Shown here: positions 1-64,000 of the stretch, piece after piece
How the letters are laid out: each line of letters starts with the position of its first letter
Numbering within the stretch: position 1 is the stretch's first letter
Assembly (NCBI GenBank): GCA_020724465.1
Contig: DYGX01000005.1
Coordinates: 124,001-188,000, forward strand
Direction: 5' to 3'
DNA: 64,000 nucleotides
DNA from: Thermoflexus sp.
GTDB taxonomy: Bacteria; Chloroflexota; Anaerolineae; Aggregatilineales; Aggregatilineaceae
The notes under the pieces: generated by a model
Told to the model about the DNA's origin: nothing
Databases searched by the model: none
What the model saw: the letters and a program-made list of their open reading frames with translations, nothing else
Made by a program: the position numbers and the translations under genes

Positions 1-1809
1 TTGGTGGCTCTGTTTTTGCCGCCGCTGGCGCTCCACGAGGTGATCCGCGAGGCGCTGACCGACGCCGGGCCGTCCCCAACCCGCGATCCCCTCGCGGCGC
101 GCGGGCTGGTGTTCGAGCCGCTGGCGCCGGACTCGCCGGTTGAGGCGAGCGGGCTGGCGCTCAGCGTGCCGCCCGGCGAGACGGGCCGCGGTTATCGCGT
201 GCGGGTGGCCGCGCTCGAGCCGGCGGACTATCTGGCGGGGGATGTGCCCGAAACCGGCTGGAACTGCGCGCCCGATCTGCCCGCCGGGCACGCGCTCGCC
301 AGCCGGGTGTATAGCCTGCTGCAAGAGGGCGCGCCGCCCGCCCGGCTGAGCCTGCGGCTTGTGCCGGTGGAAGGGGCGGCGCTGGAGCGCGGGCTGGAAC
401 TGCGCGTCTGGAATGCCACGCACGCGGCGTGGGAGTTCGTGCCGGGCCAGGTTCCGGCAGGCGATGGCTCCGGCGCGGTGCTGGTGGAGATGAGCTATCT
501 GCCGCGCTGCGTGGCGCTGTTCCGCGAGCCGCCGTCGGCGCGGATCGTCGGCGTGACGCTCGCGCCGTCCGAGACGTTCGATCCGGCCCGCCTGCCCGAA
601 GGCGCGCGCCTCTACCCGGCGACGGCGCGCCCGCTGCCGGACGGCCGTCTGCATGCCGTGCTGCCCGCCGGAGTCGAGCCGGGCGGCGCGTATCGCGTGA
701 TCCCCGTGGTTCAGAACTTCGAGGATCCGGCGGTGATCGATGTGGCGACGGTGCGCGCGCTGCTGGCGGATCCGGCCTTGCGCCAGCAGCACGTCCGGGC
801 GGTGGCCGCGCTCGCGCTGCACGAGGAGAACACGTTTTCCGGCGTGGCGCTTGACTATCGCGGCCTGCCGGGCGAACTACGCCCGGCCTTGACCGCTTTC
901 GTGCGCGATCTGGCGGCGCTGCTGCACGCCGGAGACGCAACCCTGACGGTTATTCTGCCCGCGCCCGTGTACGACGCGCCAGGGCGGCGCTGGCTGACGG
1001 GCGCGTACGATTGGGGCGCGATCGGGCAGGCGGCGGATCAGGTCGCGATCGCGCTTCCGGCCGATCCGGAGGCGTGGGAGCCGGGCGGTGTGGTCGAAGA
1101 CCTGATCGCCTGGGCGACCGGGCAGATCAGCCGCAGCGATCTGTTGCTCGAAGTCAGCGCGCTCAGTATCGAGGATCAGGGCGAAGGGTTGTTTGTCCCG
1201 GTATCGCCAGGCGAGGTGCTGGCCCGCTGGAGCACGGTCCGGCTCGAACCCGCCGGGCAGGCCGGGGCCGGCCAGCCGGTCATCGCGCAGCTTGCCGGGG
1301 CAGGCGGCGTGACGCTGCGCTCCGGCGTGGACGAGGCGATCGTCACAGCCTATCTGGCGCTGGAAGACGCGGGCGGGAACGAGCTGCGCCGCCTGTGGCT
1401 GACCGATGCCGCGGCGCTCCAGGCCAGGCTTGCGCTGGCCGTGCGCGCCAACCTCGGCGGGGTGCTGGTGCGCGATCTGTGGCGGACGGGCACGCTGCCA
1501 GGGCTGGCCGAGGTATTGGCCGCGTACCGCGTCGGAGCCGGGGCCGCTCTGGACGCGTCCGATCTGGTGGTGATGTGGACGGTTCGCGCCGGAGATACCG
1601 TGATCGAGCAGAGCGCCACATCGCCCGGCGCGCTCTTCCGCTTTGAGGCGCCGGGGCACTACCCGGCGGTCAGCGTCGAGGCGCGGCTGGACGGGGCCGT
1701 GCTGGGCCGTGCCGAGCTGACCATCGCGCAGCCGGAACCCACCCCCGCGTCCCCCGATGACGCTGCTGCCACAACGCCCACGCCGGAGCCGGACACGCCG
1801 GATTCGTAA
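1..1809 (+). CDS. GH18-like (chitinase/spore-hydrolase fold) protein, probably 5'-truncated
   Basis: The reading frame is open from the first base and ends with TAA at 1807, so the true start probably lies upstream. I see no ribosome binding site and no signal peptide. Residues about 240-510 resemble a GH18-type TIM barrel of the YaaH/spore cortex hydrolase kind: a strand ending FSGVALDYRG (about 279-288) sits where GH18 proteins carry the DxxDxDxE motif, but the usual catalytic Glu is not evident, so it may be non-catalytic. The C-terminal part (about 520-580) looks like a small beta-sandwich ending in a Thr-Pro-rich tail, typical of exported proteins in this genome. Function is inferred as cell-wall or polysaccharide binding/hydrolysis. 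An HD-domain gene follows on the same strand. Confidence 0.6.
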   Translation: MVALFLPPLALHEVIREALTDAGPSPTRDPLAARGLVFEPLAPDSPVEASGLALSVPPGETGRGYRVRVAALEPADYLAGDVPETGWNCAPDLPAGHALASRVYSLLQEGAPPARLSLRLVPVEGAALERGLELRVWNATHAAWEFVPGQVPAGDGSGAVLVEMSYLPRCVALFREPPSARIVGVTLAPSETFDPARLPEGARLYPATARPLPDGRLHAVLPAGVEPGGAYRVIPVVQNFEDPAVIDVATVRALLADPALRQQHVRAVAALALHEENTFSGVALDYRGLPGELRPALTAFVRDLAALLHAGDATLTVILPAPVYDAPGRRWLTGAYDWGAIGQAADQVAIALPADPEAWEPGGVVEDLIAWATGQISRSDLLLEVSALSIEDQGEGLFVPVSPGEVLARWSTVRLEPAGQAGAGQPVIAQLAGAGGVTLRSGVDEAIVTAYLALEDAGGNELRRLWLTDAAALQARLALAVRANLGGVLVRDLWRTGTLPGLAEVLAAYRVGAGAALDASDLVVMWTVRAGDTVIEQSATSPGALFRFEAPGHYPAVSVEARLDGAVLGRAELTIAQPEPTPASPDDAAATTPTPEPDTPDS

Positions 1810-1832
1810 CGCGGGCCGGGGAGATGAGGCCG

Positions 1833-2837
1833 ATGGAGCTTGAGGATATCCTGTATGGCCGCGTGACGGTCGACGAGCCGGTGCTGGTCGCGCTGCTGGG
1901 CAGCCGGGCGGTGCGGCGGCTGCGCGGCGTGCTGCAGCACGGCATCACCGGGCTGCTCGGCATCACGCATCCGGTGACGCGCTATGACCATTCGGTCGGC
2001 GTGATGTTGCTGGTGCGGCGGCTCGGCGCCCCGCTGGACGAGCAGATCGCCGCGTTGCTGCACGACGTGAGCCACACCGCCTTCAGCCACGTGATCGACC
2101 ACGTGCTGGGCGCCGCCGCCGAGCAGAGCTATCACGAGCAGGTCAAGGCGGATTATGTGGCGCGCACCGATCTGCCCGATCTGCTCGCCGCGCACGGCCA
2201 CGACTGGCGCGCCTTTCTGCACGAGGACGGCTATCCGCTGCTGGAGCAGCCCGCCCCGGCGCTATGCGCGGACCGGCTCGATTACTTCCTGCGCGACTGC
2301 TATTACCTGAAGCTGGCCGGTGCGGGGGACATCGCGCACGTGCTGGCGCACCTGACCGTGCGGGATGGGCAGATTGTAACGGACGATCTGGACGTAGCGC
2401 GCTGGCTGGCCTACACCTATCTGGCGGCAGACGACGCGAGCTGGTCGAACTTCCGCGAAGTGGGGCTGTACGAAGTGACCGCCGAAGCGATCCGGCGGGC
2501 GCTGGCCTGCGGCGCGGTCGAGCAGGCGGATTTCTGGGGGACGGACCGCGCGCTGTGGGAGCGTTTGCGCGCCGCCGAGGACCCGGCAGTGCGCGCCCAG
2601 GTGCGGCTGATCTCGCCGGCGACGCAGTTCGTGTGGGACGACGCCGCGCCCGATTTCACCGTGCGCACCAAGCTGCGCACGCTCGATCCGGCGGTGCTGG
2701 TCGACGGCCCGGCGCAGCCGCTCTCGACCCTGGACCCGGCGTTTGCCGCACACCGCGCCCGCTACCTGGCGCGCAAAGACCGCGCCTGGCCGATGCGTGC
2801 CGTCCCACCACCGGCAGGTCAAGCGGGCGTAGGGTAA
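1833..2837 (+). CDS. HD-domain phosphohydrolase (COG1078-like)
   Basis: Predicted metal-dependent phosphohydrolase of the HD superfamily, related to SAMHD1/dGTPase-like COG1078 proteins; the substrate is unknown. Visible metal-binding motifs are RYDHSVGV near residue 50, the doublet in LLHDVSHTAFSH near residues 75-86, and CADRLDYFLRD near 145-155. The ATG at 1833 is preferred because GGGGAG lies about nine bases upstream; an ATG at 1824 in the same frame abuts that motif. It starts 23 bases after the preceding gene and may be cotranscribed with it. No membrane segment or signal peptide is seen, so it is cytoplasmic. Confidence 0.85.
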   Translation: MELEDILYGRVTVDEPVLVALLGSRAVRRLRGVLQHGITGLLGITHPVTRYDHSVGVMLLVRRLGAPLDEQIAALLHDVSHTAFSHVIDHVLGAAAEQSYHEQVKADYVARTDLPDLLAAHGHDWRAFLHEDGYPLLEQPAPALCADRLDYFLRDCYYLKLAGAGDIAHVLAHLTVRDGQIVTDDLDVARWLAYTYLAADDASWSNFREVGLYEVTAEAIRRALACGAVEQADFWGTDRALWERLRAAEDPAVRAQVRLISPATQFVWDDAAPDFTVRTKLRTLDPAVLVDGPAQPLSTLDPAFAAHRARYLARKDRAWPMRAVPPPAGQAGVG

Positions 2838-2926
2838 GCGTTTGCTGGGGCGGGCGTCGGTTGCGGTACAATGGTCCGGCACTGCGCCTGGGGACGCGCC
2901 ACAATGGGCGGCGAACCGGGGCGGTG

Positions 2927-2932
2927 TATAAT
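2927..2932 (+). promoter_or_regulatory. Candidate -10 box upstream of the first GH-A gene
   Basis: A perfect TATAAT lies 72 bases before the ATG at 3004. No convincing -35 hexamer stands 16-18 bases upstream, so this is a weak promoter call. Confidence 0.35.
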
Positions 2933-3003
2933 CAGGGTACCGTGCCGGGGAGTCGTTCGGCAGGCTGCTCTATCCACCCAAGCAATCGAGGAGGCCAAGC
3001 CTT

Positions 3004-4482
3004 ATGCATGCATCTGCTGTTGCCCGCCGCCGTCAGCTTCGGGGATTTGTGATCGCGTGGTTGGGTATTACGCTGCTGATGGGCGCGCTCACGTTCGCCG
3101 GGATCTACTATGCGACCGGATTGGTAAATAACGGTAACAGCGGGGGCGGGGACGACCTGGGGGCGATCCCCTTGCCGCTGGCCGATCTGGGCGGCGAGCG
3201 TGCGGCAGAAGACGGCGCGCCGGACCTCTCCGACCTGGATGGCACGCCCGTTCCGACCAGCGCCGACGGCCAGGCGGCTGCGGTTGCGGCGCTGCCTCAG
3301 GTGGGCGCTGCCGGCGCGGCACGCCAGCCCGCGACTCCCGTGCCGTCGCCCACGCCGCGCGGTGGCGCGGCTCCGGCACAGCCGCCGGCTGCCGGGGCGG
3401 CGGCCGTTCCAATCAGCGAAGACTTCCAGCTTGGGATCCAGGTTCAACCGAACGCCGATCCGGAAGTGCATCGCGTCTGGATGGGCGAGGTGCGCGATAA
3501 GCTCAAGCTGAAGTGGATCAAGCAGCAGATCCGCTGGGAAGACGTCGAGCCGCAGCCCGGCCAGTACGACTGGCATATGCTCGACGTGACGCTCGACCTG
3601 GCGGCGGAGCACGACATCCTGGTCATGGCGAGCGTGCTCGATACGCCCGATTGGGCGCGCGAGCCGGGCGCGCCGCTCAGCAAAGAGGGGCCACCCGCCG
3701 ACCCGCAGATCTTCGCCAACTTCCTGACCCAGCTTTTGACCCGCTACAAGGGCAAGATCCACGCCGTTGAGGTGTGGAACGAGATGAACATCGACCGCGA
3801 GTGGGCCTCGATCTATGGCCTGAGCGCGCGCAACTACGTCAATCTGCTGCGCGTGGCGCGCGACGCGATCAAGGCCGTCGATCCGAACATCATCGTGATC
3901 AGCGGCGCGCTCTCGCCCACCGGCGTCAACGATGGCGTGGGCGCGTATGATGACTTTGTGTACATGGACATGCTGATCCAGGCCGGGGTGCTGGATGTGG
4001 CCGACTGCGTCGGGGCGCATCACAACGGCTATAACATCGGCCCGAACGTCCCCTGGAACAGCGTCCCCAACGACCCGAGCGCCGTGTTCCGCGGCCCGTT
4101 CAACAACCCGCATCATAGCTGGTCGTTTTACAGCACGCTCAACGGCTACGCGCAGAAGATCCGGCAGGCTGGCAGCGATAAGAAGCTGTGCATCACCGAG
4201 TTCGGCTGGGCTGTTTCGGAAGACCTGGGCGGCACGCCGCAGAACTTTGAGTTCGCCCGCGACAACACGCTGCAAGAACAGGCGCAATATCTCGGCGAAG
4301 CGATCGAGCTGATGCAGGAGTGGGGCTTCGTCTGGCTGGCGTTCGTCTGGAACCTCAACTACGGGCCGCAGGCCGGTTGGGACCCGACCGACAACAACGT
4401 GCCCTACTCGCTGCTGCGCCCGGAGTGGCGCCAGTCTCCGGCTTATGACGTGATCGCAGCCTACAACTTCCGCGAGCAGTAG
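3004..4482 (+). CDS. Membrane-anchored clan GH-A glycoside hydrolase (GH39/GH5-like)
   Basis: Exported glycosidase-like protein. Residues about 16-42 form one transmembrane segment, followed by a Gly/Ala/Pro-rich linker to about residue 140, so the enzyme domain would be tethered outside the membrane. The catalytic barrel (about 145-490) carries EVWNEMN near residue 258, the clan GH-A acid/base Asn-Glu pair, and ITEFGW near 397-402, the expected nucleophile Glu. A strong GAGGAGG motif at 2987 supports the ATG at 3004. The next gene is a diverged paralogue with the same architecture, which suggests local duplication. Substrate cannot be told from sequence; beta-xylosidase or cellulase-like activity is possible. 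Confidence 0.8.
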   Translation: MHASAVARRRQLRGFVIAWLGITLLMGALTFAGIYYATGLVNNGNSGGGDDLGAIPLPLADLGGERAAEDGAPDLSDLDGTPVPTSADGQAAAVAALPQVGAAGAARQPATPVPSPTPRGGAAPAQPPAAGAAAVPISEDFQLGIQVQPNADPEVHRVWMGEVRDKLKLKWIKQQIRWEDVEPQPGQYDWHMLDVTLDLAAEHDILVMASVLDTPDWAREPGAPLSKEGPPADPQIFANFLTQLLTRYKGKIHAVEVWNEMNIDREWASIYGLSARNYVNLLRVARDAIKAVDPNIIVISGALSPTGVNDGVGAYDDFVYMDMLIQAGVLDVADCVGAHHNGYNIGPNVPWNSVPNDPSAVFRGPFNNPHHSWSFYSTLNGYAQKIRQAGSDKKLCITEFGWAVSEDLGGTPQNFEFARDNTLQEQAQYLGEAIELMQEWGFVWLAFVWNLNYGPQAGWDPTDNNVPYSLLRPEWRQSPAYDVIAAYNFREQ

Positions 4483-4529
4483 CGATCCGGCGCGTCCGGC
4501 CTGGCCGGAGCGAAGAACCAGACTTTGAG

Positions 4530-4554
4530 GGCGGGCCTTGTGCCCGCCTGATTT
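4530..4554 (+). terminator. Hairpin between the two GH-A genes
   Basis: GGCGGGC (4530-4536) pairs with GCCCGCC (4542-4548) across a five-base loop and is followed by TGATTTT. It could end the first GH-A transcript or only attenuate it, since the next gene is 64 bases further on. Confidence 0.5.
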
Positions 4555-4617
4555 TGCGCGCGACGCCGCGCTGGACTGTGTGACCGCTCGAATCCACGAC
4601 TGAGGAGTACCGCTGCG

Positions 4618-5913
4618 TTGACCGACCTGTATTCACCCGGCCCTTCACCCGCGCGCCGCACGCGCATGCGCCTGGTGTTTGCCGGCGCCGCACTCGCGCT
4701 TGCGCTGGGCGCGGCTGCCGGTGTGTGGTGGGCCGTGCGGCCGGGCGAGGATCTTGCCGCGCCGACCGCAACCCCGCCGATTCCGTCTGACCTCGCGCCG
4801 GACGCGGTGACCGACCCCCCCTTTCCCTCGCTGACGTACGGCATTCACACCTTTCTGTGGTGGAACGAAACGACGCGCACGTTTGATCTGGACATGGTGC
4901 GGCTGATGAACTTCACGCATGTCAAGCAGCGCTTCGCCTGGCTGGATGTTGAGCCGCAGCCGGGCGAGTGGCACTGGCAGCACGCCGACGCCGTGGTGGA
5001 CGAGGTTGACTATCGCGGATTGGAGATTGTCGCGCGGATCGACGGCGCGCCGGATTGGGCGGTGCGCCCGCTCGACGCGCCCGACGACGCCCCGATCGAT
5101 CTGGACGCCTGGGCCGAATACTGCGGCGCGGTTGCGGGGCGCTACCAGGGCCGGATCGCCGGGTACCAGGTCTGGAACGAGCCGAATCTGCGCGTCGAGT
5201 GGTATGGCAACCCGCCGAACGCCGCCGGATATGTCAGGCTGCTGCGCGCCTGCGCCGAAGCGATCCGCGCCGCCGACCCGGACGCGGTCATTATCTCGGC
5301 CGGGCTGGCGCCGACCGGCGGCCCCATGCCGGACGCCATGCCCGATCTCGACTACCTGCGCCAGATGTACGCCGCCGGAGCCGCGCCCTATTTCGACGTG
5401 CTGGGGCTGAACGCGCCCGGCTACGCGGCGGCGCCCGAAGTCTCGCCGGACGAAGCCGAGGCCACCTACGGCCACCGCTGGATGGCCTTCCGGCATGTCG
5501 AGGACGCGCGCGCGATTATGGTCGAGCAGGGGGACGCGGCCAAGCAGGTGGCGCTGCTGGAAGTGGGCTGGACGACCGACCCGCGCCCCGATGTGATCTA
5601 TGCCTGGCACGCGGTCGACGAGGCGACTCAGGCCGCCTATCTGGTCGGTGCCTATCGCTGGGCGGCGCAGCACTGGCGTCCCTGGGTCGGGCTGATGGTG
5701 ACGATCTACATGGCGGATATCAACTGGACCGAGGATGACGAAGAATACTGGTGGGCGATCAACACGCCCGGCTATCCACCCCGCTATCGCCAGGCGTACA
5801 TCGATCTGGCGAACATGGAGAAGGTGATGGGCGACCGGGTGATCCCGGCGCGGGACCCCGGCGCGCCCGAAGCGCAATTTGTCCCGACGCTGTCGCCGCG
5901 CAATTCTGAATGA
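4618..5913 (+). CDS. Membrane-anchored clan GH-A glycoside hydrolase, paralogue of the preceding gene
   Basis: Second GH-A protein with an N-terminal membrane anchor (about residues 18-40), a short Pro/Thr linker and a barrel domain. The acid/base Asn-Glu pair is in VWNEPN near residue 187 and a candidate nucleophile Glu is in LLEVGW near 315. The shared phrase DVEPQPGxxxW in both proteins shows common ancestry. The TTG start at 4618 is chosen because GAGGAG lies ten bases upstream; an in-frame ATG at 4666 would remove part of the positively charged N-terminus. It is shorter than its neighbour mainly because of a shorter linker. Substrate unknown. Confidence 0.75.
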   Translation: MTDLYSPGPSPARRTRMRLVFAGAALALALGAAAGVWWAVRPGEDLAAPTATPPIPSDLAPDAVTDPPFPSLTYGIHTFLWWNETTRTFDLDMVRLMNFTHVKQRFAWLDVEPQPGEWHWQHADAVVDEVDYRGLEIVARIDGAPDWAVRPLDAPDDAPIDLDAWAEYCGAVAGRYQGRIAGYQVWNEPNLRVEWYGNPPNAAGYVRLLRACAEAIRAADPDAVIISAGLAPTGGPMPDAMPDLDYLRQMYAAGAAPYFDVLGLNAPGYAAAPEVSPDEAEATYGHRWMAFRHVEDARAIMVEQGDAAKQVALLEVGWTTDPRPDVIYAWHAVDEATQAAYLVGAYRWAAQHWRPWVGLMVTIYMADINWTEDDEEYWWAINTPGYPPRYRQAYIDLANMEKVMGDRVIPARDPGAPEAQFVPTLSPRNSE

Positions 5914-5948
5914 GCGGCGGCCGGCATTGCGCGCTGCGCAGATCGGAG

Positions 5949-6758
5949 TTAATTCGCGGCGGGTCGGGCGCTGGGGTTCCGGCGGCGGGTGAGTGTTTTC
6001 GGTTCCCACCGCATCAGAACGAGCAACACCACGAGCCACGCCACGACGCTGGTCACGCGTGGGTCGAGGTGCGAGCCGTCGTTGGGGAACAGCGACCAGC
6101 TCACGTTGTCCATGCTGTGAACGAGCAAAGCTGCGCCAACGCTCTGGCCCGTGTTGTTGAAGATCCAGACTATTAAGACGCGCAGAGCGATGGAGTAGAT
6201 GCTGTGCCAGACGATCCAGTCTGTGGACCGGCCGGCCTGGATATTGGGCACAATGTGCCAGATCTGCCAGACGAGGCCCACAACCAGGCCCGCCATCAGG
6301 GCGCCCCAACGCTGCCGGAGCGGCTCGGTCGCGTATCCGCTCCACCCCAGCTCCTCAGCCGCGGCCGGGATCAGGAACATGAAGAAATAGATCGGGGCAG
6401 CGGCCAGGGAAACTTTGATCGGATCGGGTAGGGGCAGGCCGGTCCACCGCATGATAAGGTACGACGCCGCGTAGATGAGCGGGACGAGGACGAAGATGGC
6501 AAGGTACCAGGTTTTGCTGCCAATCCGCCTGTAATCGAGCGCCCGCTTTAGAAGCCGCGCTACACCGTGGAGACCGCCGGTGGAATAGGACAGAACAGAC
6601 GCGGCGATGACCGGCGTCGTCCACATGAACGAGCTTGCGGGGAGATCCATTGGAACCGGCAGCTTCTCTCCCCCAAGCAGCCAGAACGGAACGGAGAGCA
6701 GGTAGACCAGCCCGAAATACTTCCACGGGAACTGCTCTTGCGAATCGTGAGAGCGCAT
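5949..6758 (-). CDS. CPBP (CAAX protease/Abi) family intramembrane protease
   Basis: Predicted polytopic membrane protease of the CPBP family, with about seven hydrophobic segments in 269 residues. The family motif EELGWSGY (second Glu of the EE pair expected to be catalytic), a His in WQIWHIVPN and a final HSMDNVSW motif are all present in order. In bacteria such proteins process prenylated or export-related peptides, or serve bacteriocin immunity; nothing here decides between these. The ATG at 6758 opens the conserved protein; the open frame extends further upstream but with unrelated composition. It faces the GT39 gene divergently. Confidence 0.85.
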   Translation of the reverse strand: MRSHDSQEQFPWKYFGLVYLLSVPFWLLGGEKLPVPMDLPASSFMWTTPVIAASVLSYSTGGLHGVARLLKRALDYRRIGSKTWYLAIFVLVPLIYAASYLIMRWTGLPLPDPIKVSLAAAPIYFFMFLIPAAAEELGWSGYATEPLRQRWGALMAGLVVGLVWQIWHIVPNIQAGRSTDWIVWHSIYSIALRVLIVWIFNNTGQSVGAALLVHSMDNVSWSLFPNDGSHLDPRVTSVVAWLVVLLVLMRWEPKTLTRRRNPSARPAAN

Positions 6759-6970
6759 CACCTGTCGTCCCTGTGCATGCATCGCGGATCGATCGCAGCG
6801 GACCTGCCCATTATCCACACTTGCCGCAAACGGACAATCACGCGCCCACGGCGGAGCGCCTGCATCCCGCTCTGGCGCCTGTTTGCCGCTTTTAGTCGCG
6901 CCGCCAAGCGTGTTACAATGGCACGTCATCGCGGCGCCCGATAGGCGCTGGCTGAGTAATGGTTCGAAAC

Positions 6971-7002
6971 CCTGAAGGCGCCAGATCGCGGCGCGCTTCA
7001 GG
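6971..7002 (+). promoter_or_regulatory. Leader hairpin directly before the GT39 ribosome binding site
   Basis: CCTGAAGGCGCC (6971-6982) and GGCGCGCTTCAGG (6990-7002) form a nearly perfect stem, with one bulged base and a seven-base loop, ending three bases before the AGGAG used by the gene at 7015. A TACAAT box at 6913-6918 may be the promoter. The fold could influence translation initiation; it matches no riboswitch I know. Confidence 0.4.
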
Positions 7003-7014
7003 TCAGGAGTAGCC

Positions 7015-9123
7015 TTGAATCGCAGACAAGAATACTCGCTGATCGTCGGGTTGCTTGTGATGGCGGCGGTGCTGCGGGTGTGGGACCTGACGCGCCTGCC
7101 GCCGGGCTTCAACACCGACGAGCTGGCGCATATCCGCATCACCGAGACAATCCGCCAGGGCCACATCGCGATCCACTATCAGGTGGGCGACGATGTGGGG
7201 CGCGCGGGCCTGTACGCCTTGGGCAACGCCATCCTGGTGTCGCTGGTTGGCGACGGCCTGCTCGGCTACCGGGTGCTGTCATGGGCGGCGGGCATGGTGC
7301 TGCTGGCGCTGGTTTACGCGCTGGCGCGGCGGCTGTTCGGCCCGCCGGTGGCGCTGATCGCTCTGGGACTGAGCGCGGTTAACTTGCAGGCGATTTTGCT
7401 GGCGCGCACCGTCACCCCGGAAACGCTGGTCCCGGCTTACATCACCCTGACGCTGCTGGTGCTGGCGCGCGCCTTCAACCTGCGGCGCGAGGTGCGCTTC
7501 CGCCTGCCGATGACGCTGCCCTTCGCCCTGCTCGGCGTGCTGTTCGGGCTGTCCGGCTACCTGCACTACGCCGCCCTGCCGCTGGGACCGATCGGGGCCG
7601 TGTTCTTTGGACACCTGCTGCTCACCCGCCAGCCGCTCTCGCGCCGGGTGTGGAACGCGATGCTGTTTGTGGTGGTGCTGGCCACAGTGGTTGCCCTGCC
7701 GTACCTGATCTCGACGGCGCGAGAGACGGCCATCAGCGAGCCGTATGTGCTGTGGACTGAGCGCCCGCGTTCGCTGTCCGACGCGATCGACGGGATGCTT
7801 GGCGCGTTGGGCGGGCTGGTATGGAAAGGCGACCCGCGCATCACGCACAACCTGCCCGACGTGCCGCTGCTGGGGCCGTTGATGGCGCTGTTGATGATTG
7901 CTGGCGTGGTGGAAGGGCTGCGGCGCTGGCGCGAGCCGCGCTACGCCCTGTTGCTGCTGGTCCTGGCCGCCGGGCTGGGGACCGATGCCTGGGTGCGCAC
8001 CGGGCCGAGCTTCGCGGCCAATCTGGCGGCATGGCCGGCGGCGTTCATCTTTGCCGGTGTGGGGGCTGCCGTCCTGGCCCGCACGCTGCGCGGGCGCGGC
8101 TGGGCACATGCCTGGCAGCCGGTCGGCATCCTGTTGGTGGGGGCGCTGGTGGTGAACGTTCTGGTGACGCGGCACCGTTTGTTCGACACCTGGCGCGAAC
8201 ATCCGGAGATGGCTTCGGCCTATCACGCGCATCTTGGCTACATCGCGGCCTATCTCGACCGTTCCGCCGACGGCCTGCCGGTGTCGCTGTGCACGCATCC
8301 GCTGCGCGGCAAGAACGAAGTGGACCTGACCGCGCGGCAGATGCTCAACCTGATGATGCACCGCGATAACCTGCCCATCCGCCACTCGGACTGCGAGACC
8401 GGGCTGGTGTTTATCAACGCAGGCGCGCCGATGCGGTTTATCTACGGCAGCCCGCGCGGGCCGGAGATCATGCGCCCCGAGTTGAAAGCCTGGCTCGATC
8501 AGGCCCAGCCGCTGCCCGCCGACCACCTGCCCGACGGAACCGTGCTGTGGGTTGATGTCGAAGAACGCATCATGGACGCAGGCGGCTATGCCTGGGGCCA
8601 GCTCGCCGAGACGTATTTCGTCGGGCGGGACGAACCGATGCCTGTCCGCGCGCCGCTGGCGATCAAGCTCGAGCGCAACCTGACGTTTGCCGGGTACGAT
8701 CTCTTTCCGCGCCAACGCCCGCCGGGCGGCACGCCGATCGTGCTGGTCACATACTGGCGCGTGGACGGCGAGGTGCCGGCAGACGCGGGCATCTTCGCGC
8801 ATCTGGTCGACTATTGGGAGAACCCGGAAACGAACCAGATGGTTCCGCTGCTGGAGCCGTGGGCCGAGGCGAATTCGCTCGATGTGATGGCAAGCGGTCT
8901 GCAAAACCGCGATTTCTTCGCCCAGGTGCTTTATATCTATATGCGCGACGACCTGCGGCCGGGCAACTACGCGCTGGTGATCGGCGCGTATCAGGGCAAC
9001 GTCTTCAACCGGCTGGGAGTGCTCGATCCGGCCACCGGCGCGCGGCGTGGCGACCGGCTGAGCCTGGGCACGATCGAGCTGACGGCGCAGACGAATGACG
9101 GCGGCCAGGCGAACTCCCCCTGA
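7015..9123 (+). CDS. GT39-family (ArnT/PMT-like) membrane glycosyltransferase
   Basis: Polytopic membrane protein of 702 residues: about ten to twelve hydrophobic segments fill residues 8-400, followed by a soluble C-terminal domain (about 400-690). The first loop contains FNTDELAH with an Asp-Glu pair at 35-36, the signature of GT39/PMT and ArnT-type enzymes, which transfer sugars from lipid-phosphate donors on the outer face of the membrane. The C-terminal beta-rich domain, with LTFAGYDLFPRQ and YWRVDGEVP, resembles accessory domains on similar enzymes. The TTG at 7015 has AGGAG at 7005. A second, shorter GT39 gene lies at 11843-13462. The acceptor is unknown. Confidence 0.8.
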   Translation: MNRRQEYSLIVGLLVMAAVLRVWDLTRLPPGFNTDELAHIRITETIRQGHIAIHYQVGDDVGRAGLYALGNAILVSLVGDGLLGYRVLSWAAGMVLLALVYALARRLFGPPVALIALGLSAVNLQAILLARTVTPETLVPAYITLTLLVLARAFNLRREVRFRLPMTLPFALLGVLFGLSGYLHYAALPLGPIGAVFFGHLLLTRQPLSRRVWNAMLFVVVLATVVALPYLISTARETAISEPYVLWTERPRSLSDAIDGMLGALGGLVWKGDPRITHNLPDVPLLGPLMALLMIAGVVEGLRRWREPRYALLLLVLAAGLGTDAWVRTGPSFAANLAAWPAAFIFAGVGAAVLARTLRGRGWAHAWQPVGILLVGALVVNVLVTRHRLFDTWREHPEMASAYHAHLGYIAAYLDRSADGLPVSLCTHPLRGKNEVDLTARQMLNLMMHRDNLPIRHSDCETGLVFINAGAPMRFIYGSPRGPEIMRPELKAWLDQAQPLPADHLPDGTVLWVDVEERIMDAGGYAWGQLAETYFVGRDEPMPVRAPLAIKLERNLTFAGYDLFPRQRPPGGTPIVLVTYWRVDGEVPADAGIFAHLVDYWENPETNQMVPLLEPWAEANSLDVMASGLQNRDFFAQVLYIYMRDDLRPGNYALVIGAYQGNVFNRLGVLDPATGARRGDRLSLGTIELTAQTNDGGQANSP

Positions 9124-9176
9124 GGGACGCGTTCGCAGCGCGCACATCATGCCCACGACACGAAGCAGGAGCAGCG

Positions 9177-10199
9177 GTGATCACGCTTGACGGCAGCCAG
9201 GGCGAAGGCGGGGGGCAGATCATCCGCACGGCGGTGGCGCTGAGCGCGATTACCGGTCAGCCGGTCCGGATCGAGCGTGTGCGCGCCGGGCGCGAGAATC
9301 CCGGCCTGCGCCCGCAGCACGTCACGGCGGTCGAAGCGGTGGCTGCCATCTGCGGCGCGGTTACGCGCGGCGTCGAGGTTGGCTCGGACACGATCATCTT
9401 CGAGCCGCGCTCACCGGTCCGCGCGGGCGAGTACGAGTGGGGGGTGGGGACGGCCGGTTCGGCCTGCCTGGTGGCGCAGACCGTGCTTCTGCCGCTGGCG
9501 CTGGCTCAGGGCGCGTCCAAACTCACGCTGTACGGGGGCACGCACGTTCCGCACAGCCCGTCCGGTCACTATCTGCGCGACGTCTACGCGCCGATGCTGC
9601 TGCGGATGGGGATCGGGATTGAGATCTACATGGGCAGCTACGGCTGGATGCCTGAAGGCGGCGGGATGCTGACGATCTATCTGGAAGGTGGCGCTCGCCC
9701 GCAGGGCCAGCGCCTGCTGGAGCGCGGGCCGCTGGAGCGGGTGTTCGGCTACGCGGTCGGCTGCAACCTGCCCTCGCACATCCCGCAGCGCATGGCGAAC
9801 CGCGCCATCAACCTGCTCGACGTGCTCGATGTGCCGCTCGATATTCGCCCGCAGCGCACACGCAGCGTCAGCACCGGGGCCGGGCTGTTCCTGACGGCGG
9901 AGTACGCCAACGGGCGGGCCGGGTTTGGCATGCTGGGGCGCAAAGGGATGCCGTCCGAAGAGGTAGCCGAGCGCGCCGTCACGCCGCTGCTGATGTTTCA
10001 CGACAGCGGCGCCGCCGTCGACGAACGCCTGATGGACCAGTTGGTGCTGCCGCTGGCGCTCGCCGAGGGGGAAAGCGTCGTTTCGACCAGTGCCATTACC
10101 AGCCATCTGCGAACCAATATCGACGTCGTGCGCGCCTTCCTCGACCGCCCCATCGCAGTGGACGAGGAAAAACGCGTGGTGACGGTCGGCAGGCAGTGA
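9177..10199 (+). CDS. rtcA: RNA 3'-terminal phosphate cyclase
   Basis: RtcA converts RNA 3'-phosphate ends to 2',3'-cyclic phosphates using ATP, through a covalent adenylyl-histidine. The length (340 aa) and motifs fit: DGSQGEGGGQIIRTA at the N-terminus, RAGRENPGLRPQH, GTHVPHSPS, and the C-terminal SHLRTN with the adenylated His near residue 310. The GTG at 9177 has AGGAG at 9165. RNase Z follows 52 bases downstream on the same strand, so two RNA 3'-end enzymes probably share a transcript. The RNA ligase gene rtcB is also in this window but about 21 kb away rather than adjacent as in E. coli. Confidence 0.95.
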   Translation: MITLDGSQGEGGGQIIRTAVALSAITGQPVRIERVRAGRENPGLRPQHVTAVEAVAAICGAVTRGVEVGSDTIIFEPRSPVRAGEYEWGVGTAGSACLVAQTVLLPLALAQGASKLTLYGGTHVPHSPSGHYLRDVYAPMLLRMGIGIEIYMGSYGWMPEGGGMLTIYLEGGARPQGQRLLERGPLERVFGYAVGCNLPSHIPQRMANRAINLLDVLDVPLDIRPQRTRSVSTGAGLFLTAEYANGRAGFGMLGRKGMPSEEVAERAVTPLLMFHDSGAAVDERLMDQLVLPLALAEGESVVSTSAITSHLRTNIDVVRAFLDRPIAVDEEKRVVTVGRQ

Positions 10200-10251
10200 A
10201 AGGGGTTTGGGCGGGGCGCGTCGCGCATGAAGCGCGCCGCCCCTGGCAATT

Positions 10252-11268
10252 ATGTTTGAAATCGTCTTTCTAGGGACATCCGCCAGCGCGCCGTCGGTCC
10301 ACCGGGGCCTGTGCGCGCAGGTAGTGATGGTGAAGGATCAACGCTTCCTGATCGACTGCGGCGAGGGCACGCAGCGCCAGATCTTGCGCAGCGGGATCGG
10401 GTTCAAGCGGCTGAACCGTGTGCTGCTGACGCACGGGCATCTCGATCACATCCTGGGGCTGGCCGGGCTGCTCAGCACGCTGATGCGCTGGGAAAGCCTG
10501 CCGGAGCTTGAGATCTGGGGTGGGACATGGACGCTCGACCGCGTGCAGGACCTGCTGCACACGGTCATGCTGCGCGGGGCGCCGCCGCCGATGCCGCTGC
10601 ATCTGATCGATCTCAAGCCCGGCGTGCTGATGGAAGACCGCGACTACACCGTCTCGGCGTTTCCGGTCCAGCATCGCGGGCGCGATAATTACGGCTTTGC
10701 CTTCGTCGAGAAGTCGCGCCGGCCGTTTCTGGTGGAGCGGGCCGAGGCACTGGGCGTGCCGCCCGGTCCGGAACGGGCGCGGCTGGTGCGCGGCGAGTCG
10801 GTCCGGCTGGCGGATGGCCGGGTCATTGAGCCGGATCAGGTTTTGGGGCCGGATGTGCCCGGCGCCCGGCTTGTCCACATTGGCGACATCGGCGTGCTGG
10901 ATGATACGGTGCGCCAAGTGGTGCGCGGCGCGCATACACTGGTCATCGAGGGGACATACCTGGATGTGGACGCCGAGATGGCCGAGGCATTCGGGCACAT
11001 GACCATCGGCCGGGCGGCGCGCTTCGCCAGCGAAATGGGCGTTGAGACCGTGCTGATCACGCACGTCTCGCGGCGCTACCGCGAGCGCGACATGATCCGC
11101 GAGGCGGAGCAGTATCATCCCCGCGCCATCGTCGTGCGAGACTTCGACCGCTTTTTGATCGCCAAAGGACGCCCGGCGCAAAAGGTGAGCGCCGGACCTC
11201 AGCCCGCCGAGGATGAGGATCGGCCAGAGCTATACGGCCGGGAGAAGCGCCTGGTGGAGCTGGACTGA
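10252..11268 (+). CDS. rnz: Ribonuclease Z (tRNA 3'-endonuclease)
   Basis: Metallo-beta-lactamase fold endonuclease that removes 3' trailers from pre-tRNAs. The start FLGTSASAPS, the zinc motif LLTHGHLDHILG (His and Asp near residues 61-67), the long exosite region about 150-200, and the later motifs IGDIGVLDDT, GHMT and LITHVSRRYRE fit the family. At 338 residues it is of the usual short tRNase Z length, with a Lys/Arg/Glu-rich C-terminal extension of about 30 residues. It follows rtcA closely. The stop is followed by a strong hairpin at 11300. Confidence 0.93.
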   Translation: MFEIVFLGTSASAPSVHRGLCAQVVMVKDQRFLIDCGEGTQRQILRSGIGFKRLNRVLLTHGHLDHILGLAGLLSTLMRWESLPELEIWGGTWTLDRVQDLLHTVMLRGAPPPMPLHLIDLKPGVLMEDRDYTVSAFPVQHRGRDNYGFAFVEKSRRPFLVERAEALGVPPGPERARLVRGESVRLADGRVIEPDQVLGPDVPGARLVHIGDIGVLDDTVRQVVRGAHTLVIEGTYLDVDAEMAEAFGHMTIGRAARFASEMGVETVLITHVSRRYRERDMIREAEQYHPRAIVVRDFDRFLIAKGRPAQKVSAGPQPAEDEDRPELYGREKRLVELD

Positions 11269-11299
11269 GCGGCGGGCATCGCCGCCTGAGAAAAAGGGC

Positions 11300-11325
11300 G
11301 GGCAGGGATCACCCAATCCCTGCCC
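11300..11325 (-). terminator. Bidirectional rho-independent terminator between rnz and the YtxH gene
   Basis: GGGCAGGGAT (11300-11309) pairs perfectly with ATCCCTGCCC (11316-11325). On the minus strand the stem is followed by CTTTTTC, so it best serves the YtxH transcript; on the plus strand it is followed by TAAAA and may also end the rtcA-rnz transcript. Confidence 0.75.
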
Positions 11326-11401
11326 TAAAACCGTACCACCTCATCCACCGGAGGGTCTTGCAGGCTTGCGCCTTGTGGCACGGAGTGCCACCCACAGAGG
11401 G

Positions 11402-11701
11402 TTAGTTCCGGACGCTGCTGACCAGCTTGTCCATCTCCGACCGCAGCGATTTGTACTGGTCTTCCAGCTTCTTGACCGCCTCTTTGACGACATCGCTGGT
11501 CGAGTCCCGGCCGGATCCGAAGGTGTCGCCGAGTTCCTTGCTGATATCCTTGCGGGTCTGTTTGCCTTTTTGCGGCGCGAACAGCAGGGCAACCACTGCG
11601 CCAATCGACAGCCCGATCAGCATGAACAACGTGATCTGGAGCACCTGCTGCTTGCGGGCGAGCTGTTCAGCTTCGTCGCTGTAATAGATTCGGCTGGGCA
11701 T
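11402..11701 (-). CDS. YtxH-domain membrane protein
   Basis: Small protein (99 aa) with one transmembrane segment at about residues 23-42 (LFMLIGLSIGAVVALLFAP), followed by PQKGKQTRKDI, the typical YtxH junction, and a charged, probably coiled-coil tail. YtxH/gas-vesicle-like proteins are general-stress membrane proteins of unknown mechanism. AAGGAG eight bases before the ATG supports the start. It stands alone between convergent rnz and the GT39 gene. Confidence 0.8.
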   Translation of the reverse strand: MPSRIYYSDEAEQLARKQQVLQITLFMLIGLSIGAVVALLFAPQKGKQTRKDISKELGDTFGSGRDSTSDVVKEAVKKLEDQYKSLRSEMDKLVSSVRN

Positions 11702-11842
11702 TAACTGACTCCTTGGTCATGGCCCTTCATGAACTGAAGTTGGCCCTATCATACGTCAGGCCCGCGCGCGCTGCGACCACCACCTGACCGGTTTTGGTAT
11801 AGGTGAGATGGGGGATTATCTGTGTGTGGAGGCGCCGGGGTG

Positions 11843-13462
11843 TCAGTCGAGGTGCGCTGCGGCCAGGTCGTGCGTAAAGCGCCCGTTGACCAGATAAATC
11901 ACTTCGCGGTCGGACCACTCGGCGCGCAGCCGCTCCAGCAAGTCCCCATCGGGGTCGCGTGCCAGCACGATCTCGCTGTCGCGGAAGGGGCTGGTGACGC
12001 CCATGAGGGTCGCCACGTCGCGCCAGTAATGCTCGCCCACGGCGATCACCAGAACCGGACGCGACGGATCCCGGCGGGCATCGTCCAGCGCGGCGAGCTG
12101 GCTGTGGTTGATCTGCCCGTAGCCGCGCAGAGGCTTGAGGCGAGCCGGGGTGTAGATCGCCAGGCTGTAGAGGGCGGCGGCGGCCACGACGAGGTAGAGC
12201 AGGCCGCCGGGGCGCAGCCCGCCGGATTTGACGGCGGGGGCATCGATCCAGCGCACCAGGGCGGCGACCGCCGCAGCGCTCAGCAGCGCCGCGGCGCCGA
12301 TGGCCTCGGAATAATAGCGCGCGCTGTAGATATAGCTCCCGATCCAGTAGGCCAGATGCACACCCATCACACTGAGGACGAGCGCCGCCAGCAGCCACGT
12401 CCAGCGCCGCCGCGCCGCCAGCAGCAGCCCGACCGGCAGCAACACCCAGCTATAGCCCGGCGTGGTAACCAGGCAGGCGTCGTCTTCGACCGTCATCCCG
12501 TCGTCTGGCGGCGCGGCCCACCCGAAGAGATCGCGCACGGCGCACCTGCGGATCGACGCGGCGATCTTCCAGCCGGACTCCAGCGTGTGTCCGGCTCCGA
12601 ACCGCCCGTACCCCGGCCCAAAGCCGACCCGGTCATAATCCCAGATATAGCGGTAGAGGTTGGTGTCCTTGTCTCCGCGCGCGAAGCGGACCAGATAGGC
12701 GGGGAAGCTTTCGCCGGGCGGCGCGCTGACGCTGTAGTTGAAGGCGGGCCAGCTCAGCCCGATGCCCACGGTTGCGATGCTGAGCACGACCAGCGGCGCC
12801 AGGACGCGCTTCAGCACCGCGCGGGCACGCAGCGCCGCCCACAACACCCGGCCCGCGCTGTAGAGCACGAACGGCGCCGCGACGCCGACGGCGGTCAGCG
12901 GGCGCGTGGCGATCAGCATCCCCAGCGCCGCGCCGCCAACCGCGCCCCACCAGACGGCCCGCGCGCGCTGCTCCAGCCGCCACATGGCATAGACGAACAA
13001 CATCGTGAAGAACAGGCCCGCTGTGTGATTCATCAGCGTCCCGGCCAGCAGCAGCGCCATCGGACTGCTGGCGACCAGCAAAGCAGCCAGGGCGCCGGTT
13101 CCCGGCGAGTAGAGGGCGCGCCCCAACCGGTAGGTGAGCGCCACGGTGAGCATCATCAGCCAGGCGTTGACGATCCACGGCTGGTCGAGCGCGGTGCCGA
13201 CCGCCAGCAGCGCCGGCCAGCCCGGCGGATATTTGCCGAAGCGTTTGCCGTCCTTGTTGATCAGAAAGGGCTGCCAGTAGGCGCGGGCGGGTTCGGGAGT
13301 CTCGATATACGTCTGGCCGCGCTCGAAGATGCGCGCCTGGAACAGAAAGGCAAATTCGTCTTCCAGGTGCGGCAAGCGGTCGAACACGGTCCGGCTGATG
13401 ACGGCACTGGCAGCGAAAGCCAGCCACACGCATAGCAGTGTGATGAAGGCGGAGCGTTTCAT
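11843..13462 (-). CDS. GT39/PMT-like membrane glycosyltransferase
   Basis: Multi-pass membrane protein of 539 residues with the early loop HLEDEFAF (acidic pair near 34-36) and KYPPGWPALL, both typical of PMT/ArnT-like enzymes using polyprenyl-phosphate sugars. About ten hydrophobic segments fill the first 430 residues and a small soluble domain ends the protein. The ATG at 13462 directly precedes the first membrane segment; the upstream in-frame ATG at 13507 adds an uncharacteristic Arg-rich stretch. A TATAAT box ends only seven bases before this ATG on the minus strand, so the mRNA may be leaderless. It overlaps no neighbour. Confidence 0.78.
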   Translation of the reverse strand: MKRSAFITLLCVWLAFAASAVISRTVFDRLPHLEDEFAFLFQARIFERGQTYIETPEPARAYWQPFLINKDGKRFGKYPPGWPALLAVGTALDQPWIVNAWLMMLTVALTYRLGRALYSPGTGALAALLVASSPMALLLAGTLMNHTAGLFFTMLFVYAMWRLEQRARAVWWGAVGGAALGMLIATRPLTAVGVAAPFVLYSAGRVLWAALRARAVLKRVLAPLVVLSIATVGIGLSWPAFNYSVSAPPGESFPAYLVRFARGDKDTNLYRYIWDYDRVGFGPGYGRFGAGHTLESGWKIAASIRRCAVRDLFGWAAPPDDGMTVEDDACLVTTPGYSWVLLPVGLLLAARRRWTWLLAALVLSVMGVHLAYWIGSYIYSARYYSEAIGAAALLSAAAVAALVRWIDAPAVKSGGLRPGGLLYLVVAAAALYSLAIYTPARLKPLRGYGQINHSQLAALDDARRDPSRPVLVIAVGEHYWRDVATLMGVTSPFRDSEIVLARDPDGDLLERLRAEWSDREVIYLVNGRFTHDLAAAHLD

Positions 13463-13469
13463 GCCGCGA

Positions 13470-13498
13470 ATTATACGCCCAGGGCTGCGGTTTGAGTA
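13470..13498 (-). promoter_or_regulatory. Promoter giving a probably leaderless GT39 mRNA
   Basis: On the minus strand TATAAT (13475-13470) is preceded, after 17 bases, by a weak -35 TACTCA (13498-13493). The ATG at 13462 begins seven bases after the -10, where transcription would start. No Shine-Dalgarno motif can fit. Confidence 0.5.
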
Positions 13499-13596
13499 GC
13501 TGCGCATCCGGCCCGACCCGCCTGCGTGGGGCAGTCAGCGTTGCCGATCCGTAGGACGGGCGTACCGGCGCCGGTCGTGGCGCATTGGGTACAGGG

Positions 13597-13619
13597 ATTG
13601 TGAACAATTTTACAATTGT
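13597..13619 (+). promoter_or_regulatory. AT-rich double palindrome upstream of the DUF3828 gene
   Basis: ATTGTGAACAAT (13597-13608) and ACAATTGT (13612-13619) are two inverted repeats built from the same half-site, in an otherwise GC-rich region about 55 bases before the start. They look like an operator or an A/T-rich upstream element; no regulator can be assigned. Confidence 0.4.
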
Positions 13620-13673
13620 GACATCGCTGAGAGAATCCGGCGCTGCGCAGCCGGTTCTCATGAGGAGGAGATC

Positions 13674-14861
13674 ATGCTGAAGCGTTTCGCAATGCTGCTG
13701 TTCGTGCTGACCCTTGGCATGAACATGGTTCAGGCTCAGGAAGGTGAGCCGTCTCCGGCGGCGGCGGTCGAGGAGTTCTATACCTGGTACCTGGATTTCA
13801 TCGGGACAGGTGAGGATTTCCGCAACCCGCTCGCCGAGCGCGCCTACCATGACAGCCTGCTGCTGACCGGGGAGTTCATTGCACAGGTCGACGAGCTGCT
13901 CGCCTCATTGGAGGAGGGCGGTTACGATCCCTTCCTGCAGGCGCAGGATGTCCCCACCTGGTTCCACGTGGGCCGCGCTGAGATGGCCGGGGATGAGCAG
14001 TCGGCAGTGGTGGCCGTCTACACCAGCTTCCCGGAGCATGTGCTGAGTGTGCGCGTTGTCCGGATGGATGACCGCTGGTTGATCGCTGGCGTGTCGCGCG
14101 GCGAGCTTGCCACACCGGAAGATGTGGTCAACAGCTTCTACGCGCGGCATATGGGATATATCGCGCCCCGGGACGAAGGCCGTTTCGTCAACCCGATGGT
14201 GGTCCGGACCTACCAGGCCGATCCGCTGCTGACCGGGGAATTCATCGCCGGTGTGGATGCGCTGCTTGAGCGGTGGCAGGCCGAGTACGGCGGCTATGTG
14301 GCCGATCCGTTCCTGTGCGCGCAGGCTGTCCCGTCTTCGCTGACGGTCGAGGAAGCACGTTATCGTGTGGACCGGCAGGCCGCTGATGTGGTGGTGCGGA
14401 CCAGCTTCCCCGGCCACGCGGTGACGGTCGATTTGGTGCAGCGCGATGAGCAGTGGCTGATCAACAACATCCGCTGCGGCGAAACTCGCACACCTGAGGG
14501 AGCAGTCAAGAGCTTCTACGCGTGGTATCTCGACTATCACCGCTGGAACGGTGAAGGCGAGCACCCGAACGCCCTGGTGGATCAAGCCTATCACGACAGC
14601 GATCTGCTGACGGCTGAGTTTGTGGCGCGCGTCGATGCGATGCTGGCCGGGATGGGCGATGGTGGCTACGACCCGTTCCTCTGCGCGCAGGACCTGCCGG
14701 ACGCGGTTCGCGTGGTGGATGAGCCACAGATCAGCGGTGACAGCGCGCGGCTGACAGTCGAAACCAGCTTCGAGGGGCATGCGTTCGACGTGGTGCTGAC
14801 CCGGATCGGGGAAAGCTGGCAGATCAGCGATGTGGTGTGCCAGCCCGCCGGAGAGAAGTAG
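13674..14861 (+). CDS. Secreted protein with three DUF3828-like repeats
   Basis: After a signal peptide (cleavage likely near residue 23, after QAQ) the 395-residue protein is made of three homologous modules of about 120 residues (roughly 27-145, 146-272, 273-392). Each has VxxFYxxYLxY near its start, a central AYHDSxLLTxEFxAxVDxLL segment, a YDPFLxAQ motif and an ending like RxxxxWLIxxVxCG. This pattern matches DUF3828, a small lipocalin/NTF2-like extracellular fold of unknown function. The second and third modules have Cys in FLCAQ and near the end (NIRCG, DVVCQP), suggesting a disulfide that the first lacks. GGAGGAG lies six bases before the ATG. The gene ends at a perfect hairpin. Confidence 0.75.
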   Translation: MLKRFAMLLFVLTLGMNMVQAQEGEPSPAAAVEEFYTWYLDFIGTGEDFRNPLAERAYHDSLLLTGEFIAQVDELLASLEEGGYDPFLQAQDVPTWFHVGRAEMAGDEQSAVVAVYTSFPEHVLSVRVVRMDDRWLIAGVSRGELATPEDVVNSFYARHMGYIAPRDEGRFVNPMVVRTYQADPLLTGEFIAGVDALLERWQAEYGGYVADPFLCAQAVPSSLTVEEARYRVDRQAADVVVRTSFPGHAVTVDLVQRDEQWLINNIRCGETRTPEGAVKSFYAWYLDYHRWNGEGEHPNALVDQAYHDSDLLTAEFVARVDAMLAGMGDGGYDPFLCAQDLPDAVRVVDEPQISGDSARLTVETSFEGHAFDVVLTRIGESWQISDVVCQPAGEK

Positions 14862-14890
14862 CCCGCCCGGCACGCGCATAACCGAGACCG

Positions 14891-14922
14891 CCTGTGAGGG
14901 GAGCGCCTGCTGCCCTCACAGG
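14891..14922 (+). terminator. Hairpin after the DUF3828 gene
   Basis: CCTGTGAGGG (14891-14900) pairs perfectly with CCCTCACAGG (14913-14922). No T-run follows, so it is a stabilising or weak terminator hairpin, placed just before the pheS promoter. Confidence 0.45.
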
Positions 14923-14971
14923 CTTGATGCGGCTGCCAGCGTCATGCCCGGTGCTTTCCCCGGCGATCCGG

Positions 14972-15000
14972 TTGACATTCGCTGGGCGCTCTGCTACTAT
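14972..15000 (+). promoter_or_regulatory. Sigma-70-type promoter of the pheS T-box transcript
   Basis: Consensus -35 TTGACA (14972-14977), 17-base spacer, -10 TACTAT (14995-15000). Transcription would begin near 15007, just ahead of the T-box leader. Confidence 0.85.
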
Positions 15001-15006
15001 GTGCAG

Positions 15007-15347
15007 AACATCACGCATAGCTGAAAAGCGGTGACGGAGAAAAGTAGGCGCAAACGCCGCTGCCAGGGAGTCGGGGCCGCAGACTGGAAGCCCCGGCGAG
15101 TGGGCCTGCGCCGAAGTTCGCTCCTGAGCTGACAGGTGAACGTCCGGCCTGCCGGGCCAGTAGTCTGCTCCGCCCGCCCTGCGTTATCGGGGCAGCCTAT
15201 CTCGCCGCTATGCGGCGACGTCGGCGTAATGAAGCGAGCCGGCGCGCGCTCCGCTCATGGGCGCACGCAGGCTAAGCAGGGTGGTACCGCGGGAACTCGT
15301 GTCTCGTCCCTGATCCGGCAGGACAGGCGGCGAGATTTTTTATTTTT
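15007..15347 (+). promoter_or_regulatory. T-box leader (tRNA-Phe-sensing riboswitch) controlling pheS
   Basis: The 400-base leader of pheS contains the hallmark T-box AGGGTGGTACCGCG (15278-15291). Stem I has the loop-E-type AGTA on its left side near 15043-15046, a helix pairing GGCGCA (about 15047) with TGCGCC (about 15107), and a right side reading GAAG-TTC, so the specifier codon is TTC (15117-15119), phenylalanine. A terminator follows: CTCGTCC near 15303 can pair with GGAC...GCGAG (15321-15334), then the T-rich run 15336-15347. Uncharged tRNA-Phe should favour the antiterminator and read-through into pheS and the genes after it. Confidence 0.92.
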
Positions 15348-15414
15348 GCACCGGAATATGCGACACTACAGGCGCGGCAGCCGGGCCGCGGGAGACAACA
15401 GGTGAGAGGAGTCC

Positions 15415-16449
15415 ATGCTCGAAGAACTCGAAGCAACCTACGCGCAAGCACTGGATGAATTGAAGGACGTGCGCGACAGCGCGGCGCTGAAAGAGTGGGA
15501 GCGGCGCTACCTGGGCAAGAAGGGCGTCATCACCCTCGCGCTGCGCTCGACGGGCCAGCTTCCGCCCGAAGAACGCGCCAACTTCGGCAAGCGGGTCAAC
15601 ACGATCAAGAACGAGCTGAGCGCGGCCTTCGCCGAGCGCGAAGAGGCGGTGCGCCAGCACGAGCTGGCCCGGATGCTCGAAGAAGGCGAGATCGACGTGA
15701 CGCTGCCGGGGCGGCCGGTCGCGCTGGGCGGGCTGCATCCCAGCACGCAAACTCTGCGTCGCATCGCCGCGATCTGGGCGGAGATGGGCTTTCAGGTCTA
15801 CAGCAGTCCGGATGTCGAGACGGACGATTACAACTTCACCCTGCTCAACATCCCGCCGCACCACCCGGCGCGCGACATGTGGGATACGTTCCACACCACC
15901 ACGCCCGGCGTTTTGCTGCGCACGCACACCAGCCCCGGCCAGATCCGCGCCATGCACGAGCTGGGCGCGGGCGGCACGCAGCCGGTTCGCGTGATCTTGC
16001 CGGGGATGTGCTACCGCTATGAGCAGATCTCGGCCCGCAGCGAAATCCAGTTTAACCAAGTCGAAGGGCTGGCGGTGGGCCGTAACATCCGCCTGACCGA
16101 TCTCAAAGGCACGATTGCCGAGTTCGCGCGGCGGTTGTTCGGGCCGGAGAAGCGGCTCCGCTTCCGCGGCTCGTACTTCCCCTTCACCGAGCCGAGCATG
16201 GAAGTCGATGTCGACTGCATTTTGTGCGGCGGCAAGGGCTGCCCCGTCTGCAAGTACACCGGCTGGCTGGAGATCGCGGGCTGCGGCATGGTGCATCCGG
16301 TCGTGCTGGAAAACGGCGGCTATGACCCGACCGAGTGGAGCGGGTTCGCCTTTGGCCTGGGGCCGGAGCGGATCACGATGCAGATGCATGGCATCCAGGA
16401 TATCCGCTATTTCTGGGCCAACGATCTGCGCTTCCTGGAGCAGTTCTAG
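15415..16449 (+). CDS. pheS: Phenylalanyl-tRNA synthetase alpha subunit
   Basis: Class II catalytic subunit of PheRS (344 aa). An N-terminal coiled-coil region (about 1-90) is followed by motif 2 in the stretch VLLRTHTSPGQIRAM...CYRYEQISARSE, the motif FNQVEGLAVG and the C-terminal motif 3 GFAFGLGPERITM. A Cys-rich insert, CILCGGKGCPVCK (about 265-280), is present as in many bacterial PheS. A GAGAGGAG stretch precedes the ATG. Its partner pheT starts 1.7 kb downstream, separated by two unrelated genes, all on one strand behind the T-box. Confidence 0.97.
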   Translation: MLEELEATYAQALDELKDVRDSAALKEWERRYLGKKGVITLALRSTGQLPPEERANFGKRVNTIKNELSAAFAEREEAVRQHELARMLEEGEIDVTLPGRPVALGGLHPSTQTLRRIAAIWAEMGFQVYSSPDVETDDYNFTLLNIPPHHPARDMWDTFHTTTPGVLLRTHTSPGQIRAMHELGAGGTQPVRVILPGMCYRYEQISARSEIQFNQVEGLAVGRNIRLTDLKGTIAEFARRLFGPEKRLRFRGSYFPFTEPSMEVDVDCILCGGKGCPVCKYTGWLEIAGCGMVHPVVLENGGYDPTEWSGFAFGLGPERITMQMHGIQDIRYFWANDLRFLEQF

Positions 16450-16489
16450 CGCGGTCTTCGCGGCGATGCAACGCGCAGGAGAACATACC

Positions 16490-17323
16490 ATGTTGTTGAA
16501 CCTGAACACGATCTACGAGCCGCAGACGCTCGACGAGGCGGTGCGGCGTCTGGCCGAGGCGGGAGTTTACCCGCTGTACGGGGGTGTGGCGTTGCAGCGC
16601 GCGTCCAACCCCGCGGTCGAAGCCGTGGTCAAGCTCGACCGGCTGGGGCTGGACCGTCTCAGCGAGGCGGAGAACGCGCTGGCCTTTGGCAGCATGATGT
16701 CGCTGGAGCAGGTGCGCCGGGCGTGCCTGGAACGCGCCGCGCGGGTGCCCGTGATGCGCGGCCTGGCCGAGACACTCAAGGCCGACCAGCCCGAAACCCT
16801 GCGCAACACGATGACCCTCGGCGATCTGCTGGTTGAGCGCGATCCGCAGTCGCTGACTCTGACGCTGCTGCTGGCGCTGGGCGCGACGATCCGGCGCGCG
16901 GACGTGGGGATGCACCTGACGATGGCGTCGTGGTTGTCCGCTGAGGAAGACGTGGCACGCGCCCTGATCGCCGATGTCAGCGTGCCGCTGGGCGCGGTCC
17001 AGGCGGCGGTGGCGATCGAGAAGGTCGCGCGCACGCCCGCCGACGCGCCGATCGTCGCCGCGGTGGCCTATGTGGAACTGGGCGAGGGCGATCAGCCCGC
17101 CTACACGGCGCTGGCGCTGTGCGGCGCTGACAGATATCCGGTGCGCCAGCCTGGGGTCGAGCGCGTGCTGGATGAGACCGGGGATGTCGAGCGGGCGCTC
17201 GAGGCGCTGGCCGTCGATCCACCGGGCGATCACTGGGGCAGCCGCGAGTATCGGGCGGCTATGGCCCGCGTCACCGCCCGCCGCGCGCTGGCGGCGGCCA
17301 TCGCACAGGCGCGGGCGGCTTGA
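16490..17323 (+). CDS. FAD-binding subunit-like protein (CoxM/xanthine dehydrogenase medium-subunit family), degenerate
   Basis: Resembles the FAD-binding subunit of molybdenum hydroxylases: an N-terminal segment YEPQTLDEAVRRLAEAG, then a glycine motif YGGVALQ where AGGT is usual, TLRNTMTLGDLL where IRNxATLGGN is usual, and a C-terminal part ending HWGSREYRAAMARVTARRAL as in the CO_deh_flav_C domain. Both flavin motifs are altered, so binding may be lost. No large (Mo) or small (Fe-S) subunit genes are adjacent; it sits between pheS and map, 40 bases after pheS. AGGAG at 16477 supports the ATG at 16490. A remote xdhC lies at 30294. Its role is unknown. Confidence 0.7.
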   Translation: MLLNLNTIYEPQTLDEAVRRLAEAGVYPLYGGVALQRASNPAVEAVVKLDRLGLDRLSEAENALAFGSMMSLEQVRRACLERAARVPVMRGLAETLKADQPETLRNTMTLGDLLVERDPQSLTLTLLLALGATIRRADVGMHLTMASWLSAEEDVARALIADVSVPLGAVQAAVAIEKVARTPADAPIVAAVAYVELGEGDQPAYTALALCGADRYPVRQPGVERVLDETGDVERALEALAVDPPGDHWGSREYRAAMARVTARRALAAAIAQARAA

Positions 17324-17360
17324 GCGGCCGTGTGGCGCGGCCCAGGAGCAGGCAGGTAGC

Positions 17361-18104
17361 ATGACGGTTGAGAATGAGGATGACCTGCATCGTCTGATGC
17401 GCATCGGGCAGATCTGCGCGCAGACGCTGGAGCATATGCTGGCCCATGTCGAGCCGGGTATGACCACGGCGCAGCTCGACGCGATCGGCGCGGCGTTTCT
17501 GAAGCGGCACGGCGCGCGGTCCGCCCCCATTCTGGCCTACCGCTTTCCGGGCCATACCTGCATCAGCCTCAACGACGAGGCCGCGCACGGCATCCCCGGC
17601 GAGCGTGTGATCCGGCCCGGCGACGTGATCAACATCGACGTCTCCGCCGAGCTGGAAGGGTTTTGGGCCGATACCGGGGCGAGTGCGCTGGTGCCGCCAA
17701 CCCGTCCCGAACACGAGCGCCTGCTCGGCGCGACGCGGGTCGCCCGCGAGCGGGCAATCGGCGCGGCGCGGGCCGGGCAGCCGATCAACGCCATTGGGCG
17801 CGCTGTGGAAACCGCCGCGCGCGAGGCTGGCTTCCACGTCATTCTGGAGCTAACCGGACATGGTGTCGGGCGGCACATCCACGAGCCGCCCACCGTGTAC
17901 AATTTCTACCTCAGGCGCGCGCGCCAGAAGCTGACGGATGGGCTGGTGATCACGGTCGAGCCGTTCCTGACGCCGGGCGCCGGGCGGGTGGTGACGGCAT
18001 CCGATGGCTGGACGCTGCGCACCCGCGACGGTGCCGTCGCGGCGCAGTTCGAGCACACGATCGTGATCGATGGCGACCGTCCGATAATTGTGACGGCAGC
18101 GTGA
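17361..18104 (+). CDS. map: Methionine aminopeptidase, type I
   Basis: Removes the initiator Met from nascent proteins. All metal and catalytic positions of the pita-bread fold are visible: EAAHGIPG, VINIDVSAELEGFWADTG (two Asp), GHGVGRHIHEPP (His), VEPFL (Glu) and FEHTIVI (Glu). Length (247 aa) is normal for type Ia. Two Gly-rich/AGG motifs (17344, 17352) precede the ATG. It lies 37 bases after the FAD-domain gene and 23 bases before pheT, so it is likely under the pheS T-box, linking N-terminal processing to Phe supply. Confidence 0.95.
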   Translation: MTVENEDDLHRLMRIGQICAQTLEHMLAHVEPGMTTAQLDAIGAAFLKRHGARSAPILAYRFPGHTCISLNDEAAHGIPGERVIRPGDVINIDVSAELEGFWADTGASALVPPTRPEHERLLGATRVARERAIGAARAGQPINAIGRAVETAAREAGFHVILELTGHGVGRHIHEPPTVYNFYLRRARQKLTDGLVITVEPFLTPGAGRVVTASDGWTLRTRDGAVAAQFEHTIVIDGDRPIIVTAA

Positions 18105-18127
18105 ACGACACAGGAGACGCAACCTAG

Positions 18128-20800
18128 ATGAGAGTGCCGCTTTCGTGGTTGAAAGACTACGTGGATATCACGATCTCGGTTGAGGAGCTGGCCGAGCGGC
18201 TGACGCTGGCCGGGCTGGAAGTGACCTCGATCGAGTATATCGGCATCCCCCAGGGCGAGCCGCGCCCTGGGCTGGTGCTGCCCCCCTCGACGCACCTGGT
18301 GTGGGATCGGGAAAAAATCGTGCTGGGCGCCATCCGCGAGGTGAAGGCGCACCCCAACGCCGACCGGCTGGTGCTGGCGATGGTCGATTATGGCGGCGAC
18401 GAACTGGAACAGTGCGTGACCGGCGCGCCGAACCTGTTCCCCTACAAGGACAAAGGGCCGCTCGATCCCCCGCTGCTGGCGCCGTTTGCGCACGAGGGCG
18501 CCGAAGTGATCGACGGGCACGGCGAAAACGGCGCACGGATGATCCTCAAGGAGCGTGTGCTGCGCGGCATTCCCAACCGCAGCATGGTCTGCTCCGAAAA
18601 GGAGCTGGGCCTCTCGGACGATCACGAGGGGATCCTGCTGCTCGAAGACGAGCGCTACCGCGCGTTTGCGCCGGGGACGCCGCTTCAGGATGTGCTGGGC
18701 GACGCGATTCTGGACATCGACATGCTACCCAACATTGCGCGCGCGTACAGCATCCTCGGCGTGGCGCGCGAGGTTGCCGCCCTGACCGGCGCGACGTTGC
18801 GCTATCCGCCGCTCGACGTGGTGATGAAAGGGCCGCCCATCGCGGGGCAGGTGCAGATCGCGATTGTGGAGCCGGAGCTGAACCCGCGTTTCACCCTGGC
18901 GCTGATCCGCGACGTCACGATCCGGCCTTCGCCCCAGTGGCTCCAGCGACGCCTGAAACTGGCCGGCATGCGCCCCATCAACAACATCGTCGACGCCACG
19001 AACTACGTCATGCTGGAGCTGGGCCAGCCGCTGCATGCCTTCGACTACGATGTGCTGGTCGAGCGGGCGGGCGGCGACGCGCCGACGATCATCACCCGCC
19101 TGCCGGAGCCGGGCGAGCGCCTGACGACGCTTGACGGCGAGGAGCACGTCCTCGACGACTTCAACATCCTGGTGGCCGACACCAAAGGCGCGCTGAGCCT
19201 GGGCGGGGTGATGGGCGGCCTGGAGAGCGAGGTTCGGGACGGGTCGGAGCAGGTGCTGGACGCGGTCGGGATCGTCGCCGGCGAGCCGGATAACGACGAG
19301 GTGCCGCCGCCCACCGGCAAAGCGTCGGTGCGCGGCCCGGCGACGCGCAATGTGCTGCTCGAAGCGGCGGCCTGGAATTTCATCAACATCCGCCGCACCA
19401 TGCAGAGCCAGAAGATGAGTTCCGAGGCGGGGATGCGCTTTAGCCGGGGCGTGCACCCGGCCATGGCCGAGCGCGGCCTGCGGCGCTGTATCGAGCTGAT
19501 GCGCCAGATCAGCGGGGGCGTGGTGGCGCAGGGGATCATCGACGCCTACCCGCTGCCCGCGCCGGTGATCCAGGTCGATCTGCCGCTGAGCGAAGTCTCG
19601 CGCCTGCTGGGCATCACTATCCCGAAAGACGAAGTGGTGCGGATTCTGCGCGGGCTGGAGTTCAGCGTCGAGGATCGCGGCGATTCGCTGCTGGTGACGG
19701 TCCCCGATCACCGGCTGGACATCGGCACGGGCCTGACCGGGCGCTCCGATCTGGTCGAGGAGATCGCGCGCGTCTACGGCTACGACCGCCTGCCGAACAC
19801 CATCATTCAAGACGCGCTGCCGCCGCAGTGGGCGAATGTGGCGCTGGAGCGCGAGGAGCTGGTGCGCGATGTGCTGGCGAAAGCCGGGTTGCGCGAGATC
19901 GTCACCTACCGGCTGACCACGCCGGAGCAGGAAGCTCTGCTCACCCCGCCGGGCCAGCCTTCAAGCTGGCCTCAGGTGCCTTACGTGACGCTTGCCAACC
20001 CGATCACTGCCGACAAGACGGCCATGCGTCATACCCTGCTGGCCGGGATGCTGGCGGTTGCCGCCGCCAACGCGCGCCACACGGACCGCCAGCGTCTGTT
20101 CGAAGTTGGCCGGGTGTATCTGCCGGTTGAGGGTCAGACGCTGCCCGACGAGCCAACGCACATTGGCCTGCTGCTGACCGGCCCGCGCGACCTGCCGTCG
20201 TGGCAGGGCGACGACCGGCGCGGCCCGGTCGACTTCTTCGATCTCAAGGGCGTGATCGAGGCCATGATCCGCGATCTGCGCCTGAGCGGCGAGGTGGTCT
20301 ACCGGCCTGTCGAACACAGCACCTTCCACCCGGGCCGCGCCGCCGAACTGGTGATCGATGGTCGCGTGGCGGGGGTGCTGGGCGAGGTTCACCCGCTGGT
20401 GCGCGAGGCGTTCGGCCTGGGGTTGGACCTCGGCAAACCGGTGCTGGCGGCGGAGCTGGACCTGGACGCGCTGGCTGCGGGCATCGCGCCGCTGCGCCAT
20501 ATCGCGCCGGTTCCGACGCAGCCGGCGGTGTACCAGGATATCGCGCTGGTGGTGGATCGCACGGTGCCGGCAGCCGATGTCGAAGCGGTGATCCGCGAGG
20601 CAGGCGGCGAGCTGCTTGAAGCTGTGCGCCTGTTCGATGTGTACGAGGGCGACCCAATTCCGCCGGGCAAGAAGAGCCTGGCCTACAGCCTGACCTACCG
20701 CGCGCCCGACCGCACGCTGACCGATCAGGAAGTCGCCAGGGTGCACGACCGGATCGTGCGCGCGGCGGAGAAGCGCCTGGACGCGGCGCTGCGCGCGTAG
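18128..20800 (+). CDS. pheT: Phenylalanyl-tRNA synthetase beta subunit
   Basis: The 890-residue beta subunit, slightly longer than usual. Domains in order: N-terminal MRVPLSWLKDYV; an OB-fold tRNA-binding domain (about 55-205, with AHPNADRL and CSEKELGLS); B3/B4 editing region (about 250-460, with INNIVDATNYVMLELGQPLHAFD and the GGVMGG loop); B5 (about 475-555); a catalytic-like domain with LAKAGLREIVTY; and the FDX-ACB anticodon-binding domain (about 795-890, beginning PAVYQDIALVV). The extra length lies mainly in the N-terminal domain insertion about 70-90 and in the stretch about 385-405. It ends the T-box transcript, followed at once by a phased repeat array. Confidence 0.97.
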   Translation: MRVPLSWLKDYVDITISVEELAERLTLAGLEVTSIEYIGIPQGEPRPGLVLPPSTHLVWDREKIVLGAIREVKAHPNADRLVLAMVDYGGDELEQCVTGAPNLFPYKDKGPLDPPLLAPFAHEGAEVIDGHGENGARMILKERVLRGIPNRSMVCSEKELGLSDDHEGILLLEDERYRAFAPGTPLQDVLGDAILDIDMLPNIARAYSILGVAREVAALTGATLRYPPLDVVMKGPPIAGQVQIAIVEPELNPRFTLALIRDVTIRPSPQWLQRRLKLAGMRPINNIVDATNYVMLELGQPLHAFDYDVLVERAGGDAPTIITRLPEPGERLTTLDGEEHVLDDFNILVADTKGALSLGGVMGGLESEVRDGSEQVLDAVGIVAGEPDNDEVPPPTGKASVRGPATRNVLLEAAAWNFINIRRTMQSQKMSSEAGMRFSRGVHPAMAERGLRRCIELMRQISGGVVAQGIIDAYPLPAPVIQVDLPLSEVSRLLGITIPKDEVVRILRGLEFSVEDRGDSLLVTVPDHRLDIGTGLTGRSDLVEEIARVYGYDRLPNTIIQDALPPQWANVALEREELVRDVLAKAGLREIVTYRLTTPEQEALLTPPGQPSSWPQVPYVTLANPITADKTAMRHTLLAGMLAVAAANARHTDRQRLFEVGRVYLPVEGQTLPDEPTHIGLLLTGPRDLPSWQGDDRRGPVDFFDLKGVIEAMIRDLRLSGEVVYRPVEHSTFHPGRAAELVIDGRVAGVLGEVHPLVREAFGLGLDLGKPVLAAELDLDALAAGIAPLRHIAPVPTQPAVYQDIALVVDRTVPAADVEAVIREAGGELLEAVRLFDVYEGDPIPPGKKSLAYSLTYRAPDRTLTDQEVARVHDRIVRAAEKRLDAALRA

Positions 20801-20808
20801 AGGCGGCT

Positions 20809-20926
20809 AAGAACAGCTCAAGACAGCGATATGCAGCCAAGAGCAGCAAGGACTAACCCCTGTGCTGCTCTTTCTGTTTCTCGCTGCTTTTTTGCTGCTC
20901 TTGGCTGTTCTTGGCTGCTTTTTGCC
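20809..20926. repeat. 10-bp phased inverted repeat array, locus 1 (between convergent pheT and the CAP/LysM gene)
   Basis: The left arm (20809-20853) is about four 10-base units of the form ACAGCNAAGA/AGCAGCCAAG. The right arm (about 20864-20926) is about six 10-base units of the form GCTGCTCTTG, the reverse complement of the left units. The array fills the gap between two convergent stop codons and would fold into a long imperfect hairpin ending in T-rich stretches, so it could terminate both transcripts. Two larger arrays of the same type lie at 60286 and 61965. Confidence 0.75.
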
Positions 20927-20928
20927 AG

Positions 20929-22500
20929 TTACATCTGCTGGCGGCGCAGCAGCGCCATCAGCGCCATCCAGCCCAGCGCGGCCATCCCGGCCAGGACCAT
21001 GATCGCGCCGATCAGGTATGGCTGGCTGTTGGAGCCACCGGGAGATGCCGGGTGGGCGACCATCTGCGTTGGCGCGGGCAACGGTGTCAGCGAAGCCAGC
21101 AGCGGCGTGGCTTCCGGCGCGTTGAGCATGGCGACCGGGGTGCCGGTCTCGCTCTCGACCGGCAGCGCGGGCGTGTCCTGCGGCTCTGGCTCGCTGCGCG
21201 TCGGGATGATGATCGGCCCGCCGGATGGGGCGCCGGGGGTCGCAGTTGGCGTGCGTTCGCTCTCCGGCGCGCTTTGCGGCACCGGCCCGGTGTCTGTTTC
21301 CGCCGCAGGCTCTTCGGCGGCGGTGCCCACCGGCTCCAGCGTCGCGGTCGGCAACGGCGACGGCGGCGGGGCCGGGGTGTCGGTCGGCAGTTCGGTTGGG
21401 GTCGCGGTGGGATCGGGCGTGCGAATCAGCAGCTCGTCGCCGGGGTACACAATCGCGGGCCGCTCCATGTCGTTCAGATCGAGCAGCTCGTCGAGCGTCA
21501 GCCCGTATCGCGCAGCGATGGTCCAGGCCGTCTCCCCCTCGCGCACGCGGTGCGTCAGCGGGGGGGTGGGCGTGGGCGGCGGGGCGACGCCGGGCGGCAG
21601 GCGGAGCAACAACTCGTCGCCGGGGTGCACGATGTCGCCGCGCTGCAGGCTGTTGATCAGCAGCAGTTCGTCCAGGTTCAGGTTGTAGATCGCCGCGATG
21701 TCCCACAGCGTTTGCCCTTCCTGGACGAACACGGACATCGGCATGGTGGGCGTTGGTGGCGGTGCCATGCCCGGCCCCAACTGGATCAGGATCTCGTCGC
21801 CGGGGTGGATGACCATGCTCGGCCCCAAATTGTTGAGCGCGCGCAACTCGCCCAGGTCCACGCCGTACACCATCGCCAGATCCCAGACGGTCTGCCCTTG
21901 CTGGACCTGGTGGACGATGGAGCCATCCGGGCGTGGCTCGGCGCGCACGACCGGCACGGCGATGATGGCCGGCTCTTCTTCTTCCTGGCTGCCGGGCGCG
22001 CTGCCCGATCCGCCGGGGCTGGCTGCCGGGCGCGCCGTCGCCGGGCGACCGACGAGCAGCACATACAGATTCGTGCCGCCGGTGACCACGCCGATCCCGA
22101 CGTGCTCATGGGGGGTTGCCAGCATGCCGCGCAGGTGAATGGGGCTGTTGGTCCACCAGTCGACCGCGCGCTGCGGCGACATGTTGCTGCCGCCCACGTA
22201 GTTTTCCAGCACGAAGCCGGAGTACCCGGCGGCGGTAGCGCGATCCTGCGGGCTGGATCCCCCCTCGCCGACATGGCCCCACTGGCCGGTGGCGATGATC
22301 CAGTTGGCGTGAGCCTGTGCGGCAGCGTTCAGCGCGGGGTGGGGAGTGAGCGGCGGCAATCCATACGAGGCGCGCAGCGCGTTCACAAGCGCGATCACTT
22401 GCGATCCGGCGTCACCTTGGGCACTGGCGGACGAGGAAGGCTCTCTCAGACCAGCGGCTAGCAAGAACAGTGTGACAACTACCAGTAAACGTCGCATCAT
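20929..22500 (-). CDS. Exported CAP-domain protein with three LysM repeats and a C-terminal anchor
   Basis: After a signal peptide (about 1-27) comes a CAP/SCP-like domain (about 28-155) with the family features VNALRASYGLPPL, AAQAHANWI, GHVGEG, ENY and HLRGMLxxxHxHVGIG. Three LysM domains follow (around 205, 265 and 325; each ExQTxWDIAxxY...IHPGDELLI), then Thr-Pro-rich sequence and a final transmembrane helix (about 492-518) with a short basic tail. Known LysM modules bind peptidoglycan; CAP function is unknown in bacteria. Start at the double ATG 22500/22497 was chosen because it begins the signal peptide. Confidence 0.85.
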   Translation of the reverse strand: MMRRLLVVVTLFLLAAGLREPSSSASAQGDAGSQVIALVNALRASYGLPPLTPHPALNAAAQAHANWIIATGQWGHVGEGGSSPQDRATAAGYSGFVLENYVGGSNMSPQRAVDWWTNSPIHLRGMLATPHEHVGIGVVTGGTNLYVLLVGRPATARPAASPGGSGSAPGSQEEEEPAIIAVPVVRAEPRPDGSIVHQVQQGQTVWDLAMVYGVDLGELRALNNLGPSMVIHPGDEILIQLGPGMAPPPTPTMPMSVFVQEGQTLWDIAAIYNLNLDELLLINSLQRGDIVHPGDELLLRLPPGVAPPPTPTPPLTHRVREGETAWTIAARYGLTLDELLDLNDMERPAIVYPGDELLIRTPDPTATPTELPTDTPAPPPSPLPTATLEPVGTAAEEPAAETDTGPVPQSAPESERTPTATPGAPSGGPIIIPTRSEPEPQDTPALPVESETGTPVAMLNAPEATPLLASLTPLPAPTQMVAHPASPGGSNSQPYLIGAIMVLAGMAALGWMALMALLRRQQM

Positions 22501-22551
22501 GGAGTGACTATAGCGCGGCCTTTCGCGCCCCTCCAAAAATTAACCCGGCCT

Positions 22552-22718
22552 CTAGAGCGTGTGATGTCCTTTTCGGCCCTCAAAGCCCCTCGCCCCGCGA
22601 CGCCGTCGCAGAGGGAGAGGGGTGTGAGGTGAGGGGGATCGCTCCCCGCGCCGCCGTCGCAGGCGGAAAGAGCCGAGGGTGAGGGGCAAACTCCCGTGAA
22701 GTTCATAACACCCTCTAG
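22552..22718. mobile_element. MITE-like element A with imperfect CTAGAG inverted ends
   Basis: The left end reads CTAGAGCGTGTGATGTCCTT and the right end, read inward on the minus strand, CTAGAGGGTGTTATGAACTT (15 of 20 identical). No transposase is encoded in the 167 bases. The interior holds a palindromic core (about 22579-22636) repeated nearly identically and inverted at 31456-31512. The right CTAG contains the TAG stop of the adjacent hydrolase gene. CTAR-type target sites are known for IS5-family transposons, so an IS5-related non-autonomous element is possible. Confidence 0.6.
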
Positions 22719-23677
22719 GAACCGCCGGGAAAGGGGGTAAGCGCCTGTCCGGCGGCGGGCACGCGGGCCGCCAGCCAGCCGACGATCCGCGCGGCCAGGC
22801 CCGGTTCGGCGGCGAGCAGGGCGGCTCCATGGCCGCCTGCCGGAACGATCACCAGCTCGTGATCGCCTGCCGCGGCCCGTTCGTCGAGCATGATGCTGTC
22901 GCCGGGATTGTTGCCGTCGTTCTGGCTGCTGACGATCAGCAGCGGGCGGCCTCCCAGGCGCGGGATGGCGGGCGCGCTGGTGATCCCGTGATAGTCCAGC
23001 CCTGGGCTGAGCAGGATCGTCGCGGCACACCCGGCGAAATCGGCGCAGGCGTTGAGCGCCAGATTGGCCCCGATGCTGGCGCCGCCGGTCACGATGCGGG
23101 AGGCGTCCACGCCCGGCAGCTCGCTGAGCAGGCGCAGCGCGGCCTGGGTGTCGGCGGGCATCTGCGCCCAGTCCGCCTGCCCACCCGAAGCGCCGTGCCC
23201 GCGCAGGTCGAAGGTCAGGACGGCGTAGCCGGCGGCGTGCAGCGCCCCCACGAGCGGTTCCCAGTCGGTCTGGCTGCCGCCGGCCTGGTGAATCAGCAGG
23301 ACGCCCGGCGCGGGCCGCGCGACAGCCGCGTGATAGCGCGCCTGAAGCGTGGTGCCGTCCGGCGCGGTGATCGTCATCGGCAGGACTTCCTGGGTCGGCG
23401 CCAAGGTCGGCGTCGGCGGCTCGACGGACGGCTGTCCCTCGGCGGCCAGCGCGGCCTGCGTGGGGTTGCTGGCGCCGATCGACAGCCCGCCCTGTCCGTC
23501 GCCCTCAGGCAACACCGGCGCCACGGTGGGGCTGGGCGCCACGGTGGCTGCCAGGGTCGGCCACTCGAAGGTGGCGGTCGGCTCGGGGGCGCTGCCCACG
23601 TCGCACGCCGCCAGCAGACCGGCCAGCAGCATCCACCCCGCCAGCCAGCGCCAGCCGTGCCCGCCCGGCCGGATCAT
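22715..23677 (-). CDS. Alpha/beta-hydrolase lipoprotein
   Basis: Lipoprotein with the lipobox LLAAC (Cys near residue 25) and a Pro/Thr/Ala-rich linker to about residue 95, followed by an alpha/beta hydrolase (about 97-310). Motifs: LLIHQAGGSQTDW, FDLRGHGASGG, the nucleophile elbow GGASIGAN (Ser), an acid region SSQNDGNNPGD and a C-terminal His in GGHGAALL. Likely an extracellular esterase or dienelactone-hydrolase-like enzyme tethered to the membrane. Its ATG overlaps the stop of the methyltransferase gene by ATGA, so the two are translationally coupled. Its stop codon is the TAG of element A's right end. Confidence 0.85.
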   Translation of the reverse strand: MIRPGGHGWRWLAGWMLLAGLLAACDVGSAPEPTATFEWPTLAATVAPSPTVAPVLPEGDGQGGLSIGASNPTQAALAAEGQPSVEPPTPTLAPTQEVLPMTITAPDGTTLQARYHAAVARPAPGVLLIHQAGGSQTDWEPLVGALHAAGYAVLTFDLRGHGASGGQADWAQMPADTQAALRLLSELPGVDASRIVTGGASIGANLALNACADFAGCAATILLSPGLDYHGITSAPAIPRLGGRPLLIVSSQNDGNNPGDSIMLDERAAAGDHELVIVPAGGHGAALLAAEPGLAARIVGWLAARVPAAGQALTPFPGGS

Positions 23678-24471
23678 GCCGGGTCCTCGCTGCTCTTCTC
23701 GGCCAGCACGATCATGCGCGGCGTGCCGCTTTCAAACGGCCGCTGGTCGTAATCGCCGAAGATCTCCAGCACCGTCAGCCCGGCTGCCTGCAACAGCAAC
23801 TCGGCTTCGGCGGGAAAGACGTAGCGCAGCTCCAGCGGGGCTATGGTGCGGCGGACGGTGCCATCTTCTGCCAGCTCGTCGTAGATCCAGGTGACGTGCA
23901 GGCGCTGCGCGGCGCGATCGATGGCGCTGACCGACTGCTGCATGACAAGGTGCCCGCTTTCCGGCTCGGTGAAGGTGCGCTCCAGCACGATCAGCCCGTC
24001 CTCGTCTTGCGCGCCGTAGGCGTCGGTGGCGTTGGGCAGATCGATCACAAGCAGCCCGTCGTCGGCCAGCAGCCGCCGGCAGGCCCGCAGCACGGCGAGC
24101 TGATCGGCCTGCTCCAGAAAGTGCATGAAGGTGTTGAAGGGCACTGCGATCAGCCTGAAGCGCCCGTCAATGGGCGTGTCGCGCGCGTCGCCGTGGATCA
24201 GCGTGACATGCCCGCGCAGCGACGGCTGCTCGTCGAGATGGCGCTCGACCCGTGCCAGCATCGGCTGCGAGCGGTCGATGCCGGTCACGCGGCAGCCCAG
24301 GCGGGCCAGCGCCAGCAAGACGCGGCCCGTCCCACAGCCGATGACCAGCGCGCTTTCGCAGCCGATGTCGTCCAGCAGGGCCTCGTAGAGCGCGATGTCG
24401 TCGTCGTAGGTGGCGTTTTCGGCATCGTAGAAGCGGGCGATCGTGTCGTAAAAGCGGTCGTTCGGGTTCAT
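23674..24471 (-). CDS. Class I SAM-dependent methyltransferase
   Basis: Rossmann-fold methyltransferase (265 aa) with motif I LVIGCGTGRVLLALA, the acidic residue GIDRSQPML at the end of strand 2, and GDARD as motif post-I. The region after motif IV (FNTFMHFLEQADQL) resembles small-molecule methyltransferases such as the UbiE/Methyltransf_25 group. The ATG at 24471 has GAGGA about ten bases upstream; a TTG at 24510 is an alternative. The gene precedes and overlaps the hydrolase lipoprotein. The substrate is unknown. Confidence 0.85.
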   Translation of the reverse strand: MNPNDRFYDTIARFYDAENATYDDDIALYEALLDDIGCESALVIGCGTGRVLLALARLGCRVTGIDRSQPMLARVERHLDEQPSLRGHVTLIHGDARDTPIDGRFRLIAVPFNTFMHFLEQADQLAVLRACRRLLADDGLLVIDLPNATDAYGAQDEDGLIVLERTFTEPESGHLVMQQSVSAIDRAAQRLHVTWIYDELAEDGTVRRTIAPLELRYVFPAEAELLLQAAGLTVLEIFGDYDQRPFESGTPRMIVLAEKSSEDPA

Positions 24472-24588
24472 CCAGTCATCGTCCTCGGCCCGCAGCGCGG
24501 CGCCGGACAAATCGTGACAGGGCGGTCAAGATGCGCGCAGTGTAGCCTAAAACGCGGCCATCCTCAAAAAAAGAAGGGCAGGATTCGC

Positions 24589-24637
24589 TTGACTCCCGGT
24601 GGATTGTATGATAAACTAATCATATGATTGCGCAATC
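24589..24637 (+). promoter_or_regulatory. Promoter and palindromic operator of the receiver-like gene
   Basis: TTGACT (24589-24594), 17-base spacer, TAAACT (24612-24617). Just downstream, inside the likely transcript, is the perfect 12-base palindrome GATTGCGCAATC (24626-24637) in an AT-rich stretch that also repeats AATCAATCAATT. This placement fits a repressor operator. Confidence 0.65.
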
Positions 24638-24670
24638 AATCAATTAAGCAATATGGGAGTGAGGATCGTC

Positions 24671-25141
24671 ATGCGCCTAGAGACCCCACTGACCCGCATC
24701 TTGACCGAAACGCAGTCGTTTCCCACCATACGCTGCCCGGCGCAGATCCTGGTCGTCGATCGCATTGGCGGCCCGGCCAGCGTGTTGATGAATACCGTTA
24801 GCCTGCTGTTGGATGGCGAAATGTCGCTGACCGAAGTCGATCAGCGTTTCGATGTGCTTCGCGTGCTGGACTGCTTTTGCTTCGATCTGGTGGTGATTGG
24901 TGTAGAAGACGACCGCATGCTCGACCTGACGGTGCTGCCTGAAGTCAAGCGGCTGCGTCCTGAGGTGCCGGTGCTGGTGGTCGGCAAGCGCATTTCCAGC
25001 TTCTTCCAGCAGTACGCGCGCCATTACGGCGCGGCTGAGGTGCTGGATGTTCCGCACCGCGCGGCAGAACTGCGCGGCCTGGTCCGGCAGGTGATTGGCC
25101 GGTATGTGTTCGTCGATCCGCAGAATGCTTGCGGTGACTGA
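24671..25141 (+). CDS. Degenerate receiver-domain (CheY-like) protein
   Basis: A 156-residue single-domain protein with the beta-alpha rhythm of a response regulator receiver: ILVVDRIGG in strand 1, DCFCFDLVVIGVEDD in strand 3, VPVLVVGKR in strand 4, GAAEVLDVPHRAAELRGLVRQVI at the end. The phosphoacceptor Asp expected after DLVVI is Gly, the switch Thr/Ser after strand 4 is Gly, and the conserved Lys is missing, so phosphorylation is unlikely. GTGAGG eight bases before the ATG at 24671 decides the start over the ATG at 24653. It has its own promoter with a palindrome. No kinase is nearby. Role unknown. Confidence 0.6.
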   Translation: MRLETPLTRILTETQSFPTIRCPAQILVVDRIGGPASVLMNTVSLLLDGEMSLTEVDQRFDVLRVLDCFCFDLVVIGVEDDRMLDLTVLPEVKRLRPEVPVLVVGKRISSFFQQYARHYGAAEVLDVPHRAAELRGLVRQVIGRYVFVDPQNACGD

Positions 25142-25287
25142 GTGCTGCGGCGCGCCCGGCCAAGCAAGCTGAGCGTGCCGCGGCACAGACCGGCACCGGC
25201 CTGGTGCGGGACCTTCCAGGCGTGCGCGCACGGGGGCACGCCGTCCACCATCACCGCGCCGGGTGCTATCTATGCGCTGATTCTGGC

Positions 25288-25317
25288 TTGACGCGCGCGC
25301 GTCGAGGCCAGTACGAT
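25288..25317 (+). promoter_or_regulatory. Promoter upstream of the ArsR-type regulator
   Basis: TTGACG (25288-25293), 18-base spacer, TACGAT (25312-25317), with the start codon 55 bases further on. A reasonable sigma-70 match. Confidence 0.6.
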
Positions 25318-25372
25318 CGAGGTAGACAGTACGCTGCGGACAGTTCCATTCCGCTCACTCTGAAGGTGCCTT

Positions 25373-26443
25373 ATGCCGCTCCAAGTCATCGAAATGACCG
25401 ACCCGCTGACCAATCTGATCCGCTTCCGGACCTCGCCGGTCTACGAGCTGATGCTGAGTCTGAGCGTTATGCTGCACCCCATGCGCCGCGACAGCGCGTG
25501 GGTCGCACGGGCACGCGAGGCGCTCGAACCGGAGTTCTGGGCCGAACTGGCAGCGGTGTACGAGCCGTACGGCAAGGGTGGCCTGTTTTTCGAGATGGCG
25601 ATCGACTATCCTGATCACGAGGATGTCGAGGGGTTTTTCGAATATGTGCGCGCGCTGGATCCGGTGCATTTTGTTTTCTATCTGACCGGGCGTGTCGTGC
25701 CGGTGGAGCGCCTGGCCGCGACCAGGCTGGAGCCTGCCGCCGTGTGGGCAGCTCTGGACGAGGTCAAAGAGCTGTGCTACTGGCTCTACCAGGGCGATAT
25801 CTCGCTCGAGCCGATTCTGGCCGATGTGCCCGCGTTCCAGGAACGGCTGACGGCGCTGTGGCGCCGCTATTGGAACACGTTCTTCCGCGACGAAATCGAC
25901 GCGCTGCGCCCGCATTGGGAGCGCGCTATCCGCGATAAGGCGAGCATCCTTTCGCGAGCCGGCGGGCAGGGCCTGTTTGAATATGTGCTCGGCAAGTCCG
26001 AGCTACCCCCGCCTCTGCCGCCTGATCATCCCATCACCAGCATCGTTTTTATTCCCATCTACCTTATACCGTCTCCGGTGTACATGTTTTACGGCTACGG
26101 CAATGTCACCGTGCTGTTCGACAGCGAGCGCACCGAAGCGCGCCGCACCGAGATCGAGCGTGGCAAGGAACAGGCGCTGACCGTGCTCAAGGCGCTCAGC
26201 GACGGCTCGCGGCTCGATATTCTGCGCCTGATCGCACGGCACGAAGCGGAGATGCACGGCAAGAAGATCGCCGCCAAGCTCAACCTCTCGGCGTCGGCGG
26301 TCTCGCGCCACCTGAGCCAGCTTCGCGACGCCGGCCTGATCGAGGAGCACATGCACGAGGACCGCACCATCACCTACCGCCTGCAGCAGTCGGTCATCGA
26401 GCGCCTGCCGAACATGCTGTTCGAGTACCTCTGGTACACATAA
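25373..26443 (+). CDS. ArsR-family transcriptional regulator with a large N-terminal domain
   Basis: Residues about 255-350 are a winged helix: LKALSDGSRLDILRLIARHE, then KKIAAKLNLSASAVSRHLSQLRDAGLIEEHMHEDRTITYRL, the recognition helix and wing of ArsR proteins. The preceding 250 residues form an alpha-rich domain of the type seen in DUF5937-like regulators (SPVYELMLSLSVML, EFWAELAAVYEPYG), probably for ligand sensing. Metal-binding Cys motifs of classic ArsR proteins are absent, so the ligand is unknown. AAGGTG lies five bases before the ATG. No adjacent obvious target other than the small membrane protein that follows. Confidence 0.82.
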   Translation: MPLQVIEMTDPLTNLIRFRTSPVYELMLSLSVMLHPMRRDSAWVARAREALEPEFWAELAAVYEPYGKGGLFFEMAIDYPDHEDVEGFFEYVRALDPVHFVFYLTGRVVPVERLAATRLEPAAVWAALDEVKELCYWLYQGDISLEPILADVPAFQERLTALWRRYWNTFFRDEIDALRPHWERAIRDKASILSRAGGQGLFEYVLGKSELPPPLPPDHPITSIVFIPIYLIPSPVYMFYGYGNVTVLFDSERTEARRTEIERGKEQALTVLKALSDGSRLDILRLIARHEAEMHGKKIAAKLNLSASAVSRHLSQLRDAGLIEEHMHEDRTITYRLQQSVIERLPNMLFEYLWYT

Positions 26444-26556
26444 ACCTGGGCCCGGCGGCACATCCGGCGCATCACTGCCCCACTTTTTCGGGGTGCAACG
26501 GCAAACAGGGTGTGGTTTACTGGAGTCATCCAGCCAGCCGCACCAGGAGCAATCCC

Positions 26557-26784
26557 ATGACTCAGCCGCCCTACACCCCGCCGCACGACCCGTACAATCG
26601 ACCCGACGCCGCGTCCGTTCTCGGCTTGTTCACGACTAAAGACAGCTCCCGGCTGTGGGTGGTGCGCGCCGACGGACCGGATCGCGTTAGGCTGCACAGC
26701 CTGCGCCGGTGGAAGCTCGGCCTGATCGGGCTGCTGGCGCTGTTATATGGATTAGCGTCGCTGGTTCATGCGCTGGCAGGCTAG
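26557..26784 (+). CDS. Small tail-anchored membrane protein
   Basis: A 75-residue protein with a Pro-rich N-terminus and one C-terminal hydrophobic segment (about 53-74: LGLIGLLALLYGLASLVHAL), so probably a tail-anchored inner-membrane protein. AGGAG eight bases before the ATG at 26557 supports the start. No family recognised. Its TAG stop lies in CTAGAGGGTATGCAC, which resembles the ends of the CTAGAG elements in this window. A good terminator follows. Confidence 0.6.
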   Translation: MTQPPYTPPHDPYNRPDAASVLGLFTTKDSSRLWVVRADGPDRVRLHSLRRWKLGLIGLLALLYGLASLVHALAG

Positions 26785-26840
26785 AGGGTATGCACGCTCT
26801 TGCGCATGCCGGTTCTGTGACGCGCACAGGGCGGCTTAGG

Positions 26841-26868
26841 CGAGACGCCTAACCAGGCGCCTCGTTTT
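26841..26868 (+). terminator. Rho-independent terminator after the tail-anchored protein gene
   Basis: CGAGACGCCT (26841-26850) pairs, with one mismatch, with AGGCGCCTCG (26855-26864), followed by TTTTT. GGGCGG and CCGCCC on either side extend the stem. Confidence 0.75.
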
Positions 26869-26878
26869 TGATTCCGCC

Positions 26879-28291
26879 CTACTTGGGTGAGGCGGTGGGC
26901 GTCCGCGTGAGGCGCGGCGGCAGAAACGGCGTCGGCGACGGCGTGAAGGTGGCCGTCGGCGAGATGGTGGGCGAGGGCGTCCAGCTTGGCGTTGGTGTCC
27001 GGCTGGGCGTGGGCGATTGGGTGGGCGTGGGGGTGGCTGTTGGCATCGCAGTCGGCAGCGGTGTGTTCGTCGGCAGCGGTGTTGCGGTGGGCCGCCGGGT
27101 TGATGTCGGCGCGGGCGTGCCGGTGTCCGTGGGCGCCGGCGGGAGCGTGGGAGTGGCTGTGGCCGTCGGTGTGCTGGTGTCCGGCGCAGGAGTCAGGCTG
27201 GCGAGTGGCGCGAGCAGTTCCGCTTCCAGGCCGGCGGGCAGCGTTGCGCTGAGATCGAGGGTGGGAGTCAAAATCAGCGTCGCCTGTTCTGGCGACGCGA
27301 TGGCGGTGGCAGAGGATACATGAGCGGAAAGCGTGTCGGGCGCCAGACTCGAGGTGGGCGGCTCTTCCATTGGCGGGCCGGTCAGCCCTTCGCGGGTGAA
27401 GGTCTGGTCGAAAAGCTGCCCGCGCGCGCCCAGCACGCCCTGGCGCTGGTTGTTGACCGTCAATTCCAGCGCGGCGGCGTTGCTGGCCCGCAGCCCGACG
27501 CTCTGCGTCCCCTCGAACTGCCACACCTCGCCAGGCCGCGCCAGCCCCTGCCGGGTCACCTCGCCGTCCACCGTGACGCGCAGCCAGGTGCGCTGCTTGA
27601 CCACCACGCTGACCACGACGTTGGTGTTGGTATTGCCGGGCGGCGTGTAGGCCAGCTCCGGCGTGACCGGCCCGTCGGGCATCTCGGCGGGGGTCGGTGA
27701 GGCATCGGCTGCCAGGTCCACTGCCTGCTCCCCTTCGCCCGCGGGCGCCTGGACTTCGACGGCATCGTCCGGCGCGGCGGTCAGGTCGCCAAGACCGACG
27801 GCCTCGCCCTCAGCCGATTCGGAGAAGCGGTTGAGCAGCGCGGTGAGGCCCAACACGAAGACGACCACGATTGCCCCTGCGACCAGCACGATAGCCGTGT
27901 TGGTCAGCCATCCCCGACGGCGGCGCGGACGGGCTTCGGCGCGCTTGGCAGGGCCGGGGACTGGAGTCGCACCGGCGCGCGGGCCAGGGATTGGCTCCAC
28001 CGCAGAGGCCCGCGCCGCACCATCCGGCTCGCGGCGGCGGCGCCCCAGGCGGCTCTTGGGTTCCTGGCCGGTCAGCTCGGATTCGAGGAGATCGAGGTCG
28101 AGGCCGAGGAAGCGGGCATAGTTGCGCAAAAAGCCCTGCGCCTGGACCGGCGTCATCTCCGAAAAGTCGCCGCGCTCGATTGCCTCGATGAAGCGGGCGC
28201 GGATGCGCGTGGCGCGCTCGACATCGTCGGGGGTCAGCTCTTTGGCTTCGCGTGCTTCACGCAGGCGCTGTCCCAGGGCTGCGAAATTCAT
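26879..28291 (-). CDS. RodZ-like protein: HTH, transmembrane segment, DUF4115, Thr-Pro tail
   Basis: The N-terminal 70 residues are a RodZ-type helix-turn-helix ([25 protein letters not shown]...[12 protein letters not shown]). A basic stretch and one membrane helix (about 131-153) follow. The exported part contains a DUF4115 domain (about 215-310: [21 protein letters not shown]...GQLFDQTF) and ends in a long low-complexity Thr/Pro/Ser tail rich in TPT and PTATPT. RodZ links MreB to the cell-shape machinery; no mre gene is in the window, so a general sensor role cannot be excluded. The ATG at 28291 begins the HTH. The tail DNA is a repetitive GTG/GGC-rich tract. Confidence 0.85.
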
Positions 28292-28427
28292 ACCGCACAC
28301 TCGGCTTTCCGGGCGTGGATGTTCCTTACCGCCGCGGATGATAACCAAAAGCGGGTGATTTGACCATGTCCGCACGCGGCGGCGGTGGCCTGTCACCCGC
28401 TGGATAGGCTGCTCAGGGCGTTGCCTG

Positions 28428-28748
28428 CTAGATGGTGGCCAGCAGCGCCTTTAAATCGCCGCGGAAGTGCGCCAGAAAGCGCGCCCACTCGTCGACTTCG
28501 GCCTGCGTGATCGGCGGCAGGATGGCCATCCCCATATGCGGCAGAAGCGCGTAGGGCGGGCGATCGAAGGCCGTAATCAGGCGCTCGGTGTGGCAGCTTG
28601 GGCACGTTGCGGCCAGGACCCAGGACTCCGCGCTGTGGCGCACGATGGCGACGTCGTCGGCTGCATACGCGTGATCGCAGACGCTGCACGACACGTGCCG
28701 GACCACAAACGCGATCAGGTCACTGGTGCCGGAATGTTCGGCCAGCAT
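28428..28748 (-). CDS. Small zinc-ribbon-like protein
   Basis: A 106-residue cytoplasmic protein with two Cys pairs, CSVC near residues 21-24 and CPSC near 49-52, 24 residues apart, as in a zinc ribbon. The C-terminal half is amphipathic ([29 protein letters not shown]). I recognise no family. It lies between the RodZ-like gene and rplI on the same strand, 22 bases after rplI, and may be cotranscribed with rplI. Confidence 0.65.
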
Positions 28749-28770
28749 GCAAAAGGTCAGGCTCCGAGGG

Positions 28771-29394
28771 TTACCCGGCGGCCTGGTCTTCCCCGCTCTC
28801 GGCTTCGACCGCTTCGGCAGCGGCCTCTTCGTCGGTTTCCTCGGCGCCCGAGGTCTCTTCGACCGCCGTCTCCGCGGCGTCTTCGGCGCGTGCTGGCATC
28901 AGGCCGCGCAGGCTGGGAACCGGCTTGCCCGCGAGGTAATCCTCAACTTCTTCTTCGCGCACAACCACCACGCGCAACTCCGGCGACACGCCGGCCCCCA
29001 GGCGCACGGGCACGGTGTGGATGCCCAGCTCGCGCAGCGGGCGCTCGCTGATGCGGCGGCGGTTGATGTCGATGCCGGTCTTCTCTTCGAGCGCCTTGGC
29101 GATGTCCATCGTGGTGATCGAGCCGTACAGCTTGCCGTTCTTGCCGGCCTTCACGCCGAAGACCAGCTCAACCCCGTTGATCCGGTTGGCAGCTTCCTGC
29201 TCGCGCTGCTGCAGCTCATCGCGGCGAATGGCCGCGTTTTTCAGCAGGTGCTCGTTTTCGCGCAGCGCGCCAGGGGTCGCCTTGATCGCCAGACCGCGCG
29301 GGATCAGATAATTGCGCGCAAACCCATCGGCAACTTCCACCACATCGCCCGCGACGCCATGCTTATACACGTATTCTTTCAGGATGACCTTCAT
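28771..29394 (-). CDS. rplI: 50S ribosomal protein L9
   Basis: Large-subunit protein. The N-terminal domain MKVILKEYVYKHGVAGDVVEVADGFARNYLIPRGLA (in pieces) carries the L9 signature, followed by the long connecting helix (about 40-75) and the C-terminal rRNA-binding domain ending near residue 150. An acidic Ala/Glu-rich extension of about 50 residues follows, which typical L9 proteins lack and which is probably disordered. It stands outside the common rpsF-ssb-rpsR context. Confidence 0.95.
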   Translation of the reverse strand: MKVILKEYVYKHGVAGDVVEVADGFARNYLIPRGLAIKATPGALRENEHLLKNAAIRRDELQQREQEAANRINGVELVFGVKAGKNGKLYGSITTMDIAKALEEKTGIDINRRRISERPLRELGIHTVPVRLGAGVSPELRVVVVREEEVEDYLAGKPVPSLRGLMPARAEDAAETAVEETSGAEETDEEAAAEAVEAESGEDQAAG

Positions 29395-29521
29395 CGTTCA
29401 CGTCCTTGACGTCCCGTCTAGCAGGCCGCAATCATACCCCAAACGCCGCACTCACGCCAGGGTTGTTTTTCGCCGCTGCCGGTGCGCGCCGTTGAGGGAA
29501 GCGCCTGGGGGAAGCATGGGA

Positions 29522-30046
29522 TCAGGGAAGGCGGAAGAAGACACGCAGATCTTCGCCATACTGCGCGACAGCCTCGTTCACCGCCAGCCCGACCGGCACT
29601 TTGTACACCAGCCAGCCCGTCTTCTGCGCGCCGCCGAGAATCTCGCCTTCCAGCACAGGATCGTCGATTTCGAGCGTGTAGTCCGGCGGGAACAGCACGC
29701 CGTTGCTGCCGACCAGCTGGAAGTTGTCGCGCAGTTCCGTCAGGTCGCAGATCTCCTCGCTGTCCTTGGTGCACAGCACTTCGAACTGCACCTTCATGAA
29801 TTCCAGCGAGCTGTCGTCACTGGCGCCGGTCGCGCTGCTGGCGTCCGCAGTCACCGGACGGATCACGCTCAGCGCGCGGATCTCGTACTGCATCGTTTTG
29901 GCGAAGGTGCGCGCCGGGACGGGGTTTTCGCGGGTGCCCCGGCCTTCGTTCAGACGATCCGGTGCTGTCAGCGCGCAGGCCGCACCCGCAGCCAGCAGCA
30001 TCACCGCAGCCAGGATCACCGGGAGCATCTCCCACCGTCGTTTCAT
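29522..30046 (-). CDS. Putative lipoprotein with an Ig-like (DUF4352-type) domain
   Basis: The N-terminus has a hydrophobic segment ending in the lipobox AGAAC (Cys near 24). The mature part (about 150 residues) starts GTRENPVPA and is beta-rich, with MKVQFEVLC near its middle and a KTGWLVYKVPVG motif near 140, as in telokin-like DUF4352 domains of surface lipoproteins. Three further Cys (about 91, 98 region) may pair. Its ATG overlaps the stop of a short open frame by ATGA, and a consensus promoter lies 140-170 bases upstream. Confidence 0.72.
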   Translation of the reverse strand: MKRRWEMLPVILAAVMLLAAGAACALTAPDRLNEGRGTRENPVPARTFAKTMQYEIRALSVIRPVTADASSATGASDDSSLEFMKVQFEVLCTKDSEEICDLTELRDNFQLVGSNGVLFPPDYTLEIDDPVLEGEILGGAQKTGWLVYKVPVGLAVNEAVAQYGEDLRVFFRLP

Positions 30047-30159
30047 GGTTCGAATTTCTCCGCGCTCAGCGGCTTATCGGGTGCGCCCGGCACCACAGCA
30101 GGCATGCAGTCCGGCACAAGACAGCCTTCCGGATCGCGCCAGCCAATCTGCCCGGCCAT
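30043..30159 (-). CDS. Possible 38-residue leader ORF or gene remnant
   Basis: A short frame begins at ATG 30159 and ends in TGA overlapping the lipoprotein start as ATGA. Its sequence (QIGWRDPEGCLVPDCMPAV in the middle) looks coding-like and the frame stays open upstream to about 30255, past the promoter, without a good start. It could be a translated leader coupled to the lipoprotein, or the remaining tail of a lost gene. No ribosome binding site is clear. Confidence 0.3.
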   Translation of the reverse strand: MAGQIGWRDPEGCLVPDCMPAVVPGAPDKPLSAEKFEP

Positions 30160-30186
30160 TCCGTTCGCGCTGTCGTTACATGCTTC

Positions 30187-30215
30187 ATAGTAGTCGCCCA
30201 AACAGGGCGTGTCAA
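30187..30215 (-). promoter_or_regulatory. Consensus sigma-70 promoter of the lipoprotein gene
   Basis: On the minus strand TTGACA (30215-30210), 17-base spacer, TACTAT (30192-30187). The hexamers and spacing equal those of the pheS promoter. Transcription should start near 30180. Confidence 0.75.
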
Positions 30216-30293
30216 CGGACGGGCGGCTGGCATGGCGGAAAATAAGCCGGGCTGCCTAAAGGCGGGTGGCCAGATGGGCCATTAGACCGCGTC

Positions 30294-31364
30294 TTACGCC
30301 TTGTGCCAGACAGCCGGCTCCGCGACCGAGCTGACGAGCATCCCGCCGGGTCGCCCGTTTTTGATGGCGACGATCTCCGCGATGATGCTCAGTGCGATCT
30401 CTTCCGGCGATTTGCCGCCAATGTCCAGCCCGATCGGGGTGTGGATGGGGGGAAACTGCGCCAGATCAAACCCGGCGGCGGCGGCTCGCTCGACCCGTTC
30501 CAGATGGCGCACGCGCTTGCCGATGGCGCCGATGTATGCGACGCGGTGCCCGCTCAGCGCCTGGAGCATGGCGTCCTCGAAGCGCGGCTCGTGGTTGAGC
30601 GAGACGACATAGGTTCGCTCGTCCACACCGACCCGCTGGACGACTTCCTGCGGCCAGGCGGCCAGCACCAGGTCGGCGTCCGGATGTTTGGCGCGCGTGG
30701 CGAAGGCGGGCCGTCCGTCGGTCACGATGGTGCGGAAGCCCAGCATGCGCGCAAAGCGCACCAGCGGCACGGCAGCCTGATCCGCCCCGAAGATCAGCAG
30801 CGTCGGCGGGGGCAGAACCGGCTCGAACAACGCGACGCGCCCGTCCGCATAGCTCACCGTCACCGGCTTGTCGCCGCGTAGCGCGGCCAGGGCGTCGCGG
30901 ATGATCGGCTCCGGCAGTTCCGGGATGGCGCTGCCGGTCTGGAAGACCTGTGCGTGAACGGCGTCCGGCGCGGACGGGTTCTCGGGCGTGCAGAGGGTGA
31001 CGTTGACGCGGTGCAGCGGCTCAGGCGCGGTGAGCAGCAGCAGGGTTTCGGGGGTCAGCGGCTCGACCAGCACGTCGATCTTGCCCTCGCAGTTGAGGCC
31101 GATCTCCACCAGCGGATCCTCGACCTGCTGGTAGTGGAGCATCAGCGCGGCGCCGCGCCGGATCACGGTCAGGCCGGTTTCGTAGACGTCCGTTTCGACG
31201 CACCCCCCGCTGACCGCGCCTACAAACCGGTTGTTGGTGGTCATCGCCATGCGCGCGCCGAGGGGCTGAGTGGACGAGCCGAAGATGCGCACGATTGTCG
31301 CCAGCGCCACCGGCTCGCCCGCTTCCAGCCAGTCCGCCGCCTGCTTGAGAACCTCTTGGGCCAT
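30294..31364 (-). CDS. xdhC: XdhC/CoxI-family molybdenum cofactor accessory protein
   Basis: XdhC proteins bind and sulfurate molybdopterin cofactor before insertion into xanthine dehydrogenase-type enzymes. The N-terminal domain has GEPVALATIVRIFGSST and GAVSGGCVE, and the C-terminal Rossmann domain has LLIFGADQAAVPLVRFARMLGF and the end motif YIGAIGKRVRH...IHTPIGLDIGGKSPEEIALSIIAEI. Length is 356 aa. The ATG at 31364 begins the conserved domain. No molybdenum hydroxylase genes are adjacent; only the degenerate FAD-domain protein at 16490 is related. Confidence 0.88.
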   Translation of the reverse strand: MAQEVLKQAADWLEAGEPVALATIVRIFGSSTQPLGARMAMTTNNRFVGAVSGGCVETDVYETGLTVIRRGAALMLHYQQVEDPLVEIGLNCEGKIDVLVEPLTPETLLLLTAPEPLHRVNVTLCTPENPSAPDAVHAQVFQTGSAIPELPEPIIRDALAALRGDKPVTVSYADGRVALFEPVLPPPTLLIFGADQAAVPLVRFARMLGFRTIVTDGRPAFATRAKHPDADLVLAAWPQEVVQRVGVDERTYVVSLNHEPRFEDAMLQALSGHRVAYIGAIGKRVRHLERVERAAAAGFDLAQFPPIHTPIGLDIGGKSPEEIALSIIAEIVAIKNGRPGGMLVSSVAEPAVWHKA

Positions 31365-31449
31365 ACGTCGTGATCCTGTGACTACTCGCTGCCGGACGCT
31401 GCTGCTCTCATTATAGCGCGGCTGGCAGCCGGCGTCCGGTTGCCGGGGG

Positions 31450-31602
31450 CGTTTTCCCCTCACCCCAAACCCCTCTCCCTCTGCGACTGCGTCGCGGGGC
31501 GAGGGGCTTGAGTCGCCGTGCTGTGCTTTCCTTCTCCCCGGTCTGTAACAACCCCCGTGCCGAGGAAAAGGGCTGGGGTGAGGGGCGCGTAAACGTGTTC
31601 TA
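31450..31602. mobile_element. Palindromic dispersed element C ending on the rtcB stop codon
   Basis: The arms CGTTTTCCCCTCACCCCA (from 31450) and, inverted, TGGGGTGAGGGGCGCG (near 31577-31592) flank the element, whose right end CTAG contains the TAG stop of rtcB. The core at 31456-31512 is about 93 percent identical to element A's core in inverted orientation (54 of 58 aligned positions). Short GC-rich repeats with CCCTCACCCC arms are widespread in some bacterial genomes. No protein is encoded. Confidence 0.6.
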
Positions 31603-32838
31603 GCGGCGCTTGCCTTTCTTCTTGCCCTTGCGGCCCCAGCGCGGCCCGCCGCCGCCGGGGTCCATCTTGACCAGCTTGGGATGAAACTCGGCCAGGGCGA
31701 TGACCAGGTCGGATTGCAGCGCCATGATCTCGTGAATGTCTTTGTACGCGTCCGGCGCTTCGTCCAGCCCGCCGGAGAGCAACTCGATCCCCAGGTCCTG
31801 CAGCCGGGCCTGAACGGTTTCCCAGTCGAACTTTTCGAAGGCCTGCTTGCGGCTCATGCGGCGGCCCGCGCCGTGCGCCGCGCTATTCAGCGCTTCGGGG
31901 TTGCCCAGGCCGCGAACGACGAAGCCCGGCGCGCCCATGCTGCCGGGGATCACGCCCAGGGCGCCTGCGCCGGCAGGGGTCGCGCCTTTGCGGTGCACGA
32001 TAGCCTCGCGCCCGTCGACTTGCTCGCGCCAGGCGAAGTTGTGGTGATTCTCGATCCCGCCCAGCACAGGCGCGCGCACCGCGTCGATGATCTGGCGGTG
32101 AATGACGGCGTGGTTGGCGCTGGCGTAGCGCCCGGCCAGCTCCATCGCGGCCCAGTATTCGGCGCCGGCTTCTTCATCGAGCCACAGCCAGGCCAGGTGC
32201 TGGAAGTCTTTGGGCAGCCCGGCGCGCAGGCGCATGGCAAGCTGGGTGTAGTAATTCGCCATCTCCAGCCCGAAGCGCCGGCTGCCGCTGTGACTCAGCA
32301 CGGCCAGATATGTCCCCGGCGGGATCTTGCCGAGCGGCGTGTCGATCTCGGAGTGGACGTGCAGCGCGCCGAACTCGACGAAATGGTTGCCAGAGCCGCT
32401 CGTTCCCAACTGACGGTGTGCAATATCCCGGTAGCGCCGCGCCACCGGGTGCTCGTTCCACAACGGGTCATCCATCACTTCGTGATCGCGGGGGACGGGC
32501 CATTCGGCACCCGCGCCGAACAGGGTCTGCTGTTCAAGAATGTCGCGGAACAGGGCGCGGTGCTGGTCCAGCACGCTGGGCGAGGCGTTGAAGACGGTCA
32601 TGCGCATGCGGCAGGCAATATCGACGCCGACGGCGTAGGGGATGACGCTGTTCTCGGTCGCCAGCACGCCGCCGATCGGCAGGCCGTAGCCCTGGTGCGC
32701 GTCGGGCATCAGCGCTCCGCGCACGGCGACAGGCAGGCGCACGGCCCGCTTCATCTGTTCGAGCGCCGCCGGCTCGATGCCTTCCGCGCCCCAGACACGG
32801 TAGGGCGCGGCGGTCGTCAGGTCGTAATTGGCGTCCAT
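31600..32838 (-). CDS. rtcB: RtcB RNA ligase
   Basis: GTP- and Mn-dependent ligase that joins RNA 2',3'-cyclic phosphate or 3'-phosphate to 5'-OH ends, used in tRNA splicing and RNA repair. Motifs in order: MPDAHQGYGLPIGGVLA, VGVDIACRM (Asp and Cys metal ligands), GTSGSGNHFVEFG, LSHSGSRRFG, ENHHNFAWRE, HRKGATPA, GSMGAPGFVV and the guanylylated His in SAAHGAGRRMSR. The C-terminal tail is unusually basic (GRKGKKKGKRR). AGAGGAG lies six bases before the ATG. It stands alone, away from rtcA. Confidence 0.95.
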   Translation of the reverse strand: MDANYDLTTAAPYRVWGAEGIEPAALEQMKRAVRLPVAVRGALMPDAHQGYGLPIGGVLATENSVIPYAVGVDIACRMRMTVFNASPSVLDQHRALFRDILEQQTLFGAGAEWPVPRDHEVMDDPLWNEHPVARRYRDIAHRQLGTSGSGNHFVEFGALHVHSEIDTPLGKIPPGTYLAVLSHSGSRRFGLEMANYYTQLAMRLRAGLPKDFQHLAWLWLDEEAGAEYWAAMELAGRYASANHAVIHRQIIDAVRAPVLGGIENHHNFAWREQVDGREAIVHRKGATPAGAGALGVIPGSMGAPGFVVRGLGNPEALNSAAHGAGRRMSRKQAFEKFDWETVQARLQDLGIELLSGGLDEAPDAYKDIHEIMALQSDLVIALAEFHPKLVKMDPGGGGPRWGRKGKKKGKRR

Positions 32839-33015
32839 AACCCGCTCCTCTGCTCGACATGTTGCGAGCGTCTCAGGGTTCGCGGTAGCTTGCTTTAAGT
32901 TGATTTTCGCGGAATATGAGGCTCCTGTCCAAAGAGCGTGGCGCGGCGGCTGAGTTGATTGCAGCCCGCGCCTGGCGCCTCCTCAAGCCTGCTCGCAAAA
33001 TCTATTTCAAACCGT

Positions 33016-33222
33016 TCAAGACAATCGGTCCACGATCCACTGGCTGATGAGCGACAACACCCCACCCTTGACCAGACGCGGGCGCGGCAGGCGGCGCGCC
33101 AGGTCGCGCGGGTTGAGCCGCAGCGACGAATCCGCCCAGTGAATAACGCCCAGGGGCAAGAAGCCCAGGATAAAGACCAGTGCGAATTCCAGGCAATCCG
33201 CCAGCACCTCAGGCTCTAGCAC
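33016..33222 (-). CDS. Possible small membrane protein or fragment
   Basis: From a GTG at 33222 with GGGGAG three bases upstream, a 68-residue frame encodes one hydrophobic segment (CLEFALVFILGFLPLGVIHW) followed by an Arg/Leu-rich tail. The frame stays open upstream to 33414 but with unconvincing sequence. It could be a fragment of a larger lost gene. No family recognised. Confidence 0.3.
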   Translation of the reverse strand: MLEPEVLADCLEFALVFILGFLPLGVIHWADSSLRLNPRDLARRLPRPRLVKGGVLSLISQWIVDRLS

Positions 33223-33329
33223 GAACTCCCCATATGACTGCTTCCTCCTTCTCGAGGGCCGCATGGCCCTTGGCGGACGATAGTTTTCCAACTGCAAATG
33301 TGCTGAGCAGCGGGGCAGGCACCAGAAGG

Positions 33330-33391
33330 GCCTGTGTGGGAAGCAGCCAACACCCATACGTCTTGATCCGCACATGACTTCCCACACAGGC
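33330..33391. repeat. Perfect 14-base inverted repeat with a 34-base loop
   Basis: GCCTGTGTGGGAAG (33330-33343) and CTTCCCACACAGGC (33378-33391) are exact reverse complements separated by 34 bases. No T-run follows. It could be a recombination site, an element end pair or a structured RNA stem. Confidence 0.6.
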
Positions 33392-33955
33392 ATCGAGTAA
33401 GGATGCTGAATCAATGCGCTGTGCGGTCATGCAGCCCGCTCCCGGCTCAGTCTCGATTGTTAAAGTCGTCTGGCCCCTGCTTTCCGGTCGGGCGGCGGCG
33501 TGTTCCTGTCCCATCCGCTATCCCTGCCGCGTGCCCGTCATTCCAATGCGTGCGGGCCGGTTGATGTCGCTGCGTTCTGTCGGGTGCGATTCGGTCGAGT
33601 GGCATCCGCCACCCGGCCGGACCGCGCCGGTGCTAGGCGGCAGATGCGAGGCGGCACTTCGCAGGCTGCGAAGCGGCAGGCCATTCGGCGCCGGATTTGA
33701 CGTCATGGCGTGTCATCGTTCTGTTCTCGCTTTCTGTCCACAGCAGCCAGCACAACAGCTTCATGGTTCTGCCACCAGACATCGAATTGCACCGCTTTCG
33801 TCGGCGACAAAGCATGTACGTTCGGGTAGGCCGGGCAGAGGACCCGGTGGGCGAAGCCCGTGCGGTTCGTCGCGAACAAACGAACCGGGGCGCGACCCTG
33901 GTCTGTGGTGTCACGCCCCGGTGGGGGAATCAAGCGAAGCGGAGAGCGCGAAAGG

Positions 33956-34171
33956 CTAGCGCTGCGCCTCCTGGCCACGCAGGGCGTGAACCCCTATCCC
34001 ATTGTCAGCGATCCCGCGGCTGGCTGGCAGCGCGCCACCCGGCCGGGCATACGCAAGGGCGTCCCTGTATACGGTTGTCTGGATGGCCGGCTCGACCCGC
34101 CAGTCAGGCTGGTCGGCGTCCGGGCCGTCGAGTTCGCCACTCGCACTCGCAGCAGACGAACCGAGATCCAT
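33956..34171 (-). CDS. Possible small ORF coupled to the HTH gene
   Basis: An ATG at 34171 follows the TAG stop of the HTH gene after one base, an arrangement typical of translational coupling. The 71-residue frame (contains ALAYARPGGALPASRG) has no recognisable domain and could be chance. Confidence 0.25.
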   Translation of the reverse strand: MDLGSSAASASGELDGPDADQPDWRVEPAIQTTVYRDALAYARPGGALPASRGIADNGIGVHALRGQEAQR

Positions 34172-34172
34172 G

Positions 34173-34388
34173 CTACACAGACCTTTCCACTTCTGTTCGG
34201 CTCAGCATCTCGAAGATGCTGGACCCTTGAATGAAGATGCGGCGCACCCCGGCGGGACGGCTGGCACGCAGGTAGCCTTGATCGATCAACCGCTGAAGCG
34301 TGCTCAGGCTGACGCCCAGCGCTTCGGCGGCCTCCTGCCGGGAGTACACGGCATCCTTAAGGATTACGGGTTTTGTGCCGTCCGACAT
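34173..34388 (-). CDS. Excisionase-family (MerR-like) helix-turn-helix protein
   Basis: A 71-residue DNA-binding protein: VYSRQEAAEALGVSLSTLQRLIDQGYLRASRPAGVRRIF is an HTH_17/excisionase domain, with the wing residues RIFI and a short tail. Such proteins act as recombination directionality factors or small repressors. GGGAG nine bases before the ATG and a consensus promoter support expression. No integrase is adjacent. The left neighbour is the gene-poor stretch; three 10-base direct repeats lie upstream and may be its operator. Confidence 0.78.
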   Translation of the reverse strand: MSDGTKPVILKDAVYSRQEAAEALGVSLSTLQRLIDQGYLRASRPAGVRRIFIQGSSIFEMLSRTEVERSV

Positions 34389-34413
34389 GCCTTTTCTCCC
34401 GATAATCGCTCAC

Positions 34414-34442
34414 AGTGTAGCACGCCGGGCGGCGCCTGTCAA
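34414..34442 (-). promoter_or_regulatory. Consensus promoter of the HTH gene
   Basis: On the minus strand TTGACA (34442-34437), 17-base spacer, TACACT (34419-34414), 26 bases before the ATG. Confidence 0.75.
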
Positions 34443-34480
34443 CCGCGAAGATCGTTGATTGTGGATTTTAGTCGTCTAAC

Positions 34481-34510
34481 AAAGGGTCACAAAGGGTCAT
34501 AAAGGGTCAC
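34481..34510. repeat. Three tandem 10-base repeats (AAAGGGTCAY)
   Basis: AAAGGGTCAC, AAAGGGTCAT and AAAGGGTCAC follow each other without gaps. The third contains the stop codon of the lipase gene. They lie 39-68 bases upstream of the HTH gene's -35 box and one helical turn apart, so they may be a multi-site operator. Confidence 0.65.
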
Positions 34511-35391
34511 GCGAGCGACGCGCGACCATCCTCGACCTGAGGCGCGGCAGTGTGCGCGTCCAGCCAGGCGGCGATGTCCCCCAAGACCTGGGCGTGCTCC
34601 GGCTCGTTGTGAATCTCATGGCGCAGCCCCGGATACACGCGGACGGTCAGATCCGCCGAGCCAGCACGGGCGCGCACGGCTCCGGCGCCTGCCGGCAGTG
34701 CGATCGGATCGTCGGCGCCGTGCAGCACCAGGCAGGGCAGGTGCAGCGCGGGAAGCAGCCGGTTCACTTCACGCACGGCGCGATACAGTTCAGCCGACCA
34801 CCCCAGCCGCAGCCGTCCGTAGTACACCAGCGGATCGGTCCGGTAGGCGGCGATCACAGCCGGATCGCGGCTCAAGCCTTCGAGTACGATCGGTGGGATC
34901 ACCTTAACGGCACCGGCAACGCGTGCCAGCAGCCTGGCCACCGGGATCACGGCGCGCGGGACGGGCAGGTGTGGGTGCAGCGCCGTCCCGGTTGTGATCA
35001 GCCCGGCCAGCTCGCTCTGGTAAAGCAGCGCGAAGCGCAGCGCAATGATCGACCCCATGCTGTGCCCGTAGAGAAACACCGGTGGTTCTGGGTCGCGCGC
35101 CCGGATGTGCTCGAAGTAGAGGCGCAGATCAACGACGTATTCGTCGAAGCGGCGGATCGACACGCGCCGGCCCTCGGAACGGCCATGCCCCCGGTGATCG
35201 AGGGCGAACACCGCGTAGCCGCGCTCCACCAGATAAGCGGCGACGTGCTCGTAACGCCCGCTGTGTTCCCCGACGCCGTGCACCAGCAGCACGATCCCGC
35301 GCGGCGCGCGGTCGGGGCGCCAGGTCTGCGTGAAGAGCGCCAGCCCGCCCAGTCCGATGATCATCTCCCTGTGATGCTGCATGTACGCCAT
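34507..35391 (-). CDS. Monoacylglycerol lipase/lysophospholipase-like alpha/beta hydrolase
   Basis: Serine hydrolase of 294 residues close to the Hydrolase_4/monoacylglycerol lipase group: oxyanion region LLVHGVGEHSGRY, the motif DHRGHGRSEG, nucleophile elbow YGHSMGSI (Ser), acid LVLHGADDPIALP (Asp) and C-terminal His in YPGLRHEIHNEPE. No signal peptide, so cytoplasmic or peripheral. An ATG at 35382 in frame has AAGG nine bases upstream and is an alternative start. Substrate is probably a monoacylglycerol or lysophospholipid. Confidence 0.88.
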   Translation of the reverse strand: MAYMQHHREMIIGLGGLALFTQTWRPDRAPRGIVLLVHGVGEHSGRYEHVAAYLVERGYAVFALDHRGHGRSEGRRVSIRRFDEYVVDLRLYFEHIRARDPEPPVFLYGHSMGSIIALRFALLYQSELAGLITTGTALHPHLPVPRAVIPVARLLARVAGAVKVIPPIVLEGLSRDPAVIAAYRTDPLVYYGRLRLGWSAELYRAVREVNRLLPALHLPCLVLHGADDPIALPAGAGAVRARAGSADLTVRVYPGLRHEIHNEPEHAQVLGDIAAWLDAHTAAPQVEDGRASLA

Positions 35392-35561
35392 CCTTACCCG
35401 TGCCTATGGCCTGTTTGGGGGCGGTTGTCCCTCAGGCGGAATTATGAGCAGAGCGACGCATCTCGACAAGTCGGGCGGCGCGTGCGCGTATTCGGCGCGG
35501 GCGTGGTACACTCTGTTCGATGTTTCTCCATCCGGGAGACCGAGGAACGGAGCGACTCATC

Positions 35562-36941
35562 ATGCCCGCATTCCCCTGCCCTCGTCTGTTCGCCGCCCTG
35601 GTCTTGCTGGCGGCGCTGCTCCTGGCGTCGGTCCCGGCGCTGGCGCAGGATTCGCCCGCCGCGCAGGTCGAGGCGCTGGCGCTGCAAGCGCATCTGCAAA
35701 ACCTGCGCACCGGCAACAAGACCCTCTGGCTGGGCGGTCGGCTCGGAAACCCCCGCCAGATGCCGCCCCTCTCGGCGCTGGGCGACCGCTTCGACCCCTT
35801 CGTGCTGCCGGGGCTGGGCGAGTCCGAGGAGTTTAGCTCGCAGCACCTGACGCGCCCGGTGCTGCTGAACTTTTGGGCGTCGTGGTGCCCGCCCTGCCGG
35901 ATCGAGTTCCCGCATCTGGCCCAGGTCGCGCTGGCGCCGGACGCTCACGCCTACGACGTGGTCTTTGTCAACATGTCCGATACCGAAGCCGCCGCGCTCG
36001 ATTTCCTGCGCGACCAGCCACCGGGTTTGCAGGCTGTGGTCGATGTGGCGGACCGGCTGTCGCGGCGCGCGCGGGTGGTCACCATCCCGACCAGCCTGCT
36101 GCTGGACACCGACGGCACAGTGCTGGTGGTGCACATCGGCGTGGTTACCCCCACAGTCAGCGCCTTCCTCGACGGCGTGGCGGCGCACCCCGGCGAAGGC
36201 TCGTTCGACGCGTCGGCCTATGCGGATGTGGAACCGGGCGCAAACCTGCTGCCGGTCGATGTGGCCGGGGCGCCCGCGATCGCGTTCGGCCAGCGAGTGC
36301 TTGGAGCGCTGACCGATCAGGAGTTCCAGCACGCCTACCGCTTCGAGGGCCGGGCGGGCCAGCGCGTCGCGGTGAGCCTGACCGCCGACTCGCCCGATCT
36401 CGATCCCTATGTGGTGCTGTTGACGGCGGCAGGCGAACGCCTGGCCGAGAACGACGACGCGGGCGGCACCCGCGACTCGGCGCTCGAGGTGGCGCTGCCG
36501 GCGGACGGCACGTACATCGTAGTTGCGACGCGCTTTCTGGAAGCGGAAGGCTACTCCACCGGCGAGTACAGCCTGACCGTCCGGCTGGTTGACGGCGAGG
36601 GGGAGCAGACCGCCCGCGAAGGCTTCATCACGATTGGATCGACGGTAGTCGGGCGGGTGAGCGGCATCAACCCGCGCGCGATCTACGCCTTTGAGGGACG
36701 GGCGGGCGACGTGATCACGCTGTGGGTCACCCACGTGCCGGGCGATGTGGCGCTCCAGGTGGAGCTGAAGGGCCCCAACCTGCAACGCCTGGCGGTCAGC
36801 GAGCCGTCCCAGGGGGGCGAGGCGTCCCTGGTTGATTTCGTGCTGCCGCAGGACGGCATCTACCGGGTGACCGTGTTTCGACCGCGCAGCCGCGAGACCG
36901 AGAACCTGGCCTATACGCTGAGTCTGAGCGCTGCCAACTGA
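35562..36941 (+). CDS. Exported TlpA-like thioredoxin with two pre-peptidase C-terminal (PPC) domains
   Basis: A signal peptide (about 1-29, ending PALAQ) is followed by a TlpA/ResA-type thioredoxin domain with WASWCPPC (about residues 105-112) and a cis-Pro in VTIPTSLLL. Two PPC-like beta-sandwich domains follow (about 245-345 and 360-455), each with YxFEGRAGxxVxxxV and a DGxYxVxVxR ending. Such an order is unusual: PPC domains normally sit behind proteases. The ATG at 35562 has GGAG ten bases upstream and begins the signal peptide. Function: extracytoplasmic disulfide reduction or thiol sensing, possibly surface-attached. Confidence 0.82.
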   Translation: MPAFPCPRLFAALVLLAALLLASVPALAQDSPAAQVEALALQAHLQNLRTGNKTLWLGGRLGNPRQMPPLSALGDRFDPFVLPGLGESEEFSSQHLTRPVLLNFWASWCPPCRIEFPHLAQVALAPDAHAYDVVFVNMSDTEAAALDFLRDQPPGLQAVVDVADRLSRRARVVTIPTSLLLDTDGTVLVVHIGVVTPTVSAFLDGVAAHPGEGSFDASAYADVEPGANLLPVDVAGAPAIAFGQRVLGALTDQEFQHAYRFEGRAGQRVAVSLTADSPDLDPYVVLLTAAGERLAENDDAGGTRDSALEVALPADGTYIVVATRFLEAEGYSTGEYSLTVRLVDGEGEQTAREGFITIGSTVVGRVSGINPRAIYAFEGRAGDVITLWVTHVPGDVALQVELKGPNLQRLAVSEPSQGGEASLVDFVLPQDGIYRVTVFRPRSRETENLAYTLSLSAAN

Positions 36942-36997
36942 GGCAGCGTTCGTTTTTAGGTGCTCGTGTCCCACCGGCGATACCAGCCGGGAAAGGG

Positions 36998-37026
36998 TTC
37001 GAATTCTGCGTGAAAAAAGGTATAAT
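36998..37026 (+). promoter_or_regulatory. Promoter of the HNH gene
   Basis: Perfect -10 TATAAT (37021-37026) with a weak -35 TTCGAA (36998-37003) 17 bases upstream; the ATG is 57 bases downstream. Confidence 0.55.
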
Positions 37027-37082
37027 CAGAGGCAGCCGCAGCCTAACAGCCGGTTTCGAACGAGTTTGTCAGGATACGACCG

Positions 37083-37619
37083 ATGGTTGAAGGGCATGTT
37101 CTTCTCCTAAACGGCGGCACGTGGGAGCCACTCACCGTGATCAGCATCCCGCGCGCGATCAACCTGCTTCTGGGCGGAAAAGCGATTATGGTCGAAGAGA
37201 CGGGGCGCTTCCTGCGGACGGTGCGCTCGCAGTTTCCGATCCCGTCCGTGATCGCGCTGCGCCGCTTTATCAACGTCCCGCGCCGGCACGCGCATTGGAG
37301 CCGTCAGGGTGTCCTGGCCCGCGATCACTACACGTGCATTTACTGCGGCGTGAAAGCGGGCGACGTGGTGCGGGGCAAGACGATCGCGCGCCGTGATCTG
37401 ACGGTTGATCACATCATCCCGCTCTCGCGCGGGGGCAAGAATACCTGGTCGAACACGGCCTGCGCGTGCTTTGTCTGCAACCATCGCAAAGGCAACCGGC
37501 TGCCCGGCGAGGCGGGCCTGCGGCTGCTGTGGGAGCCGAAGACACCGCGTACCAGCTATCTGGTCCTGGAGATGGGCAGCGGGCCGGATACCTGGAAACG
37601 CTACATTGAGATCGATTGA
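37083..37619 (+). CDS. HNH endonuclease-domain protein
   Basis: A 178-residue protein with a Cys-zinc HNH motif: CIYCG near residue 84, LTVDHIIPLSRGGKNTWSN (catalytic DH and Asn) and CFVCNHRKGNRLP. The N-terminal half (about 1-75) starts VLLLNGGTWEPLTVISIPRAINLLLGGKA, which is conserved in a family of chromosomal HNH proteins of Chloroflexota and cyanobacteria and is not restriction-linked. No methyltransferase or intron is adjacent. Nucleic-acid nicking is inferred; the biological role is unknown. Confidence 0.88.
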   Translation: MVEGHVLLLNGGTWEPLTVISIPRAINLLLGGKAIMVEETGRFLRTVRSQFPIPSVIALRRFINVPRRHAHWSRQGVLARDHYTCIYCGVKAGDVVRGKTIARRDLTVDHIIPLSRGGKNTWSNTACACFVCNHRKGNRLPGEAGLRLLWEPKTPRTSYLVLEMGSGPDTWKRYIEID

Positions 37620-37671
37620 CGAGATCGATTGACGTGCTGGCCAGCGCGGCTCTCGATGCGATCCCAAAAAC

Positions 37672-37699
37672 AATCGCCACGCGCTTTCACGTGGCGATT
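37672..37699 (-). terminator. Bidirectional terminator between the HNH and NifX-like genes
   Basis: AATCGCCACG (37672-37681) pairs with CGTGGCGATT (37690-37699). On the minus strand GTTTTTGG follows, ending the NifX-like transcript; on the plus strand TCGTTT follows, ending the HNH transcript. Confidence 0.7.
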
Positions 37700-37747
37700 T
37701 CGTTTGGGGCGGGCGCCAGCTCACCTGCAGGCCGGGCGGGCGTCGCT

Positions 37748-38155
37748 CTAGTGGTGGTGGATGCGGCGCGGGTCGCTGCGCAGCGACCCGTTGACATAGG
37801 CTGCCAGCGCCTCGTCGACCGTGTGCTCGGCCACCAGGTACACGCGCAGCCCCATCTGCTCGGCGTGCGCGATCGCCGGGCTGCCCGCGCCGCGCACGAT
37901 CATCACGTCGCAGTCGGCCAGTGCCTGGAACTTTTCGGCGTGATCGTGCGCGTGGTGATGAGCGTGATCCGCTGCGTGCGTGTGCTCGTGCGCGCCGTGC
38001 AGGTGGACGGCACCGGGGCGCTCCTTGGCGCGCTCCTCGCGGGCGACTTCGCGCCCATCTTCCAGCGTGACGACCACGACCAGCGGGGCGCGGCCAAAGT
38101 GGGCGCTGATGGTCGTGCTGTCGTCGCAGACAAAAGCCAGTTTTTCTGTTGCCAT
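37748..38155 (-). CDS. NifX/NifB-type (dinitrogenase cofactor) domain protein with a His-rich loop
   Basis: A 135-residue protein with the Nitro_FeMo-Co fold: FVCDDSTTISAHFGRAPLVVVVTLE at the N-terminus, DCDVMIVRGAGSPAIAHAEQMGLRVYLVAEHTVDEALAAY at the end. An insert of about 25 residues (about 48-73) is dominated by His and Asp (ADHAHHHAHDH), and the C-terminus is HHH, both fit for metal binding. No nif genes are present, so nitrogen fixation is not implied; metal storage or Fe-S handling is more likely. GAGGGT nine bases before the ATG at 38155 sets the start. The upstream cytochrome gene is divergent. Confidence 0.82.
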   Translation of the reverse strand: MATEKLAFVCDDSTTISAHFGRAPLVVVVTLEDGREVAREERAKERPGAVHLHGAHEHTHAADHAHHHAHDHAEKFQALADCDVMIVRGAGSPAIAHAEQMGLRVYLVAEHTVDEALAAYVNGSLRSDPRRIHHH

Positions 38156-38271
38156 GCGGTTTACCCTCAATCTAAGCCGAGGCGATGAAGCATTTCCCGA
38201 ATCGGTTGGATGACGCCGGGCAGCGCGGGGTTGCACGCTGCCGCGTGCGTTTCCCGGAGCCGGGCGAATGC

Positions 38272-38277
38272 TATAAT
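38272..38277 (+). promoter_or_regulatory. -10 box of the cytochrome c gene
   Basis: Perfect TATAAT 35 bases before the ATG at 38313; no clear -35 hexamer at the usual distance. Confidence 0.45.
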
Positions 38278-38312
38278 ACCTCGCATGGCAGGGCGATCAG
38301 GAGGTGAGCTTC

Positions 38313-39188
38313 ATGAAACGCCGCATATCCTTGTGGGGGATGGCGATGGTGCTGGCGCTGGCGCTCGCCGTGGCTCCTGTGTTGGCTCAGGGCGACGAGG
38401 GACACGGCCAGGCGGATGACCGCGACACCGATCGCGCCGCGCGCTATGGGGCGGCGATTTACGCGGAGTTCTGCCAGGCCTGCCACGGACCGCGCGGAGA
38501 AGGGATCGCCGACGGGCCGGCGTTCCGCGCGATCCGCTATGATGCTGCGACGGCGCGCGAGGTCATCGCGCGGGGCCGCGATTCGGACCCCGACGACGGC
38601 GCGGCCATGCCCGCTTACGCGCAGGCGGCTGGCGGTCCGCTGAGCGAGACGCAGCTCGACCAGCTTGTCGCCTATCTGGCGACGTGGGAGACGGGTGACG
38701 TCCCGCCCTTGCCCGAGCCGAACCTGCGCCCGGCGGTCGAGCAGGTGCCGGATCATTTCGGGGACCCCGTGCGGGGCGCAGCGCTGTACGCGACCTCGTG
38801 TTACGGCTGTCACGGGCCGGAAGGGCGGGGCCGCGTCCCGCCGAGGTTCCCCGGCTTCGAGTACGTGCCCGAGACGTTCTTGCAGGCCGTCAGCCAGGGA
38901 ACCGACGATCCGACGATGCCAGGCTTCGGTGTGGCAGCGGGCGGGCCGCTCGACGATCAGGCGCTGGAAGACCTGGAGACCTATGTCGCGTCGTGGAGCG
39001 TGACCCCGCCCGAAACCGGCCCCAGCCCTCAGGGCTGGAGCACGTTTCTGGTGATTCTGGGCGTGGCTGCGATTCTGGCAGTGGGCGGGGCGTACAGCAT
39101 GCGCTCGCCGCTGAGCAGCTTGCGCGGCGAGGGCGACCGGGCGAGTGAGGATCGCAATGAGAACGGCGATGCCGGGGAGGACGCCTAG
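38313..39188 (+). CDS. Di-heme cytochrome c with C-terminal membrane anchor
   Basis: Exported protein of 291 residues. A signal peptide (about 1-25) is followed by two c-type cytochrome domains with CQACHG (about 49-54) and CYGCHG (about 163-168), each with a downstream Met ligand candidate (AAMPAY and PTMPGFG). A membrane helix (about 243-262) anchors the C-terminus, with an acidic cytoplasmic tail. AGGAGGTGAGC eight bases upstream sets the ATG at 38313, not the GTG at 38304. It lies 1.5 kb ahead of the ccm cluster that would attach its hemes, and is followed after three bases by a GNAT gene. Confidence 0.9.
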   Translation: MKRRISLWGMAMVLALALAVAPVLAQGDEGHGQADDRDTDRAARYGAAIYAEFCQACHGPRGEGIADGPAFRAIRYDAATAREVIARGRDSDPDDGAAMPAYAQAAGGPLSETQLDQLVAYLATWETGDVPPLPEPNLRPAVEQVPDHFGDPVRGAALYATSCYGCHGPEGRGRVPPRFPGFEYVPETFLQAVSQGTDDPTMPGFGVAAGGPLDDQALEDLETYVASWSVTPPETGPSPQGWSTFLVILGVAAILAVGGAYSMRSPLSSLRGEGDRASEDRNENGDAGEDA

Positions 39189-39191
39189 AGA

Positions 39192-39701
39192 ATGGTGGTG
39201 GCTCGTGTGCATATCCGCCCCATGACCGACGAAGATCGCCCGTGGGCGCTTCATCTGATCGAGACAAGCTGGGGCGGGCTGCAGATGGTGTCACGCGGGG
39301 TGCTGTATGACATGCGTCTGTTTCCGGGGCTGGTAGCCTGGATTCGCGGCAAGCGCGCCGGCCTGCTGACCTACCGCCTGGACGAAGGCGAGTGCGAGGT
39401 GATGTCGCTCAACAGCGTGGTTGAGGGCGCGGGGGTCGGGACGGCGCTGCTGCGTGCCGTCGAAGACCTGGCGCGCGCGGCAGGCTGCCGGCGCGTGTTC
39501 CTGATCACGACCAACGACAACCTGAACGCCCTGGGCTTCTACCAACGGCGCGGCTACCGGCTGGTGGCGCTGCGTCCCGGCGCCATAGACGAGGCGCGCC
39601 GCCGGTTGAAACCCAGCATCCCGGAAGAAGGGTTCAACGGGATTCCGCTGCACGACGAGCTGGAGCTGGAGATGCCGCTCCGGCGCTCGCGGCGGAGATG
39701 A
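39192..39701 (+). CDS. GNAT-family N-acetyltransferase
   Basis: A 169-residue acetyltransferase with the acetyl-CoA loop VVEGAGVGTALLRAVEDLARAAGC and the C-terminal motif TTNDNLNALGFYQRRGYRLV, typical of small GNAT enzymes. It starts three bases after the cytochrome stop and so is likely cotranscribed. The acceptor is unknown. The C-terminus is strongly basic. Confidence 0.85.
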   Translation: MVVARVHIRPMTDEDRPWALHLIETSWGGLQMVSRGVLYDMRLFPGLVAWIRGKRAGLLTYRLDEGECEVMSLNSVVEGAGVGTALLRAVEDLARAAGCRRVFLITTNDNLNALGFYQRRGYRLVALRPGAIDEARRRLKPSIPEEGFNGIPLHDELELEMPLRRSRRR

Positions 39702-39731
39702 CAGGTGGCACTGCAACCGGCGATCAATCGC

Positions 39732-39761
39732 TTGGATTGTATGGAAAAAAACTGATACAAT
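39732..39761 (+). promoter_or_regulatory. Promoter of ccmE
   Basis: TTGGAT (39732-39737), 18-base spacer, TACAAT (39756-39761), 58 bases before the ATG; the area is locally AT-rich. Confidence 0.6.
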
Positions 39762-39818
39762 AAACACTGTAATGCCGGGCAGGTTCGTCGAGACGTCTAT
39801 GGTTTAGGGGTCAACGCT

Positions 39819-40364
39819 ATGACAGAGCTTGAATGGGAAAAGAGTCAGGTCCTGCCGGCGCGGGCACGCGTGCAGTCGCAGGGGCGCTGGAAGTTCCTGA
39901 TCATCGGCATCGTGATTCTGGGGGCGATCGGCTATCTTCTGTTTTCGAGCACGCTCATCGGCGCGCGCTATTACGTGACCGTCGAGGAGCTGCTGACTGA
40001 CGAGGCCATGCACGGCAAGACGGTGCGTGTCTCGGGCGCAGTGGATGGCGATCCCGTCTTCAACCCGGAGACGCAGGAGCTGACCTTTATCGTCGCCAAC
40101 ATCCCGAACGACAACAAGGCGATCCGCGAGCAGGGCGGCCTGGCGATGGTGCTGCACAACGCCGTCGAGAACCCGGACGCAGTGCGGATGAAGGTCATCG
40201 CGCACGAGAAGGAAATCCCGGACCTGTTGCAGCACGAAGCGCAGGCGATCATGTCCGGCACGCTGGTTGAGCAGGGCGGCGAGATGGTTTTCATCGCGGA
40301 TGAGATCACGCTGAAGTGCCCGACCAAGTACGAAGAGGATGTGCCCGAGCAGGCCGTCGGGTGA
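39819..40364 (+). CDS. ccmE: CcmE heme chaperone, Cys-type
   Basis: Periplasmic-side heme chaperone of System I cytochrome c maturation. One membrane helix (about 24-44) precedes the OB-like beta-barrel (VRVSGAVDGDPVFNPETQELTFIV, VKVIAHEKEIPDL). The heme-binding residue, His in E. coli CcmE, is replaced by Cys in the motif CPTKY (167-171), the CxxxY variant known from Desulfovibrio and some archaea. Length is 181 aa. It has its own promoter and terminator, unlike the rest of the cluster 326 bases downstream. Confidence 0.93.
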   Translation: MTELEWEKSQVLPARARVQSQGRWKFLIIGIVILGAIGYLLFSSTLIGARYYVTVEELLTDEAMHGKTVRVSGAVDGDPVFNPETQELTFIVANIPNDNKAIREQGGLAMVLHNAVENPDAVRMKVIAHEKEIPDLLQHEAQAIMSGTLVEQGGEMVFIADEITLKCPTKYEEDVPEQAVG

Positions 40365-40389
40365 TCACTGGCATCCGGCTGATGCTCAC

Positions 40390-40416
40390 GAACGCCGCCC
40401 CGCGCGGCGTTCATTT
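40390..40416 (+). terminator. Terminator after ccmE
   Basis: GAACGCCGC (40390-40398) pairs with GCGGCGTTC (40404-40412), followed by ATTTTG. The rest of the gap to ccmF (40417-40690) shows only a TATGAT box at 40531 that may be the -10 of the ccmF transcript. Confidence 0.7.
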
Positions 40417-40690
40417 TGACACGCGGCACGGGGTGCCTGTGCTGTCTGGTGCGAATTGGTGCAGGTTCGCGCCAGAATTCAGCCCATTTGTCACGCGGCG
40501 TTTTTCTGGCATCAGGTTCTGATCATATAGTATGATAGAACGAGTTCGTCGAAAGAATTTTGCAGAGCCTACGTTCGTCACAGGCAGCAGTGCGCGGCAG
40601 TGGACGTCGGCCAAACCCGGCGAGGGGGATGGCTGCCCAAGCATCTGACCGTTGCGGCTGCCTGGTGTTCTTTAAGGAGCCGTTGCAGCC

Positions 40691-42790
40691 ATGATCGCAG
40701 AGATCGGCATCGTAACAACCGGGCTGGCGTTTGCCGCGGCGCTGTATGCGCTGGTGGCGGCGCTGATCGGGGCGCGCGCCCGGCGTCCTGCATTGGTCCT
40801 CAGCGCGCGCAACGCCGGGCTGGCGACGTTTCCCCTGTTGACCGTCGCCTGTCTGGCTCTGATCTACGCCCTGCTGAACCACGAATACAGCATCAGCTAT
40901 GTGTGGCAGACCACCGATAACGCCACGCCGACCTTCTACCTCTACACCGCGCTGTGGGGCAGCCAGGCCGGGTCGCTGCTGTTCTGGTCGTGGCTGATGA
41001 GCGCGTTCACCTTTGCCGCCCTGCTCCTCAACTGGAACAGCGAGCGCCGGCTGATGCCATACGTGATCGCCGTGACCATGGCAACGCTGGGCTTCTTCCT
41101 GGTGCTGAACGTGTTCATCGAGAACCCGTTCGCGCGCTACTGGTTGGTGCCCGGCGAGATGCAGCCGGTTTCGTCGGTCTTCCGCCCGGCAGGCAACGCC
41201 GAGGTCTTTCATCCCGCCGACGGCACGGGCCTTAACCCGCTGCTGCGCCACCTGGGCATGGTGATCCACCCGCCCATGCTCTACCTGGGCTTCACCGGCT
41301 TCGTCATTCCCTTCGCCTTCGCCTTCGCCGCGCTGGCGACCGGCCAGCTCGGCGCAAGCTGGATCCGCGCGACGCGCGCCTGGGCGCTGGTGGCGTGGCT
41401 GTTCCTCAGCCTGGGGCTGCTCCTCGGCGGCCGCTGGGCGTATGACGTGCTGGGCTGGGGCGGCTATTGGGGCTGGGACCCGGTCGAGAACGCAGCGCTG
41501 CTGCCGTGGCTGACCGGGACTGCCTTCTTGCACAGCGCCGTTGTGCAAGAAAAACGCGGCATGCTCAAGTTCTGGAACATGCTGCTCATCATCGTTACCT
41601 TCTTGCTGGTGATTCTGGGAACTTTTGCGACGCGCAGCGGCGTGGTTAGCAGCGTGCATGCCTTCGCCGAATCCGAGATCGGCGCGCCGATGTTCACCTT
41701 CCTGGCGGCGGCGGCCCTGATCAGCGTGCTGCTGCTGGTCTGGCGGCAGGAGCGCGGCGATCTGCGCGGCGCGGACCAGCTCGACTCGATCTTCAGCCGC
41801 GAGAGCCTGTTCCTGCTCAATAACTGGATGTTCCTGGGCCTGACGGTCGTCGTGCTGTGGGGGACCTGGGCCGAGGCGATCACCACCATTCTGGTCGATC
41901 TGGGCCTGCGCGACACGATCATCAACCTGGGGCCAAGCTACTTCCCGCCGGTGGTCCGCCCGTTCCTGATCGGCATCTTCATCCTCATGGGCCTGGCTCC
42001 GCTGGCCGCCTGGCGCCGTTCGACCGCGCAGCGCCTGGGCCGGTCGAGCCTGATCCCCTTCCTGCTGGCGCTGGCGGTAGTGATCAGCCTGGGGATCACG
42101 GGCGTGCACAACGTCATGGCGCTGCTTGGGTTCGGGTTGGTGGCGTTCGCCGGGTTCGCGACCATCGCCGAGATCGCCAAAGGCGTCGCGGCGCGCCACC
42201 GCCGCGGCGAGGGGTATTGGGCGGCTTTCGCCAATCTGATCGGGCGCGACCGTCACCGCTATGGCGGCTACTTCATTCACCTTGGCATCGTGATCATGGG
42301 CCTTGGCGTGGTGGGCAGCACCTCGTTCCAGCAGGTGACCCAGCAGACGCTCAATCCTGGCGACCGGCTCACGCTCGGCGGATACACCATGCAGTACAAC
42401 GGTCTGTTCGACGCCCAGGCCGAAGACGGGCGGCGCATGACGATCGCCCGCGCGACGGTGTATCGCGGCGACAAGATCGTCGATCATATCCGCCCGCGCC
42501 GCGACACGTTCTATACCTTTGACTCGGCCACCCAGAGCTTCACGCCGACGACCAACATGAGCATCCCCGGCGCGCATAGCACGCTGGCGGGGGACTTCTA
42601 CGCGATCATCACCTTCTGGGAAGGCAACACGGTCACTTTTCGGGTCTATCTCAACCCGCTGATCAACTTTGTCTGGATGGGCGGTATCATCCTGATTCTG
42701 GGGACGATCGTCGCGCTGTGGCCGTCGCGCCAGCCGAGGGTCGCGCTCCAGACGGCGCCGGCTGTCGCGCCGGCTTCGGGAGGACGGTAG
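40691..42790 (+). CDS. ccmF: CcmF cytochrome c heme lyase subunit
   Basis: Large polytopic membrane protein (699 aa, about 14-15 helices) that joins heme to apocytochrome c. Signature features: YTALWGSQAGSLLFWSW, HPPMLYLGFTGF (His heme ligand), the WWD motif GWGGYWGWDPVENAALLPWL (about 256-273) and a periplasmic loop with ATRSGVVSSVHAF. AAGGAG lies 11 bases before the ATG. It begins a nine-gene run ending with ccmD and overlapping or closely spaced throughout. Confidence 0.95.
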   Translation: MIAEIGIVTTGLAFAAALYALVAALIGARARRPALVLSARNAGLATFPLLTVACLALIYALLNHEYSISYVWQTTDNATPTFYLYTALWGSQAGSLLFWSWLMSAFTFAALLLNWNSERRLMPYVIAVTMATLGFFLVLNVFIENPFARYWLVPGEMQPVSSVFRPAGNAEVFHPADGTGLNPLLRHLGMVIHPPMLYLGFTGFVIPFAFAFAALATGQLGASWIRATRAWALVAWLFLSLGLLLGGRWAYDVLGWGGYWGWDPVENAALLPWLTGTAFLHSAVVQEKRGMLKFWNMLLIIVTFLLVILGTFATRSGVVSSVHAFAESEIGAPMFTFLAAAALISVLLLVWRQERGDLRGADQLDSIFSRESLFLLNNWMFLGLTVVVLWGTWAEAITTILVDLGLRDTIINLGPSYFPPVVRPFLIGIFILMGLAPLAAWRRSTAQRLGRSSLIPFLLALAVVISLGITGVHNVMALLGFGLVAFAGFATIAEIAKGVAARHRRGEGYWAAFANLIGRDRHRYGGYFIHLGIVIMGLGVVGSTSFQQVTQQTLNPGDRLTLGGYTMQYNGLFDAQAEDGRRMTIARATVYRGDKIVDHIRPRRDTFYTFDSATQSFTPTTNMSIPGAHSTLAGDFYAIITFWEGNTVTFRVYLNPLINFVWMGGIILILGTIVALWPSRQPRVALQTAPAVAPASGGR

Positions 42791-42793
42791 GCG

Positions 42794-43354
42794 ATGAGGG
42801 AGCGGTTCAGGAACAATGCTGCGCGCTGCCTGCGCCGGGCGGTGCTGGCCGTTCTGGTGGGCGGAGTGCTGCTGGGCGGCGCGGCGACGGCTGCCGCACA
42901 AAGCGGAGAGGCGCTGCCGCCCGGCGTGACCTGGGACGACGTTAACCGGATTGCCCGGCAGATGTTCTGCGATGTGTGCGAGGGGATTCCGCTTGACGAG
43001 TGCGAGAGCATCGCGTGTGTGCAGTGGCGCGAGGAGATCGCCCGCCAGCTTGGCGAGGGCCGCACCGATGACGAAATCATCGACTATTTCGTCGAGCGCT
43101 ACGGGGCAGAAGTGGCTGCCATCCCGCGCGATCCGGTTGACCGCCTGATCGCGTTCGCGGTGCCGTTTGTAATCGTCGCCCTGTTCACCCTGATTGGCGC
43201 TTTTGAGGTGCGCCGGTTGCGCCGGCGCGGGCAGCAGGCCGGTCAGGTCGCGCGGCGATCCGGCGTGCGCGCGCAGACGCGGCCCATTCCGGCGGACGTC
43301 GACCCGCAGCTTATCGACCGTATTGAGAGTGAGTTAGAGGGACTTGAGGCATGA
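42794..43354 (+). CDS. ccmH: CcmH thiol oxidoreductase
   Basis: Membrane-anchored apocytochrome thiol reductase (186 aa). A signal/anchor (about 10-35) is followed by the CcmH helical bundle with the redox pair FCDVCEG (about 57-63) where LRCxxCQ is usual, two more Cys in LDECESIACVQW, and EGRTDDEIIDYFVERYG. A second membrane helix is at about 115-137 with a basic tail. Starting three bases after ccmF, it overlaps the next gene by ATGA. The extra Cys pair close to the active CxxC is unusual. Confidence 0.9.
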   Translation: MRERFRNNAARCLRRAVLAVLVGGVLLGGAATAAAQSGEALPPGVTWDDVNRIARQMFCDVCEGIPLDECESIACVQWREEIARQLGEGRTDDEIIDYFVERYGAEVAAIPRDPVDRLIAFAVPFVIVALFTLIGAFEVRRLRRRGQQAGQVARRSGVRAQTRPIPADVDPQLIDRIESELEGLEA

Positions 43355-43971
43355 GCGAGCAGGAGAACGTGATGCCTCCGGCCAGTGCGGATGAGCTGCC
43401 GGACTGGCTGGAACAAGTGGCCCAGGACCGCCCCCAACCGGATGCGCCGGTGCGGCAGCGTTTTTCGACGCTGGGGGCTGTGGCGGTGCTGGTCGTCATC
43501 GCGGTGATGTTTGTCATCGGCTACGCGCTGTACAAGGCGAATCTATCTACCCCGACCGAGGGACCGGCGCCTGAATTCAGCGCCGTGACGTTCGATGACG
43601 AGCCGATCTCGCTGCAAGGCTGGCGCGGCCAGACAGTTGTGCTCAACTTCTGGGCCAGCTATTGCGCTCCCTGCCGCGACGAAGCGCCGATGCTCGAGCG
43701 TCTGTGGCAGGAATACCGCGATCGCGGCGTTGTCTTCGTCGGCATCAACACCGACGACATCGAGCGCAACGCGCTGGCCTATCTGGATGAATTCGGGATC
43801 ACCTACTACAACGCGCCCGATGTGAAGGGCAAGATCGAAAAGGACTACCGCATCACAGGCATTCCGGAGACGTTCGTGATCAACCGGCAGGGCGAGATTG
43901 TGCGGCATTTTCTCTCCACCCCGCGCGAGCGCGAACTGCGCGAGGAGATCGAGCGCGCGCTGGAGAGCTGA
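43351..43971 (+). CDS. ccmG: CcmG/ResA-like thioredoxin
   Basis: Membrane-anchored thioredoxin-fold protein that keeps CcmH and apocytochrome thiols reduced. An N-terminal cytoplasmic stretch of about 45 residues, a membrane helix (about 47-68), and a thioredoxin domain with WASYCAPC (101-108), the motif GINTDD and cis-Pro in TGIPETFVI. Its ATG overlaps the ccmH stop (ATGA), so translation is coupled. Confidence 0.92.
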   Translation: MSEQENVMPPASADELPDWLEQVAQDRPQPDAPVRQRFSTLGAVAVLVVIAVMFVIGYALYKANLSTPTEGPAPEFSAVTFDDEPISLQGWRGQTVVLNFWASYCAPCRDEAPMLERLWQEYRDRGVVFVGINTDDIERNALAYLDEFGITYYNAPDVKGKIEKDYRITGIPETFVINRQGEIVRHFLSTPRERELREEIERALES

Positions 43972-44003
43972 GGATCGGCGCAGTGGACAGCTAAGGGGCA
44001 GGC

Positions 44004-44378
44004 ATGTCGGCAACGATAGTCATCTTGGCCGTGGTGTTCGGCGGCGCTTTGCTGGTGTTCGTGCTGCGGCCGCTGTTTCGGGTGGAAGCAGAAGGCATGA
44101 GCTGGGCGGGCCGCTACGGGACGCCGCGTCAGATCCAGACATTGGAGCTGCTGTGGAGCGAAAAGCTGCGCATTTTGCGCGAGATCCGCGACCTCGACTT
44201 CGATTACGACCTGGGCAAACTGGGCGAGCGGGTCTATGAGGAGCAGCGCGTCTATCTGTTCCGGCTCGCGATCGCCATCACCCAGCGGATCGACGAGTTG
44301 GAAGCGGCGATCGCCGAGCAGGAAGCGCGCGTCGAGGCGGCCGTCGCGGCGCTGCGCCAGGCGCCTCAGCGCCACTAA
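44004..44378 (+). CDS. ccmI: Short CcmI-like protein
   Basis: A 124-residue protein with one N-terminal membrane helix (about 3-22) and the CcmI motif RILREIRDLDFDYDLGKLGERVYEEQR (in pieces, about 55-80), followed by a coiled coil. The TPR part of full-length CcmI, which binds apocytochrome C-termini, is missing, so this is a minimal version, either reduced or ancestral. It lies 32 bases after ccmG. Confidence 0.8.
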   Translation: MSATIVILAVVFGGALLVFVLRPLFRVEAEGMSWAGRYGTPRQIQTLELLWSEKLRILREIRDLDFDYDLGKLGERVYEEQRVYLFRLAIAITQRIDELEAAIAEQEARVEAAVAALRQAPQRH

Positions 44379-44457
44379 GCGGGTGTGGTCGGCGTGCGCC
44401 GTTTCCAAAACGGCCCGCGCGTGTCACGATGAAACTGTGGGAACCGGACAAAACTGT

Positions 44458-46308
44458 ATGGTGAAACCTGTGGTCAATCGCCTGTTGTTTGTGAGCTTGG
44501 TATGTGTTGTGTTTGCGCTCAGCGCCTGCGGGATCAACACCTCGGGCGAGCCGCAGATCGTTCAGGAGCGCGAGATCCTGCCGGTGCCGACGCGGGCGGT
44601 CCAACTGCCGACGCCCCCACCGCTGAACCCGACCTCGGCCGCCCCCACCGCAGCCGCGCCGCCGCAGACCGGCGACGTGGTGCTGAGCGAGGAGATCGCC
44701 TCTGCGGATTTCAACCTGGGCATGGAGACATATCTGGCGGAGTGCGCCGCGTGTCATGGCGCGGCCAGCGGCGCGGGACCGTCGCTGTCGGTCATCCAGG
44801 CCGAGGCGGGGTCGCGGGTCGAGGGGCTTTCCGCCGAGGAATATGTCCTCCAGTCGATCGTTGATCCGGGCGCGTTCCTCGTGCCAGACTATGCCGACAT
44901 CATGCCGAAGGACTACGCCGAGCGGCTGAGCCAGGAGCAGATCCGCGCGCTGGTGCGGTTCATCTTCGAGTTCAGCCCGCCGGGTATGGCAGCGCGGGCG
45001 GACGACGAGGACGGCGCTGAAGCGCCCGCCGTGGCCGAAACAACCGAGGTGGTGGACGTCACCGGGCGGCTGGTGCAGGGCACCGCCGGAGGCCGCCCGA
45101 TCCCTGCCGATCAGCCGGTCTCGCTGTTTGTCCTGGATGGGACCGGGGCGGAGCTGCTCAGCCGCGAGACAACCGCCAGCGCCGACCACACCTTCATCTT
45201 TGAGGACGTGCCGCGCTCGTCCAGCTACATCTACATCGTGTGGATCAATTACGACGGCATCCCTCAGGGCGCGCAGATCCACCCCATCCGGGGCGATGAA
45301 GAGGTCATCTCGACGGATGTGACGCTCTACGAGCGGACCGCGTCGCACGATACCGTCGGCGTGACCTGGGCACAGGTGCTGCTCAACTACGCGCTGATGA
45401 ACGAGTTTGGCCTGGAAGTCCGGCTCGATGTTGAGCTGCTCAACACAGGCGACCGGATCGTCGCCAACGAGAACGACGGGACCGGCCCGCTGCCGGTGTC
45501 GGTCGAGATCGAACTGCCGGTCGGCGCGTTCGGCATCCAGCCGATGCAGATGCAGGATAATCCACGCTACCGGGTTGAGGTTGTGAACGGCGTGCCGGTT
45601 GTCAAGGACACCTGGCCGCTGCGTCCCAACCAGGCGCACAAGATCACCGTGCTGTACTACCTGCCATACGAGGATGGCGCGGTGATCGAGCACAACTTCG
45701 ACTTCCCGGTGATGGACGCCGCCGTGCTGGTTCCCAACGACACGGTGAAATTCGCCAGCGAGCAGTTCAGCGCTGAGGGCGAGTTCCGCTATCGGGCGCT
45801 GAGCGGCGGGCTGCGCGTCGCCGAGCTACAGCCGGGCGCGGAGATCTCGCCTAACGATGCGTCGCTGCTGCGCGCGCACGATCTGATCAACCCGCTGGCC
45901 GAGGGCGAGCGCATGGTCTTCACGCTGGAAGGGCGCCCAACGCGCACCGTATCTCAGGCCAGCGCGGGCGCGAGCGCGGCGGCTGATGACGACGAGAGCG
46001 TGCTGGAGATGCTGCCGTACTTCCTGGCCGGGTTGGGCGTCGCGATCCTGGGCATGGCGGGCGTGTTGTGGTGGCGCCAGCGCGGCGCGGTACACGCGCC
46101 GGCAGGCAGCCGGAAGGCGCGCCCCGCGCCGGGCGATGACTGGCGACCCCCCTCGCCGAGGGCGACCAAAGACGAGCTGCTGCGGATGCTGGCCGCGCTC
46201 GAAGACAGCTACGAGGCGGGCGAGGTTGATCAGAACACCTATGACGAACGACGCGCCTTGCTGATGGACCGCCTGCTGCCGCTCATGAGCGAGGACCGCG
46301 ATGGTTGA
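44458..46308 (+). CDS. Heme c lipoprotein with large Ig-like region, inside the ccm operon
   Basis: A lipobox LSAC (Cys near 23) follows the signal peptide; a Pro/Thr linker leads to a small cytochrome c domain with CAACHG (about 95-100). Then comes about 340 residues of beta-rich sequence: a carboxypeptidase-regulatory-like module (VTGRLVQG...FEDVPRSSSYIYIVWINYDG) and a second beta domain (about 290-480). One membrane helix (about 520-540) and a short amphipathic motif YEAGEVDQNTYDERRALLMDRL (SHOCT-like) end the protein. It overlaps ccmA by eight bases. Its single heme must be installed by this cluster. It may be a Ccm accessory or an electron-transfer partner. Shine-Dalgarno is weak (GGGA). 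Confidence 0.8.
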   Translation: MVKPVVNRLLFVSLVCVVFALSACGINTSGEPQIVQEREILPVPTRAVQLPTPPPLNPTSAAPTAAAPPQTGDVVLSEEIASADFNLGMETYLAECAACHGAASGAGPSLSVIQAEAGSRVEGLSAEEYVLQSIVDPGAFLVPDYADIMPKDYAERLSQEQIRALVRFIFEFSPPGMAARADDEDGAEAPAVAETTEVVDVTGRLVQGTAGGRPIPADQPVSLFVLDGTGAELLSRETTASADHTFIFEDVPRSSSYIYIVWINYDGIPQGAQIHPIRGDEEVISTDVTLYERTASHDTVGVTWAQVLLNYALMNEFGLEVRLDVELLNTGDRIVANENDGTGPLPVSVEIELPVGAFGIQPMQMQDNPRYRVEVVNGVPVVKDTWPLRPNQAHKITVLYYLPYEDGAVIEHNFDFPVMDAAVLVPNDTVKFASEQFSAEGEFRYRALSGGLRVAELQPGAEISPNDASLLRAHDLINPLAEGERMVFTLEGRPTRTVSQASAGASAAADDDESVLEMLPYFLAGLGVAILGMAGVLWWRQRGAVHAPAGSRKARPAPGDDWRPPSPRATKDELLRMLAALEDSYEAGEVDQNTYDERRALLMDRLLPLMSEDRDG

Positions 46309-47044
46309 GCACGAGGCGGCGCCCGGCATGATCGAAGTGCACAATCTGACCAAGGTGTTCGGCGTCAACCCCGTGCTGCGCGGCCTGGATCTGACGGTGG
46401 CGCGCGGGGAGTTCCTGACGCTGCTCGGCCCGAACGGCTCCGGCAAAAGCACGCTGCTGCGCATTCTCGGCGCGCTGTCGCGCCCGACGGCGGGCAGCGT
46501 GCGCATCGGCGGCTGGGAGCTGCCCCGCGAGGCGGATTTTGTGCGGCGCCAGCTTGGCGTTGTCAGCCACCAGCCCTTGCTCTACGACAACCTGACGGCT
46601 GAGGAAAATCTGATCTTCTTCGCGCGGCTCTACGATCTGCCCGCCGAGCAGCGCGCCGGGCGTATCCGCGCCGTGTTGCAGCGAGTCGGGCTGTGGCGCC
46701 GCGCCCGCGACGTCGTGCGCACCTACAGCCGGGGGATGGTGCAGCGGCTGGCGATCGCGCGTGCCGTGCTGCACGATCCGGCGGTGCTGCTGCTCGACGA
46801 GCCGTATACCGGCCTGGATCAGGATGCGGCGGCGCTGCTCGATGACCTGCTGCGCGAGGTCGCCATCGGCGGGCGAACCGTGATCATGACCACGCACGAC
46901 CTGCGGCGCGGGCATCTGCTGGCAGATCGCGTCGCGATTCTCAGCCGCGGCCAGATCGCTTTCGACGCGCCGAGCAGCGCCATCGACCCGGACGCGCTGC
47001 CGTCCCTCTACGCCGACGTGACAGGAGCGGCCACGATCTCATGA
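46301..47044 (+). CDS. ccmA: CcmA heme exporter ATP-binding protein
   Basis: ABC ATPase (247 aa) with Walker A GPNGSGKST, a Q-loop SHQPLLYDNLTAEENL, signature YSRGMVQR (altered LSGGQ), Walker B VLLLDEPYTGLD and an H-loop MTTHD. With CcmB and CcmC it releases heme-loaded CcmE. It overlaps the previous gene by eight bases and ccmB by four. Confidence 0.93.
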   Translation: MVEHEAAPGMIEVHNLTKVFGVNPVLRGLDLTVARGEFLTLLGPNGSGKSTLLRILGALSRPTAGSVRIGGWELPREADFVRRQLGVVSHQPLLYDNLTAEENLIFFARLYDLPAEQRAGRIRAVLQRVGLWRRARDVVRTYSRGMVQRLAIARAVLHDPAVLLLDEPYTGLDQDAAALLDDLLREVAIGGRTVIMTTHDLRRGHLLADRVAILSRGQIAFDAPSSAIDPDALPSLYADVTGAATIS

Positions 47045-47793
47045 GCGCGCAGGGCGAAACCACTCCGACAACAGCGGAAGCCGCCGTGCCGGTCCGGCGC
47101 GTCAAAGTCCGCCGCCCGGTGACGGCGTACTGGCACGCGGTGGCCGCGATTGCCTGGAAGGACGTGCGCGCCGAGATCCGCAGCCGCGAGCTGATCAACT
47201 CGATGCTGCTCTTCACGCTGATGACGGTTATGATCTTCAGCCTGGCGCTGGAGCTGGACTCCAACGCCCGCCAGACGACCGTCACCGGCGTGCTGTGGGT
47301 GACGATCGTGTTTGCCGGGCTGTTGGGGCTGAGCCGCAGCCTCGCCAGCGAGAAGGACAAGGGCAGCCTGGACGGGCTGCTGCTGGCGCCTATCGCTCGC
47401 AGCGCGCTGTTTTTCGGCAAGATGATCGGCAATCTGCTGTTTGTGCTGGTCATTGCGCTGGTGCTGATGGTGTTGCTGACCGTGCTGTTCAACATCACCT
47501 TGCTGCGGCCCCTGCTGCTTTTGCTGGTGGTGCTGGGCAGCATCGGGTTCACCACGATCGGCACGCTGCTGTCGAGCATGAGCGTGCACGCGCGCAGCCG
47601 CGAAACCCTGCTGCCCATTTTGCTTATGCCGGTTGTGCTGCCGATCGTGATCAGCGCGGTGCGGGGCAGCACTGCCGTGCTGAACGAGATGCCCTCGCAG
47701 GACTGGCTGCCGTGGGTCCAGCTTCTGTTCATGGCGGATGTGATCTACATCGCCGCCAGCTACGCGCTGTTCGATTACGTGGTGGAAGAATAG
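47041..47793 (+). CDS. ccmB: CcmB heme exporter permease
   Basis: Integral membrane protein (250 aa) with six hydrophobic helices; family signatures are AIAWKDVRAEIRSRELINSMLLFTL and GLLGLSRSLASEKDKGSLDGLLLAPIARSALFFGK (in part). ATGA overlap with ccmA. About 40 extra residues precede the family start. It forms the ABC complex with CcmA. Confidence 0.93.
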   Translation: MSAQGETTPTTAEAAVPVRRVKVRRPVTAYWHAVAAIAWKDVRAEIRSRELINSMLLFTLMTVMIFSLALELDSNARQTTVTGVLWVTIVFAGLLGLSRSLASEKDKGSLDGLLLAPIARSALFFGKMIGNLLFVLVIALVLMVLLTVLFNITLLRPLLLLLVVLGSIGFTTIGTLLSSMSVHARSRETLLPILLMPVVLPIVISAVRGSTAVLNEMPSQDWLPWVQLLFMADVIYIAASYALFDYVVEE

Positions 47794-47891
47794 CGCGCCG
47801 CAAGAGGGGCGAGATTTTTCAGTTTGATCGGATAAAATTATCGCACGGTGCCGGCCTGCCGGCAGCAGGATATTGAGGAGCGAAAACAGGT

Positions 47892-48608
47892 ATGGCGTAT
47901 TCGGAGAAGCGCACGAAGATCTTGATGGGGCTGACGTATGCGGCGGCGGTGCTCTTTGTGCTGGCGATGCTTATGAACTTCTTCTACGTCGGCCCGGAGC
48001 GCCAGCAGGGCGAGGCCCAGCGCATTTTCTACGTTCATCTCAGCTCGTTCTTAGGCTCGTTTTTGGCGTTTGGCGCGGCGGTTGTGGCCGGGATCGCCTA
48101 CCTGCGCTCGCGCAATCCCAAGTGGGACACGCTCGGCCATTCGGCGGTTGAGATCGGCCTGGGCTTCTCGACCATCACCATCGTGACCGGTATGGCCTGG
48201 GCGCGCCCGATCTGGAACACGTGGTGGACCTGGGACCCGCGCCTGACGAGCGTGACGATCATGTGGCTGGCCTACGCAGCCTACATGATGCTGCGCACCG
48301 GAATCGAAGACCCGGAGCGCCGCCGGCGCTTCGCGGCGGTGTACGCGATCGTGGCTTTTGCCAGCGTGCTCTACACCATCATTATCATCCGCGTCCGCCC
48401 GGACACGATCCATCCGGTGGTGGCCGGGCCAACCCAGGCCGAGCCCGAAGGGTCCTTCGAAGTCAGCGGGCGCATCCGCGACACGTTGTTTTTCAATATG
48501 TTCACCTTCACCGTGATCACGGTCGTTCTGGTCTGGCACCGCATCCGCCTGGAGAACTTCTCTGAGCGGGTCGCGCGGCGGAAGATGGAAGTGCTGGCCG
48601 ACCTGTAG
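47892..48608 (+). CDS. ccmC: CcmC heme handling protein
   Basis: Six-helix membrane protein (238 aa) that presents heme to CcmE. It contains the tryptophan-rich WWD motif WNTWWTWDPRLTS (107-119), with conserved His residues in RIFYVHLSS and in IHPVVAG, which ligate heme. TTGAGGAG precedes the ATG by ten bases. It follows ccmB after 98 bases. Confidence 0.95.
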   Translation: MAYSEKRTKILMGLTYAAAVLFVLAMLMNFFYVGPERQQGEAQRIFYVHLSSFLGSFLAFGAAVVAGIAYLRSRNPKWDTLGHSAVEIGLGFSTITIVTGMAWARPIWNTWWTWDPRLTSVTIMWLAYAAYMMLRTGIEDPERRRRFAAVYAIVAFASVLYTIIIIRVRPDTIHPVVAGPTQAEPEGSFEVSGRIRDTLFFNMFTFTVITVVLVWHRIRLENFSERVARRKMEVLADL

Positions 48609-48624
48609 GCTAGAGGAGCGCACA

Positions 48625-48903
48625 ATGGGCAAATATGCGGAGTACATGATTCTCGGCTACAGCGCGATGGCCGTGATTCTGGGCGGGATGATCGCGTGGA
48701 TCTACCTGCGCTACCGGGCGCTGCAGCGCGAGGCCGCGCTGATCGAGCAGATGGCCGCCGAGGAAGGGCAAGACTGGGTCCACGCGGCGGTGGGCGCCAC
48801 CGAGAGCGAGGCGCTGCCCGGCGAGGCGACGCCGGGCGTGTCTGGCATGGCGGCTTCCGGCACGGGGGCAGATCGCGCGCGCAGCGCCCCCCACGAAACC
48901 TAG
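48625..48903 (+). CDS. ccmD: CcmD-like heme exporter accessory protein
   Basis: A small protein (92 aa) with one membrane helix (about 9-29) preceded by KYAEYMILGYSAMAV and followed by a charged helix RYRALQREAALIEQM, matching the CcmD pattern. A Ser/Thr/Ala-rich tail of about 45 residues is extra. CcmD stabilises the CcmABC-CcmE complex. It starts 16 bases after ccmC and ends the operon at a strong terminator. Confidence 0.82.
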   Translation: MGKYAEYMILGYSAMAVILGGMIAWIYLRYRALQREAALIEQMAAEEGQDWVHAAVGATESEALPGEATPGVSGMAASGTGADRARSAPHET

Positions 48904-48938
48904 CGGAGCGACGCGCAACGCACACCAGGAAAAAAAAG

Positions 48939-48975
48939 AGCAGCCAGGGTGGCTCGAAGCGCAACCCTGGCTGCT
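48939..48975 (-). terminator. Bidirectional terminator shared by the ccm operon and tmRNA
   Basis: AGCAGCCAGGGT (48939-48950) pairs perfectly with ACCCTGGCTGCT (48964-48975). On the minus strand the stem leads into CTCTTTTTTT, a strong terminator just after the tmRNA 3' end; on the plus strand it is preceded by an A-run and followed by TTTG. Confidence 0.85.
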
Positions 48976-48986
48976 TTGTGGTGCAA

Positions 48987-49370
48987 GGTGGAGGTGCCGG
49001 GAATCGAACCCGGGTCCAAGAGATTCGCGAACAGACCTCTACAAGCTTAGCTGGCTCGTTAGCTTCGCGCCGCGGGTACCCGAGCCAACCAGGGCATGCC
49101 GCGGGCTAGCCGGTGGATTCTTGGCCGCTGCTTACCGGCGTCGCAGCGGGGCACCCTGCTCTTTGTGACGCCTGCTTGCCGCCCGAGCAGGGACGGTCGG
49201 GGCAGACGGGTCACCCTCGGGTGACCGGTGTCCGTCCGGCTACTTACGCAGCCAGAGCGAGACGAGGAGTGCTTTCGTTGGCACTTATTGTTGTGCTCTG
49301 GATTAACGAGGGTAGAGCGCCTCGGCTTGCAGTCTGGGCGCAGCCTCCCCTGTCGAAGCCTGTCACCCCC
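48987..49370 (-). ncRNA. ssrA: Transfer-messenger RNA (tmRNA)
   Basis: Rescues stalled ribosomes and tags the nascent peptide. The 5' end GGGGGTGAC (from 49370) pairs with CACCTCC (48996-48990) to form the acceptor stem with discriminator A at 48989; the T-arm GGTTCGATTCCCGG lies just before it. The encoded 3' end reads ACC then T, so the final A is probably added after transcription. The tag frame at 49282-49244 reads ANESTPRLALAA then TAA, with the canonical ALAA end. The bases before it (AACAATAAGT) fit the resume signal. Pseudoknot stems fill 49000-49240, with clear hairpins. A one-piece tmRNA of about 384 bases. Confidence 0.95.
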
Positions 49371-49381
49371 TGACTGGCCTA

Positions 49382-49409
49382 ATTATACCATATCCGCGCC
49401 GCTTGTTGA
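49382..49409 (-). promoter_or_regulatory. Promoter of tmRNA
   Basis: On the minus strand a perfect TATAAT (49387-49382) ends 11 bases before the mature 5' end; TCAACA (49409-49404), a 4-of-6 match to TTGACA, stands 16 bases upstream. Confidence 0.65.
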
Positions 49410-49454
49410 GGGCGGAACTTTCAGAAGCGCGTTAGAAGCGCGCGGCGGGTCCGA

Positions 49455-49483
49455 TTGGCGCGCGCTGCCCGCCGCGCTATACT
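49455..49483 (+). promoter_or_regulatory. Promoter giving a probably leaderless lipoprotein mRNA
   Basis: TTGGCG (49455-49460), 17-base spacer, TATACT (49478-49483). The ATG at 49491 lies seven bases after the -10, at the expected transcription start, and no Shine-Dalgarno sequence can fit. Confidence 0.6.
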
Positions 49484-49490
49484 TCCAGCC

Positions 49491-50543
49491 ATGATCACGC
49501 CCCCTGTTCCCCGGTTCTGGACGCGCCTGGCATGGCTATCCCTGGTTGGCGCGGTGCTGCTTGGCGTTTCCGCGTGCGGCCCGTTGGGTGACGTGATCGG
49601 CCAGCGCGGCACGCCCGCGCCAACGCCGGAAGGCTTTGCGCCGACGCCGGGCGTCCTGCGCACGGCGACCCCCGGCGGGGTCTTATCGGTCTGGGTGGTC
49701 ACGCCGCCGGGCGCGCTCGATCCGCCGGATACAGCCGTCACGCCGAACCCCGACGTGCCGGGCAGCCGGCCGGTCGGCCCGGCGGCGACAGCAACGGCCC
49801 TGTTCGCGACGATTGAAGCGGCGACCGCCGTCGCGGCAGCGCCGCCGCCCGCGCCCTATTATCAGCCCGACGAATGCCCGCCACCCGGCGTGCCCGCGCC
49901 GCCGGATCGCCCGGCCCATTTCAACGACTATAAAGACCGCATCGCGGCGTATCTGTCGGCGGGCGGCTCGCCGACTGTGCTCGAAGCCACGCTGCGCAAC
50001 TGGGGGGCGATCACCGACCGGGGCGGCGTGGTCCAGGCGGATACGGACCTGACCGGCGACGGCGTGCGCGAGATCATCGTCACCTTCTACAACCCGCAGA
50101 CTTATAACGACGAGGCGCTGCTCAACGCCGGGCAGATGCTGGTCCTGGGCTGCGACAGCGGCGGTTATCGCGTGCTGTACGAGACGCCCTTCAACCCGCT
50201 GGTGGCGCTGCCGGAATTGCTGCGCGTGGGCGACATGAACGCCGACGTGCGCGCCGAGCTGGTCTTCTTCACCGAGACGTGCAGCCGCTCGACCTGCGCC
50301 AAAGACGGCAAGATCCTGACCTGGAACGCACAGACCGGCGCCTTCAAAGAGTTGAATAACGGGCAGATCGTGGCGATTAACGGGCGGATCGGGATCGCGG
50401 ATGTGGACGGCGACGGCGTGCTGGAGCTGACCGCCCAGATTAACCCGCCCCGGGCCGGCCTGGGGGCGCCCGCGCGCGTGGTCGATGTCTGGGATTGGAC
50501 CGGCACGGACTACGTGCTGGCGCTGCGCGAAGAAGCCGAGTGA
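49491..50543 (+). CDS. Lipoprotein with FG-GAP/VCBS-like repeats
   Basis: Signal peptide with lipobox VSAC (Cys about 29), then a Thr/Pro-rich linker to about residue 125. The mature domain contains repeated DxDxDG-like motifs: QADTDLTGDGVREIIVTF near 195, RVGDMNADVRAELVFF near 245 and IADVDGDGVLELTAQI near 305, the calcium-binding loops of VCBS/FG-GAP beta-propeller blades. Three Cys (DSG region and ETCSRSTCA) may form a disulfide. Extracellular; ligand unknown. The ATG at 49491 is set by the promoter position. It faces the tmRNA divergently. Confidence 0.78.
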   Translation: MITPPVPRFWTRLAWLSLVGAVLLGVSACGPLGDVIGQRGTPAPTPEGFAPTPGVLRTATPGGVLSVWVVTPPGALDPPDTAVTPNPDVPGSRPVGPAATATALFATIEAATAVAAAPPPAPYYQPDECPPPGVPAPPDRPAHFNDYKDRIAAYLSAGGSPTVLEATLRNWGAITDRGGVVQADTDLTGDGVREIIVTFYNPQTYNDEALLNAGQMLVLGCDSGGYRVLYETPFNPLVALPELLRVGDMNADVRAELVFFTETCSRSTCAKDGKILTWNAQTGAFKELNNGQIVAINGRIGIADVDGDGVLELTAQINPPRAGLGAPARVVDVWDWTGTDYVLALREEAE

Positions 50544-50561
50544 CGGCGAGGGCTGCGTCGC

Positions 50562-51269
50562 GTGATGCCGGGCGAGCGCGCGCTGTACGATCGTTTGTGG
50601 GACGAGGCGCTGGCGTATTTCCGGGCCGGTCGTGTCGAGATCGATCCGCTCCTCGTCCGGCGCGAGTTCGATGACCGGCGCGGTCTGACCCTGGCAGCCC
50701 GTCTGGACGGCGCGGCGCTGGGGCGGCTGTCCGGCGTGCTGGACGATCTGCGCACGCTGGCGCCGGAGCAGCACATCTACCGCCCCGACGAGCTGCATAT
50801 CACCGTGCTGTCGGTCATCTCGGCGGCGCCTGGTTTCGACGCCTCGCACGCCCCTGTCAATGCATACAAATCTCTGTTCGAAGCCTTGTTCGCGGCGGCA
50901 GCGCCGTTTACAGTACATCTGCGCGGGCTGACCGCGAGCCGAAGTTGCGCGCTGATCTGCGGCTACTCGCCGGACGGGGCGCTCAACGCCCTGCGCGACC
51001 GGCTGCGGGCCGGGCTGCGCGCCGCCGGCCTGGCGGATGGGCTGGAATTGCGCTACCAGAGCACGGCGGCGCATGTCACGGCCCTGCGCTTCCGCGCGCC
51101 GCCTGCGAACCTGGATGCACTCGCCGGGTACATCGCGGCGCGGCGCGATGCCGACTATGGCCCATGCCCGATCCACGCCATCGAGTTTGTGGTAAACGAC
51201 TGGACCATGTCTCATGACCGGGTGCGCCTGCTCGCCCGCTATGCGCTTGGTGGGCGGGCGCCGGAGTAA
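50562..51269 (+). CDS. 2H phosphoesterase superfamily protein
   Basis: A 235-residue protein with the two histidine motifs of the 2H fold: HIT at 79-81 (ELHITVLSV) and HVT at 171-173 (AAHVTALRF), 92 residues apart as in LigT/ThpR 2'-5' RNA ligases and cyclic phosphodiesterases. These act on 2',3'-cyclic or 2'-phosphate RNA ends or related nucleotides. GAGGG nine bases before the GTG at 50562 is the better signal; an ATG follows at 50565. It precedes the metallophosphoesterase by nine bases and the two are probably cotranscribed. An exact substrate cannot be assigned. Confidence 0.82.
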   Translation: MMPGERALYDRLWDEALAYFRAGRVEIDPLLVRREFDDRRGLTLAARLDGAALGRLSGVLDDLRTLAPEQHIYRPDELHITVLSVISAAPGFDASHAPVNAYKSLFEALFAAAAPFTVHLRGLTASRSCALICGYSPDGALNALRDRLRAGLRAAGLADGLELRYQSTAAHVTALRFRAPPANLDALAGYIAARRDADYGPCPIHAIEFVVNDWTMSHDRVRLLARYALGGRAPE

Positions 51270-51278
51270 GGAGAACGG

Positions 51279-52115
51279 ATGATGCGCTTGGCGATTCTGG
51301 GCGATATCCATGGCAACCCGCTCGCGCTCGATGCCGTGCTGGCGGATGTGGCGGATTGGGGCGGCGCGGACGCTTACCTGCTGATGGGTGACTACAGCGG
51401 CATCGGCTACGACCCGCTGACTCCCCTGGAGCGCATCACGGCGCTGCCCAACGCGGTCTATCTGCGCGGCAACACCGATCGCGGGGTGGCGCACTTCGCG
51501 CTGGAAGAAGGCGAGCTTGCCGCCCTGGCAGGCGATCCGGCGCGGATGGAGCAGCTCGTCCGCATGGGGCGCAGCTTCGCCTGGACGCAGGGCTACCTGA
51601 GCGCACACGGCTGGATCGCGTGGCTGCGCGAACTGCCGCTCGACCACCGCCTGACCCTGCCGGACGGCACCCGGCTGCTGGCGGTTCACGCCTCGCCAGG
51701 GCGCGACGACGGCCCCGGCGTCAGCCCGGCGACCAGCACCGAACAGCTCGCCGCCCTGATCGCCGGCGCGGACGCCGATCTGATCGTCGTCGGGCACACG
51801 CACTGGCCGCAGGATCATCGCCTGGGCGCGGTCCGCGTGATCAACCCCGGCAGCGTGAGCAACCCCCCGGCGGGTGACACGCGCCCCAGCTATGCCCGTC
51901 TGGAAGCCGACAGCGCGGGCTACCGGGTCGAGTTCCGCCGCGTGGAGTACGATCTGGGTGCGGCGATTGACGCCGTCCAGCGCAGCGATCACCCCGCCCG
52001 CGATTACATCTTGAGTTTTCTCGAAGGCCGCGCGCAGCTTTCCTGGCAGCAAATTCTGGGCAGCGCGCCCGTGCCTTCGCCGTTTGTCCGCGAGCATCCC
52101 GCCCCTGTGGAGTGA
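51279..52115 (+). CDS. Metallophosphoesterase (YfcE/MJ0936-like)
   Basis: Calcineurin-like phosphoesterase (278 aa) with all blocks: ILGDIHGNPLALDAV, LLMGDYSGIGYD, YLRGNTDRGV, VVGHTHWPQD and VINPGSVSNPP. An insert of about 60 residues (110-165) lies between the GNTD and histidine blocks. Likely a cytoplasmic phosphodiesterase on cyclic nucleotides or phosphate monoesters. AGGAG six bases upstream supports the ATG. It lies between the 2H enzyme and an M20 peptidase. Confidence 0.9.
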   Translation: MMRLAILGDIHGNPLALDAVLADVADWGGADAYLLMGDYSGIGYDPLTPLERITALPNAVYLRGNTDRGVAHFALEEGELAALAGDPARMEQLVRMGRSFAWTQGYLSAHGWIAWLRELPLDHRLTLPDGTRLLAVHASPGRDDGPGVSPATSTEQLAALIAGADADLIVVGHTHWPQDHRLGAVRVINPGSVSNPPAGDTRPSYARLEADSAGYRVEFRRVEYDLGAAIDAVQRSDHPARDYILSFLEGRAQLSWQQILGSAPVPSPFVREHPAPVE

Positions 52116-52122
52116 GCACGTC

Positions 52123-53283
52123 ATGAGCAGCGAGTTTCTCGATTTCTACGCGCAGCGCGCCGGCGCGATGGTAGCGCTGCTGGAGCGGTTTGTGTGCCTG
52201 GAGTCGCCGACGCACAGCAAAGCGCATGTCGACCGGCTGAGCGAAGAAGTCGCCGCGCTGTGCGAGGACCTGGGCGCGCAGATCACGGTCTACCCCCGCG
52301 CCGAGGTGGGCGACCTGCGCCTGGCGATCTGGAACAGCGACGCGCCCGGCCGCCCGATCCTGCTGCTGGCGCATCTGGACACCGTCTGGCCGGTCGGCAC
52401 GCTTGAAACGATGCCGGTCCGCCAGGAAGGGGGGATCTTCTACGGACCGGGCGCGGTCGATATGAAGGGGGGCGTGGTCGTCGCGCTCGAAGCCATTCGC
52501 GGCCTGCGCGATCGTGGCGAGTTCCCCGCCCGCCCGATCTGGCTGTTCCTCAACAGCGATGAGGAAACCGGGAGCTGGCATTCGCGGGGCGTGATCGAGG
52601 ATCTGGCCCGGCAGGCCGGGCTGGTGTTGGTCATGGAGCCGGCCACCGAAGAAGAGGCGCTGAAGACCTGGCGCAAGGGGATCGCCCGCTATACCATCAC
52701 GCTGACGGGGCGCGCCTCGCATGCCGGCAACGCGCCCGAAGCCGGGATCAATGCCATCATCGAGGCGGCGCACCAGGCCCTGGCGCTGCACCAGCTCAAC
52801 GACCTGCCCAACGGCACGTCGGTGTCGGTCACGCGGATCGCGGGCGGCATAGCGACCAATGTCATCCCGCCGGAAGCAACGATGCACGTGGATGTGCGCT
52901 TCCTCAAGGCGTCCGAAGCGCAGCGGGTGGACCAGGCGATCCGGAACCTGTCGCCGGTGCTGCCGGGTGCGCAGGTGACCGTCAGCGGCGGGATCGATCG
53001 CGGGCCGATGGAGCATAACGAGCAGATGGCCCGCACCTATGCCCAGGCACGCGCCATCGGGGCGGCGCTGGGGATGGACGTGCCCCAGGGCGGGAGCGGC
53101 GGCGCGAGCGATGGCAACTTCACCGCCGCGCTGGGCGTCCCCACCCTGGACGGGCTGGGCGCCGCCGGTACGGGGCTGCACGCCGCGCACGAGCAGGTCA
53201 TCATCCGCTCGCTGCCGCGCCGGGCCGCACTGCTGGCGCGCATCTTGTGCGACTGGCAGATGGATGAGTCGCCCTCGCCCTAA
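52123..53283 (+). CDS. M20-family metallopeptidase (carboxypeptidase G2-like)
   Basis: Zinc exopeptidase (386 aa) with HLDTVWP (first His, near 86), GAVDMKGG (bridging Asp, about 113), LNSDEETGS (catalytic and metal Glu, about 146-149), MEPATEE, the dimerisation domain from about 185 to 290 and the last His in HAAHEQVI. Closest in pattern to glutamate carboxypeptidase. The start at 52123 begins the conserved part, eight bases after the previous stop. The TAA stop lies inside CTAA, the left end of the MITE-like element B. Confidence 0.9.
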   Translation: MSSEFLDFYAQRAGAMVALLERFVCLESPTHSKAHVDRLSEEVAALCEDLGAQITVYPRAEVGDLRLAIWNSDAPGRPILLLAHLDTVWPVGTLETMPVRQEGGIFYGPGAVDMKGGVVVALEAIRGLRDRGEFPARPIWLFLNSDEETGSWHSRGVIEDLARQAGLVLVMEPATEEEALKTWRKGIARYTITLTGRASHAGNAPEAGINAIIEAAHQALALHQLNDLPNGTSVSVTRIAGGIATNVIPPEATMHVDVRFLKASEAQRVDQAIRNLSPVLPGAQVTVSGGIDRGPMEHNEQMARTYAQARAIGAALGMDVPQGGSGGASDGNFTAALGVPTLDGLGAAGTGLHAAHEQVIIRSLPRRAALLARILCDWQMDESPSP

Positions 53284-53472
53284 AGGCTGTTATGAACTTT
53301 GCGGACCGGACCGGGGGCGGAAAGCCGGCGCCAAGCGCAGAGGTTGAGCTTGCTCGGCCCGTGCGAAAGACCGGGTCAAACACGCGGTGGTTGGACGGCG
53401 GGCGAGGCTTGCATCGCCCCTACGAGAACATCCGATGCCGCCGTTTCCCATCAAGTGCATGACGCGCCCTAG
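53280..53472. mobile_element. MITE-like element B with CTAR inverted ends
   Basis: The left end CTAAAGGCTGTTATGAACTT and the right end, inverted, CTAGGGCGCGTCATGCACTT share 14 of 20 positions and match element A's ends. The interior (193 bases in all) carries GGGCGAGGCTTGCATCGCCC, a hairpin common in mobile GC-rich repeats, and no open frame. The left CTAA supplies the stop of the M20 gene. The right CTAG is directly followed by AGCGTGGGG, which again resembles an element end pointing the other way. Confidence 0.6.
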
Positions 53473-53543
53473 AGCGTGGGGCACTCCGCTTGCTCCGCAA
53501 TTCCCGGCCCCCTCAGCCGGCGCGAGGGGCAAAAAGGCTTGAC

Positions 53544-54413
53544 ATGCGCTACGCGATCGATGTGCCGAATATGGGGCCGTTTGGCAACCCGCGCCTGCTG
53601 GTCGACCTGGCGCGCGACGCCGAGCAGGCCGGGTGGGACGGCTTTTTTGTGTGGGATCACCTGGGCGGGCGCGAGTGGAACCTGCCCATGGTCGATCCGT
53701 GGGTCGCGCTGGCCGCGATCGCGGCGCACACCTCGCGCATCCGGCTGGGGACGATGGTCACGCCGCTGCCGCGCCGCCGCCCGTGGAAAGTCGCCCGCGA
53801 GACGGTCACGCTCGACCACCTGTCGGGCGGGCGCCTGATCCTGGGCGTGGGGCTGGGCAGCGGGCGCGCGTCGGAGTGGGCGGACCTGGGCGAGGAAACG
53901 GACTTCAGGCGGCGCGGCGCGATGCTCGACGAAGCGCTGGCGATCCTGGCGGGGCTGTGGTCGGCGCAGCCCTTCTCGTTTCGGGGCGAGCATTACACGG
54001 TCGAGCGCGCGCACTTCCTGCCGGGGCCGCTTCAGCGCCCGCGCATTCCGGTGTGGGTGGCGGGCTACTGGCCGAACAAAGCGCCCTTCCGGCGCGGCGC
54101 TCGCTGGGACGGGATGTTCCCGCTGTTCCCCGACGCCGAAGGAGAGGCCCTGCGGACTATGTTCCGCGAGGCGGTGGCGTTCCTGCGCGCGCAGCGCGGC
54201 GAGAATCCCGCGCCGTTCGACATCCTGCACCGGGGCGTCACGCCTGGCGATGATCCGGCACGGGCGGCGGAGCTGGTCGCCCCTTACGCCGAGGCCGGCG
54301 CGACCTGGTGGGCCGAGGCGATCCACCCACAGCGTTTCGGCGTCGGGTGGGATGGCGTCTGGCCGCTGGACGCGCTGCGCGAGCGCGTCCGGCAGGGGCC
54401 GCCGCGCCTCTGA
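53544..54413 (+). CDS. Luciferase-like monooxygenase (possibly F420-dependent)
   Basis: TIM-barrel flavin/F420 oxidoreductase (289 aa): MRYAIDVPNMGPFGNPRLLVDLARDAEQAGWDGFFVWDH at the start (in parts), IRLGTMVTPLPRRRPWKVARETVTLDHLSGGRLILGVGLG, and RIPVWVAGYWPNKAPFRRGARWDGMFP, all typical of the LLM family. The two catalytic signatures do not separate FMN from F420 use. Start ATG 53544 has GAGGGG and AAGG upstream. It convergently faces the N-acetyltransferase gene with a nine-base gap. Confidence 0.85.
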   Translation: MRYAIDVPNMGPFGNPRLLVDLARDAEQAGWDGFFVWDHLGGREWNLPMVDPWVALAAIAAHTSRIRLGTMVTPLPRRRPWKVARETVTLDHLSGGRLILGVGLGSGRASEWADLGEETDFRRRGAMLDEALAILAGLWSAQPFSFRGEHYTVERAHFLPGPLQRPRIPVWVAGYWPNKAPFRRGARWDGMFPLFPDAEGEALRTMFREAVAFLRAQRGENPAPFDILHRGVTPGDDPARAAELVAPYAEAGATWWAEAIHPQRFGVGWDGVWPLDALRERVRQGPPRL

Positions 54414-54422
54414 GCGGGGCCG

Positions 54423-55226
54423 CTACCCTCGCGGGCGTTCCAGCGCCCGCCGCAAGATCGCCTCGTCGAATCCGAACAGCCGCGCCAGCGTGCGTGGCAG
54501 GTCGGCGGAGTCGTCCGGCGCGAGCGGCACCGGAAACTCGCCGTCGAGCGTGCGCCGCACCAGCCCCTTGGCCTCGCTGTAGCGCAGCATCCCCTCGGCC
54601 CGCGTGCGCGAGACGATCACCTCGTCCAGAAAATAGCCGTCCGGCTCGTGATCGCGCAGCAGCCGCGCCAGGAAGGTATCGCTGTCCACCGGCGCGCCTT
54701 TGAGCACAAACGCCTGCTCGTCGAAGCCGTTGCGCCCCAGCCGGCGCACTTCCCAGCGCGGTCCGGGGCCGGGAACGGCGCGGAACACATACGCGGGGGT
54801 GATGCGCTCGGTGGGCGCGGTCGGGTCGAGCGGCAGCGCCGCCGGGACGGGATAACCCACGTCCGCCAGGTACGACGCGCCGTCAATCGCGACGATCGCG
54901 GCACAGTGCGGGTCGGGCGTGCTGCCCATGTCGCAAAAATGCAGCGTAACTTCGAAGCCGAGCGCCTCAAGCAGCGCCCGCAGCGCGAGGTTGCTCTCGA
55001 AACACGTGCCGCCGCTGCCGCAGCACAGCGCATCCGCGAAGAACCGCTCCGGCAGCCGCGCGCAGTCGGCGGGGGTGGCGCAGTTCTGGTGCGCGGCGAT
55101 GCGCGAGGCGGACTCCCAGGGGATGCGCGCCGCCCAGGCGGCCAGAATCGCGTCCAGATAGTCGGCGGTGGGCGGCCGGCGGTCCAGCTTGAGGTGCGCC
55201 AGGATGGGGTCGATGTCGAGAGTCAT
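54423..55226 (-). CDS. Arylamine N-acetyltransferase
   Basis: Cys-His-Asp enzyme (267 aa) of the NAT family, which transfers acetyl or propionyl groups from CoA to arylamines or, in bacteria, to related metabolites. The triad is visible: SGGTCFESN (Cys 75), PDPHCAAIV (His 107) and YLADVGYP (Asp 122). The preceding motif IPWESASRIAAH replaces IPFENL. The last 100 residues form the third domain with YSEAKGLVRRTL. No neighbouring gene explains the substrate; it precedes no obvious operon partner except the zinc protease 20 bases upstream. Confidence 0.85.
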   Translation of the reverse strand: MTLDIDPILAHLKLDRRPPTADYLDAILAAWAARIPWESASRIAAHQNCATPADCARLPERFFADALCCGSGGTCFESNLALRALLEALGFEVTLHFCDMGSTPDPHCAAIVAIDGASYLADVGYPVPAALPLDPTAPTERITPAYVFRAVPGPGPRWEVRRLGRNGFDEQAFVLKGAPVDSDTFLARLLRDHEPDGYFLDEVIVSRTRAEGMLRYSEAKGLVRRTLDGEFPVPLAPDDSADLPRTLARLFGFDEAILRRALERPRG

Positions 55227-55246
55227 GTGGTGCTCCTTGTTCGCGG

Positions 55247-56599
55247 TTACGAGGTCGGGCCGGGATCCGGCGCGGGCCGTGCAGCGCGGGCGGTGTCCAG
55301 GGCGCGCAGCAGCTCGGCGCGCGTCGTGATGCCGCGCATGGTGCGCATCCAGTCATCCAGATCGGCGCTGAGCGCCAGCAGCTCTTCCACCGCCGGGCCG
55401 ATCGGGTCTTCGCCCCCTGCGCCCGGCTCGCCCTGGTAGCCGCCGTAGAAGGCGAAGTACGCCTGGTTGAGCTTGCGGATGGTGTAGCCGTGGGCCACAA
55501 ATTCGCGCCGCCGCGCTTCCATATACTGCTCTGCCGCCGCGATCTGGCCGTAAGCGAGCATGGCGTCAACCGCGGCGCGGGTGGCGCTCAGCTCGCGCCC
55601 GAAGTCGAAAGGCGGGCCAGATCCCGCGTCGCCGGGCGCGGGGGATTCTGCCGCCAGAAAGCTCGGATACTGCGGCGGGAGCAGGTCCGGGTAATAGCGG
55701 GCCAGGACGCGCTGCGCGACGGCACGCCCGAAGAACGTCGCCACCGTTTCGTTGATGATCCGCGTTTCGGGGCGCATGGTGTATTCCAGCCCAAGCGGGA
55801 AGAACATCAGGTAGTGATGCGCCCACTCGTGCGCGGTCACTTCGACGGCGCGCGCCAGAGTCCGCGGCTCGACGATCATGCTTGGGTAGAGGCTGACGCC
55901 CCCCAGCGGCACAACCAGCGCGGAGACGCCCAACGCCCGGCTGACGCGCTCTTCCAGGGCTTCGCGCTCCGGGATTGAGAGCGGCTCCAGGCTGAGGTCG
56001 ACTGCCAGCTCGATGCGGTCGCGCGGGGAGATCACCAGCAGGGTAGGTACTTCGGTGATATGCATCGACACCGGCGGCAGCACCTGGCCCAGCGTACCGA
56101 AACCCGCCTCGACCAACACCGTCGCGACCTGCCCCTCGATCACGCTCTCGACCAGCGGCTGGTCAGCGGCCAGCCCGGCGCGCAGCCGGTCGCGCTCGGC
56201 GGTTTGGGGCGCGCTGGCCCCGGCAGGATCGCGCTCGTTCGGGTCGGCGTAGGTCGCGTCGATGGCACGCTCCAGCGCCTGAACCTGCTGCAAGCGGTCG
56301 AAATAGTCCAGCACCAGGCGGCGGCGGGCTTCCTCATCCAGATACGGATGGACGCCGAGCAGCTCATGACGGGTTTTGGCCCACAGCGCCCCGATCTCCC
56401 AGCTCACATAATCGAACAGCACATCCTGAGCCAGCGTAACGGCGCGGTCGCGCAGCGAGACATCGCGCGTGACGCCGTCGCCCAGGGTGAAGATCAGCGC
56501 GATGGTCAGCGCAGTTCGCCACACGAAGCGCCACAACCGGCGCAGGATGCGCCGTATCTGGCGGGCGAGGGTGACGAGCGGCGGCGGAATGGCACGCAT
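55247..56599 (-). CDS. Membrane-anchored HExxH metalloprotease-like protein
   Basis: A 450-residue protein with an N-terminal basic stretch and membrane helix (about 25-42), an alpha-rich region, and a gluzincin-like active site HEWAH (257-261) in a helix before LMFFPLG, with the Glu candidate at 284 in INETVATFFG. No family recognised beyond the HExxH motif; related proteins are found in Chloroflexota. It is 20 bases upstream of the NAT gene on the same strand and probably cotranscribed. Location is likely extracytoplasmic. Confidence 0.68.
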   Translation of the reverse strand: MRAIPPPLVTLARQIRRILRRLWRFVWRTALTIALIFTLGDGVTRDVSLRDRAVTLAQDVLFDYVSWEIGALWAKTRHELLGVHPYLDEEARRRLVLDYFDRLQQVQALERAIDATYADPNERDPAGASAPQTAERDRLRAGLAADQPLVESVIEGQVATVLVEAGFGTLGQVLPPVSMHITEVPTLLVISPRDRIELAVDLSLEPLSIPEREALEERVSRALGVSALVVPLGGVSLYPSMIVEPRTLARAVEVTAHEWAHHYLMFFPLGLEYTMRPETRIINETVATFFGRAVAQRVLARYYPDLLPPQYPSFLAAESPAPGDAGSGPPFDFGRELSATRAAVDAMLAYGQIAAAEQYMEARRREFVAHGYTIRKLNQAYFAFYGGYQGEPGAGGEDPIGPAVEELLALSADLDDWMRTMRGITTRAELLRALDTARAARPAPDPGPTS

Positions 56600-56753
56600 A
56601 GCGGCGCGAGTCCGGTTAGCTACGAGCGGAGCGCGGTCTGTCTGGGGGGAATTGTAGCAGACTTTGCCCCCGCTTCGGCAGCGCGGAGAGCCAGCGCCCG
56701 ATCATCGCCGGGTGGCAGGTTGAGGGTTGCCGGATCGACCTGCAAAGATCATA

Positions 56754-57680
56754 ATGATGCGCATGGCGACGGAAACGCTTCAGTACGGTCGGGTGATCTG
56801 GACCAATGTTGAGCGGGTGACGCCCCAGGATGTGCAAGACCTGCGGGAGAACTATCCGCATTTCCACCCGCTGGACCTCGAAGACCTGCTGAGCCGGATC
56901 GAGCGCCCCAAGCTGGACGAGTACGACGATTATCTGTTTGTCGTCATGCACTTCCCGCTGTGGGACCCGGTGCAGCGTATCAGCCGGGCCGCCGAAGTCG
57001 ATATGTTTGTGGGCAGCGGGTATCTGATCACGGTGCACGATGGGACGCTCAAACCGCTGCGCCACCTGTTTGAGCAGTGCCAGACGAGCGAGGAACTGCG
57101 CGACCAGTACATGGGGCGCGGCGCCAGCAAGCTGTTTTACACCGTCATCGACCGGCTGGTGGACTATATCTTCCCGATTCTCTACAAAGTGGACGCCAAC
57201 ATCCGCGCCATTGAAGAGGACATCTTCACCGAGGACTCGCGCCACATCATTCAAGACCTGTCGTTCATCCGGCGGGATATCATCGCGCTGCGGCGCATCA
57301 TCCGCCCGCAGTTGGTGATTGTGGAGAACCTGGAGAAGGTCGACCGCCCCTTCATCCGCGAAGAACTCGACGTCTACTTCGGCGACATCCTCGACCACCT
57401 GATCAAAGCCTACGAAATTATCGAGGACGATCTGGAGGTGATCCGCGGCTTGTCGGACACGGCCAATACCCTTGTCAGCTACCGGCTGAACGAGGTGATG
57501 CGCATCCTGACCGTGATCTCGGTGATCATGCTGCCGCTGACTTTGCTCAGCGGGATCTATGGCATGAACGTCGAGCTGCCGCTGGCCGAGTGGGACGTGG
57601 CCTTTGTGCTGATCATCGCCATGATGTTCACAATCGCCGTCACGATGCTGTCCTATTTCCGGCGTCGGGGGTGGTTGTGA
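56754..57680 (+). CDS. corA: CorA-family magnesium/divalent cation transporter
   Basis: Pentameric cation channel protein (308 aa). A large cytoplasmic N-terminal domain, the long helix before the membrane, and two C-terminal membrane helices with the selectivity signature YGMN (LLSGIYGMNVELP) and a basic end RRRGWL. Several starts are possible (ATG 56754, 56757, 56763) and none has a clear ribosome binding site. Its stop overlaps the GTG start of the RNase D gene, so the two are coupled. Confidence 0.92.
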   Translation: MMRMATETLQYGRVIWTNVERVTPQDVQDLRENYPHFHPLDLEDLLSRIERPKLDEYDDYLFVVMHFPLWDPVQRISRAAEVDMFVGSGYLITVHDGTLKPLRHLFEQCQTSEELRDQYMGRGASKLFYTVIDRLVDYIFPILYKVDANIRAIEEDIFTEDSRHIIQDLSFIRRDIIALRRIIRPQLVIVENLEKVDRPFIREELDVYFGDILDHLIKAYEIIEDDLEVIRGLSDTANTLVSYRLNEVMRILTVISVIMLPLTLLSGIYGMNVELPLAEWDVAFVLIIAMMFTIAVTMLSYFRRRGWL

Positions 57681-58831
57681 TACCCCTGCCCCGCGATCTG
57701 GAACCGGCTGAGACCATCCGGCACACCGCCCAGCTTCGCGCGCTGGTTGACCGGCTGCGCGGCACGCCCTTGCTGGCGGTCGATACCGAGTCCAACAGCC
57801 TCTATGCCTATTACGAGCAGGTGTGCCTGATCCAGCTTTCCACGCGCGAGCAGGATTACATCGTCGATCCGCTGGCGATCGACGACATGAGTCCGCTGGG
57901 CGAATTGCTGGCCGATCCGGCTACCGAGATCGTCTTCCACGCGGCGGAGTACGACATTATTTCGCTCAAGCGCGATTTTGGCTTTCGCTTCAGCCGCGTG
58001 TTCGACACGATGCTGGCCGCGCGCATTTGCGGCTGGGAGCGGGTTGGCCTGGGCAGCATTCTTGAGGAACAGTTCGGCATCCAGGCGGATAAGAAGTACC
58101 AGCGCGCGAACTGGATGACCCGCCCGCTGCCCCGCGATCAGCTTCTCTACGCGCAGATGGACACGCACTACCTGCCCGCGCTGCGCGACCGGCTGGTGGT
58201 GGAGCTGACCGCCAAGGGGCGTATGGACGAGGCGCGCGAGATCTTCTCGACCCTGCCGGACTTTCCGCCGGCCCAATACGAGTTCGACCCGGACGGCTTC
58301 TGGCGCATCAACGGCGTGCAGAAGATGCGGCGCAGCCAGGTTGCCGTGGTGCGCGAGCTGTATCTGCTGCGCGACGAGCTAGCGCGCCGCCGGAATGTCC
58401 CGCCGTTCAAGATTTTCAGCGATCGGGCGCTGGTCGAACTGGCGCAGCTTGGGCCGCGCCGGGCGGCGGATCTGGATGCGGTGCGCGGCCCGGCCAGAAG
58501 CCAGGTGCGCCGCTACGCCGAGGCGATCGTGCAGGCGGTGGCGCGCGGCCAGGCGGCCCGGCCGCCCCAGCCGCCGCGCCGCACCAACAAGCTGGATATG
58601 ACGGTCCGGGCGCGCTATGATGCGCTGCGAGCCTGGCGCAAGGAGCGCGCCGAAGAGCGCGGCGTCGAGTCCGACGTCATCATGCCGCGCGATACGCTCT
58701 GGGTGCTGGCGCGGCAGGTGCCGCAGCGGGTCGAAGACCTGGACGACATCCCAGGGCTGGGACCCTGGCGGCGGGCGGAATACGGCGTCGAGTTGATCGA
58801 ACTGCTCAAGCGCGTGTCGGAACAGGATTAG
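57677..58831 (+). CDS. rnd: Ribonuclease D-like 3'-5' exonuclease with HRDC domains
   Basis: A DEDDy exonuclease (384 aa): LLAVDTESNSL (Asp 36, Glu 38), VFHAAEYDIISL (Asp), and MDTHYLPALRDRL (Asp, with Tyr four before the last). Two HRDC domains follow (about 210-295 and 320-380, each with RDxLARxR... and LxRRxDLxxIPGLG-like parts). In bacteria RNase D trims tRNA 3' ends. It overlaps CorA by four bases (GTGA). Two HRDC copies match bacterial RNase D. Confidence 0.92.
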   Translation: MIPLPRDLEPAETIRHTAQLRALVDRLRGTPLLAVDTESNSLYAYYEQVCLIQLSTREQDYIVDPLAIDDMSPLGELLADPATEIVFHAAEYDIISLKRDFGFRFSRVFDTMLAARICGWERVGLGSILEEQFGIQADKKYQRANWMTRPLPRDQLLYAQMDTHYLPALRDRLVVELTAKGRMDEAREIFSTLPDFPPAQYEFDPDGFWRINGVQKMRRSQVAVVRELYLLRDELARRRNVPPFKIFSDRALVELAQLGPRRAADLDAVRGPARSQVRRYAEAIVQAVARGQAARPPQPPRRTNKLDMTVRARYDALRAWRKERAEERGVESDVIMPRDTLWVLARQVPQRVEDLDDIPGLGPWRRAEYGVELIELLKRVSEQD

Positions 58832-58884
58832 TCCTGGCGCTGCTGCGGCGGCGCAGGCGTCGTTTCAGACAAAGGACAGCGGAT

Positions 58885-60285
58885 ATGAAGATCACCTTTC
58901 ATGGTGCGGCGCGGACGGTTACCGGATCGCAGCATCTGATCGAGGTCAACGATCACCGCATCCTGCTCGACTGCGGCCTGTATCAGGGCAAGCGCGACGA
59001 GTCGCTCCGCCGCAACCGCAATCTGCCCTTCGATGCGTCGTCGATTGACGTGATGGTGCTCAGCCATGCGCACATTGATCACAGCGGGAACATTCCCACA
59101 CTGGTCAAGAGCGGGTTTCGGGGCGATATTGTCTGCACCTTCGCCACGCGCGATCTGTGCTCGACGATGCTGATGGACAGCGGCTCGATCCACGAGCGCG
59201 ACGCCGAGTTTCTGAACAAGAAGCGGGCGCGCAGCGGCGAGCCATCTATCGAACCGCTGTATACCGTCGAAGACGCGGTGAACAGCCTGGAGTCGTTTGC
59301 CGCGGTGGGCTATCACCGCCAGCGCGAGATCGCGCCGGGCGTCTACGTCACCTTTCTCGACGCGGGGCACATGCTGGGCAGCGCGATCGTGGTGCTGGAC
59401 ATCGAGGATCGGGACGTGGGCCGCGATGTGTGTCTGGTGTTCAGTGGGGACCTGGGGCGCGCCAATATCCCTATCCTGCGCGATCCGGAGTCGGTCGATC
59501 ACGCCGATGTGCTGATCTTGGAGAGCACGTACGGCGATCGCGAGCACGAGCCGTACTTTGACTCGGAGAAGCGGCTGGAGCGCATCGTCAACGACACGTA
59601 TCGCCGGGGCGGGGCGCTGATCATCCCGGCCTTCGCCGTGGGGCGCACGCAGCAGTTGGTCTACACGCTGCACCGGATGATGGTCCGCCGCGATATTCCG
59701 GCGCTGCCCGTGTTCGTGGATAGCCCGCTGGCGATCAACGCTACCGCGGTTTTTCGCCTGCATCCCGAAGCCTACGACTCCGAGATCCGCGCTTTCATGC
59801 TGGCCGAAGGCGACCCGTTCGGGTTCGACTCACTGGTCTACACGCGCTCGGTCGAGCAGAGCAAAGAGTTGAACTTCCGCCGCGACCCGTTCATTGTCAT
59901 CAGCGCCAGCGGGATGGCCGAGACGGGGCGCATCCTGCACCATCTGCGCAACCGCATCGAAGACCCCAGCAACACGATTCTGATCGTGGGATGGCAGGCG
60001 CCGGACACCCTGGGCCGCCGGCTGGTGGAAGGTGTGTCGCCGGTGCGCATCTTCGGAGAGGAATACACCGTGCGGGCGCGGGTCGAGGTGATCAACGGTT
60101 TTTCGGGGCATGCCGACCGCAGCGAGCTGCTGGCCTGGGCGGCGGCTATCAGCAAGCGACCGCGCCACACCTTTCTGGTGCACGGCGAAGAGGCAGCGGC
60201 GCTGGCCCTGGCCGACGGCCTGCGCACGGAAGCGGGCTATGAGGACGTGGCCGTGCCGGAGATGCATCAGTCGGTCACGATCTGA
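58885..60285 (+). CDS. Beta-CASP metallo-beta-lactamase ribonuclease (CPSF-like)
   Basis: A 466-residue protein of the YSH1/CPSF-73-like class: SHAHIDHSG (His 61, His 63, Asp 65, His 66), AGHMLGSAIV, FSGDLGR, LESTYGDREHE, then the beta-CASP domain with IPAFAVGRTQQL, FVDSPLAINATAVFR, ISASGMAETGR and a final GFSGHADRSEL. Its role is likely RNA endo- or exonuclease in RNA processing. AAAGGA eight bases before the ATG. It follows the RNase D gene by 53 bases. A large phased repeat array starts immediately after its stop. Confidence 0.93.
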   Translation: MKITFHGAARTVTGSQHLIEVNDHRILLDCGLYQGKRDESLRRNRNLPFDASSIDVMVLSHAHIDHSGNIPTLVKSGFRGDIVCTFATRDLCSTMLMDSGSIHERDAEFLNKKRARSGEPSIEPLYTVEDAVNSLESFAAVGYHRQREIAPGVYVTFLDAGHMLGSAIVVLDIEDRDVGRDVCLVFSGDLGRANIPILRDPESVDHADVLILESTYGDREHEPYFDSEKRLERIVNDTYRRGGALIIPAFAVGRTQQLVYTLHRMMVRRDIPALPVFVDSPLAINATAVFRLHPEAYDSEIRAFMLAEGDPFGFDSLVYTRSVEQSKELNFRRDPFIVISASGMAETGRILHHLRNRIEDPSNTILIVGWQAPDTLGRRLVEGVSPVRIFGEEYTVRARVEVINGFSGHADRSELLAWAAAISKRPRHTFLVHGEEAAALALADGLRTEAGYEDVAVPEMHQSVTI

Positions 60286-60556
60286 GCGAAAAGCAGCGAA
60301 GAGCAGCCAGGTACAGCAAAAAGCAGCAAAAAGCACAAGAAGCAGCAAGAAGCAGCTAAGAGCAGCGAAAAGCAGCGAAAAGCGGGCGACGCGGCGGTGT
60401 GGTTTTGCTGTCTCTAGCTGTCTCTAGCTGTCTCTAGCTGTCTTTAGCTGTCTTTAGCTGTCTTTAGCTGTTTTTCGCTGTTCTCGGCTGTTCTTGGCTG
60501 TCTTTAGCTGTTTTTGGCTGTTTCTTGCTGTTCTTCGCTGTTTCTTGCTGTAGTTT
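60286..60556. repeat. 10-bp phased inverted repeat array, locus 2
   Basis: The left arm (60286-60383) consists of about ten 10-base units such as AGCAGCGAAA and AGCAGCAAGA. After a 23-base spacer the right arm (60407-60556) has 15 units, all starting GCTG and exactly ten bases long (GCTGTCTCTA three times, GCTGTCTTTA four times, then variants). Right units are the reverse complement of left units, giving a giant imperfect hairpin with A-tracts phased at about one DNA helical turn. It ends 15 bases before the infC promoter. Positions 60302-60328 are identical to 61972-61998 in locus 3. Confidence 0.85.
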
Positions 60557-60570
60557 GCCGCGTTTTTCGG

Positions 60571-60599
60571 TTGACGAAATGGGGCCACTATGCTACACT
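60571..60599 (+). promoter_or_regulatory. Promoter of infC-rpmI-rplT
   Basis: TTGACG (60571-60576), 17-base spacer, TACACT (60594-60599). The transcript would start near 60606, so any infC start must lie downstream of it. Confidence 0.8.
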
Positions 60600-60653
60600 G
60601 ACACCCCAAAGTCAGCGAAAAAAGACGGTGCACAGTCGGAAAGGACAAGGGCC

Positions 60654-61175
60654 ATAAGCACAGGAGAGTACCGGGTCAACGACCGAATTCGCGCCCGCGA
60701 GGTTCGGCTGATCAACGACGAGAACGAGAACGTTGGCATCGTTCCGCTTCAGAAAGCCTTGCAGCTCGCTCAGGAGCGTGATCTCGATCTGGTCGAGGTG
60801 GCGCCCAACGCCAATCCGCCAGTCTGCAAGATCATGGATTTTGGCAAGTTCCAGTACGAGCGTGCCAAGAAGGAGCGCGAGGCCCGCAAGCAGCAGAAGC
60901 AGGTCGAGGTCAAAGAGATCCGGTTACGCCCCAAGACCGACGATCACCACCGTTCGTTTAAGGTGCGCGATGCACGCCGCTGGCTGGAAGACGGGATGAA
61001 GGTCAAGGTGCGCATCCGCTTCCGGGGCCGCGAGATCACCTATCCGGAAATCGCGCGGGATATGTTGAGCGAGGTCGCCGAAGAGTTGAAGGATGTCGCG
61101 ATCGTCGAGCAGGCGCCCAACATGGAAGGCCGCACGATGTTGATGGTGCTGGCTCCTGCCCCGGAGAAGAAGTAG
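60654..61175 (+). CDS. infC: Translation initiation factor IF-3, predicted non-canonical AUA start
   Basis: Binds the 30S subunit and checks initiator tRNA pairing. The protein reads STGEYRVNDRIRAREVRLI at its start, through the linker with YERAKKEREARK, to the C-terminal domain KIRLRPKTDDHH...(EIRLRPKTDDHH) and MKVKVRIRFRGREITYP. No ATG, GTG or TTG exists in frame between the promoter's transcription start (about 60606) and residue 28. ATA at 60654 has AAGG and GGG motifs a few bases upstream and precedes the conserved N-terminus exactly, as AUU/AUC/AUA starts do in other bacterial infC genes, where they mediate autoregulation. rpmI and rplT follow. Confidence 0.9.
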   Translation: MSTGEYRVNDRIRAREVRLINDENENVGIVPLQKALQLAQERDLDLVEVAPNANPPVCKIMDFGKFQYERAKKEREARKQQKQVEVKEIRLRPKTDDHHRSFKVRDARRWLEDGMKVKVRIRFRGREITYPEIARDMLSEVAEELKDVAIVEQAPNMEGRTMLMVLAPAPEKK

Positions 61176-61257
61176 CGGCTGCCGTCTGGCTCACTGGCAA
61201 AGGTTCTTGCGCCGCACCTCGCGTGCGGTGCACATGTGTTTATTAGGGAGTGCGTTC

Positions 61258-61503
61258 GTGGCGAACAAGCAGAAGAAGTACAAGCTGAAGACCTACAAAG
61301 CCGCAGCCAAGCGCTTCCGGGTCACGGGCAGCGGCAAGGTGCTGCGTACCAAGGGCGGCAAGAGCCATCTGCGCCGGCGCAAGTCCAAGCGCACGAAGGC
61401 CCAGTTCGATGTGATGCTGGAAGTCAAGAACAGCCGCGAGGCCAAGCGCATCCGCCGGCTGGCACCCTATCTCGGAAAGTATAAGCAGAATCCGCCGGCC
61501 TAA
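61258..61503 (+). CDS. rpmI: 50S ribosomal protein L35
   Basis: A small basic protein (81 aa) starting ANKQKKYKLKTYKAAAKRFRVTGSGKV, with KSHLRRRKSKRTK as the L35 signature; about fifteen residues longer than usual at the C-terminus (RRLAPYLGKYKQNPPA). GTG start at 61258, seven bases after AGGGAG. The 82-base gap after infC contains a GCCGCAC/GTGCGGT hairpin, possibly part of L20-type leader control. Confidence 0.95.
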   Translation: MANKQKKYKLKTYKAAAKRFRVTGSGKVLRTKGGKSHLRRRKSKRTKAQFDVMLEVKNSREAKRIRRLAPYLGKYKQNPPA

Positions 61504-61546
61504 GTGGCGCGCGCCCGCCGGGCGGATGAGCAGAGGAGCGTAGTCG

Positions 61547-61897
61547 ATGAGCCGTGTCAAGGGGGGCGTGGTCACACGCCGCCGGCATAAGAAAATCCTG
61601 AAGATGACGAAGGGCCAGTGGGGCACCAAGCACCGGCTCTTCCGGCGTGCCAACGAGGCCATGATGAAAAGCCAGTGGTACGCCTACCGCGACCGCCGCA
61701 ACCGCCGGCGCGATCTGCGCCGCCTGTGGATCACGCGCATCAACGCGGCGGCGCGTCTCAGCGGCCTGTCGTACAGCCGTCTGATGCATGGCCTGAAGAC
61801 CGCGAATGTCGAGCTGGACCGCAAGATTCTGGCGGATCTGGCCGTGCGCGACCCGCAGACCTTCGCCTCGATTGTCGAGCTGGCGAAGCAGGCGTAG
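61547..61897 (+). CDS. rplT: 50S ribosomal protein L20
   Basis: RNA-binding assembly protein (116 aa): [41 protein letters not shown] (in parts) then [30 protein letters not shown], the L20 consensus. In many bacteria L20 represses its own operon by binding a leader mimic of its rRNA site. GAGGAG precedes the ATG by nine bases. A rho-independent terminator follows. Confidence 0.97.
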
Positions 61898-61927
61898 TGG
61901 CCGCCCGTTCGCAATCTGATCGCAAAG

Positions 61928-61959
61928 ACCGGCGTTCGAACGATCCGCCGGTTTTTTTG
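61928..61959 (+). terminator. Terminator after rplT
   Basis: ACCGGCG (61928-61934) pairs with CGCCGGT (61946-61952), followed by TTTTTTG. Confidence 0.8.
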
Positions 61960-61964
61960 TTCGG

Positions 61965-62165
61965 AGCGAGAAGCAGCCAGGTACAGCAAAAAGCAGCACG
62001 AAGCAGCTAAGGGCAGCGAAAAGCAGCAATATACCGTAGAATAACGGCCGGACGACGCAAATTTCGCTGTCTTTACCTGTCTTTCGCTGTTCTTCGCTGT
62101 TTCTAGCTGCTTCTAGCTGCTTCTAGCTGTTTCTAGCTGCTCTTTGCTGTTCTTTGCTGCTTCCA
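61965..62165. repeat. 10-bp phased inverted repeat array, locus 3
   Basis: The left arm (61965-62030) has about seven 10-base units (AAGCAGCCAG, GTACAGCAAA, AAGCAGCACG, and so on); a 35-base spacer follows; the right arm (62066-62165) has ten units starting GCTG/CCTG and ending CTTTC, TTCTA or similar. It lies between the rplT terminator and the start of the methyltransferase gene, whose ribosome binding site begins right after the last unit. Confidence 0.82.
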
Positions 62166-62176
62166 GGGAGCGTGCC

Positions 62177-62962
62177 ATGGTGGTGATCAGCAGCCCGCAC
62201 AACGAGCGCGTCAAGCTGGTGAAGATGCTTCAGACCCAGGGCAAGGCGCGGCGCAAGCACCGACGGCTGGTGCTGGAAGGCGTGCGCCTGATGCAGGACG
62301 CGCTCGACGCGGGGGCGCGGCCCGACTTCGTGCTGCACGTGCCCGACGCCGACGCGCCCGGCACGCCCGCGTGCGACCTGCTGGAGCGCCTGCGCGCAGA
62401 GGGGGGCCGGGTGCTGGCTGTCACGCCGGAACTGATGGCTACGCTGTCGGACACCGAAACGCCGCAGGGTATCCTCGGCGTGTTTCCCTGGCCGGAGCTG
62501 CCCGTACCCGCCGATCCCGCGCTGGTCGTGGTGGCGGATGGCTGGCGCGACCCCGGCAACCTCGGCACGCTGATCCGGACCGGAGCGGCGGCGGGGGTGG
62601 ACCTGCTGCTGTTGACGCGCGGCACGGTTGACCCGAGCAACCCCAAAGCGATCCGCGGCGCGATGGGCGCGCACTACCGCCTGCCGCTGCGCACGCTCGA
62701 CTGGGACGCCATCGCGCGGACGTACGCCGCGCACCGCTTCTATCTGGCGGACGCCGCCGGCGAGCAGCTTTACACCACGGTCGACTGGCGGCAGCCCTCG
62801 GTGATCGTCGTGGGCGGCGAGGCGCACGGCTTCGCTGCGGCGGCAACAGCGATCCCTCACACCCGCGTGCGTATCCCGATGGTGTCCGGCGCCGAGTCGC
62901 TCAACGCGGCTGTGGCTGCTGCGATTCTGATCTATGCGGCGCGCGCGCATACCTTCGGGTGA
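62177..62962 (+). CDS. SpoU/TrmH-family RNA methyltransferase (RlmB-like)
   Basis: SAM-dependent 2'-O-ribose methyltransferase of the trefoil-knot SPOUT class (261 aa). The N-terminal substrate-binding domain (about 1-95: LEGVRLMQDALDAGA) is followed by the knot: VVADGWRDPGNLGTLIRTGAAAGVDLLLLTRGTVDPSNPKAIRGAMGAHYRLP, VVGGEAHG and PMVSGAESLNAAVAAAILIY. The target, 23S rRNA or tRNA, cannot be told. AGGGAG seven bases before the ATG at 62177. Confidence 0.9.
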   Translation: MVVISSPHNERVKLVKMLQTQGKARRKHRRLVLEGVRLMQDALDAGARPDFVLHVPDADAPGTPACDLLERLRAEGGRVLAVTPELMATLSDTETPQGILGVFPWPELPVPADPALVVVADGWRDPGNLGTLIRTGAAAGVDLLLLTRGTVDPSNPKAIRGAMGAHYRLPLRTLDWDAIARTYAAHRFYLADAAGEQLYTTVDWRQPSVIVVGGEAHGFAAAATAIPHTRVRIPMVSGAESLNAAVAAAILIYAARAHTFG

Positions 62963-63121
62963 GAATTTCGCTCTTTTTCACAAAATTCAGCGGCAGAGCC
63001 GTGTATACTGGAGGCGGACAAGGCGTGCCCTGGTGATGGACACGCCGCGCTCGCGATCCGCGGGTGGGGATGCGCTTGTTGGCGGTGCCGGACAACCGGC
63101 GTATCTGGAGACCGATCAACC

Positions 63122-64000
63122 ATGCCCACCCCTTCCCCATCGCCTGAGGTGGCGCGCGCCGCGGAGCTGCTCAAAGCCCGCCAGCGCAACGCAGCCGGGC
63201 ACCTGCTGAAGTCCTACCTGACTCGCAATCCGCGCGATGCAGACGCCTGGTGGCTGATGTCGCACGTCGTGTCGGATCCGGCGAACGTGCGCACCTGCCT
63301 GGAACGTGTGCTTCGTCTGCGCCCGGACGATGCCCGCGCGCGGGCGCGCCTGGCGCAGCTTGATCCCCTCGACGAGCCAGACGACTCGTTCTTTGTCGTC
63401 AGCCGTCCCATCACCGGCGACGCGGCCCGCACGCCCCCGTTTGTCACTGCGGTGGACGACCTGCCCGCTTCTGCCGAACCGGCCCGCCGCGAGCCGTCGC
63501 GGTTCGATCCCTGGGCGGACCTGGGCGAGTTCGATCCGTTCGCGGGGATCGACACCGGCGAGCAGAACCCCTTCGCGGCACCCCACGCCGGTCAGGCTCC
63601 GGGGACGGGCAGGCAGCCAGACTGGGGTCCGGGGTTGGGCTTTGTCAGCGACGCAGCGGCGGCCGGCGAGGGGATCGTGCCTGGCCGCGTGCACGACTAC
63701 CCTGGCCGGCGCGAGCCGCGCGAGGGTGGAGCGTCCGGCATGCTGGTCGGCATTGTGGTGATCGGCTTCGCGCTGATCGCGCTGGTGGCGGTGCTGGTGG
63801 TGGTGGCCAAGCAGCGCGGCTGGTTTGGCCTGGGCGGCCTGCCGGCGATGCAGACGCTGGATGGCTGGACGTTCACGCTGGAGTTTCCTGAGAAATGGGG
63901 CGGGATCTGCAAGGCGGATCCGCAGGGTTATCCCGTCTGCGGCATCGCCAACGACCCGCGCTTCAATGAGGTCGATTTCTACACCGGGCAGGCGTTCGAT
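63122..64000 (+). CDS. TPR-like/membrane protein, 3'-truncated by the window end
   Basis: The reading frame is open to the last base (293 residues visible). Residues about 1-75 resemble a TPR repeat (EVARAAELLKARQRNAAGHLLKSYLTRNPRDADAWWLMS, seen in parts), followed by an acidic/Pro-rich linker (about 85-200), one membrane helix (about 202-230: MLVGIVVIGFALIALVAVLVVVA) and the start of an exported domain LDGWTFTLEFPEKW. The ATG at 63122 fits its N-terminus; a TATACT box at 63004 is the likely -10. The rest of the gene lies beyond the window. Confidence 0.7.
   Translation, partial: MPTPSPSPEVARAAELLKARQRNAAGHLLKSYLTRNPRDADAWWLMSHVVSDPANVRTCLERVLRLRPDDARARARLAQLDPLDEPDDSFFVVSRPITGDAARTPPFVTAVDDLPASAEPARREPSRFDPWADLGEFDPFAGIDTGEQNPFAAPHAGQAPGTGRQPDWGPGLGFVSDAAAAGEGIVPGRVHDYPGRREPREGGASGMLVGIVVIGFALIALVAVLVVVAKQRGWFGLGGLPAMQTLDGWTFTLEFPEKWGGICKADPQGYPVCGIANDPRFNEVDFYTGQAFD

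What the first reader, a model, noticed from the sequence alone, without database searches (positions are those of the whole stretch)
60286..60556. Ten-base phased inverted repeat array: about 10 left units and 15 right units between a ribonuclease gene and infC
The left half is made of AGCAGCNAAR units and the right half of exactly ten-base GCTGTYYTYN units, the reverse complement. The DNA has A-tracts and T-tracts once per helical turn, which would bend it, and the RNA would form a very long imperfect hairpin directly upstream of the promoter of an essential operon. The architecture (two arms of phased minisatellite) is not one I can match to a named repeat family. It could serve as a terminator-insulator, a curved upstream element or a nucleoid-protein site.
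Basis: seen in the sequence. Interest (0 to 1): 0.75.

Follow-up and report, generated by a model that had tools for sequence, protein, structure and literature searches.

The report
Two-armed ten-base repeat arrays between genes
Between many of its genes, and especially directly after stop codons, one genus of Chloroflexota bacteria (class Anaerolineae) carries about 55-60 mirror-image arrays of a loosely conserved ten-base unit; they sit where the known REP repeats of other bacteria sit but are built differently, and most likely act where transcripts end.

Summary
Window 60285-60551 holds a 10-bp-period purine arm (RRRRRCAGC) and its inverted pyrimidine arm (GCTGYYYYY). It is one of about 55-60 such arrays in this 4.4-Mb genome, three of them in the window. 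The family occurs in all 3 genomes of the genus and in none of 151 other genomes of the order. The arms always run purine-first, pyrimidine-second (39 of 40 arrays, plus 20 of 20 in congeners). Arrays abut stop codons (median 3 nt, against 81 nt on the start-codon side), often supply the stop codon, are enriched between convergent genes and are rare between divergent ones. Orthologous arrays keep position, core and phase but gain and lose units. An unexpected internal rule: the two arms carry different unit types, so native arms pair worse than swapped arms (50 of 54). Location matches REP/BIME elements, but no REP tag, REP-type palindrome or linked REP transposase was found. Most likely they act at transcript ends as bidirectional hairpin boundaries (terminator and/or 3'-end stabiliser, about 0.45). 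Rivals are a phased DNA-protein (gyrase- or nucleoid-protein-like) site and a self-expanding repeat held in check by selection. A-tract curvature is not a family property. New variant of a known kind.

The parts
60285..60383 (.). [quoted passage not shown]
   Evidence: TRF; unit positions; junction
60384..60406 (.). spacer (loop) between the arms
60407..60551 (.). right (pyrimidine) arm: GCTGYYYYYN units, exact 10-bp period, ends 19 bp before the infC -35
   Evidence: TRF
58885..60285 (+). upstream gene: metallo-beta-lactamase/beta-CASP/RMMBL ribonuclease; its stop codon abuts the array
   Evidence: ORF; Pfam
60571..60599 (+). infC promoter TTGACG-17-TACACT, also seen upstream of infC in several family members that lack the array
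   Evidence: conservation by eye
60606..61175 (+). infC (IF-3) coding region; exact start not determined, it must lie downstream of the promoter
61928..61958 (+). ordinary intrinsic terminator after rplT, upstream of the second array
   Evidence: sequence; hairpin + T-run score 17.1
61969..62028 (.). second array, left arm (6 units)
62066..62164 (.). second array, right arm (10 units); ends 12 nt before the SpoU-methylase start codon, next to its Shine-Dalgarno
   Evidence: Pfam
20799..20847 (.). third array, left arm, after a + strand gene
20864..20922 (.). third array, right arm, before the stop codon of a convergent gene

Best explanation
A genus-specific family of dispersed intergenic elements that acts at the RNA level where transcripts end. 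Each element is a purine-rich arm followed by a pyrimidine-rich arm. Because the inversion is symmetric, transcription from either side produces a 5' purine arm pairing with a 3' U-rich arm: a long imperfect hairpin with a G-C clamp (CAGC/GCUG) and a U-rich tract every ten bases. Inferred action: several successive chances to release RNA polymerase in either direction (bidirectional terminator/insulator), and/or a 3' or intercistronic hairpin that blocks 3' exonucleases, as proposed for REP/BIME elements. SHOWN: the anatomy, polarity, placement, turnover, genus restriction and hairpin-plus-U-tract potential. INFERRED: transcription of the arrays, termination and stabilisation.
For: Order is purine arm then pyrimidine arm in 39 of 40 G000 arrays (1 mixed, 0 reversed) and 20 of 20 congeneric arrays. 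Placement: 25 convergent / 26 tandem / 4 divergent loci against 20/149/53 intergenic gaps of 80 bp or more in 468 kb of the same genome (convergent enrichment P=3e-9, divergent depletion P=0.005). Stop-codon side median 3 nt, start-codon side 81 nt (P=1e-10). 47 of 51 array directions that follow a gene hold a hairpin of at least 12 kcal/mol directly before a T-rich 8-mer, mean 22.3 against 12.0 for shuffles; only 87 of 378 other gene 3' flanks reach 12. In tandem arrays the sense RNA is more stable than the antisense in 12 of 17 (P=0.03). REP elements have the same placement and are discussed there as transcribed RNA elements (PMC3733652). Terminators with A-tracts before the hairpin can act in both directions (PMC4824070).
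Against: The two arms are of unlike type and pair worse than arms swapped between arrays (50 of 54 arrays, P=1.5e-9), the opposite of compensatory covariation. No canonical short-loop terminator is found in the two window arrays tested, and the window array itself does not beat its shuffles for hairpin + T-tract (18.3 against 19.3). 9 of 28 tandem arrays end 25 nt or less from the next start codon, beside its Shine-Dalgarno, leaving no room for a promoter (3 of 30 for canonical terminators, P=0.05), so a full stop there would silence the next gene. The rplT array follows an ordinary terminator. Rho is present, so no missing-terminator argument applies. The hairpin + T-tract score shows no sense bias in tandem arrays (P=0.5).
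Confidence: 0.45

Rival explanations
1. A DNA-level, helically phased protein platform. A sequence-specific protein (a nucleoid-associated protein, or gyrase through its DNA-wrapping domains) reads GCTG + pyrimidine tract once per turn on one face in each arm, at gene ends where transcription-driven positive supercoils collect.
For: 530 of 579 unit steps are exactly 10 bp. Core GCTG is 96-99.6% fixed while pyrimidine identity and base 10 vary freely, also between species (core 0-9% differences, pos 5-7 about 20% and mostly transitions, pos 10 48%); no compensatory core changes were noticed. Arms are kept unlike, so perfect pairing is not wanted. Median array 157 bp. The E. coli gyrase motif has a central part and two flanking regions of about 47 bp with ~10.75-bp periodic GC content, and gyrase sites are over-represented in BIME-2 elements (PMC6379681). 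Convergent-gene enrichment.
Against: Spacing between arms varies widely (0 to about 95 nt), unlike a fixed enzyme footprint. The period is 10.0, not 10.5-10.75. No binding protein was identified. Isolated single units are not clearly enriched outside arrays.
Confidence: 0.3
2. A self-expanding (slippage and inter-locus copying) minisatellite with little host function: it fills intergenic spacers up to the limits set by stop codons, Shine-Dalgarno sites and promoters, and purifying selection against promoter damage explains the gap distribution.
For: Unit numbers differ at almost all of 11 orthologous sites between two species about 93% identical. Homogenised runs are shared by distant arrays (GCTGTTCTTA x5 in four loci), and the two window arrays share an atypical 27-nt stretch. 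Arrays often fill the whole gap. Two sites have an array in one species and none in another. Genus-restricted.
Against: Within units the core is nearly invariant while positions 5 and 10 drift, which homogenisation alone would not give. Polarity is never reversed. Sites are conserved across the genus. Convergent enrichment is more than absence from divergent gaps.
Confidence: 0.2
3. DNA-uptake-type signal or recombination signal, with inverted pairs doubling as terminators, as for the Neisseria DUS.
For: Ten-base unit, inverted, at gene ends, genus-level specificity; DUS have genus-level dialects (PMC3630211, listed; not read).
Against: Isolated units are not clearly enriched outside arrays (GCTGYYYYY 131 against 91 and 68 against 46 for the reversed control, ratios similar to the array-free G001), whereas uptake motifs occur in hundreds to thousands of copies per genome (abstract of PMC2346458).
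Confidence: 0.03

Closest known systems
REP elements / BIMEs (GTAG- and CGTC-tagged palindromic repeats)
   Same: Dispersed, intergenic, fold-back; mainly between convergent and unidirectional genes, close (<20 bp) to the 3' ends of flanking genes, termini often provide the stop codon (PMC3733652).
   Different: REPs are 20-40 bp palindromes with a GTAG or CGTC tag and short stems. Here each unit is a non-palindromic 10-mer, repeated 3-17 times in two opposed arms of unlike type, without tag and with no REP-type transposase near arrays.
A-tract/U-tract bidirectional intrinsic terminators
   Same: Purine arm 5', U-rich arm 3' in both directions; gene ends, convergent pairs.
   Different: Far longer (81-257 bp), multi-unit, mismatched arms, begins at the stop codon; no canonical short-loop terminator in the two window arrays tested.
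Neisseria DUS / Haemophilus USS inverted pairs
   Same: About ten-base unit, inverted pairs at gene ends, lineage-specific (from general knowledge).
   Different: Found only as arrays, not as many single copies.
MIRU/VNTR minisatellites, BOX elements
   Same: Intergenic tandem units with copy-number turnover (from general knowledge).
   Different: Those are direct arrays or modular elements of longer units; no obligatory inverted two-arm structure of 10-mers.
Gyrase binding motif / BIME-2 gyrase sites
   Same: Two flanking regions of ~10-bp GC periodicity around a centre; gene-end location.
   Different: Period 10.0 rather than 10.75, variable centre, binding untested.

Membership tests
REP/BIME (GTAG or CGTC super-families) | 20-40 bp palindromic unit with a short stem | tested here: not met
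   unit is a 10-bp non-palindromic direct repeat; the palindrome exists only at array level
REP/BIME (GTAG or CGTC super-families) | GTAG or CGTC tag at one end | tested here: not met
   no common GTAG/CGTC terminus seen in the printed junctions and orthologous arrays, inspected by eye
REP/BIME (GTAG or CGTC super-families) | intergenic, convergent/unidirectional, next to 3' ends, may supply the stop codon | tested here: met
   searches compared with PMC3733652
REP/BIME (GTAG or CGTC super-families) | linked REP-associated tyrosine transposase (RAYT) | tested here: not met
   three Y1_Tnp matches in G000 (C22:95442, C6:20522, C4:11464), none near a listed array
Rho-independent terminator | stable hairpin directly followed by a U-rich tract in the transcribed direction | tested here: met
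   47 of 51 directions, above shuffles and above other gene ends
Rho-independent terminator | short-loop GC hairpin recognised by a standard consensus scan | tested here: not met
   0 in each of two window arrays, shuffles mean 1.0
Rho-independent terminator | ends transcripts in vivo | not testable with these tools
   no RNA data
DNA uptake sequence | single copies enriched genome-wide | tested here: not met
Gyrase site | gyrase binding/cleavage | not testable with these tools
   only architectural likeness
Known Rfam family | match at gathering score | tested here: not met
   only tmRNA in the window

The most novel reading that the evidence does not exclude
The arrays are purpose-built gyrase (or gyrase-like/nucleoid-protein) loading platforms: two helically phased arms wrap around the enzyme on either side of a centre, placed between convergent genes and after operons to remove transcription-driven positive supercoils. 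The unlike arms would then avoid a perfect palindrome while keeping the phased signal.
Probability: 0.12. Interest if true: 0.75.

Novelty: new variant of a known kind. Interest (0 to 1): 0.52.

Why it matters
It is a compact, lineage-restricted family of boundary elements that converges on the genomic niche of REP/BIME repeats with a different architecture. The anti-matched arms, shared phase and species-level turnover make a clean natural test of whether such elements work as RNA hairpins, as phased DNA sites, or only as tolerated self-expanding repeats. It also shows how repeats can take over gene ends and supply stop codons.

Tried and rejected
A-tract curvature: only 119 of 612 units have a 4-T/A tract; no curvature model was computed. 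Uptake signal: isolated units not clearly enriched. Loss of Rho as driver: rho present in all 18 genomes of the family. RAYT/IS200-type mobilisation next to arrays: no linkage. Contamination, plasmid or foreign-island origin: tetranucleotide composition of array regions matches the chromosome. Assembly artefact: orthologous arrays in independent assemblies of congeners. Unit-type orientation set by gene sense: no consistent relation by inspection; weak relation with local GC skew (rho -0.42, P=0.01), not pursued. Arm lengths matched within an array: only r=0.19. Generic occurrence elsewhere: in GTDB genomes outside the genus the 4-unit pattern finds only single-arm arrays, apart from two stray opposite units in one. 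Genes were called with a simple codon-usage caller of my own, so start codons are approximate; stop codons are firm.

Full report
WHAT IS THERE. Between the stop codon of a beta-CASP/RMMBL ribonuclease gene (58885-60285) and the infC promoter (TTGACG-17-TACACT, 60571-60599) lies a two-armed array. Its left arm at 60285-60383 is built of RRRRRCAGC units with a 10-bp period, a spacer follows, and the right arm at 60407-60551 is built of GCTGYYYYYN units with an exact 10-bp period. The + strand RNA folds to -131.7 kcal/mol (z -8.7) and the - strand to -97.0 (z -4.1). The window contains two more copies: one after rplT, downstream of an ordinary intrinsic terminator (61969-62164), and one between convergent genes (20799-20922).

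FAMILY AND DISTRIBUTION. In the whole genome (4.42 Mb, 56 contigs) three consecutive units match 289 times against 0 for the reversed control. Mapping gives 58 array clusters in 55 loci and 612 units; more degenerate copies exist. All three genomes of the genus carry the family, and none of the 151 other genomes of the order does. Outside the genus the pattern finds essentially single-arm minisatellites only. Composition of the array regions is that of the chromosome.

RULES OF THE FAMILY. (1) Period: 530 of 579 steps are exactly 10 bp. (2) Core: GCTG is 96-99.6% fixed and positions 5-9 are 94-99% pyrimidine but free between C and T at 5-8; position 10 is free. Between congeners, with aligned orthologous arrays, differences are 0-9% in the core, about 20% at positions 5-7 (mostly transitions) and 48% at position 10 (the alignments favour matching cores, so the core figures are lower bounds). 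(3) Polarity: the purine arm always precedes the pyrimidine arm; 39 of 40 arrays in this genome, one mixed, none reversed, and 20 of 20 in congeners. (4) Unlike arms: the fraction of C at position 7 in one arm is anticorrelated with that in the other (r=-0.74, P=2e-4; position 6 r=-0.63), replicated in congeners (r=-0.64, P=0.001). One arm is GCTGYCTTTA-like and the other GCTGYTCTTN-like. Native arms carry more mismatches than arms swapped between arrays in 50 of 54 cases (P=1.5e-9), mostly accounted for by the two types, and RNA duplex energies agree. This fits either one asymmetric founder or a filter against long perfect palindromes; the data do not separate them.

PLACE IN THE GENOME. In 468 kb taken without regard to arrays there are 20 convergent, 149 tandem and 53 divergent gaps of 80 bp or more. 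Array loci are 25, 26 and 4. Arrays lie a median of 3 nt from a stop codon but 81 nt from a start codon (P=1e-10). At 32 of 64 stop-codon junctions the stop codon lies in one phase of the array, (CAGC)TRA(RRRCAGC), against 6.4 expected, and several proteins end in array-encoded residues such as AKSS. A caution: a frame that enters an array can only stop in that phase, so part of this excess is by construction. In 9 of 28 tandem arrays the far end touches the next gene's Shine-Dalgarno region, and at infC it touches the promoter, which several family members that lack the array share. Arrays thus fill the space between functional signals.

EVOLUTION. G002 is about 93% identical. Its arrays sit at the same sites, yet unit numbers change at almost every one of the 11 compared (infC: 8+14 units here, 4+7 there). 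Two sites have an array in one species and none in another, without a clean insertion signature. Copying between loci is suggested by an atypical 27-nt stretch shared by the two arrays flanking infC-rpmI-rplT and by GCTGTTCTTA x5 in four distant arrays.

HOW IT MAY WORK. Purine-first polarity, 3'-end placement and convergent enrichment are what a bidirectional transcript-end hairpin needs. 47 of 51 gene-following directions hold a strong hairpin directly before a T-rich tract, well above shuffles and above other gene ends. A long left arm starting at the stop codon would put the inner hairpin beyond reach of the terminating ribosome, which represses tR2 when it is only a few bases from the stop codon (PMC4824070); that last link is inference. 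Against a simple terminator stand the anti-matched arms, the lack of short-loop terminators in the window arrays, and arrays with no room for a downstream promoter. Those last cases would better suit an intercistronic, REP-like hairpin. The leading alternative is a phased DNA site: fixed core, exact period and unlike arms all fit, and the E. coli gyrase motif has a similar two-periodic-arm layout (PMC6379681), but the inter-arm distance is variable and no protein is known.

COMPARISON WITH KNOWN KINDS. Placement, including donation of stop codons, is that described for GTAG/CGTC REP elements (PMC3733652). The defining features of REP were tested and not met: no palindromic 20-40 bp unit, no common tag seen at the junctions inspected, no linked RAYT. 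So it works like REP/BIME in place and perhaps function, but is not filed as a member. The literature searches made did not turn up a description of this family; that is a limited search of open-access papers.

Noticed in passing
window 34479-34510: Another ten-base intergenic direct repeat, (A/T)CAAAGGGTC x3, with a different motif; not inverted.
   Followed up: no
window 60302-60330 and 61982-62010: The two arrays flanking infC-rpmI-rplT share an atypical unit run AGCAGCCAGGTACAGCAAAAAGCAGCA, suggesting copying or conversion between arrays 1.7 kb apart.
   Followed up: partly
L022 (5988-bp contig of a congener): Five arrays within 6 kb, some with a CAGA variant core; array density varies strongly between contigs (G000 C29, C13 and C51 are also dense).
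   Followed up: no
L081 4408-4553 against L050 about 5560-5595: Array in G002, next to a gene's Shine-Dalgarno, with no array at the orthologous site of the window genome.
   Followed up: partly
window 48986-49370 (-): tmRNA gene (Rfam RF00023).
   Followed up: no
family-wide: Within units, C at positions 6-8 tends to occur once only (CCT 18 seen against 55 expected).
   Followed up: no
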